NCBI GenBank assembly: GCA_002440765.1
Contig: DJVC01000099.1
Coordinates: 1-30,858 of the forward strand
Source of the DNA: a bacterium UBP3_UBA6266
Lineage (GTDB): Bacteria; Auribacterota; UBA6266
Direction: 5' to 3'
Length of the DNA stretch: 30,858 nt
Shown: positions 1 through 30,858 of the stretch, piece by piece
How positions within the stretch are numbered: position 1 is the first letter of the stretch
How the letters are laid out: each line of letters begins with the position of its first letter
Position numbers and translations under genes: made by a program
The notes under the pieces: generated by a model
What the model saw: the letters and a program-made list of their open reading frames with translations, nothing else
What the model was told of the DNA's origin: nothing
Database searches by the model: none

Positions 1-459
1 GTCTACGGGTATGTCAACCTGGGAACAGCATACGCCGGAAAGGGAGAGTATGACAACGCGATTGCGGAATATAATCACGCAATTGAACTGCAGCCTAATT
101 CCGCCTTTATATACAACAACAGAGGGGACGCTTATTTAAACAAAAAAATGCTGGATTTTGCCATCCTGAGTTTTCAAAAAGCCATTGAGCTGGATAAGAA
201 AAATTACATCGCATACCGGGGGATGGGGGACGCGTATTATCTTAAAGGAGAGACAGAAAAGGCTATTGAAAACTATGAAAAGTCACTTGAAATCAATAAA
301 GATTACAAAAATGCTTATCTTAATTTAGGTATGGCCTATAAAAATACGGATAAACAGAAAGCCATTAAATATTTTGAAGAATACAGAAAAAGGGAAGATA
401 ACAAGAAAAATCTTGAAATACTGGATAAAATAATAAGCGAGATGGGAATAACAAACTGA
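1..459 (+). CDS. TPR-repeat protein, C-terminal part (5' truncated)
   Basis: The reading frame is open from base 1 with no start codon, so the gene begins outside the window; 152 residues are visible. They consist of consecutive tetratricopeptide repeats of about 34 residues. Each has the typical pattern of a small residue and tyrosine in helix A and an 'A-I/A-Y/F-x-x-A-I/L-E-L/I' type helix B, as in the stretches ending AIELQPNS, AIELDKKN and SLEINKDY. The last repeat is shorter (about 31 residues), followed by a charged tail. TPR arrays are protein-protein interaction scaffolds; the partner and cellular location cannot be told from this fragment. The stop at 457-459 is followed after 24 bases by the small basic protein gene, which has its own strong ribosome binding site. 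TPR assignment is firm; function is unknown. Confidence 0.85.
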   Translation, partial: VYGYVNLGTAYAGKGEYDNAIAEYNHAIELQPNSAFIYNNRGDAYLNKKMLDFAILSFQKAIELDKKNYIAYRGMGDAYYLKGETEKAIENYEKSLEINKDYKNAYLNLGMAYKNTDKQKAIKYFEEYRKREDNKKNLEILDKIISEMGITN

Positions 460-483
460 CAGTAATTATTACGGGAGGTTAAA

Positions 484-642
484 ATGTCTTTACATCCTAG
501 TTTCGGCAAAAACTCGAAAATCAAACAAAAAAGAAGTGTTTTAAAACGCTATGAAAGAATCGATATTCTAAAGAAAAAAGAGAAGTGGAATGAAAAAGAC
601 AGTTCCATATTCCATCTTCCGAAAACCAAAAGCGAAGAATAA
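484..642 (+). CDS. Small basic protein of the PVC type (TIGR04137-like)
   Basis: A 52-residue, lysine- and arginine-rich protein. It starts at ATG 484 behind a good ribosome binding site (GGGAGG, 473-478) and ends at TAA 640-642. The N-terminus MSLHPSFG, the central VLKRYERI and the C-terminal SSIFHLPKTK match my memory of the small basic protein family described in Verrucomicrobia, Chlamydiae and relatives and suspected to associate with rRNA or ribosomes. No biochemical function is established. It lies just upstream of a pseudouridine synthase that modifies rRNA, with only two bases between stop and next start, which fits a translation-related role (inference). It is useful as a taxonomic marker for the PVC superphylum. 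Confidence rests on the N-terminal and central motifs; a profile search would settle it. Confidence 0.8.
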   Translation: MSLHPSFGKNSKIKQKRSVLKRYERIDILKKKEKWNEKDSSIFHLPKTKSEE

Positions 643-644
643 CC

Positions 645-1346
645 GTGCTTGAGCGTCTTCAGAAATATCTTGCGAACGCGGGGGTTGCTTCAAGGCGAAA
701 ATGCGAAGAGTTTATACAACAGGGATTGGTCAGCGTAAACAAAGTAATAATAAGAAAACCGGGTTTTAAAATAAATTCTGAAAAAGATATTGTCTGCATA
801 AATAACAGGCAGTTAAAACCAAGGGACAAAAAATATTTCATCGTAAATAAACCGGGCGGATATGTATGTTCCTGTTCAAAGAACGACGATGCGCCTATAG
901 TGACGGAACTAATACCCGAGAAGAAGTTATTCCCTGTCGGAAGACTGGATAAGGATACGGAAGGCCTTATAATTCTTACAAATGACGGCGATTTCGGGCA
1001 ATCGGTTATTCATCCGAGTTCAAATCTATGGAAAGAATACCGCGTTGTCCTGGACGGGGAAATCACCGGAGCCGAACTGGAAAGGTTCAGGAACGGCATT
1101 GAAATCGACGGCAGGCTGACTGCGCCGGCCAGGGTATCTTTAACCGGTAAAAACGGCAAAGAATTGGCTGTTTCAATAATGGAAGGGCGGAACAGGCAAA
1201 TAAGAAAAATGTTTTCCGCGCTTGGATATAAAATCATATATCTTAAAAGAACGAAAATAGGACGTTTAAACATAGGAAATTTAAAACCGGGTTATTATAA
1301 ACCGGTATCCAGAGACTTCTTATGGAAAAAAATATTTTCAGAATAA
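645..1346 (+). CDS. RsuA/RluB/RluF-family pseudouridine synthase
   Basis: A 233-residue enzyme that isomerises specific uridines in ribosomal RNA to pseudouridine in the cytosol. An S4 RNA-binding domain occupies roughly residues 1-60 (LQKYLANAGVASRRKCEEFI). The catalytic domain follows, with the conserved GRLDKDTEGLIILTNDG motif, whose aspartate in RLDKDT is the catalytic residue in this superfamily. The later EGRNRQIRKMF motif is diagnostic of the RsuA/RluB/E/F branch. Length is normal. The start is GTG 645, two bases after the stop of the small basic protein; there is no strong Shine-Dalgarno, suggesting translational coupling. Its 3' end overlaps the next gene by 25 bases. Whether it acts on 16S or 23S rRNA cannot be decided from sequence reading alone. 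Confidence 0.92.
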   Translation: MLERLQKYLANAGVASRRKCEEFIQQGLVSVNKVIIRKPGFKINSEKDIVCINNRQLKPRDKKYFIVNKPGGYVCSCSKNDDAPIVTELIPEKKLFPVGRLDKDTEGLIILTNDGDFGQSVIHPSSNLWKEYRVVLDGEITGAELERFRNGIEIDGRLTAPARVSLTGKNGKELAVSIMEGRNRQIRKMFSALGYKIIYLKRTKIGRLNIGNLKPGYYKPVSRDFLWKKIFSE

Positions 1347-2104
1347 TAATGTTTCTTGCGGTCTTTTTTGCGATTTCTTCCTGTACATATTGTTCCGCTC
1401 TTTTTTGTGAAATAACGGGCGAGAATGTCAATGTAAGGGCCGGGGCAGGGACAAATTACGATGTTATCTGTCAGCTTAACCGTTCAGACATAGTAAAAGT
1501 ATCCAAAGTGGAAGGCGAGTGGATTGAGATATATCCTAACGAGAAAGTTTTCGGATGGGTTAAAGCATCGCATATAGAGAATAACAGGGTAACCGCCGAA
1601 AAACTCAATGTAAGAGCCGGGGCAAGCAGAAACTATTCGTTGATATGCCAGCTTAAAAAAGGGGATGATGTTTCAATTTTGGGCGAACTGGGCTCATGGA
1701 AAAAAATAATCCTTCCCGATTACGCAAAAGTCTACATATATAAAAAATACGCAAAAAGCATACCTTCCAGGTCAGTTGCAAAAGCAGCCACGGATGTTAA
1801 AAAGACCATGGATGAGAAATCAGAGATTCATTCTTCGGTAACAAACGAAAATGAGGCGGAATCCGAATCAACCGTTATCGTCACCGGATGGCTTGAAGAT
1901 CTTGGAGTGCTGATAAACAGGCCCGGAACATACAAACTCCTGCAGCGGGACAACAAAAAAACCATCCTCTATTTCATTAAAGAGGGAAAACAACCTCTTA
2001 CCTTTTTTTCAAAAAACCTGGTTGAAATCAAAGGAAGGGTGTTTTATATTTCCAGCTGGTCAAAACCTGTAATGGAAGTTGAAGAAATCAAAAGGATTAA
2101 ATGA
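1322..2104 (+). CDS. Exported protein with two SH3b domains
   Basis: A 260-residue protein with an N-terminal signal sequence (hydrophobic residues about 6-25, ending AISSC-TYCSA, so a lipoprotein is possible but not certain). Two bacterial SH3 domains follow, at about residues 27-82 and 86-140. Each carries the NVRAGAGTNYDVICQL / NVRAGASRNYSLICQL signature, and the first ends with the GWVKASHI type strand. A low-complexity acidic linker (about 150-180) leads to a C-terminal beta-rich domain of about 75 residues that I do not recognise. SH3b domains commonly bind cell-wall peptides, so a periplasmic or envelope role is likely. It overlaps the upstream pseudouridine synthase by 25 bases and touches rnfC through an ATGA overlap, so it is co-transcribed with the rnf genes. 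A functional link to Rnf is not demonstrated. Confidence 0.8.
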   Translation: MEKNIFRIIMFLAVFFAISSCTYCSALFCEITGENVNVRAGAGTNYDVICQLNRSDIVKVSKVEGEWIEIYPNEKVFGWVKASHIENNRVTAEKLNVRAGASRNYSLICQLKKGDDVSILGELGSWKKIILPDYAKVYIYKKYAKSIPSRSVAKAATDVKKTMDEKSEIHSSVTNENEAESESTVIVTGWLEDLGVLINRPGTYKLLQRDNKKTILYFIKEGKQPLTFFSKNLVEIKGRVFYISSWSKPVMEVEEIKRIK

Positions 2105-3441
2105 AAGCAAAAATAACTTTCAAGGGCGGCATACATCCTCCGGAAAACAAGGACCTTTGCGGAGAACTGTCCATAAAGGATTTCCCGCCTCCCGGGATTG
2201 CCGTGCTTCCTTTACAGCAGAGTTTAGGCTCTCCCTCCGAACCTGTCGTCAAAAAAGGCGATAAAGTTAAAAAGGGGACGCTTATTGCCCGGTCAAAAGG
2301 TTATATATCGGCTAATCTGCATTCATCCATCTCGGGAGAAGTGATAGATATCAAAAAGGCGCCTCATCCGCTGCTGGGCGAAGCCAATGCTGTAATCATC
2401 AAATCCGACAACAGGGATGAACCCGAGAAGGATTACTCCACCGAAGATGTTTCTGCCGCCGGCCTATCATCTGGGGAAATATTGGGATTAATTCAGAACG
2501 CGGGGATAGTAGGCTTAGGGGGCGCGACATTCCCGGCCCACGTAAAATTAAATCCTCCGCCGGACAAGCCTGTTAAAACCCTTATCATCAACGGCGCCGA
2601 ATGCGAGCCGTATCTTGCGTCTGATCACTCCCTGATGCTTAACAATGCCGAACAGATATTAAAAGGCGCGGTTATGATAAAAAAAATACTTAACGCGGAA
2701 AAGTGCTTAATCGCGATAGAGGAAAATAAAAAAGACGCTGTTTCCCTGTTCAGACAAAAACTTAATTCGTTAAAAGACATAGCCGGGTTAGAGGTGTTGC
2801 CTCTTAACGTAAAATATCCGCAGGGAGCGGAAAAACAACTTATTTATACTTTAACGGGAAAAGAAGTGCCGTCCGGCGGATTGCCGATGGATATTTCCGT
2901 CTTAGTTCACAACATAGGCACTGTATTCGCGATTTACGAGGCGGTTTTTTTAAAAAAACCTCTTTTTGAAAGAGTAATTACGGTTTCCGGAAAAGGCATA
3001 AAAAACCCCGCAAACTGGAGAGTCAGGATAGGGACTCCTTTCAAAACACTTATCAATCATTCGGGGGTTACAGACAGGACGATAAAAAAATTAATTATGG
3101 GCGGGCCGATGATGGGACTTGCCCAGTATACGGATGAAGTCCCCGTCGTGAAAGCTACATCGGGTATACTCCTCCTGACATCGGAGGAAGCGGCGGCTTT
3201 TGAACACCTTCCCTGTATAAGATGCGGTAAATGCGTAACCGCCTGCCCGATGGGGTTAATGCCCGCGGAAATCAGTAAAATGGTTGAAAAAGGCAGGATT
3301 GATATGGCTAAATCAATAGGCCTGATGGACTGTATGGAATGCGGATCATGCAACTATATTTGCCCCTCGGGGACTAATCTATTACAATACATAAAATTAG
3401 GGAAATACGAATATATGAGGAGTAAAAATGCTAAAAGATAA
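2101..3441 (+). CDS. rnfC: RnfC, NADH-binding subunit of the Rnf complex
   Basis: A 446-residue subunit of the membrane ferredoxin:NAD+ oxidoreductase. RnfC is the peripheral cytoplasmic subunit that binds NAD(H) and FMN and exchanges electrons with RnfB. The N-terminal domain is followed by the Rossmann-like region with GLGGATFPAHVKL (residues 138-150) and the INGAECEPYL motif (shared with NuoF/Nqo1-type flavoproteins). Two C-terminal [4Fe-4S] motifs follow: CIRCGKCVTACP from Cys372 and CMECGSCNYICP from Cys411. The start ATG overlaps the upstream stop (ATGA at 2101-2104), indicating translational coupling. It is the first gene of an rnfC-D-E-A-B cluster, the usual order except that rnfG is missing. 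The C-terminus is short (ends about 20 residues after the last cluster), without the long alanine-rich extension found in gammaproteobacterial homologues. Confidence 0.96.
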   Translation: MKAKITFKGGIHPPENKDLCGELSIKDFPPPGIAVLPLQQSLGSPSEPVVKKGDKVKKGTLIARSKGYISANLHSSISGEVIDIKKAPHPLLGEANAVIIKSDNRDEPEKDYSTEDVSAAGLSSGEILGLIQNAGIVGLGGATFPAHVKLNPPPDKPVKTLIINGAECEPYLASDHSLMLNNAEQILKGAVMIKKILNAEKCLIAIEENKKDAVSLFRQKLNSLKDIAGLEVLPLNVKYPQGAEKQLIYTLTGKEVPSGGLPMDISVLVHNIGTVFAIYEAVFLKKPLFERVITVSGKGIKNPANWRVRIGTPFKTLINHSGVTDRTIKKLIMGGPMMGLAQYTDEVPVVKATSGILLLTSEEAAAFEHLPCIRCGKCVTACPMGLMPAEISKMVEKGRIDMAKSIGLMDCMECGSCNYICPSGTNLLQYIKLGKYEYMRSKNAKR

Positions 3442-4393
3442 ACATCTTACAGTAACTGTTTCTCCGCATATAAAAACCGCATTGACAACAGAGAAGATGA
3501 TGTGGATAGTTTCCTGCGCGCTTGTGCCGGCAGCCGGCGCGGGTATTTACTTTTTCGGCTTTCACGCGGCGCTCGTAATCACCGTGTGCGTAGTATCGTC
3601 CCTCCTTACCGAATTCTTATGTACGTTGTTAATGAAAAAACCGGCCACGATAAAAGACGGCAGCGCTTTTTTGACGGGTCTTCTTCTCGCCCTTTGCCTG
3701 CCTCCGGAACTTCCCTTGTGGATGTGCGCCCTGGGCGGTTTTTTTTCAATAGCGGTTACTAAATTCGCTTTTGGCGGTTTGGGATACAATATTTTTAATC
3801 CCGCCCTGGCGGGAAGAGCATTTTTAATGGGGGCGTTTGCAAAAGAGATGACCACATGGAAAACCCTTCAGGTCTTTCCGGACGGAATAACAGCCGCAAC
3901 TCCTTTAAACCTGCTCAAGGAACAGGGCTACGATTCTTTAATGAAAGTTTTCGATTCACATTCACATCTGTTCAGGGAACTTTTTATCGGCCGTGTAGGC
4001 GGAAGCATAGGTGAAACATCGGCGGGCCTTTTGATTATAGGAGGACTGATACTTCTTTTCGCAAGAATTATCACATGGCATATACCTGTTTCCTATATTT
4101 TCACGGTGATGGTTATCTCTTATTTCACCGGAGGCGTGTTCGGCATCCCGTTTCACCTTTTTTCCGGGGGATTGGTGCTCGGCGCCTTTTTTATGGCAAC
4201 AGACCCCGTAACTTCACCCATAACTCCGAAAGGACAGATAATCTTCGGAATAGGCTGCGGTATACTCACCATGTTGATAAGGATACGCGGGGGCTATCCC
4301 GAAGGTGTCTGTTATGCTATCCTTTTAATGAATTCCGTAACGCCTTTGATAGAACGGTATTCTAAAACTAAAATTTTCGGGGTAAAAAGATAA
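3428..4393 (+). CDS. rnfD: RnfD, membrane subunit of the Rnf complex
   Basis: A 321-residue polytopic inner-membrane subunit with about eight to ten hydrophobic segments, homologous to NqrB. In characterised Rnf complexes RnfD carries a covalently attached FMN on a threonine. Here the sequence AATPL places the candidate at Thr158. The C-terminal half contains FMATDPVTSPITPKGQ, the strongly conserved RnfD/NqrB motif, and the RIRGGYPEGVCYAILLMN stretch. The start ATG 3428 overlaps rnfC by 14 bases and is preceded by AGGAG. The stop codon overlaps the ATG of rnfE (TAATG), so nothing lies between D and E where rnfG normally sits. Length is normal for the family, so RnfG has not been fused into this protein. 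Confidence 0.95.
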   Translation: MLKDKHLTVTVSPHIKTALTTEKMMWIVSCALVPAAGAGIYFFGFHAALVITVCVVSSLLTEFLCTLLMKKPATIKDGSAFLTGLLLALCLPPELPLWMCALGGFFSIAVTKFAFGGLGYNIFNPALAGRAFLMGAFAKEMTTWKTLQVFPDGITAATPLNLLKEQGYDSLMKVFDSHSHLFRELFIGRVGGSIGETSAGLLIIGGLILLFARIITWHIPVSYIFTVMVISYFTGGVFGIPFHLFSGGLVLGAFFMATDPVTSPITPKGQIIFGIGCGILTMLIRIRGGYPEGVCYAILLMNSVTPLIERYSKTKIFGVKR

Positions 4394-5022
4394 TGGAGCG
4401 GGAAGAAAAAAGTAATACCGGTTATTTAAAGGAACTGACCAAAGGATTTATCAGAGAAAATCCTATTTTTGTCCTGTGCCTGGGACTATGTCCTACCCTG
4501 GCTGTTTCCAATCTGGTTGAAAATGCGTTTGGAATGGGGATTGCCTTCTTTTTCGTATTGCTATGTTCTAATATCACTATTTCCCTGGTGCAAAAGTTAA
4601 TACCCGATGAAGTCAGAATACCCTGTTTTATAGTAATAATCGCTTCCTTTGTCACAGTAGCCAGCCTATTGATGCAATGGTTTATTCCCGATGTCTATGC
4701 GAGGATGAGCCTCTATATCAACCTGATCGTCGTAAACTGCATCATCCTCGGAAGAGCCGAGGCTTTTGCCTCCAAAAACAATGTTTTCAGATCTATGCTG
4801 GATGCAATCGGCATGGGGATAGGCTTTACCGCGGGCCTGTTCATAATTTCCGCAATCAGAGAAGTGACGGGATTCGGGACATTTCTGGGTTTCCGGTTAA
4901 TCCCGGAAAATATTAAACCGATAACAATAATGATTCTTGCGCCGGGCGCTTTTTTCACAATCGGTTTTTTAATGGCCCTTTTTAATCTTATAAGAATAAA
5001 AAAAGGTAAGGTCTCAAAATGA
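4393..5022 (+). CDS. rnfE: RnfE, membrane subunit of the Rnf complex
   Basis: A 209-residue integral membrane protein of the RnfE/NqrD family, with about six transmembrane helices. RnfA and RnfE are homologous and insert in opposite orientations, binding an iron-sulfur cluster between them in solved Rnf/Nqr structures. Typical signatures are present: the N-terminal FIRENPIFVLCLGLCPTLAVS, with the conserved cysteine in LGLCP, and the central VNCIILGRAEAFASKN. Residues 1-20 form a charged cytoplasmic lead-in, as usual for RnfE. It overlaps rnfD by one base and rnfA by four bases (ATGA). The C-terminus KIKKGKVSK is short and basic. It is distinguished from RnfA by GRAEAFA, which RnfA replaces with AVLGVAFLN. 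Confidence 0.95.
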   Translation: MEREEKSNTGYLKELTKGFIRENPIFVLCLGLCPTLAVSNLVENAFGMGIAFFFVLLCSNITISLVQKLIPDEVRIPCFIVIIASFVTVASLLMQWFIPDVYARMSLYINLIVVNCIILGRAEAFASKNNVFRSMLDAIGMGIGFTAGLFIISAIREVTGFGTFLGFRLIPENIKPITIMILAPGAFFTIGFLMALFNLIRIKKGKVSK

Positions 5023-5615
5023 CATTAGGCCAGATAATAGCTTTGTTTATGGGTTCTGTATTCGTTCAGAATTTTATATTTTCACGTTTTCTCGGATTGT
5101 GCCCTTACGTGGGGGTTTCAAAAGACACCCCGTCGGCAATGGGTATGGGGTTTGCCGTAGTTTTTGTAATGACAACGGCATCGGCAGTCACATGGATACT
5201 TTACAGGTATATCCTGATTCCTTTTGATCTGACATACCTGAAAATAGTGGCGTTTATACTTGTAATAGCATCGTTTGTGCAATTTGTGGAAATGTTCCTG
5301 AAAAAAACTTTTCCCGCCCTTCACAGGTCTCTGGGTATTTATCTTCCGCTTATAACAACAAACTGCGCCGTGCTGGGTGTGGCGTTTTTAAATATTACAC
5401 AATTTGAGAGTGAATCTTACGGCTTTGCAAAATCAACATTACAGGGATTCTTTGCCGGGATAGGCTTTATGCTGGCTATGCTTATAATGTCCGGAATAAG
5501 AGAAAAACTTGAATACGCCGAAATTCCGGAATCTATGAAAGGGCTGGCGATAGTTTTTGTTACGGCAGGATTGATTTCTATCGCTTTCCTGGGTTTTTCA
5601 GGATTTAAACTTTAG
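5019..5615 (+). CDS. rnfA: RnfA, membrane subunit of the Rnf complex
   Basis: A 198-residue, six-helix integral membrane protein of the RnfA/NqrE family, partner of RnfE. Conserved features are VQNFIFSRFLGLCPYVGVS near the N-terminus, with the cluster-ligating cysteine in LGLCP, and LPLITTNCAVLGVAFLN in the middle, with the second conserved cysteine. The N-terminal methionine overlaps the rnfE stop by four bases, so translation is probably coupled. Eleven bases separate its stop from rnfB. Length and motif spacing are normal, so the core of the membrane module (D, E, A) appears intact. Confidence 0.95.
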   Translation: MTLGQIIALFMGSVFVQNFIFSRFLGLCPYVGVSKDTPSAMGMGFAVVFVMTTASAVTWILYRYILIPFDLTYLKIVAFILVIASFVQFVEMFLKKTFPALHRSLGIYLPLITTNCAVLGVAFLNITQFESESYGFAKSTLQGFFAGIGFMLAMLIMSGIREKLEYAEIPESMKGLAIVFVTAGLISIAFLGFSGFKL

Positions 5616-5626
5616 GATAATTTACG

Positions 5627-6478
5627 ATGAGCATCGATGCAATCATTTATTCAACGGGAGCCCTTTTACTTCTGGGGATAGGTTTCGGTATAGCGTTATC
5701 CATCTCATCAAAGTTTCTCAGGGTTGAAGAGGATCCCAGAATAAAAAAAATATCGGATATTTTACCGAACATAAACTGCGGCGCATGCGGATTTGCGGGC
5801 TGTTTCAGTTATGCGGAAGCAATTGTCACAAAAAAGGAAAAAATAAATCTCTGTATGCCCGGCGGCGAAAAAACCTCAAAAAAAATAGCTGATCTGATGG
5901 GAATGGCGCCCGATTCCATAGAAAAAAAAGTGGCTGTCATTCATTGCTGCGGGGGCGGCATAGGCAGGAAAAAATACGATTATTCAGGCGTAAAAGACTG
6001 CAGAATAATCAATATGGTCGCCGGCGGCTCGGTAGAATGCGCCTACGGTTGCCTGATGGGCTATGCCTGCCTGAAGTCCTGTCCTGTTCACGCGATCGAA
6101 AAAAATGAAAACCGGATGCCGTATGTTATAAGCGATAAGTGTATCGGCTGCGGAAGGTGCGTTAACACATGCCCGAGAAACCTGATAGAACTGGTTGAAT
6201 ACGTCAAAAAAGTGCATATTCTCTGTTCATCGCATGACAGGGGCGCTGATGTCATCAAAGTCTGCAGTGTTGGATGTATCGGCTGCGGCAAATGCGTACA
6301 GGCATGCCCTTTTAATGCGATACGGATGGAGAACAATCTGGCTGTAATCGATTACTCTAAATGCAAAGTGTGCGGCAAATGCGTGGAAGTATGCCCTGTC
6401 AAAGTTATATATGACTGGAGAAAAAATTTCATCATGCCCGGAAAACAGCGGAAATCGGATAAAAAAAATGAACTTTGA
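5627..6478 (+). CDS. rnfB: RnfB, ferredoxin-accepting iron-sulfur subunit
   Basis: A 283-residue subunit that receives electrons from reduced ferredoxin. An N-terminal membrane anchor (about residues 5-27) is followed by the RnfB Fe-S domain with Cys51, Cys54, Cys59 and Cys76 (CGACGFAGC followed by NLCMPGG). Several [4Fe-4S] motifs follow: a C-x3-C-x5-C-x3-CP motif, CIGCGRCVNTCP, CIGCGKCVQACP preceded by extra cysteines, and CKVCGKCVEVCP. This multi-cluster form resembles the long RnfB of clostridia and acetogens rather than the roughly 190-residue proteobacterial protein. Being last in rnfC-D-E-A-B is also the order of those organisms. Its 3' end overlaps the downstream corrinoid protein gene by 11 bases, tying Rnf expression to one-carbon genes. 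Confidence 0.95.
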   Translation: MSIDAIIYSTGALLLLGIGFGIALSISSKFLRVEEDPRIKKISDILPNINCGACGFAGCFSYAEAIVTKKEKINLCMPGGEKTSKKIADLMGMAPDSIEKKVAVIHCCGGGIGRKKYDYSGVKDCRIINMVAGGSVECAYGCLMGYACLKSCPVHAIEKNENRMPYVISDKCIGCGRCVNTCPRNLIELVEYVKKVHILCSSHDRGADVIKVCSVGCIGCGKCVQACPFNAIRMENNLAVIDYSKCKVCGKCVEVCPVKVIYDWRKNFIMPGKQRKSDKKNEL

Positions 6479-7097
6479 AAAACTGAAAAGCTTAATCTCT
6501 TCGGGAAATGTGCCTGAAGTGCGCAAAAGTGTCGAAGACTTGTTAATGTCCGGAACTGAGCCTTTGAAAATTTTAAATTCCGGGCTGATAGAAGCAATGG
6601 AAGAAATTGGAGAAAAATTCAAAAAAAACGAAGTCTATGTGCCTGAAGTGCTGATGGCCGCGCGGGCCATGAAAGAAGGAGTTTCAATTTTAAAACCTCT
6701 GTTGTCTTCAGAACAGCTGGGAACGAAGGGCTGCATCATAATCGGCACGGTAAAAGGCGACCTTCACGATATAGGCAAAAACATTGTAGCGATAATGCTG
6801 GAGGGAGCGGGCTTTAAAGTGATAGACCTCGGAGTTGATGTGTCCCCCGAAAAATTTTTATCGGCTGTTATCGAACATAAAGCCGACCTTGTTGCAATAT
6901 CCGCGCTTCTGACGACAACTATGCCCTCAATGAAAACAACTGTAAGCATATTGAAGGATAAAGGTCCTTCCAATTTAAAAATTATGGTTGGCGGAGCGCC
7001 TGTCACAAAAGAGTTTGCCGAAGAAATACAGGCCGATGGTTTTTCCGAAGAAGCAGGCACGGCAGTAGATACAGCGAAAAAATTGATTTCCGGTTAA
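6468..7097 (+). CDS. Methyl-carrying corrinoid protein (MtbC/MttC/MetH-like)
   Basis: A 209-residue cytosolic corrinoid-binding protein. Residues about 1-85 form the helical B12-binding cap domain (PLKILNSGLIEAMEEIGEKF, then YVPEVLMAARAM). Residues about 88-209 form the Rossmann-like cobalamin domain with the D-x-H-x-x-G motif GDLHDIGKNIV. His100 is the expected lower axial ligand of cobalt, and VGGAPVT forms the later loop. Such proteins shuttle methyl groups between a substrate-specific methyltransferase and tetrahydrofolate or another acceptor. No partner methyltransferase (MttB, MtaB or similar) lies next to it. ATG 6468 is preferred over an upstream in-frame ATG at 6411 because it gives the normal family N-terminus. 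It overlaps rnfB by 11 bases and is followed 15 bases later by folD, so an operon with one-carbon metabolism is likely. Confidence 0.9.
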   Translation: MNFEKLKSLISSGNVPEVRKSVEDLLMSGTEPLKILNSGLIEAMEEIGEKFKKNEVYVPEVLMAARAMKEGVSILKPLLSSEQLGTKGCIIIGTVKGDLHDIGKNIVAIMLEGAGFKVIDLGVDVSPEKFLSAVIEHKADLVAISALLTTTMPSMKTTVSILKDKGPSNLKIMVGGAPVTKEFAEEIQADGFSEEAGTAVDTAKKLISG

Positions 7098-7112
7098 TCA
7101 GGAGGATTGAAT

Positions 7113-8024
7113 ATGTCTTTTATCATTGATGGTAAAAAAATATCGCTTCAGATAAAAAATGAGCTGCGCGCCGCAGTTTCTGCATTGAAAAAGGACAGGA
7201 ACATCATTCCCGGACTGGCTGTCGTTTTAGTGGGAAGCAACCCCGCGTCAAAAGTATATGTAAGCATGAAAGAAAAAGCGTGCGCGGAAATCGGGATTTA
7301 TTCCGAAAAACATTTAATTGATGAAGCTGTTTCCACTGAAAAACTGGTCGAATTAATAAAGTCGTTGAATAAATCTGAAAAAATTCATGGTATTCTGGTC
7401 CAGCTTCCTTTACCTAAGCAGATAAAGGCGGAAAAAGTCATAGAGTCAGTCTCTCCTTCAAAAGATGTGGATTGCTTTCATCCATATAATGTCGGCAGGC
7501 TTCTTATAGGAAGCCCTGTTATGCCGCCGTGCACACCGGCGGGAATACAGGAACTCCTTTTAAAATCCGGCTTCAACCCTGAAGGCAGGCATGTGGTCAT
7601 ACTCGGAAGAAGCAATATCGTGGGAAAACCTCTTTTCTCAATCCTGTGCCAAAAAGCAATTGGCGCAAACGCAACTGTTACTTTGTGCCATTCCCGCACG
7701 GAAAATATGAAAGAGCTGACTTCAAGCGCCGATATCCTCATAGCTGCCATAGGCAAGCCTCAATTTGTAAAAGCCGACATGGTAAAAATAGATTCGGTGG
7801 TAATTGACGTGGGAACAAACAGGGTAAACGATAAAACAGCGGAAAAAGGGTATAAAATTGTGGGAGATGTTGATTTTGAAAACGTAAAAAACAAGGTCAA
7901 AGCGATTTCTCCGGTTCCGGGAGGGGTCGGTCCCATGACAATTGCGATGCTTATGAAGAATACCTTTAACGCCTGTCTTGACCAAACCGGCGGCAGGAAC
8001 CGGGGGGATATGTATAATGGGTAA
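7113..8024 (+). CDS. folD: FolD, methylene-tetrahydrofolate dehydrogenase/cyclohydrolase
   Basis: A 303-residue bifunctional cytosolic enzyme that interconverts 5,10-methylene-, 5,10-methenyl- and 10-formyl-tetrahydrofolate with NAD(P). Signature segments are VGSNPASKVYVSMKEKAC, containing the YVxxK catalytic tyrosine and lysine, then GILVQLPLP, KDVDCFHPYNVGRL, PCTPAGIQELL, the nucleotide-binding GRSNIVGKPLF, and SPVPGGVGPMTIAMLM near the end. The start is ATG 7113, seven bases after a clean GGAGG (7101-7105); an in-frame TTG at 7107 lies too close to that site. The neighbouring corrinoid protein, rnf genes and malate dehydrogenase suggest this copy belongs to energy or carbon metabolism as well as purine supply, though folD alone is a housekeeping gene. 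Confidence 0.96.
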   Translation: MSFIIDGKKISLQIKNELRAAVSALKKDRNIIPGLAVVLVGSNPASKVYVSMKEKACAEIGIYSEKHLIDEAVSTEKLVELIKSLNKSEKIHGILVQLPLPKQIKAEKVIESVSPSKDVDCFHPYNVGRLLIGSPVMPPCTPAGIQELLLKSGFNPEGRHVVILGRSNIVGKPLFSILCQKAIGANATVTLCHSRTENMKELTSSADILIAAIGKPQFVKADMVKIDSVVIDVGTNRVNDKTAEKGYKIVGDVDFENVKNKVKAISPVPGGVGPMTIAMLMKNTFNACLDQTGGRNRGDMYNG

Positions 8025-8943
8025 AAAAATTACGGTGGTGGGAGCCGGTTTTGTCGTAACCGCATGCGCGAAAAGAATCATAGAAAAAAATCTTGCCGAC
8101 GTAACACTGATGGATATTGTTGAAGGACTTCCTCAGGGTAAGGCTCTCGATTTAATGCAGTCAGCCGCAATTGAAGGTTTTTCGAAAAAAATACGCGGTA
8201 CCAACAATTATCAGGAAACACAAAACAGTGATATTGTGATAATCACCGCCGGTTCCGCCAGAAAACCGGGAATGAGCAGGGATGACCTGTTCAAAATTAA
8301 TTCCGGCATTATATCGGATGTAGTTACCCAAATATCAAAATTCAGTCCCGATTCAATAATAATAATGGTAACAAATCCGCTTGATGCAATGACTTATTTA
8401 GCCTTTAAAATATCCGGTTTTCCGTCCCATCGTGTCCTGGGTATGGCAGGAATTCTTGATTCCGCGAGATACAGTTACTTCATTTCTGAAAAGCTCGGAT
8501 GCGCGCCGGCGGAAGTCCGGTCAATAGTTTTAGGGGGACATGGAGATACAATGGTTCCCATGCCGAGGCTTTCAGAAATCAAAGGGAAACCGCTGGTGGA
8601 ACTTCTGTCCGCGGATGAAATCAGCGAAATAAACGAACGGACTCAAAACGGGGGAGCGGAAATAGTCAAATTTCTGAAGACCGGATCCGCTTATTACGCT
8701 CCTTCTTCCTCTGCCGTTAAGATGGCAGAACATATTATAAAAGACATCCATGAGATAATCCCGTGCAGCGTTTATCTGAACGGCGAATACGGGCTGAGTG
8801 ACATATATTTCGGAGTACCTGTCAGGCTATGCGGAAAAGGGTTGAAAGAAATCGCGGAAATCAAATTAACGGACGAAGAGCAAAAACGCCTTGATAAATC
8901 GGCGCAGGCGGTTGCGGAAACCATCAACAAACTGAAAACCTGA
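8017..8943 (+). CDS. mdh: NAD-dependent malate dehydrogenase (LDH-like type)
   Basis: A 308-residue cytosolic oxidoreductase interconverting malate and oxaloacetate. The substrate loop GSARKPGMSRDDL (residues 79-91), with Arg82 and Arg88, indicates malate rather than lactate specificity. The MVTNPLDAMTY segment and the catalytic histidine in VLGGHGDTMVPM (His175) are present. An acidic residue after the second strand (LMDI) indicates NAD rather than NADP. The start ATG 8017 overlaps folD by eight bases. One oddity is the dinucleotide-binding loop, GAGFVV (residues 9-14). The third glycine of the usual G-x-G-x-x-G is valine (codon GTA, 8056-8058), where family members such as the Chloroflexus type have GAGFVG. 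The rest of the protein is intact, so it is probably active, but the substitution deserves attention. Confidence 0.93.
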   Translation: MGKKITVVGAGFVVTACAKRIIEKNLADVTLMDIVEGLPQGKALDLMQSAAIEGFSKKIRGTNNYQETQNSDIVIITAGSARKPGMSRDDLFKINSGIISDVVTQISKFSPDSIIIMVTNPLDAMTYLAFKISGFPSHRVLGMAGILDSARYSYFISEKLGCAPAEVRSIVLGGHGDTMVPMPRLSEIKGKPLVELLSADEISEINERTQNGGAEIVKFLKTGSAYYAPSSSAVKMAEHIIKDIHEIIPCSVYLNGEYGLSDIYFGVPVRLCGKGLKEIAEIKLTDEEQKRLDKSAQAVAETINKLKT

Positions 8944-8947
8944 TTAT

Positions 8948-9730
8948 ATGCCCCTTTTAAAATCATTATTTTTAGGGTTAATACAGGGTATAACGGAATT
9001 TCTTCCCGTATCCTCTTCCGCGCATTTGGTTATAAGCGAACATATCATCGGGGTTCAGCCGTCCTTCTTTCTTAACGTTTCCATGCACGCGGGGACGATG
9101 ATCGCGACAATCATTGTCTACAGGAAAACAATATATGAAATAATCCATGGACTGTTCCGCGGGCAGGAGAACGAAATAAAATATTTTACCAGGATTTTAG
9201 CGGCAACGGTTATTTCCGCAATCGCGGCATTTTTTATTGTGTCTATAACCGGAGAGAACATCCTTCACCGGAAAAAAATAATCGGAATATCCCTGCTGGT
9301 TACGGCTGTTATCCTGTTCCTTTCGGACAGGATAAAAAACACACAGCCTAAAACCCTGTGTCAAATAAGCCTTCTTAACATCCTTTTAATAGGCCTGGCT
9401 CAGGGTATTGCCGTATTCCCGGGTATATCAAGGTCCGGAATAACCATCGCCTCCTGTCTTTTTCTGAAAATGGAAAGAAGCGCGGCAACTAAATTTTCTT
9501 TCATCTTATCCATTCCCATAATCATGATAGCCCTCATCTATGAAACAATCGTATCCTGCGATAATATCGGTAACAGCTATGACTTTCCCGGCTTGCTTTC
9601 CGGTTTTTTTGCGGCTTTGATATCCGGGTTAATAGCTATAAAATTAATGATTATGCTTGTAAAATCAAGAAGACTGACAGTCTTCGCAGTTTATTGTATT
9701 CTGCTGGGAACGGCGCTTTTTCTGGTATAG
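8948..9730 (+). CDS. uppP: UppP/BacA, undecaprenyl-diphosphatase
   Basis: A 260-residue integral membrane phosphatase that recycles undecaprenyl pyrophosphate to the monophosphate carrier used in peptidoglycan and surface glycan synthesis. The two diagnostic motifs are present: GLIQGITEFLPVSSSAHL near the N-terminus, with the catalytic glutamate and serines, and GLAQGIAVFPGISRSGITIA in the second half, with the catalytic arginine. About seven to eight hydrophobic helices are visible, and length is normal (about 260-270). It begins four bases after the mdh stop and ends three bases before recN, so it is part of the same transcription unit. Overproduction of this family gives bacitracin resistance in other bacteria, but this copy is most simply a housekeeping enzyme. 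Confidence 0.95.
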   Translation: MPLLKSLFLGLIQGITEFLPVSSSAHLVISEHIIGVQPSFFLNVSMHAGTMIATIIVYRKTIYEIIHGLFRGQENEIKYFTRILAATVISAIAAFFIVSITGENILHRKKIIGISLLVTAVILFLSDRIKNTQPKTLCQISLLNILLIGLAQGIAVFPGISRSGITIASCLFLKMERSAATKFSFILSIPIIMIALIYETIVSCDNIGNSYDFPGLLSGFFAALISGLIAIKLMIMLVKSRRLTVFAVYCILLGTALFLV

Positions 9731-9733
9731 GAC

Positions 9734-11392
9734 ATGATAGAGACCATAAAAATAAACAATATCGCGCTTGCAAAGGATATAGAAATACGTTTCGGCGGGG
9801 GATTAAACGTTATGACGGGTGAAACCGGAGCCGGAAAATCGCTTCTACTTTCATCCTTAATGCTGACCATAGGCGAGAAATGGGATAAAAATTACCTGAG
9901 AAAAGGCGAAAGTAAGGGCTCTGTTTCAATGTCAATCAAAATAAACAGACTTTGCGCCGACAGGCTGAATCTCGATGAACTCGGACTGCAGACCGAAGAA
10001 TCATACATATACATCAAAAGAGATTTTAATTCCGAAGGAAAGAATAAGGTATTTATAAACTATAATCCGGTGCCTATTTCGATATTAAAAAAGATAGGTG
10101 ACCAGATATTGGATTATCACTCCCAAAATTCCCATCAGCTTCTTCTCCGTAATGACTACCAAATGGAACTGCTTGACATTTACGGGATGATTGACAAAAC
10201 AAAATACGGCAAAATTTATAAAGATTTTATGATTGCCAAGAAAGAATTCGATGAAATGACAGCCAAAGGCAAAATTTCCGGTGAATTGGCCGAACTTTAT
10301 CAATATCAGTTGGATGAGATACAGAAATCGTCTTTAAGGCCCGGGGAGGAACCTGCCCTGGAAAAAGAGTTATCGGTCATCGCCAATTACAGCGCGCTGG
10401 CGGAATTATCCCATGAAGCATTGACCCTGCTGTATGACGGTGACGAATCGATATTCAACAAACTGGCCCATGCTTCAAAAATACTGTGCAAAATAGAGGA
10501 CATATCCGGAGAAAAATTCAGCGCGGGGACAATAGAATCTTTCAACAATTTCCTGAGCGAAACCGCTTCGAAAATAAGGGATTTGACCGAAAATCCCGAT
10601 TTTGACGATAACCGTCAAAAACAGATCGAAAGCAGGCTTCAGGATATTTATACGATAAAAAAGAAATACGGCCCTCAAATATCAGACGTGGAACAAAAAT
10701 ACGACTTTTTGTCAAATGAACTGAGCATCTATAAATCTTTTGAAGAAGAAAAAAAGAAACTTGCGGCAAAAATAGCGGCTATTGAAGAAAAACTCCGGCT
10801 GGAAGCTAAAAATATTTCAAAAAAGAGAAAAACGGCCGCAAAGAAGTTCTCGGAACGCGCAATCGCGGAATTAAGCGAAATAGGACTTGAACACGCCCGG
10901 ATAACAATTTCTCTTTTCGATAAAGAATTAAGCGAAAACGGAACCGACGGCGTCCGGTATCTTTTTTCCGCCAACAAGGGGGAAAGCTCCCTTCCGCTGA
11001 AAGATGTCGCTTCCGGAGGAGAAATTTCCAGGTTGATGCTCGCGTTAAAAACGGTTTTTGCCGAAAAAGATCTCACGCCCGTCCTGATATTTGACGAGAT
11101 TGACACAAACATAGGCGGGAAAACGGCTATTGCGGTTGGAAAAAAACTGAAAGAATTATCGAAAAGCCATCAGATTATCTGTATCACACATCTGCCTCAG
11201 ATCGCCCTTATGGCGGACAGTCATTTTTATATCTATAAAAACATTGAAGGGGAAAGAACATTCACACGGATAAAAAAACTCGATTACAATGAGAAAGTTG
11301 AAGAGATAGCAAGAATGCTCGGCGGTAAAAACATCACTTCGGTGACCCTGGAACACGCAAAAGAACTTTTAAAATTAAACAGGAATACTTGA
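9734..11392 (+). CDS. recN: RecN, DNA double-strand break repair ATPase
   Basis: A 552-residue SMC-like ATPase acting early in recombinational repair of double-strand breaks. The Walker A motif GETGAGKS is at residues 29-36. A long central coiled-coil region follows (about residues 150-390, rich in K, E and L). The signature LKDVASGGEISRLMLALK and the Walker B region LIFDEIDTNIGG are near the C-terminus, then the ITHLPQIALMADSH switch motif. The N-terminal IKINNIALAKDIEIRF matches family starts. ATG 9734 lies three bases after uppP, and length is normal. It ends the long block that started upstream of the window; a 71-base gap with a promoter-like -10 element separates it from purC. Confidence 0.96.
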   Translation: MIETIKINNIALAKDIEIRFGGGLNVMTGETGAGKSLLLSSLMLTIGEKWDKNYLRKGESKGSVSMSIKINRLCADRLNLDELGLQTEESYIYIKRDFNSEGKNKVFINYNPVPISILKKIGDQILDYHSQNSHQLLLRNDYQMELLDIYGMIDKTKYGKIYKDFMIAKKEFDEMTAKGKISGELAELYQYQLDEIQKSSLRPGEEPALEKELSVIANYSALAELSHEALTLLYDGDESIFNKLAHASKILCKIEDISGEKFSAGTIESFNNFLSETASKIRDLTENPDFDDNRQKQIESRLQDIYTIKKKYGPQISDVEQKYDFLSNELSIYKSFEEEKKKLAAKIAAIEEKLRLEAKNISKKRKTAAKKFSERAIAELSEIGLEHARITISLFDKELSENGTDGVRYLFSANKGESSLPLKDVASGGEISRLMLALKTVFAEKDLTPVLIFDEIDTNIGGKTAIAVGKKLKELSKSHQIICITHLPQIALMADSHFYIYKNIEGERTFTRIKKLDYNEKVEEIARMLGGKNITSVTLEHAKELLKLNRNT

Positions 11393-11437
11393 CAGCGTTA
11401 ATGTCTTTTGATAAAAAGATATTTCCTTAAATACCGA

Positions 11438-11443
11438 TATAAT
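11438..11443 (+). promoter_or_regulatory. Candidate -10 element upstream of purC
   Basis: A perfect TATAAT hexamer lies 20 bases upstream of the purC start, in the only sizeable gap between recN and purC. The best -35-like hexamer, TTGATA at 11408-11413, is 24 bases away, too far for a standard spacer, and nothing better sits at 16-18 bases. The element may still start a separate purC-hppA transcript with a leader of about 15 bases, but the evidence is weak. Confidence 0.35.
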
Positions 11444-11463
11444 CTTAAAAAGAATGGGGCAAA

Positions 11464-12351
11464 ATGCCGGCAATGGATAATATAAATCTTCCGGGGATAA
11501 AAAAATTCAAGTCAGGGAAGGTCCGGGAAATGTATGACCTGGGCGATAAATTACTGATACTGACCAGTGACAGGATTTCCGCTTTTGACTGCATAATGCC
11601 CAATCCCATACCCGATAAAGGAAAACTGCTGACAGCTATTTCCATTTTCTGGTTTAACAAACTATATCCCGTCATTGAGAACCACATCATAACAACCGAT
11701 ATTGAAAAATATCCCCCGGAGCTTAAAAAGTTCGGGGATATCATCAAAGGCCGCTCTATGCTTGTCAAAAAGTGTTCCATAATCCCCATAGAATGTGTCG
11801 TCAGGGGATATTTGGCCGGTTCGGGGCTTAAAGAATACAACAAAAAACAGACCGTATGCGGGATAAAACTTCCCAAAGGCCTTAGAAGTTATTCAAAACT
11901 GCCCGAGCCGGTATTTACACCGTCCACAAAAGCCGAAAACGGGCATGATGAAAATATAACAGTAAAAAAAATGATCGATATTATAGGAAAAGAGACTTCC
12001 GATTTCATAATATCCAAAACAATGGAAATATATAAATTCGCTTCGGACTTATCGCTTAATAAAGGTTTAATTCTCGCCGATACAAAATTTGAATTCGGAG
12101 TCATGGATAACAGCATAATATTATGCGACGAGGTACTCACACCCGATTCCTCAAGATACTGGCTGCTCTCCAATTACAGAGAAGGTGAGCCACAGGAAAA
12201 CTTCGACAAGCAGTTCCTGAGGGATTATCTTGAGACTCTTGACTGGGACAAAAAGCCGCCTGCCCCGGCATTGCCGGAAAAAGTCATCGGTAAAACAAAG
12301 GAAAAATATATAGAGGCCTATGAAAGACTGACCGGGGATAAATGGCTGTAA
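11464..12351 (+). CDS. purC: PurC, SAICAR synthase
   Basis: A 295-residue cytosolic enzyme of purine biosynthesis, joining aspartate to CAIR with ATP to form SAICAR. Motifs include KFKSGKVREMYDLGDKLLILTSDRISAFDCIMPNPIPDKG at the N-terminus (ATP-binding), IECVVRGYLAGSGLKEY, the LILADTKFEFG segment with catalytic aspartate and glutamate, and DEVLTPDSSRYW. The length matches the longer form of PurC (about 290-300 residues, similar to yeast Ade1) rather than the roughly 240-residue form common in many bacteria. The start is ATG 11464; a second ATG three codons later is possible. Thirty-four bases separate it from hppA, so the two may share a transcript. No other purine gene is nearby. Confidence 0.96.
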   Translation: MPAMDNINLPGIKKFKSGKVREMYDLGDKLLILTSDRISAFDCIMPNPIPDKGKLLTAISIFWFNKLYPVIENHIITTDIEKYPPELKKFGDIIKGRSMLVKKCSIIPIECVVRGYLAGSGLKEYNKKQTVCGIKLPKGLRSYSKLPEPVFTPSTKAENGHDENITVKKMIDIIGKETSDFIISKTMEIYKFASDLSLNKGLILADTKFEFGVMDNSIILCDEVLTPDSSRYWLLSNYREGEPQENFDKQFLRDYLETLDWDKKPPAPALPEKVIGKTKEKYIEAYERLTGDKWL

Positions 12352-12385
12352 AAATTTAAACCGCAATTGTTAAAAAGGAGAACCA

Positions 12386-14683
12386 ATGAAAAAGAAATAT
12401 GGAAAATACTGTGTTTTCGGCGTAACTCTGCTGCTGATATTCTGTTCAGCGGGTGTTGCCTCAGCTTCCGTCGAAACATCGGACCCCAGGACTATACCTC
12501 CCATATGGTGGATAGCTCCTGTCGCCTCAATACTCGCGCTTCTTACCGCTTTTTTATTTTACAAGATGATGATGAAAGAATCCGAAGGCACTCCGAAAAT
12601 GAAAGAAATTGCGGCTGCTGTCAGAGAAGGCGCAATGACGTATCTTAAGCAGCAATATAAAATAGTAGGTATTTTCTTTTTAGTTGTATTTTTAATTTTT
12701 ATACTTATGTCTTTCGGAATCAAGGTGCAGTCAAGATGGGTTCCATTCGCTTTTTTAACCGGCGGTTTCTTCTCCGGCCTTTCCGGTTTTCTGGGAATGA
12801 AAACGGCGACAAACGCCGGTGCCAGAACCGCAAACGGAGCAAGAACTTCCCTGAACCAGGGCCTTGTAGTGGCGTTCCGTTCAGGAGCCGTAATGGGACT
12901 CGTGGTAGTAGGTTTAGGCCTTCTGGATATCAGCCTATGGTTTTTAATACTCTATAAGCTGACAAATATGAATCTTCACGAAATCACGGTGACAATGCTG
13001 TGTTTCGGTATGGGGGCAAGTTCACAGGCGTTATTCGCGAGAGTCGGAGGCGGAATTTTCACAAAAGCCGCCGATGTCGGAGCGGATCTTGTAGGTAAAG
13101 TAGAGGCCGGTATTCCGGAAGATGACCCGAGAAATCCTGCAACGATTGCGGATAATGTGGGGGATAATGTGGGAGACGTAGCGGGAATGGGAGCCGACCT
13201 GTATGAATCCTATTGCGGCTCAATACTGGCAACGGCGGCATTGGGCGTTGCCGCATATTCCAACCTCGGCTTTGCCAGCAAATTAAACTCAATTATGATA
13301 CCCATGCTGATTGCCGGACTCGGCACTATTTTCTCTATAATAGGTATCTTCGCGGTCAGAACACGCGAAGGAGCATCAATGAAACAGCTCCTTCTCTCAT
13401 TATTGGCCGGAACAGCATTAAGTTCCCTGTTGATACTATTAACAACGGGTGTTATGGCAGGTTTCGGGTTTCTCGGGATGACATGGGGGATTTTCGGGGC
13501 TATTGCATCAGGATTATTAGCCGGAATTATCATAGGGCAGAGCACAGAATATTATACCGCCTTTAATTACGCTCCGACCAAAGGAATAGCCGAAAATGCT
13601 CTTACCGGACCGGCAACAGTGATTATAGCCGGTTTTGCGGTGGGCATGATGTCCACATGGATTCCGGTCGTTACCATAGCTGTTTCAATGATGGCCGCGT
13701 TTGTTCTGGCGGGCGGGAACCAAGTACCGGAACTGGGTTTGTACGGAATAGGGATAGCAGCCGTAGGAATGCTGTCCACTCTCGGTATTACACTGGCCAC
13801 AGATGCCTACGGGCCCATAGCAGATAACGCAGGAGGAAATGCCGAAATGTCAGGGTTGGGAGAAACCGTGCGTGAGAGGACAGATGCGCTTGATTCACTG
13901 GGGAACACTACCGCAGCCACGGGAAAGGGATTTGCCATAGGTTCAGCCGCATTGACTGCGCTGGCTCTTCTTGCCGCATATATGGAAGAGGTAAGGACGG
14001 GCATGATACGTATAGGGCAGGAAACAATAACAGTCGCCGGAAAGATAGTGGATGTTTCAAAAGCTACATTGGATGAATTTATGATATATTTCAATATCAC
14101 TCTAATGAACCCCAAGGTTTTAATAGGCATGTTTCTGGGCGGAATGATAGCATTTGTCTTCTGTTCATTAACAATGAAAGCTGTGGGGAGAGCCGCTTTT
14201 GCCATGGTTCAGGAAGTCAGAAGACAATTCAAGGAGAAGAAAGGTATTCTTGAAGGAACGGAAAAACCCGATTACAAATCCTGTGTTGCCATATCTACCA
14301 TAGGAGCGCAAAAAGAAATGATTCTTCCTTCGCTTCTTGCCATATCGACGCCCGTGGTAACGGGTCTTATACTGGGTGTTTCGGGTGTTATGGGTCTTCT
14401 GGCGGGAGGCCTGGCGACAGGCTTTGTCCTTGCGATAATGCTCAACAATGCGGGAGGAGCATGGGATAACGCGAAAAAATATATAGAAACAGGCAAATAC
14501 GGAGGAAAGGGAAGTCCCGCGCATCAGGCAGGTATAGTGGGGGATACGGTCGGAGATCCTTTCAAAGATACTTCCGGGCCCAGCCTTAATATTTTAATCA
14601 AACTGATGAGTATGATAAGCGTTGTTGTGGCGGGCTTAATCGTAAAGTTTTCACCCGTGATTCAGAATTGGCTCGGAATTTAA
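12386..14683 (+). CDS. hppA: Membrane pyrophosphatase, predicted K+-dependent Na+ pump
   Basis: A 765-residue polytopic membrane enzyme that couples pyrophosphate hydrolysis to ion export. The N-terminus resembles a signal or extra helix. The catalytic loop DVGADLVGKVEAGIPEDDPRNPATIADNVGDNVGD is intact, as is the C-terminal GKGSPAHQAGIVGDTVGDPFKDTSGPS. Two predictive positions can be read. The motif GNTTAATGKG has Ala510 and Gly513, the K+-dependent signature (K+-independent enzymes carry Lys and Thr here). The segment GADLYESYCGS has Glu274 in the position typical of Na+-transporting enzymes, one helical turn before the glutamate of plant-type H+ pumps. Na+ pumping is therefore likely, though some such enzymes move both Na+ and H+. 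A ribosome binding site (AAAGGAG) precedes ATG 12386. The gene ends before a strong terminator. Confidence 0.93.
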   Translation: MKKKYGKYCVFGVTLLLIFCSAGVASASVETSDPRTIPPIWWIAPVASILALLTAFLFYKMMMKESEGTPKMKEIAAAVREGAMTYLKQQYKIVGIFFLVVFLIFILMSFGIKVQSRWVPFAFLTGGFFSGLSGFLGMKTATNAGARTANGARTSLNQGLVVAFRSGAVMGLVVVGLGLLDISLWFLILYKLTNMNLHEITVTMLCFGMGASSQALFARVGGGIFTKAADVGADLVGKVEAGIPEDDPRNPATIADNVGDNVGDVAGMGADLYESYCGSILATAALGVAAYSNLGFASKLNSIMIPMLIAGLGTIFSIIGIFAVRTREGASMKQLLLSLLAGTALSSLLILLTTGVMAGFGFLGMTWGIFGAIASGLLAGIIIGQSTEYYTAFNYAPTKGIAENALTGPATVIIAGFAVGMMSTWIPVVTIAVSMMAAFVLAGGNQVPELGLYGIGIAAVGMLSTLGITLATDAYGPIADNAGGNAEMSGLGETVRERTDALDSLGNTTAATGKGFAIGSAALTALALLAAYMEEVRTGMIRIGQETITVAGKIVDVSKATLDEFMIYFNITLMNPKVLIGMFLGGMIAFVFCSLTMKAVGRAAFAMVQEVRRQFKEKKGILEGTEKPDYKSCVAISTIGAQKEMILPSLLAISTPVVTGLILGVSGVMGLLAGGLATGFVLAIMLNNAGGAWDNAKKYIETGKYGGKGSPAHQAGIVGDTVGDPFKDTSGPSLNILIKLMSMISVVVAGLIVKFSPVIQNWLGI

Positions 14684-14697
14684 TTGTTTATTTTTTT

Positions 14698-14730
14698 AAA
14701 AGGCCGGGTGTGAAATCCCGGTCTTTTCTT
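14698..14730 (+). terminator. Intrinsic terminator after hppA
   Basis: The arms AAAAGGCCGGG (14698-14708) and CCCGGTCTTTT (14717-14727) pair over 11 positions with a single G-T wobble around an eight-base loop, and the 3' arm runs into a T-rich tail. A run of seven T residues just upstream (14691-14697) would give a T-tract on the other strand too, but no minus-strand gene needs it. Confidence 0.88.
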
Positions 14731-14745
14731 TAACTCACAAAAGTA

Positions 14746-14774
14746 TTTATCCGCCGCATATTTTAAGATATAAT
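14746..14774 (+). promoter_or_regulatory. Candidate sigma-70-type promoter for trxB
   Basis: A perfect TATAAT -10 hexamer at 14769-14774 follows the hppA terminator. A weak -35-like TTTATC (14746-14751) lies 17 bases upstream. Transcription would start near 14781, about 20-26 bases before the trxB start. The position directly after a terminator supports a real promoter despite the poor -35. Confidence 0.55.
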
Positions 14775-14806
14775 GCTTGTGGCTGTTTTACTCTTTTGCT
14801 ATGACT

Positions 14807-15730
14807 ATGATAAAAACATATGATATCTCAATAATAGGAGCGGGGCCCGCGGGTTTATCCGCAGGTATATACTCTTCCAGGGCGGGACTCAAAACAGCCG
14901 TATTCGAGAAAGGCGCTCCCGGAGGACAAATAAGCTGGACATCCAGCGTTGAAAATTACCCCGGATTCCCGCAAGGCATATTAGGTCCCGACCTCTCCGA
15001 AAAATTCCGGGCTCAGGCCGGTAGATTCGGCTGTGAATTCATCAACAATGAAATTTTATCAATACAAAAGACCCCGGACGCGTCATTCCTGATTAAAGGC
15101 TCGTCCGTTCAGTGTATTTCAAAAACCGTTATTATTGCAGCGGGGTCAATTCCCAATAAGCTCGGCATACCCGGAGAAAGCGAATTTTTAGGCAAAGGTG
15201 TATCAACGTGCGGAACATGCGACGGGCCATTATTCAGGAAAAAAAATGTCTTTGCAATCGGGGGGGGAGATGCAGCTATAGATGAAAGTCTTTTTATCTC
15301 AAAATTCGCGTCTGCCGTGACAATAATCCACAGGAGAGACAAGCTCAGAGCTTCGGCCTATCTGGAGGAAAAAGCAAAAAACAACAGCAAAATATCTTTT
15401 TTATGGAATACAATCCCTCTGGAAATCAAAGGCGGCAGCCGTGTCGAAGGAATAACCGTAAAAAACAAGGTCACCGGAACAATAAGCGAGCACAAGACAA
15501 ACGGCGTTTTCATCTTTATAGGGCAAAGACCTAATACGCATTTTGTCAAGGACCTGGTAAAAACAGACGATGAAGGTTATATCGTCGTCAATTTACAAAT
15601 GGAAACTTCCGTTCCGGGAATGTTCGCCTGCGGCGACATAAGGGAAAAATCATATAAACAAGTTGCGATTTCAACAGGAGATGGGGCGACCGCGGCTCTC
15701 AGCGCTCAAAAATATATTGAAAAAAAATAA
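14807..15730 (+). CDS. trxB: Thioredoxin reductase (NAD(P)H, FAD)
   Basis: A 307-residue cytosolic flavoenzyme passing electrons from NAD(P)H through FAD and a redox-active disulfide to thioredoxin. The N-terminal FAD motif is [20 protein letters not shown]. The active-site CGTC is at Cys135 and Cys138, virtually the same positions as in E. coli. The second nucleotide-binding motif is [13 protein letters not shown], followed by [11 protein letters not shown], where the HRR element usually indicates NADPH. The C-terminal FAD segment is [27 protein letters not shown]. The start is taken as ATG 14807 because it gives the family N-terminus; ATG 14801 and TTG 14777 in the same frame are less likely. 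No clear Shine-Dalgarno is seen. A histidine kinase gene follows after 21 bases. Confidence 0.95.
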
Positions 15731-15751
15731 AATCTCCCGGCAGGACCTCTG

Positions 15752-17536
15752 ATGATACGTCACAGAAAAAGATACCTTGTTTTTATAATAATGCTGGTGA
15801 TGCTTGTCATTACGGTTTCAATGGCTTATTTCGCATTCCAGTCTTCTCAGACCCAGACTCTTAATCTATATACCCAGCAGCTCCTGCTCCTTTCCAGCCA
15901 GATGGCAAACAGTATATGCCAATTCGTAGAAAACGGTGTTACTGCCATGAACCTGCTTTCCAACGTTATCGATGTCAAAGACGATGAGAATTTAAAGGAA
16001 TATTTTTCCAATATCTGTGTCAACTACGGCGGATTCACTGCCGTTGTTTTCTGTACCCCGGATGCCGTAGTAAAATATTCTTACCCTGAAAATTTTTTGG
16101 AAAAAGGTTCTGTCATAAAAGGTGATTCCGGCAGTGTCGTATACGATATCCTCGACGCCTCACAGAAGACCCGTAAATCCATGTTAACCAATGCCGTTTC
16201 GATAAAACCGGGATGTCTCGCGCCTTTTATTGTCGCTCCCGTATTTAAAAAAACAAATAAAAAACTTACTGTTCTGGAGGGTTTCATTATAGGCATAATC
16301 TCTACCCAAAAGATTGAAAATGAATATATGTTAAAACCTCAACCAGGTTATCTGGAATATGTCTGGCTTGCGGACGGTAACGGCATTCAGATAGCGGGAA
16401 AATACGAGATAAACAACGGAAGCCATATTTCCTGCAGGTTCGGCGACGGCGGAAAAGAATATGTTTCAACTGCCATTTCAAACATGCAGGAGGGAATGCC
16501 CGGTATCATTGAATATATTTCGCAGGAAATACAGGAAAAGCGGCCGACAAAAAAAATAACGGCTTACCATCCCCTGGACATAGGGGGACTCAATTGGACA
16601 ATAGGCGTATGCACCGATCAAAAACAATTTATCGAAATCCTTCAGAAAAACTTCATGCAAACGCTTATCTTCATAGCGATAACTATCCTTGTCATTACCG
16701 CGGGGTTAAGCGGCATATTCTATATTGAAAAACAAAGGATAGAAGCGGTGGAAAACGCAAAGATAATAAAAACCCTGGAAAAAAAAGTCGAGGAAAGAAC
16801 ATCCGAACTTCAAAAAGCAAATGAAGAACTGATAAAAATGAACGAAGTGAAAAATAACTTTCTGTCCATGGTTTCACACGAATTAAGGACTCCGCTTACA
16901 ACTATACAGGGTTATATAAGTTTCGTGCTCAGCGGAAAAGCGGGGGGAGTTTCACAGCTGCAGAACAAGAGCCTTACGATAGCCGAACATCAGGTAACAA
17001 GGCTGGATGAGATGATATCCGAATTGCTCGATGTAGCAAGGATAGAATCAGGCAGTATAGACCTTGAATACGAGCTTGTAAACGTAAAGGAACTTATCGA
17101 TTCATGTATACAATGGTTAACCCCCATATCCGACAAGAAAAAGATATCCCTGGAGAATAAAATGGAAAATAACGAGCATTCCTTTGCCCAGATAGACAGG
17201 AAAAAAATGAGCCGTGTCTTCATAAACCTTATCTCAAACGCAATTAAATTCACCCCCGAAAGAGGAACCATAGAAATATCGAAAAAGGACACTAAAGAAT
17301 CATTTATATTCTGCGTGTCGGATAATGGAATCGGCATTCCCCGGGATCAGATCGACAGAATTTTTGACAAGTTCTACCAGGTTGACAGCAGTGTAACCCG
17401 CAAATATAAAGGAAGCGGCCTGGGTCTTGTGATTGTAAAAGAGATAATAGAGCTTCACGGCGGAAAAATCTGGATAGAGAGCGAAGAGGGGAAAGGCTCC
17501 AAATTCTTCTTTATCATTCCCAAACCCGTAGTTTAA
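15752..17536 (+). CDS. Membrane sensor histidine kinase with extracytoplasmic sensor domain
   Basis: A 594-residue two-component sensor kinase. Transmembrane helix 1 is at about residues 8-29 and helix 2 at about 300-325. The roughly 270-residue region between them is extracytoplasmic and resembles a Cache-type ligand-binding domain in length, though I could not confirm it. A coiled coil (about 328-365) leads to the dimerisation/phosphoacceptor domain with SMVSHELRTPL (His376). The ATPase domain follows, with NLISNAIKFTP (N box), DNGIGIP (G1), FDKFYQVDSS (F box) and GSGLGLVIVKEIIELHGG (G2). All catalytic motifs are intact. No response regulator is adjacent, so it is an orphan here. It sits 21 bases after trxB and probably shares its transcript. 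The stimulus is unknown. Confidence 0.92.
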   Translation: MIRHRKRYLVFIIMLVMLVITVSMAYFAFQSSQTQTLNLYTQQLLLLSSQMANSICQFVENGVTAMNLLSNVIDVKDDENLKEYFSNICVNYGGFTAVVFCTPDAVVKYSYPENFLEKGSVIKGDSGSVVYDILDASQKTRKSMLTNAVSIKPGCLAPFIVAPVFKKTNKKLTVLEGFIIGIISTQKIENEYMLKPQPGYLEYVWLADGNGIQIAGKYEINNGSHISCRFGDGGKEYVSTAISNMQEGMPGIIEYISQEIQEKRPTKKITAYHPLDIGGLNWTIGVCTDQKQFIEILQKNFMQTLIFIAITILVITAGLSGIFYIEKQRIEAVENAKIIKTLEKKVEERTSELQKANEELIKMNEVKNNFLSMVSHELRTPLTTIQGYISFVLSGKAGGVSQLQNKSLTIAEHQVTRLDEMISELLDVARIESGSIDLEYELVNVKELIDSCIQWLTPISDKKKISLENKMENNEHSFAQIDRKKMSRVFINLISNAIKFTPERGTIEISKKDTKESFIFCVSDNGIGIPRDQIDRIFDKFYQVDSSVTRKYKGSGLGLVIVKEIIELHGGKIWIESEEGKGSKFFFIIPKPVV

Positions 17537-17568
17537 CATCCTGATATCAAACTGATATCAAAAATATA

Positions 17569-17991
17569 TTAATTCGAAGTAAGAACTATCCAGACTATCA
17601 CTACCCCTATTATCAGCTGTATAGCGCAGAGAATCTGCATATAACGGTTATTAATCACAGGTTTTTCGCCCGCAAAATATTTTTCGATGATATGTTTGTA
17701 AACCAAAAGATAAACAAGGACAAAACCGAAAAATATCATCAAAGCGCCCAGTATCAATGCCATTACATATAGAGCAGGGAGTTTTCCTATCGCGTAAAAG
17801 GCCGCGACAATAATGCAGAAAAATCCCATTGCGGCAAAAAAAGAGCCCAAAAGCCTGGCTGTGCTATCACTGAAATCTTTCATTGCCAGGACCATTTTCC
17901 TGGCGATGGACGGGCTTATAACTCCTGCCGCCCTCGTAACGATTATCACTAACCCAAGCGCCCCCAGAATAATCTTAAGCAGAACTTCCAT
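17569..17991 (-). CDS. Small integral membrane protein, unknown function
   Basis: The only minus-strand gene in the window. It encodes 140 residues starting at ATG 17991-17989, preceded on its strand by a strong AAGGAGG site. About four hydrophobic segments are visible: residues 4-25 (interrupted by RAAG), 47-68, 72-98 and 119-138. A charged loop in between includes SPSIARKMVLAMKDFSDSTARLLG, and another carries KHIIEKYFAGEKP. I do not recognise the family. It is convergent with the upstream histidine kinase and divergent from the coiled-coil gene at 18134, so its promoter must lie in the 142-base gap 17992-18133. No function is proposed. Confidence 0.7.
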   Translation of the reverse strand: MEVLLKIILGALGLVIIVTRAAGVISPSIARKMVLAMKDFSDSTARLLGSFFAAMGFFCIIVAAFYAIGKLPALYVMALILGALMIFFGFVLVYLLVYKHIIEKYFAGEKPVINNRYMQILCAIQLIIGVVIVWIVLTSN

Positions 17992-18015
17992 AACCGGCCT
18001 CCTTACTGATTTAAA

Positions 18016-18044
18016 TTGACATATAAAGAAAAATTATGTTTAAT
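18016..18044 (+). promoter_or_regulatory. Sigma-70-type promoter upstream of the coiled-coil gene
   Basis: A perfect TTGACA (18016-18021) and TTTAAT (18039-18044, five of six consensus bases) are separated by exactly 17 bases in the AT-rich gap 17992-18133. Transcription would begin near 18051 and give a leader of about 80 bases for the gene at 18134. The rest of the gap is AT-rich with no other feature I can support; it must also carry the promoter for the minus-strand gene. Confidence 0.65.
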
Positions 18045-18133
18045 TACAATAAATTTACTTCATTAATTATACAGGATTTTAAATTGTTTTTTAAATCTTA
18101 TTTTAAATTCCCGTTAAAAAAAGGGGGAGCAGA

Positions 18134-18697
18134 ATGACCGGTGATATTCAGATCCAATCCACACTTGATGAAAAGATGACGTCGGCTCAGGATGAACTTT
18201 CAAAACTTAAAACCAGGCAAAGCCAATTGGAAAAAGAAAGAAACAAACTGGAAAAACTTAAAGTAAAACTGGATAAGCTGACCGAAGGCAAATCCGATCT
18301 GCAGCCTTCGATAAACAAAGCTGTCCTGTCTCTCGAAAGCGAAATAGAGTCAAATCACAGGATGAATGAAGAGCTGAGTATATTATGCGACAAACTAAAA
18401 GCCGATTATGAGAAAATAGCATCTATCCCGGAACCCGAGATAGAATCTCCCGAACTCGAAAACCAACTTGATAAATCGCTGGTTGTCATAGAAGAAGCAG
18501 GGTCGGATTTCAAAAAAGCGATAGCCAGGATTGAAGCCTTCTCTCAGCTTCAATCCGGTGATACTCCGGCTATTATGGCAAAATCAAAATCGCAGTTTTC
18601 AAAACTTGAGCTTCTAAAAATCGGATTCTACACAGGACTTCCGATTGCGGCGCTTGCTTTGATTCTGGTTTTTATCACACTTTTTTTATTAAAATAA
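18134..18697 (+). CDS. Coiled-coil protein with C-terminal membrane anchor
   Basis: A 187-residue protein of unknown family. Residues about 8-100 are strongly charged with heptad-like spacing of leucines and isoleucines (LSKLKTRQSQLEKERNKLEK, LKVKLDKL, AVLSLESEIESNHRMNEEL), indicating a coiled coil broken by a short GKSDLQPS turn. A mixed region follows (about 100-160), then one hydrophobic segment (about 163-186, GFYTGLPIAALALILVFITLFLL) ending just before the C-terminal lysine. There is no N-terminal signal, so it looks like a tail-anchored inner-membrane protein with a cytoplasmic rod. A GGGGGAG ribosome binding site precedes ATG 18134. The next gene has the same architecture on a smaller scale, suggesting a paired role, but nothing more can be said. 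Confidence 0.75.
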   Translation: MTGDIQIQSTLDEKMTSAQDELSKLKTRQSQLEKERNKLEKLKVKLDKLTEGKSDLQPSINKAVLSLESEIESNHRMNEELSILCDKLKADYEKIASIPEPEIESPELENQLDKSLVVIEEAGSDFKKAIARIEAFSQLQSGDTPAIMAKSKSQFSKLELLKIGFYTGLPIAALALILVFITLFLLK

Positions 18698-18739
18698 AAC
18701 TTTATGATTGAATTATAATTCATTCTGAAAAAGGGCGTT

Positions 18740-19048
18740 ATGAGTATCTTTAATCATTACAATAAGAAAATCAAAGAGCTTGACCGCGAAATAAATAAGG
18801 TCAAACGCGAAATCATCAGGATTACGTCAAATGACACGTCTTCAAAAAGGAGAGAATTGACCAGGGAAATCCCTGATTCCCCGAAGGATGGCGACGAAAG
18901 AAAAAAATTGGCCAATTATCTCGGGGCGGGAAGCATACAGACCCTCGGCATGCATAAATATCACAAAGAGGATTTACGCAACAAAATCATTTATGCTATT
19001 GTCGGTATTCTTTTTGTTTTAGCCCTTATATGGTTGATCTCCAGGTAA
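18740..19048 (+). CDS. Small coiled-coil protein with C-terminal membrane anchor
   Basis: A 102-residue protein. It has a short basic N-terminal coiled coil (about residues 8-30, IKELDREINKVKREIIRI), a polar middle, and one hydrophobic segment at the very end (about 82-100, IIYAIVGILFVLALIWLIS). I do not recognise the family. Its layout, a cytoplasmic coil then a terminal anchor with no signal peptide, mirrors the gene 42 bases upstream, and the two may work together. A TATAAT hexamer at 18714-18719 in the gap could start a separate transcript, but no -35 fits. A modest ribosome binding site (AAAAGGGCG) precedes ATG 18740. Confidence 0.68.
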   Translation: MSIFNHYNKKIKELDREINKVKREIIRITSNDTSSKRRELTREIPDSPKDGDERKKLANYLGAGSIQTLGMHKYHKEDLRNKIIYAIVGILFVLALIWLISR

Positions 19049-19051
19049 TTT

Positions 19052-19543
19052 TTGAATAAGAACCTTTTCTACAGCCCCTTGGAAACAGACTATGGAAGAT
19101 TTATTGTCTGCCATGACGGAAAAACAATATCCGGCATTACTTTTCCGTCAAGAAAGCCCCCTGCAAAAAAATTAAAGGTTTCTGCTTTTTCTCAGGGGCT
19201 TGAAAAATCGCTCAACGGTTACTTGAGGAGGGGGGAACCGCTTCCCGATTACAACATACGTATTTGCGGCACGGAGTTCGGGCAGAAAGTAATAAATGCC
19301 ATAAGAAGCATTCCCTTCGGTAAAACCCGGACTTATTCCGCAATAGCTGTCCGGATCGGACACCCCGACAGCCAGAGAGCTGTCGGTTCCGTCTGCAGTA
19401 AAAATCCTATTCCGATAATAGTTCCGTGCCACAGAATAATTCCCGAAACAGGCGGAATCGGCAATTACTCATCCGGCAGGAAATGGAAAGGAATACTGCT
19501 CGGTGTTGAAAAGCACAAACATTGTGATATAAAAAAATATTGA
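19052..19543 (+). CDS. ogt: Methylated-DNA-[protein]-cysteine S-methyltransferase
   Basis: A 163-residue suicide DNA-repair protein that removes alkyl groups from O6-alkylguanine onto its own cysteine. The C-terminal DNA-binding and catalytic domain is clear. IPFGKTRTYSAIAVRIGHPDSQRAVGSVCSKNPIPIIVPCHRIIP contains the helix-turn-helix region, the asparagine hinge and the PCHR active site (acceptor Cys126). GGIGNYSSGRKWKGILLGVE follows. The N-terminal domain (about 70 residues) is poorly conserved, as usual. The start is TTG 19052, three bases after the upstream stop; there is no strong Shine-Dalgarno, so the true start is less certain than the product. The stop codon lies inside an 18-base palindrome. 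The symbol ogt is chosen over ada because no Ada regulatory domain is present. Confidence 0.93.
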   Translation: MNKNLFYSPLETDYGRFIVCHDGKTISGITFPSRKPPAKKLKVSAFSQGLEKSLNGYLRRGEPLPDYNIRICGTEFGQKVINAIRSIPFGKTRTYSAIAVRIGHPDSQRAVGSVCSKNPIPIIVPCHRIIPETGGIGNYSSGRKWKGILLGVEKHKHCDIKKY

Positions 19544-19555
19544 AATATTTCAATA
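19538..19555. repeat. 18-bp perfect palindrome between ogt and ispH-ubiA
   Basis: TATTGAAATATTTCAATA reads the same on both strands and overlaps the ogt stop codon. It has no loop and no GC-rich stem, so it is more like a binding site for a dimeric regulator than a terminator. It lies about 40 bases upstream of the ispH-ubiA start, where an operator would be expected. Confidence 0.6.
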
Positions 19556-19580
19556 AAAAGATGAATATTATCTAACACGG

Positions 19581-19592
19581 GTGTTTAAACAC
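19581..19592. repeat. 12-bp perfect palindrome next to the ispH-ubiA start codon
   Basis: GTGTTTAAACAC ends one base before ATG 19594, replacing the position of a normal Shine-Dalgarno. It could be an operator or an RNA hairpin affecting initiation; it may also be chance in AT-rich sequence. Confidence 0.4.
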
Positions 19593-19593
19593 A

Positions 19594-21351
19594 ATGAAAA
19601 TCAAAATAGCGTATTTATCCGGTTTCTGCATGGGGGTCAGGAGAGCTACCGATATAGTCTATGCCCTCGCAAAAAACCTTCACAAGAAAAACAAGAAGAT
19701 TGTTACCTACGGGCCCTTGATCCATAATCCCCGGGTCCTGGAAGAACTTAAATCGAAAGGTATCGGAAGCATCAGCAAGCCTGAAGACGCGGATCCCGGC
19801 ACAACTGTGGTCATCAGAGCGCACGGAATTCCTCCGGATACGAGGGAAAAACTCATTTCGGCAAAAGCCCTTATATGCGATGCGACCTGTCCTGACGTAC
19901 TAAAAGTTCAAAGCCTGGTCAAAAAATATGCGAATAAAGGCTACACAATAATAATAATCGGCGACAATGGACATGCGGAGGTTACGGGTTTACTGGGTTT
20001 TGCCGGGAGTAAAAGTTTTGTAGTAAATAAACCCGGGGAAATCAACAATATCCCCGACATTGCGGGGGATATAGCCGTTGTCTGCCAGACCACCCAAAGC
20101 TCAGATCTTTTTGAAGCCGTTTCTTCCGAAATCAAGAACCGTTTTCCTCATGCCGCAATATACAATACAATATGCAAATCCACTGAAAAAAGACAGGAAG
20201 AAACAAGAAAGCTGGCGAAGGAAGCGGATGTAATGATAGTTTTAGGAGGCAAGAACAGCGCAAACACCCAGCGCCTGTACGAAATATGCATCAATGAAAA
20301 AAAGCCCGCTTACTACATAGAAAACGCCGATGAACTGAATGTCGATGAAATTTTGAAATACAGGACTGTTGGAATCACGGCAGGGGCTTCTACCCCCAAC
20401 TGGATGATAAAAAATCTTGTCCATGAATTAAAAAAGGCAAACCGGAAAAACCGTCTGAAGCTGTTATTAAACATTGAGAACATCATTTATTTTATAGTAA
20501 GGACCAATATTCTGATAGCTGTATCCGCCGCCGCTTTATCTTATATCTGCACTAAATTTTTCAAACTGCACAATCCTTCCATCCTTTATCCCCTGACTGC
20601 AGGATTGTATATATTTTCCATGCACACATTTAACCGCCTCTTCGACAATACGCTCGGAGAATTGAAAGATTCTTCGCGTATAGGTTTTATGGAATCCCAC
20701 CACGAAGAATTCAAGGCTCTTTCGATAATCGCCATGTTTGCAGTGCTCATTTGTTCTCTTATACTGGGTTTTTTCGCATTCATAATAGCATTCATTGCAT
20801 GTATAGCAGGCATATCATACGGCACAAAATTACTTCCGAAGACATGGGCTGTGAGAAGATTGAAAGATATTCCGATGTCGAAAAATATCCTGGTCACTCT
20901 TGCATGGGCTTCGATTACCGTTTTCCTGCCGCTCTTCGGGTATAAGGAGGTATCGCCCCCTCCGATAAGCCCGCTGCTGGTAGCATTTACTTTCACTTAT
21001 ATATCAATTTTAATATTTATCAGATGTCTGACGTATGACATGGTAGAAATACATGCAGACCGGATAATAGGGAAGGAAAGCCTGGCCGTATTAAAAGGTA
21101 AATCCTTTACCAAAAAAACCATAGCGGTTATGATATTGATTTCAGCTTTAATGTCTGTATCCGCATCCTACTTTAAAGTAATACCTTCATACGGTTACAT
21201 GTTGCCGGTGGTATCTGTTTATTCGTTATTCTACCTGTACCTGTATCATAAACGCCATTTTTCCCAGGAAGCTGTCTTCGACCTTATAGTCGATTCCAAA
21301 TTCATCCTCGCCGGATTAATAGTATATCTCGGCTTAAAATTTATCGGTTGA
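19594..21351 (+). CDS. ispH: IspH fused to a UbiA-like prenyltransferase domain
   Basis: A 585-residue two-domain protein in one uninterrupted frame. Residues 1 to about 285 are a complete 4-hydroxy-3-methylbut-2-enyl diphosphate reductase, the last MEP-pathway step that makes IPP and DMAPP. The cluster cysteines are Cys12 (GFCMGVRRA), Cys99 (DATCPDV) and Cys194 (TICKSTEKRQEE). His127 and Glu129 (HAEVTG) and the ASTPNWMI motif are present. Residues about 295-585 form eight or so membrane helices of a UbiA-like prenyltransferase. Its first Asp-rich motif is degenerate (HTFNRLFDNTLGELKDSSR), while the second, YDMVEIHADRIIGKESL, resembles the family DxxGDRxxGxxTL. IspH is normally a soluble stand-alone enzyme of about 280-310 residues. 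The fusion would tether it to a membrane enzyme using its prenyl products. The prenyl acceptor is unknown. No Shine-Dalgarno is evident. Confidence 0.9.
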   Translation: MKIKIAYLSGFCMGVRRATDIVYALAKNLHKKNKKIVTYGPLIHNPRVLEELKSKGIGSISKPEDADPGTTVVIRAHGIPPDTREKLISAKALICDATCPDVLKVQSLVKKYANKGYTIIIIGDNGHAEVTGLLGFAGSKSFVVNKPGEINNIPDIAGDIAVVCQTTQSSDLFEAVSSEIKNRFPHAAIYNTICKSTEKRQEETRKLAKEADVMIVLGGKNSANTQRLYEICINEKKPAYYIENADELNVDEILKYRTVGITAGASTPNWMIKNLVHELKKANRKNRLKLLLNIENIIYFIVRTNILIAVSAAALSYICTKFFKLHNPSILYPLTAGLYIFSMHTFNRLFDNTLGELKDSSRIGFMESHHEEFKALSIIAMFAVLICSLILGFFAFIIAFIACIAGISYGTKLLPKTWAVRRLKDIPMSKNILVTLAWASITVFLPLFGYKEVSPPPISPLLVAFTFTYISILIFIRCLTYDMVEIHADRIIGKESLAVLKGKSFTKKTIAVMILISALMSVSASYFKVIPSYGYMLPVVSVYSLFYLYLYHKRHFSQEAVFDLIVDSKFILAGLIVYLGLKFIG

Positions 21352-21365
21352 TCGGAGTTATATAA

Positions 21366-21731
21366 ATGAAATGCCCGAAATGCGGATATGAAGATGTCAG
21401 AGTAAATTTCTGTCCGAGATGTAAACTCAAAATGTATCCTATCGGGAGCCCCGAACTTAAAAAAAATTTAGGGGCCGGCCTGGTAAGATTTGTTAAAGCC
21501 GTAATAAGATTTATTAAAAATATAATACTTAGAACAGCTGAATCCATAATATTCTGCGCGATTTTCCATTTTGTTCTCAAAGGAATGCTGTTCGGTCTGA
21601 AATTTATCGCCGTAAACGTAGAATCCAACATATCCAATCTTTTCGACTCCGTATACATTACCTACGGGGAATATTGTTTTTATGTCATTATAGTAATCCT
21701 TACTTTCAAACACAGATGGCCTGATACGTGA
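21366..21731 (+). CDS. Zinc-ribbon protein with hydrophobic C-terminal region
   Basis: A 121-residue protein. The N-terminus is a zinc ribbon, CPKCGYEDVRVNFCPRC (two CxxC knuckles 12 residues apart). A basic linker (GLVRFVKAVIRFIKNIILR) leads to one or two hydrophobic stretches (about residues 60-80 and 100-115). Such short N-terminal ribbons on membrane proteins are common and not functionally diagnostic. A GGAG site (21354-21357) lies eight bases before ATG 21366. It sits 14 bases after ispH-ubiA and three bases before the glycosidase gene, so it is probably co-transcribed with both. Function unknown. Confidence 0.72.
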   Translation: MKCPKCGYEDVRVNFCPRCKLKMYPIGSPELKKNLGAGLVRFVKAVIRFIKNIILRTAESIIFCAIFHFVLKGMLFGLKFIAVNVESNISNLFDSVYITYGEYCFYVIIVILTFKHRWPDT

Positions 21732-21734
21732 TCA

Positions 21735-23198
21735 ATGAATGATCTGGGCAGTTTCATTATCAGCGGTTTCAACGGAATTGAATTCAATAGGGAACTGGAA
21801 CATAAAATCCTTATTGATAAAATCGGCGGGCTGATTTTTTTTTCCAGAAATATCGCATCCCTGCCGCAGGTAAAAAATCTTATAAACAACTGCCGGAAAG
21901 CGCGGGCTTCCATATCGGAAACGCCCCTGATAATAGCGGTGGATCACGAAGGCGCTCCCGTCCACAGATTCGGTTCCTTAATAGATGAAATACCGTCTCA
22001 GGCGGCTGTCGCAAAATCCGGGATGAAATATCATGCCGTTTCTCTGTGGCAATCTGCCGCAAAAAAACTAAGTTCACTGGGATTTAACGTCAATTTTGCT
22101 CCCGTCCTGGATATCGGCGGATGGGAAAAATTTTCAGCGATAGGAATAAGGTCTTTCGGCTGTGAAAAGGAAACCGCGGCAGATTTCGGCGCTGAATTTA
22201 TAGAAGCTATGAAAAGGGGGTCTATTTCCTGTTTTGCAAAGCATTTCCCCGGACTGGGTAAAACCGGCGTCGATTCCCACTCATCCCTTCCCGTTATCAG
22301 CACGGGCAGAGATAGATTGCTTGCCGAAGACATTTCGGTATTCGGGTCGCTTATAAGAAGGGGGTGCATCGACGGCATTCTGCTTGCCCATGCCCTGTAC
22401 CCGCATCTGGACAGGAAATTCCCCGCAAGTATGTCCCGGAAAATAATATCCGGACTGTTATATGAAAAATTAAACTTTCGCGGAATCACGATAACGGATG
22501 ACATAGATATGATGGCAATCAGAAAAAATTACGAGATTCCTTATTTCGCGGAGAAATCCGTGGAAGCAGGTTCTCATTTCATTCTTGCGTGTCATAATAA
22601 AACTGCCATACAAAAAATCTTCGCGGGCCTCTCAAGAATAAGGCCGGGAATAATTGAAAACCGCCTCAGTGATATCAGTCGCTGGAAAAAAACTGTTCTT
22701 GCCGGAAACAAGGCTCAATCCCCGGCCGTCGGACGATCTTCGGGAAGTTATGCCGGAGACATAGCAAAAAAAGCGCTCACAATAAAAATAAAAAGTAAAA
22801 TAAAGCGTAAAAATTATATTTTTCTGTGTTTCATCCCGCAGCCGAATCGCGATAATCAGGATATTCTCAGAATAAAAAAAATGCTCAAAACCCGGATTAA
22901 AGAAATTTTCAGCCCCGCCAAAATCCTGTTTTATCCCGCAAAACCGGAATATAAAGACCTTAAAAAACGCATACCGATTATCATAACCTGCAACATATAC
23001 CGGGATAAAGAAATCCTGCGCTCGGTGTTGGCCCTTATTAAGAAGGTCGAAAAAAACTGTTATTGTATGGCAATAGGAAATCCGCACGATATGGATTATT
23101 TCAAATCCTGCGCGGCAACAGGATGCACTTATTCGCCCGACAGTCATTCAGTTTGCGGATTGCTGACGATACTGAAGGAACAAGGCGATGAAAAATAA
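21735..23198 (+). CDS. nagZ: GH3 beta-N-acetylhexosaminidase (NagZ type) with C-terminal domain
   Basis: A 487-residue glycoside hydrolase family 3 enzyme, predicted to release N-acetylglucosamine from cell-wall muropeptides. The N-terminal barrel has IIAVDHEGAPVHRF, NFAPVLDI, the substrate-binding KHFPGLG (Lys169-His170), DSH (Asp180-Ser181-His182, the His/Asp general acid-base dyad characteristic of NagZ) and GITITDDIDMMAI, with the nucleophile in the Asp255-Asp256 pair. The barrel ends near residue 335. A further 150 residues (GDIAKKALTIKIK through MAIGNPHDMDYF to the end) look like the second Rossmann-like GH3 domain present in the long Firmicute-type NagZ. No signal peptide is apparent, suggesting a cytosolic, recycling role. 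It overlaps the solute-binding lipoprotein gene by 11 bases, implying coupled expression. Confidence 0.88.
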   Translation: MNDLGSFIISGFNGIEFNRELEHKILIDKIGGLIFFSRNIASLPQVKNLINNCRKARASISETPLIIAVDHEGAPVHRFGSLIDEIPSQAAVAKSGMKYHAVSLWQSAAKKLSSLGFNVNFAPVLDIGGWEKFSAIGIRSFGCEKETAADFGAEFIEAMKRGSISCFAKHFPGLGKTGVDSHSSLPVISTGRDRLLAEDISVFGSLIRRGCIDGILLAHALYPHLDRKFPASMSRKIISGLLYEKLNFRGITITDDIDMMAIRKNYEIPYFAEKSVEAGSHFILACHNKTAIQKIFAGLSRIRPGIIENRLSDISRWKKTVLAGNKAQSPAVGRSSGSYAGDIAKKALTIKIKSKIKRKNYIFLCFIPQPNRDNQDILRIKKMLKTRIKEIFSPAKILFYPAKPEYKDLKKRIPIIITCNIYRDKEILRSVLALIKKVEKNCYCMAIGNPHDMDYFKSCAATGCTYSPDSHSVCGLLTILKEQGDEK

Positions 23199-24471
23199 CG
23201 CTCGAGCCGAATACACGCTTTTCTTTATCTTAATCCCTGCGATAATCATATGCTCCGGCTGTTCAAATATAGATACAAAGAATAAAATTAATATTACATA
23301 CCATACAATAGAATCATTACCCGAGCAACTCAGCGCTTTACAAACGCTAACCGATAATTTCGAAAGGGAAAACCCCGGAATAAACGTCGAAGTTGAAACA
23401 GCGCCTTCCGGAACTTTGTCCGTATTTCAAAAACTCAAGGTAAGAATAGCCGGAAAGCATCCGCCCGATGTGTTTTATATGGTCACGGATCGCATTGACG
23501 AATATATATCCAGGGGAGCCATTCTGGATATAACCGAATCCGCCGAAAGAGATTTTCCCGGTTTGAAGCAGGATTACTACCCTGAAGTTATCGAAAGCTG
23601 TTATAAAAACGGGAAAATGTATTGTTTCCCTTTTCACTTCAGCACCGACCTTCTTTTTTATAATAAAGATTTATTTGATGCGGCCGGAATCAGTTATCCC
23701 GAACCCGGCTGGAACTGGCAGGATGTATTGGAATCGGCGCTGAAACTTACGCAAACCGGACAAAACGGGGTAAAGACTTACGGGTTTCTGCAGCCGCGCC
23801 CTCTGTTTTTAATGAGATCCTTCGGTTCCGAATTATTTACAGGTAAACCCTTAAAATGCACAATTGACAATACGCGGTCAAAAGCCGCGCTGCAGTTCCT
23901 CATAGACCTGCACTCAAAGTACGGAGTTTCTCCGAATAACGCGGTTTTAAATCCCGCTGAAAGAAGCCAGTCCGAAATGGAAATGTTTAAAAACGGAAAA
24001 GCGGCGATGTTCACAGGCAGAACTTACATGCTGGTAGATTTTGCAGGCATCAAAGGATTCAAGTGGGATATATGCTCTGTCCCGCGCGGAGCAAAAAGGT
24101 ATTCACGGCTGGCGGTCGGGGGAAACTGCATATCCTCGGATACAAAATATCCCGAAGCCTCATGGAAGTTCATAAAGTATTTTTCCTCGCGTGAAGGGAC
24201 CATGGTCATGACCGGCAAGCGGAATTGTGTGCCTGCATTAAAATCAGCCGCGGAATCAGATTCTTTCCTTCACCCACCGCCGGAGAATATGCGATTCTCA
24301 ATTCTGCAGCTGTCTTTTTCGGAAGCGGAAACTTATCCTATCGAGAACTGGAGAGAGTTTCTGGAAAAGGAATTCTCATCAACAACCGACAGGATTATAC
24401 TGGGAAAAACATCGATAGCTGAGGGATTATCCGAATTGCAGAAAAAAGGCCAAAAATACATAAGAAAATAA
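23188..24471 (+). CDS. ABC-type extracellular solute-binding lipoprotein (family 1, sugar type)
   Basis: A 427-residue exported binding protein. The signal sequence ends in the lipobox-like IICSGC, so the mature protein should be lipid-anchored at the cysteine. The mature part has the classic family 1 pattern. LTDNFERENPGINVEVETAPSGTLSVFQKLKVRIAGKHPPDVFYM is near the N-terminus, FHFSTDLLFYNKDLFDAAGISYPEPGWNWQDVLESA in the middle, FKNGKAAMFTGRTYML after it, and ASWKFIKYFSSREG toward the end. These proteins deliver oligosaccharides or related solutes to an ABC permease. None is present on either side, so the transporter must be elsewhere or the protein acts alone. Overlap with nagZ (23188-23198) suggests an amino-sugar or wall-derived ligand, which is inference only. 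Confidence 0.9.
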   Translation: MKNNARAEYTLFFILIPAIIICSGCSNIDTKNKINITYHTIESLPEQLSALQTLTDNFERENPGINVEVETAPSGTLSVFQKLKVRIAGKHPPDVFYMVTDRIDEYISRGAILDITESAERDFPGLKQDYYPEVIESCYKNGKMYCFPFHFSTDLLFYNKDLFDAAGISYPEPGWNWQDVLESALKLTQTGQNGVKTYGFLQPRPLFLMRSFGSELFTGKPLKCTIDNTRSKAALQFLIDLHSKYGVSPNNAVLNPAERSQSEMEMFKNGKAAMFTGRTYMLVDFAGIKGFKWDICSVPRGAKRYSRLAVGGNCISSDTKYPEASWKFIKYFSSREGTMVMTGKRNCVPALKSAAESDSFLHPPPENMRFSILQLSFSEAETYPIENWREFLEKEFSSTTDRIILGKTSIAEGLSELQKKGQKYIRK

Positions 24472-24573
24472 TTTTATTGATTATAATTATGATTTAATAT
24501 ATAAAATCTTTGATTATATGTGGATGGTTCGACTGAAGTCAGGCGTTTTACCGCCTAAAAAAAAAGAAAAAAA

Positions 24574-24618
24574 ACATTTGAATCTCATATTATGTTGTGA
24601 TAGATTGATTTCAAATGT
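24574..24618. repeat. Inverted repeat over the promoter of the TIGR04073 cluster
   Basis: ACATTTGAA (24574-24582) and TTCAAATGT (24610-24618) are perfect reverse complements separated by 27 bases; the right arm covers part of the -35 to -10 spacer of the candidate promoter. It could be a regulator site or an RNA hairpin. The remainder of the 192-base gap 24472-24663 is AT-rich, with a small GC hairpin (24541-24556) followed by an A-tract. Confidence 0.45.
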
Positions 24619-24632
24619 GGAACTTATATAAT
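24605..24632 (+). promoter_or_regulatory. Sigma-70-type promoter of the TIGR04073 cluster
   Basis: TATAAT (24627-24632, perfect) with TTGATT (24605-24610, four of six) 16 bases upstream. Transcription would start near 24639, leaving a short leader with the ribosome binding site GGAGG (24649-24653) before ATG 24664. Confidence 0.6.
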
Positions 24633-24663
24633 TAGTTGTATTCATTATGGAGGAATGTGCGGT

Positions 24664-25020
24664 ATGAAAAAATTTCTGGTTTTGATGTTTACGATTACTT
24701 TTATTTTTAATATTTTCGTTTCTTGTGCTATCGCCGAAGAAAGATCCGTGCCCGGTAAAATGGCGCATAAGTTCGGCAGGGGATTGTGCAACGTAGCTCT
24801 GGGATGGTGCGAAATACCGAAAAACATAATGAATTCATGCGAAGAAATCAATCCATACGCCGGCTGGTTTGTAGGGCTTGTCAAAGGAATCGGCATGACT
24901 GTCGCCAGGACTCTTGCGGGAGTCTGGGATATCATAACATTCCCCATACCTGCTCCATCGGATTATGAGCCTGTGATGGAGCCCGAATTTGTCTTCGAAA
25001 GTCTTTCATATATAGAATAA
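24664..25020 (+). CDS. TIGR04073-family exosortase-associated protein, copy 1
   Basis: A 118-residue exported protein with a signal peptide (residues 1 to about 24, hydrophobic FLVLMFTITFIFNIFVSCAIA). The mature domain matches the pattern I associate with the TIGR04073 family, named for its co-occurrence with exosortase systems: KFGRGLCNVALGWCEIPKN, then GWFVGLVKGIGMTVARTLAGVWDIITFPIPAPSDYEPVMEPEFVF. Function is unknown. It is the longest of three tandem paralogues, with an extra FESLSYIE tail. The start ATG 24664 is preferred to ATG 24655, which almost abuts the GGAGG site (24649-24653); 24664 has normal spacing. Two extra cysteines (GLCNVALGWCE) are absent from the other copies. Confidence 0.85.
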   Translation: MKKFLVLMFTITFIFNIFVSCAIAEERSVPGKMAHKFGRGLCNVALGWCEIPKNIMNSCEEINPYAGWFVGLVKGIGMTVARTLAGVWDIITFPIPAPSDYEPVMEPEFVFESLSYIE

Positions 25021-25066
25021 AAAGGCATTATACTAAGTCAAAAACACAAAGAAAGGGGATTAATGG

Positions 25067-25393
25067 ATGAAAAGAGTAGCAGTTGTAGTTTTGGTAACGA
25101 CACTCTTTCTGGGCATGTGCGTTCCCGCATTTGCCGATGCAAGCACCAACAATGCCGGAAGAAAATTCTGCAGAGGCATTGCCAACATTGCGACAGGATG
25201 GGTTGAAATCATTAGAACGCCTTATGAAGAATCTATGGCTACAAATCCTGTACGAGGCTTGACTGTCGGACTCTTCAAAGGGATTATGATGGCAGTGGCC
25301 AGAACAGGTTCGGGGGTATTTGACCTTGTAACATTTCCGTTCCCGTTTCCGAATGATTATGACTCTCTTGTGAAACCCGAATTCGTATTTTAA
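25067..25393 (+). CDS. TIGR04073-family exosortase-associated protein, copy 2
   Basis: A 108-residue exported protein. It has a signal peptide (residues 1-23, ending PAFA-DA) and a mature domain homologous to its neighbours: KFCRGIANIATGWVEIIRTPYEE, then GLTVGLFKGIMMAVARTGSGVFDLVTFPFPFPNDYDSLVKPEFVF. It is the most divergent of the three: IPKN is replaced by IIRT and the 'WYGWF' segment by 'VRGLT'. Ribosome binding site AAAGGGG precedes ATG 25067. Gaps of 46 and 33 bases to the flanking copies, with no terminator between, indicate a single transcript. Confidence 0.85.
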   Translation: MKRVAVVVLVTTLFLGMCVPAFADASTNNAGRKFCRGIANIATGWVEIIRTPYEESMATNPVRGLTVGLFKGIMMAVARTGSGVFDLVTFPFPFPNDYDSLVKPEFVF

Positions 25394-25426
25394 CTTTAAT
25401 CAACGTACGGAAAGGAGGAAAATTAA

Positions 25427-25759
25427 ATGGTTAGATTTTCCAGAGCAGTTCTTTGTGTCTTAATCATAACTGCTATCCTTAGTTCATCTACACTTGCTTC
25501 AGCTGAGCTTTTCCAGGATATTACTCACAAGCTCTTCAGGGGAATTGCCAATATATTAACAGGGTGGATAGAAATTCCCAAAAATATGTATAACGACTCT
25601 GTTGAAGTAAGCCCGTGGTATGGCTGGTTTACCGGATTACTGAAAGGGATAGGCTTCACCGTTGTCAGAACAGGCGCCGGGGTTTGGGATACTATAACAT
25701 TCCTTTTCCCTATACCTTCCGACTACGAACCTGTATGGGAACCTGAATTTGTATTTTAG
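25427..25759 (+). CDS. TIGR04073-family exosortase-associated protein, copy 3
   Basis: A 110-residue exported protein with a signal peptide (residues 1 to about 25, ending LASAE). The mature domain KLFRGIANILTGWIEIPKNMYND, then WYGWFTGLLKGIGFTVVRTGAGVWDTITFLFPIPSDYEPVWEPEFVF, is closest to copy 1 in its second half. A strong AAAGGAGG site precedes ATG 25427. It is followed 27 bases later by a strong intrinsic terminator, closing the three-gene unit. All three copies share the C-terminal PEFVF, suggesting this segment is functionally constrained. Confidence 0.86.
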   Translation: MVRFSRAVLCVLIITAILSSSTLASAELFQDITHKLFRGIANILTGWIEIPKNMYNDSVEVSPWYGWFTGLLKGIGFTVVRTGAGVWDTITFLFPIPSDYEPVWEPEFVF

Positions 25760-25786
25760 TCTATATGCTATGCAATGAGTAACGGT

Positions 25787-25828
25787 AACAAAGGGATTCA
25801 CTGATGCATGGTGAATCCCTTTGTTTGT
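25787..25828 (+). terminator. Intrinsic terminator after the TIGR04073 cluster
   Basis: AACAAAGGGATTCAC (25787-25801) and GTGAATCCCTTTGTT (25811-25825) are perfect 15-base reverse complements around a nine-base loop, with a T-rich 3' flank. This should stop the cluster transcript before the NifU-like gene, whose start is 28 bases further on. Confidence 0.85.
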
Positions 25829-25855
25829 CATAACATCAAACAATGGAGTTTCGTC

Positions 25856-26080
25856 ATGGAAGAAAAGATTAAAGATGTTCTGAATAACGAAGTCAGGCCT
25901 TATCTGCAATCCCACGGCGGCGATGCCGAATTTGTTTCTGTTGACGCGGAAGGAAATGTAAGCGTCCGGTTGAAAGGGGCCTGCGCGGGATGTTCCGGAG
26001 CTTTAATGACATTAAAAAACCTTGTTGAACAGGCTCTGAAAGAAAAAATACCCGGGGTTAAATCTGTAAAAGCAGTTTAA
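25856..26080 (+). CDS. NifU-like C-terminal domain protein (Fe-S scaffold/carrier)
   Basis: A 74-residue protein consisting only of the NifU C-terminal (Nfu) domain: VRPYLQSHGGDAEFVSVD, then LKGACAGCSGALMTLKNLVEQALKE. The CxxC pair is Cys43 and Cys46 in GACAGCSGA. Nfu proteins bind and transfer a [4Fe-4S] cluster to apo-proteins, usually as dimers. The start ATG 25856 follows a GGAG site (25845-25848) at normal spacing; an upstream in-frame ATG at 25808 falls inside the preceding terminator hairpin and is rejected. Only five bases separate it from the histidine kinase gene, so the three genes 25856-28573 form an operon. The need for Fe-S assembly fits the cluster-rich Rnf and IspH proteins in the window. 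Confidence 0.92.
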   Translation: MEEKIKDVLNNEVRPYLQSHGGDAEFVSVDAEGNVSVRLKGACAGCSGALMTLKNLVEQALKEKIPGVKSVKAV

Positions 26081-26085
26081 TAATT

Positions 26086-27249
26086 ATGACACAAAAACCC
26101 AAATTTATTGATAAGTTCATCCAGAACCTTGATAAGATCGATAAGCTGGATGTAGAAAAGTATTTTATTAATCTTTCCCGGGAAAAGGGATTCCTCGAAT
26201 CTGTATTCAACAACCTCAATGAAGGTATTGTTGTAATATCCAGCAGGGGCACTATAGCGTTTCTTAATTCAAAAGCCAAATCAATATTAGGCATCTTTTC
26301 CGAAGAATATAAGGGAAGGCACCTGCAGGATGTGATAAAAGACGCGTCTTTCCTGTCTTCCATACCGCTAAATGTAAAAACCGCATACAGTATTATCGAT
26401 AAGGAAATAACCGTTGATCACCCCAGAAAATCACTGATTAATATTAATGTAATACCGTTTGACGATAATAATTTATCCGGCATGGTAGTTGTTTTGAAAG
26501 ACATAACCGCCAGGAAAAGAATGGAAGAGGATACAAAACAATCTAAATTGGTGGAAACTTTTTCCAATCTCGCGGCAGGAATAGCGCACGAGATAGGCAA
26601 CCCCCTCAATTCACTCAATATTCATTTGCAACTGATAGACCGCGAAACCAAAAAATCAAAAACGGGAAAAAAGGTCAATGAACACATTTCTATCTGCAGA
26701 AATGAAATAAAACGTCTCGATGAAATAATTAACAGGTTTTTGCTGGCTCTGCGTTCTTCAGAAAAACCGATGGAAAGAAAAAGCGTAAACAAAATTATAT
26801 CTTCCATAGTAAAACTAATGCAGCCGGAATTTAATTCAAAAAAAATCGACCTCACTATTTCCCTGAACAAGAATCTGCCGGATACTCTTCTGAATGAAGG
26901 AGAAATAAAACAATTAATAGTAAATATACTGAAAAACGCCATTCAATCAATTAATCATGCCGGAGGGAAAATCAGTATTTCCACCCTTCAGGAACCGTAT
27001 TATATACTTATTAATATTAAGGATAACGGTGCGGGCATTTCAGACAGCATCAAACAAAAAATATTCGAGCCTTTTTTCTCCACAAAAGAATCCGGCTCGG
27101 GGCTCGGGCTTCTGATCGCATCAAGAATAGTGTCGGAACATAAGGGCACACTGGAAGTAGAAAGCAGCAAAAAAAACGGCACCTTGATTAAAATAAGACT
27201 TCCCGTAAAGACTGATGAATTAAAATTACTTCCGCAGGGAGGCAAATGA
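26086..27249 (+). CDS. NtrB-like soluble PAS sensor histidine kinase
   Basis: A 387-residue two-component kinase without transmembrane segments, so probably cytosolic. A PAS domain spans about residues 35-150 (FLESVFNNLNEGIVVISSRGTIAFLNSKAKSILG, then the VVVLKDITARKRMEE end). The phosphoacceptor segment is AAGIAHEIGNPLNSLNIHLQ (His168). The ATPase domain carries LIVNILKNAIQSI (N box), DNGAGI (G1), IFEPFFSTK (F box) and GSGLGLLIASRIV (G2). The HEIGNPL box and the order of motifs are typical of kinases that partner NtrC-family regulators, and one lies directly downstream with only a one-base gap. The signal sensed is unknown. It may be redox- or Fe-S-related given the Nfu gene upstream, which is speculation. 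Confidence 0.92.
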   Translation: MTQKPKFIDKFIQNLDKIDKLDVEKYFINLSREKGFLESVFNNLNEGIVVISSRGTIAFLNSKAKSILGIFSEEYKGRHLQDVIKDASFLSSIPLNVKTAYSIIDKEITVDHPRKSLININVIPFDDNNLSGMVVVLKDITARKRMEEDTKQSKLVETFSNLAAGIAHEIGNPLNSLNIHLQLIDRETKKSKTGKKVNEHISICRNEIKRLDEIINRFLLALRSSEKPMERKSVNKIISSIVKLMQPEFNSKKIDLTISLNKNLPDTLLNEGEIKQLIVNILKNAIQSINHAGGKISISTLQEPYYILINIKDNGAGISDSIKQKIFEPFFSTKESGSGLGLLIASRIVSEHKGTLEVESSKKNGTLIKIRLPVKTDELKLLPQGGK

Positions 27250-27250
27250 T

Positions 27251-28573
27251 TTGAATAAAAAAACCATACTGATTGCGGATGATGAAATAAACACTCTTAA
27301 AGGGCTTGCATCCGCCCTTTCCGAAAAATACCGTGTCATAACAGCTTCAAACGGTCAGGAAGCATATGAATTATTCACATCTAACATGCCTTCGATAGTT
27401 TTAACGGATATCAGGATGCCGGTAATGGGCGGTCTGACACTTCTGGATAAGATAAGATCTGCAAATCCGGATACACCCGTAATCCTTCTTACGGCGTATG
27501 GAACCATTAATAACGCCGTTGAAGCCATGAAGAGGGGGGCTTCCGACTATATTACAAAGCCCGTCAATCTCGACAAACTTGAAGCTATTATTGAAAAATT
27601 CGTTGACAAAAAAGTCGCAACAGGCGCTCTCAGGAATCAATCAACCATTATAGGCAATGATACGACACTAAAAACTATTTATGAACAGGCTTCTAAAGTG
27701 GCATTGACGGATACCACGATCTTAATAACGGGCGAAAGCGGCACAGGCAAAGAGATACTGGCCCAGGACATACATAAAATAAGTAAAAGACCGGGGAAGT
27801 TCACTCCTGTTCATTGCGCCGCGCTTCCTGAAACTTTACTCGAAAGTGAACTTTTTGGGCATGAAAAGGGTTCATTTACCGGTGCATCCTCACGAAAAGC
27901 CGGGCGTTTTGAATTAGCCGAAAAAGGAACAATATTCTTAGATGAAATCAGCGAAATTTCCACATCAATACAGACAAAGCTGCTCAGGGTGCTTCAGGAT
28001 AAAACATTTGAAAGAGTAGGCGGGACCCAGACCCTGAAAGCGGACATAAGAATTATAGCAGCTACAAATAAACATCTGGAACCGTTGATTAAGTCCGGCA
28101 GATTCAGAGAAGATTTATATTACCGTTTAAATGTTGTACATTTTCATCTGCCCCCCCTGAGAGAGCGAATCGGAGATGTCCCGCTTTTTGTCAATCATTT
28201 TATCGAGGACCTTGCTAGATCATCCGGTAAAATAATCGAGGGGATTACGGACGAAGCGCTGAAACTGCTTACAGGTTATACCTGGCCCGGGAATATCCGC
28301 CAGTTGAGAAATACCCTTGAGCACATGATATTGTTCAGTTCTTCCCGTATTCTCGACATAAAAGACATACCCCCCGAAATTATAAAAGAGAGCGGTCTTC
28401 CCTCAGGCAAAAACATTACAACAGGAAAAGGCACAATTAAAGACCTGGAGAAGGACCTTATTCTGAAAGAATTAGAAAAATCCGGCGGGAACAAGACAGA
28501 AGTCGCAAACTGCCTCGGAATAAGCAGGAGAACATTATACCGAAAACTCAGACAATATAACATAAGCCTGTAA
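27251..28573 (+). CDS. NtrC-family sigma-54-dependent response regulator
   Basis: A 440-residue transcription activator. The receiver domain (residues 1-120) has phosphoacceptor Asp53 in LTDIRMP and the conserved lysine in ITKPVN. The AAA+ domain has Walker A GESGTGKE (161-168), the sigma-54 contact loop GSFTGA (207-212; consensus GAFTGA, with Ser in second place) and Walker B TIFLDEI. R-finger region RIGDVPLFVNHF and GYTWPGNIRQLRN follow. The C-terminal Fis-type helix-turn-helix is NKTEVANCLGISRRTLYRKL. The start is TTG 27251; the ideal AGGGAGG site (27236-27242), eight bases upstream, supports it. The gene is followed by a 202-base intergenic region with a strong sigma-54 promoter driving dnaK, its most obvious candidate target. 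Confidence 0.95.
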   Translation: MNKKTILIADDEINTLKGLASALSEKYRVITASNGQEAYELFTSNMPSIVLTDIRMPVMGGLTLLDKIRSANPDTPVILLTAYGTINNAVEAMKRGASDYITKPVNLDKLEAIIEKFVDKKVATGALRNQSTIIGNDTTLKTIYEQASKVALTDTTILITGESGTGKEILAQDIHKISKRPGKFTPVHCAALPETLLESELFGHEKGSFTGASSRKAGRFELAEKGTIFLDEISEISTSIQTKLLRVLQDKTFERVGGTQTLKADIRIIAATNKHLEPLIKSGRFREDLYYRLNVVHFHLPPLRERIGDVPLFVNHFIEDLARSSGKIIEGITDEALKLLTGYTWPGNIRQLRNTLEHMILFSSSRILDIKDIPPEIIKESGLPSGKNITTGKGTIKDLEKDLILKELEKSGGNKTEVANCLGISRRTLYRKLRQYNISL

Positions 28574-28589
28574 TAATACAGTATCTTTA

Positions 28590-28626
28590 TGTCACAATAA
28601 GCCCGCATGTAACTTTTTGACACAAT
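28590..28626 (+). repeat. Direct repeat, possible activator site upstream of dnaK
   Basis: TGTCACAAT (28590-28598) and TGACACAAT (28618-28626) match at eight of nine positions and are 28 bases apart. They lie roughly 110-150 bases before the predicted sigma-54 start, where enhancer sites for NtrC-type activators usually sit. Confidence 0.45.
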
Positions 28627-28659
28627 CCGGAGATTGAACAAAATACAACATATATTGTC

Positions 28660-28684
28660 TAACATGCTGCCCTGCAATATGTTA
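28660..28684. promoter_or_regulatory. Dyad element, possible activator site upstream of dnaK
   Basis: TAACATGCTGC (28660-28670) and GCAATATGTTA (28674-28684) pair over nine positions around a three-base centre, with a two-base internal mismatch. The centre is about 40 bases upstream of the -24 element. It suits binding by a dimeric regulator such as the adjacent NtrC-like protein. An overlapping arm (AACATATATTG, 28647-28657) adds a further partial match. Confidence 0.5.
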
Positions 28685-28711
28685 TCTACATTATGTATTC
28701 CATGGTAATGC

Positions 28712-28728
28712 TTGGCACACATATTGCA
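28712..28728 (+). promoter_or_regulatory. Sigma-54 (-24/-12) promoter of dnaK
   Basis: TTGGCACACATATTGCA matches the sigma-54 consensus (YTGGCAC, five bases, TTGCW) at every conserved position; the GG (28714-28715) and GC (28726-28727) are separated by the required ten bases. Transcription would start near 28738, about 38 bases before the dnaK start. No convincing sigma-70 promoter or CIRCE element was found in the same gap (28574-28775). Confidence 0.88.
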
Positions 28729-28775
28729 TCTATTAATAAGCACGTCTTATATAAAATGATACTAAGGAGGCTATT

Positions 28776-30713
28776 ATGTCAAAGGTCATTGGTATAGATC
28801 TGGGAACCACAAATTCCTGCGTAGCGTTTATGGAATCGGGAAAACCTGTTGTAATTCCAAATTCCGAAGGAGACAGGACAACCCCTTCAGTGGTGGCATT
28901 TGCAAAATCAGGGGAAAGGCTTGTGGGAAAAACAGCAAAAAGACAGGCAATCACTAATCCTCACAATACGGTCTTTTCCATCAAAAGATTCATGGGAAGA
29001 AAGTTTAAAGAGGTCGGGGGAGAAATAAAGGAAGTGCCTTTCAGGGTCGCGGCAAGGGACAACGGGGATGCCAGTGTCGAAATCGAAAACAAGAAATACA
29101 GCCCTCCGGAAATATCCGCCATGATTCTTCAGAAATTAAAATCCGACGCAGAGGCGTATCTTGGCGAGAAAGTTAGCAAAGCCGTTATTACCGTACCCGC
29201 GTATTTCAACGATAGCCAGAGACAAGCCACAAAGGACGCGGGTAGAATAGCCGGGCTTGAGGTAGAGAGAATAATAAATGAACCTACAGCGGCTTCTCTC
29301 GCTTACGGGCTGGACAAGAAAAAAGACGAAAAAATAGCTGTTTACGATTTGGGCGGAGGAACATTTGATATTTCCATACTTGACATAGGAGAAGGCGTAT
29401 TCGAAGTTAAATCCACAAACGGCAATACTCATTTAGGAGGAGATGACTTTGACCAAAGAATCATCGATTGGCTGGTGGATAACTTTAAAAAAGAAAATGG
29501 GATCGACCTGAAAAAAGATCCTATGGCCCTTCAAAGACTGAAAGAAGCCTCGGAAAAGGCTAAGATCGAATTATCTTCCTCAACCGAAACCGATATTAAT
29601 CTGCCTTTTGTTACGGCTGATTCGAACGGGCCAAAACATCTTGTAATCAAACTTACCAGATCAAAACTCGAACAACTGGTAGATGATCTTGTCCATTCAA
29701 CCATAGAACCATGCCGGAAAGCTCTTAAAGACGCGGGGTTAAAGGCTTCGGAAATTGATGAAGTTATTCTTGTGGGCGGTATGACAAGAATGCCCATGGT
29801 ACAGGAAACAGTAAAGAATTTCTTCGGCAAACCACCGCACAAGGGTGTCAATCCGGACGAGGTTGTCGCAGTAGGGGCGGCAATTCAGGCAGGCATAATA
29901 CAGGGCGATGTCCAGGATGTCGTTCTTCTTGATGTAACACCTCTTTCCCTCGGCATTGAAACACTGGGCGGGGTGTTTACAAAATTAATAGAAAGGAACA
30001 CAACAATACCTGTGGACAAGAGTGAAATATTTTCGACGGCTGCTGACAGCCAGACAAGCGTAGAAATCCATGTTCTTCAGGGAGAAAGGCCAATGGCTGC
30101 CGACAATAAGACCATAGGCAGATTCCAACTGGTGGGAATTCCTCCCGCCCCAAGAGGGGTTCCGCAGATAGAAGTAAAATTTAACCTGGACAGGAACGGA
30201 ATCCTGAATGTATCGGCGAAAGACCTTGGAACCGGTAAAGAGCAGAATATCACGATAAAGGCATCCAGCGGACTTTCAGATAATGAAATCGACCAGATGG
30301 TAAAAGATGCGGAAGCTCATGCTTCGGAAGATATAAAGAAAAAAGAAAAAATCGAAGCCAAAAATAACGCGGAAAACCTTATATATCAGGCAGAAAAAAC
30401 ATTGAAAGAACACAAAGACAAGATCCCTGCGGACAAAAAAGATGATATAGAAAAATCTGTCAATGAACTCAAAGATGCCTTAAAATCGGAGGACACTGAT
30501 AATATCAAGCAGAAAACTGAATTATTGATGAACGCTCTGCATGCGGTATCTTCCATCATCTACCAGAAAACCGGCCAGGATCAGGATAAGACACCGCAGC
30601 CGGAACAGGACAAGAAACAGGGGAAAGACGGGAATCCGGAGAATGTCGTAGATGCGGATTTTAAAGTAGTCGATGACGACAAAGAGAATAACGGCAAAAA
30701 TAAAACGAAATAA
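28776..30713 (+). CDS. dnaK: DnaK (Hsp70) molecular chaperone
   Basis: A complete 645-residue cytosolic ATP-dependent chaperone. The ATPase domain starts with [29 protein letters not shown] and carries [36 protein letters not shown], the [17 protein letters not shown] phosphate-binding loop and [14 protein letters not shown]. The linker [19 protein letters not shown] leads to the substrate-binding domain. A charged lid and tail end in [23 protein letters not shown], a normal DnaK-type end. A strong AAGGAGG site precedes ATG 28776. groES follows after 15 bases, while grpE, dnaJ and hrcA are absent from both sides. The upstream sigma-54 promoter is unusual for this gene. Confidence 0.98.
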
Positions 30714-30728
30714 GAAGGAGGGTAACAC

Positions 30729-30858
30729 ATGAAAATCAGGCCTCTCGAAGACAGAGTGCTAGTCCAAAGGGTTGAAGAAAAAGAAGTGAAAAAAGGCGGG
30801 ATAATAATACCTGATACCGCCAAGGAAAAACCGCAACAGGCAAAAGTAATAGAATTGC
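30729..30858 (+). CDS. groES: GroES (Hsp10) co-chaperonin, 5' part
   Basis: The gene runs off the window; 43 codons are visible. [19 protein letters not shown], then [21 protein letters not shown], is the standard GroES N-terminal half including the mobile loop ([13 protein letters not shown]) that contacts GroEL. A strong AAGGAGGG site (30715-30722) lies six bases before ATG 30729. It is 15 bases after dnaK, so it is expected on the same transcript, probably with groEL next outside the window. Confidence 0.97.

Follow-up and report, generated by a model that had tools for sequence, protein, structure and literature searches.

A kinase-regulator pair encoded directly upstream of dnaK probably activates dnaK and groES through sigma-54 from palindromic enhancers, in place of sigma-32 and HrcA, in the 30,858-nucleotide stretch of DNA analysed here (the window). 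The first-pass annotation had proposed that this pair switches on the chaperones, and the proposal gained from comparison between genomes: the promoter and, upstream, a palindrome are conserved in two phyla, kinase and regulator genes are linked to dnaK in some lineages and to groES in another, and in Auribacterota HrcA is rare and RpoH was not found. We further infer regulator binding to the palindrome, phosphotransfer, a single transcript, and a signal, for which protein damage, a shortage of chaperones or heat are the likeliest candidates.

Genes and sigma-54 element of the dnaK locus

A sigma-54 activator gene and its kinase had been reported directly before dnaK, and Pfam domains confirmed both. 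The sensor kinase (26086..27249, + strand, 387 aa) has a PAS-HisKA-HATPase architecture (PF00512, PF02518 and PAS families). The NtrC-type response regulator (27251..28573, + strand, 440 aa) carries Response_reg (PF00072), Sigma54_activat (PF00158) and HTH_8 (PF02954), giving the order of receiver, AAA+ sigma-54 activator and Fis-type helix-turn-helix that marks an NtrC-type enhancer-binding protein. When eight sequences of each protein were aligned, the N-terminus and His168 of the kinase were conserved and Asp53 of the receiver was invariant. The kinase had no membrane segment (best 19-residue hydropathy 0.8), which fits the cytosolic signal suggested earlier. AtoS and AtoC were the best-scoring named NCBIfam models for the pair, with scores below their cut-offs (NF008468, 264.3 of 646 bits; NF008469, 460.5 of 714 bits); scores against NtrC and NtrB were also below the cut-offs (TIGR01818, 404.7 of 558.6 bits; NF008293, 127.2 of 240 bits).

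The regulator was 81% identical to the copy in genome G002 and 68% identical to that in G003, both of which stand before dnaK. Its sigma-54 contact loop reads GSFTGA, versus GAFTGA in seven aligned relatives. The closest kinase bearing an organism name, from Candidatus Aureabacteria (Ca. Auribacterota, PVC group, at NCBI), was 89% identical to the window kinase. In the RpoB tree, the window genome and the rest of its phylum formed a group with Lentisphaerae, Victivallaceae and Pontiella (support 100/99), and one Omnitrophota genome was placed next to that group (93/81). Elsewhere in the window, a single reading frame (19594-21351) encodes an unusual fusion of an IspH/LytB domain (residues 3-279) with a UbiA prenyltransferase domain (residues 334-556).

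The dnaK gene (28776..30713, + strand, 645 aa) scored 1016 bits with TIGR02350 (cut-off 822.55). The groES gene (30729..30858, + strand), recognised from its translation and a Cpn10 match (G000:C129:30732-30908), runs off the end of the window; it begins 15 bases after dnaK and presumably lies on the same transcript. Two overlapping Cpn10 matches in different frames were seen at G000:C129:30732-31006, partly beyond the window end, and probably reflect a frame error at the contig edge.

The gap between the regulator stop and dnaK covers 202 bases (28574-28775). The -24/-12 element with exact GG-N10-GC spacing that the first-pass annotation had described there was confirmed: TGGCACACATATTGCA (28713-28728, + strand) is an exact match to the consensus, and within TTGGCACACATATTGCA (28712-28728) ten bases lie between GG (28714-28715) and GC (28726-28727). 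The element is separated from the dnaK ATG at 28776 by 47 bases. When both strands of the whole window were searched with TGGCACNNNNNTTGCW (TGGCAC-N5-TTGCW), it was the sole zero-mismatch match and no one-mismatch match was found; sites with up to three mismatches numbered 80, below the shuffled mean of 103.6. A check for rpoN, suggested at the same time, returned a Sigma54_DBD protein in the genome (PF04552, 203 bits, above the Pfam cut-off). The predicted element is almost certainly a sigma-54 promoter, and transcription is expected to start near 28739, given the usual spacing from the -12 element. A perfect 10-base inverted repeat was also observed (TGCAATATGT at 28673-28682 and ACATATTGCA at 28719-28728); its right arm overlaps the -12 element, and it may be accidental or mark another binding site.

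Conservation of the promoter and the upstream palindrome

Promoters were searched from 150 to 20 bases before the DnaK motif, and expected counts were taken from a first-order Markov model of the sequences searched. Conservation counts exclude L212 (from a set of 27) and L379 (from a set of 22), which were dropped for having no start motif, together with L387 (a DnaK-like protein of 42% identity that lacks the element) and any second copies or fragments of DnaK. In the nearest examined relatives, the element was retained as TGGCATATATATTGCA (G002) and TGGCACATATATTGCT (G003), and much of the surrounding gap had changed. Among the 30 Auribacterota dnaK loci, counting the window, 20 kept it with no more than one mismatch and 23 with no more than two (expected 0.04 and 0.27, respectively), so that the conservation in relatives named earlier as a check was found in both near relatives and across most of the phylum's dnaK loci. 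The remaining seven loci had no -24/-12 element at up to two mismatches. In a control stretch further upstream, the Auribacterota counts were 1/27 and 2/27.

The element was also evident in Verrucomicrobiota. To keep the choice of genomes independent of the kinase, 39 were drawn evenly from the phylum to which a Prosthecobacter MAG belongs; 30 gave loci, of which 29 were usable (L397, with 25 bases upstream, was dropped). At most one mismatch was found in 22/29 and at most two in 28/29 (expected 0.09 and 0.41); the sites of L416, L420, L421 and L423 start 42-47 bases before the DnaK motif, so close to the gene that their role as promoters is doubtful. With a minimum distance of 36 bases from the DnaK motif, the counts were 20/29 and 24/29. 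Named PVC loci selected through the kinase, and thus not an independent sample, gave 13/20 and 17/20, or 12/20 and 15/20 without near sites; L194 and L203 are common to this set and the even draw. Control of this kind had been called uncommon, but among the Verrucomicrobiota sampled, and in a large part of Auribacterota, it is the common arrangement at dnaK.

In other groups, the -24/-12 element was absent from the Spirochaetes (0/5 loci) and from other phyla (0/9 loci). It was present in 3/5 FCB/KSB1/Gemmatimonadetes loci and 2/4 Planctomycetota loci, in agreement with the covered parts of PMC12316311. The dnaK loci L367, L374, L376 and L380 (KSB1, Bacteroidetes, Ignavibacteriales and Phycisphaerae) carried a -24/-12 element with at most one mismatch and lacked the full eight key bases of the palindrome described below, hinting that other activators may act on the same target there.

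A 15-base palindrome, GNGNCA-N3-TGNCNC, missed by the first-pass annotation, was found upstream of the promoter, usually at a distance of 80-150 bases from the -24 element and frequently in two copies (e.g., GAGACATAATGTCTC in G006 and GTGCCATCATGGCAC at L198). All eight key bases were present in 25 of 36 loci having a promoter (Markov expectation 0.06). They were retained in 15/30 Auribacterota loci (expected 0.11), in 18/20 kinase-selected PVC loci (expected 0.06), in the single Omnitrophota locus, and in 22/29 loci of the even draw (expected 0.13), which is the fair test, since the consensus was derived from the Auribacterota and named PVC loci. The full palindrome was missing from all 23 loci sampled in Spirochaetes, Planctomycetota, FCB/KSB1/Gemmatimonadetes and other phyla. 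It is very likely an enhancer in the clade.

The window holds two predicted, degenerate enhancer copies with no strand assigned, each with six of the eight key bases. Copy 1 (GTATCTTTATGTCAC, 28581-28595) reads GTATCCTTTTGTCCC in G002 and retains only 5/8 key bases in G003; copy 2 (GTAACTTTTTGACAC, 28609-28623), standing 89 bases before the -24 element, is kept in both. Together they form an 18-base direct repeat of 83% identity, and they were the sole 6-of-8 sites in the window located 60-130 bases before a -24/-12 element with at most one mismatch. Sites of this score are common (64 in the window), so the case for the window enhancers rests on their pairing and conservation.

The strict palindrome GNGNCATWATGNCNC is not enriched genome-wide: 35 sites were found in 21 of 44 genomes, and the backwards pattern gave 29. 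Six of the 35 sites stood before dnaK or groES (G006, G007, G009, G010, G038 and G042). The other 29 had no GG-N10-GC with fewer than two mismatches within 220 bases; a strict search misses degenerate sites, so the regulon may still extend further. Strict sites without a nearby -24/-12 element included L297 (G006:C7:85840-85854), just before an RpoS/RpoD-like sigma gene, and L324 (G000:C11:32747-32761), a perfect intergenic palindrome in the window's own genome.

Linkage of the pair to chaperone genes and competing controls

Linkage was surveyed in 33 further dnaK regions from 32 genomes, several of them cut by contig ends. Kinase and regulator were found near dnaK on the same strand in seven others (G003, G009, G012, G017, G020, G024 and G030), the kinase-regulator-dnaK order of the window being repeated in G003 and G020, and in G002 the regulator precedes dnaK at a contig end. 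The conserved gene order anticipated earlier was thus recovered in part, but 24 of the 33 regions, contig ends included, had no kinase or regulator match nearby, or had a partial kinase (G007) or a fragment of a different regulator (G033, where the fragment beside dnaK was not that genome's best regulator match).

In two genomes of family f5 (G007 and G021), the pair lies directly before groES with palindromes between, and no f5 dnaK examined carries the promoter element. The f5 groES is preceded by TGGTATCATCCTTGCA in G021 and by only the weak TGGCATACATTCTGTT in G007, where neither groES nor either of the two dnaK genes has a GG-N10-GC site at up to two mismatches. In family f6 (L096 in G008 and L095 in G023), dnaK has no element of its own and comes last in a groES-groEL-(omega-like)-(GrpE-like)-dnaK run, the two bracketed names being given by eye from the sequence; a -24/-12 element and a palindrome (7/8) precede groES. 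Among nine groES loci without dnaK directly before them, six had both elements, two had none (second copies in G007 and G021), and one was cut (L253).

Of the 22 Auribacterota regulators shown, 18 read SRRT in the recognition helix (G003 and G008 have SRKT), as did 11/12 from other PVC; GRKT or ARKT stood in 8/8 spirochaete regulators, four of which came from genomes whose tested dnaK lacks promoter and palindrome. The helix letters thus vary with the presence of the palindrome, which is consistent with, though no proof of, a regulator that reads it. An Nfu (NifU-like) gene (25808-26080) lies upstream of the kinase, and the first-pass annotation had taken it as a hint of oxidative or Fe-S damage. 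This did not hold as a general clue to the signal: the only neighbourhoods examined in which Nfu stands next to the kinase are those of the window's family (the window, G002 and G003). In G018, an Nfu-like match (44%, 55 bits) was found about 1.3 kb past the regulator.

The promoter and palindromes could be real and yet be used by another NtrC-type activator, with the pair serving elsewhere and its position being inherited gene order. The regulator has 15 matches in the window genome, many relatives with both promoter and palindrome (e.g., G005, G010 and G025) do not carry the pair close to dnaK, and in family f2 the palindrome is kept and the best kinase matches start only at about residue 39. 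However, the pair moves with the chaperones, being near dnaK in several families and before groES in f5, and the letters of the recognition helix differ where there is no palindrome, which makes a different activator rather unlikely. The window pair is thus quite likely the activator at the palindrome. Chance resemblance of the -24/-12 match has already been refuted and retains hardly any probability; few letters of the motif are fixed (about ten), but its recurrence at this position upstream of dnaK in two phyla is far above expectation.

The first-pass annotation had also seen neither sigma-70 or sigma-32 promoters nor HrcA/CIRCE control. CIRCE was indeed not found in the window at up to three mismatches, but the claim is not strictly right, because a sigma-70-like match (TTGACA-16-CAAAAT, 10/12) is present at 28617-28644. 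Such a promoter could be the main driver of dnaK, with sigma-54 adding expression under some condition, e.g., starvation; dnaK is required even in the absence of stress, and a basal promoter would suit that need. Against this, sigma-70-like matches in 28500-28800 numbered 3 vs. 1.5 expected, and the one in question overlaps enhancer copy 2 and has its TTGACA altered to TTGTCA in G002 and ATGACA in G003, leaving a main sigma-70 promoter improbable.

Evidence for the other heat-shock controls was sparse. HrcA was found in 2 of 44 genomes (G015 and G022), beside dnaK in both, and gave no match in the window genome (89.7% complete); with incomplete genomes a single absence weighs little, but the pattern over 44 does carry weight. 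The G015 dnaK, one of the 23 Auribacterota loci with an element at up to two mismatches, has only CGGCACCGGCCTCGCT as its element and no palindrome; one G015 groES has both. The CIRCE search at relatives' loci, made over 450 bases with a strict regular expression, says little, since it was empty even in hrcA-bearing G015. RpoH was rejected as a rival controller: TIGR02392 matches occurred in 43 of 44 genomes, all below the cut-off, which was passed in 0/44, and the one candidate scanned, from G006, was RpoS/RpoD-like (287 bits to RpoS vs. 162 to RpoH).

Proposed circuit and comparison with known systems

In the circuit proposed for the window, closed sigma-54 RNA polymerase would sit at 28713-28728. 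The soluble PAS kinase (26086-27249), once triggered, would phosphorylate the regulator (27251-28573), which would bind the palindromes at 28581-28595 and 28609-28623 and open the promoter through its AAA+ domain; dnaK and groES would then be transcribed. Heat or protein damage is slightly favoured as the signal. The same circuit probably operates in much of Auribacterota and in Verrucomicrobiota, where the main cytosolic chaperones would be under its control instead of that of sigma-32 or HrcA/CIRCE. If this is true, chaperone induction would be activated and ATP-gated, unlike derepression from HrcA or a rise in sigma-32. Verrucomicrobiota include the gut genus Akkermansia, and the promoter, enhancer sequence and candidate kinase-regulator pair identified here make the circuit directly testable in a cultured member.

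Textbook control of chaperones is by a heat-shock sigma factor or a heat-shock repressor. HrcA/CIRCE and sigma-32 act on the same targets, dnaK and groES(L), but through a repressor or a sigma-70-class factor, whereas the candidate circuit would act by enhancer activation. The E. coli-type AtoS/AtoC and NtrB/NtrC systems share their domain order with the window pair, which scores far below all four cut-offs; their targets are acetoacetate or nitrogen genes.

The chlamydial AtoS/AtoC pair (CtcB/CtcC) is alike in being a PVC kinase with an NtrC-type regulator acting on sigma-54 (PMC7482065 and PMC8762339), and heat shock raises its atoS and atoC (PMC8762339). It differs in that the activator CtcC has no DNA-binding domain (PMC7482065), and in that chlamydial dnaK and groE are under HrcA/CIRCE and heat shock lowers rpoN (PMC8762339). 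We tentatively suggest, as a less probable extension, that the two-component sigma-54 switch is the ancestral and principal heat-shock circuit of the cytosol in Verrucomicrobiota and Auribacterota. It would add to sigma-32 and HrcA a third mode, in which a soluble PAS kinase reads chaperone load; the chlamydial AtoS/AtoC would then be a descendant turned to development, with Chlamydia keeping HrcA for dnaK.

In Rhodopirellula, heat induces dnaK and groEL, and no regulation of rpoH or rpoN was observed, according to the covered parts of PMC2754498. The closest match in target genes and promoter class is a set of predicted sigma-54 promoters for GroEL, GroES, GrpE, DnaJ, DnaK and IbpA genes in Planctomycetota and Bacteroidota (PMC12316311, PLoS One 2025), with GrpE/GroES being sigma-54 dependent in some Bacteroidota; for this chaperone cluster, the covered parts of that paper name no activator or enhancer and no Verrucomicrobiota or Auribacterota. 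The sampled dnaK loci of Planctomycetota and Bacteroidota lacked the palindrome's full eight key bases. A literature search of titles and abstract openings, with subscription papers and preprints mostly outside it, returned no description of this circuit in Verrucomicrobiota or Auribacterota, nor any account of how Verrucomicrobiota regulate their main chaperones. Sigma-54 promoters of chaperone genes have been predicted before, and the dedicated kinase-regulator pair, its enhancer and the phylum scope appear to be new.
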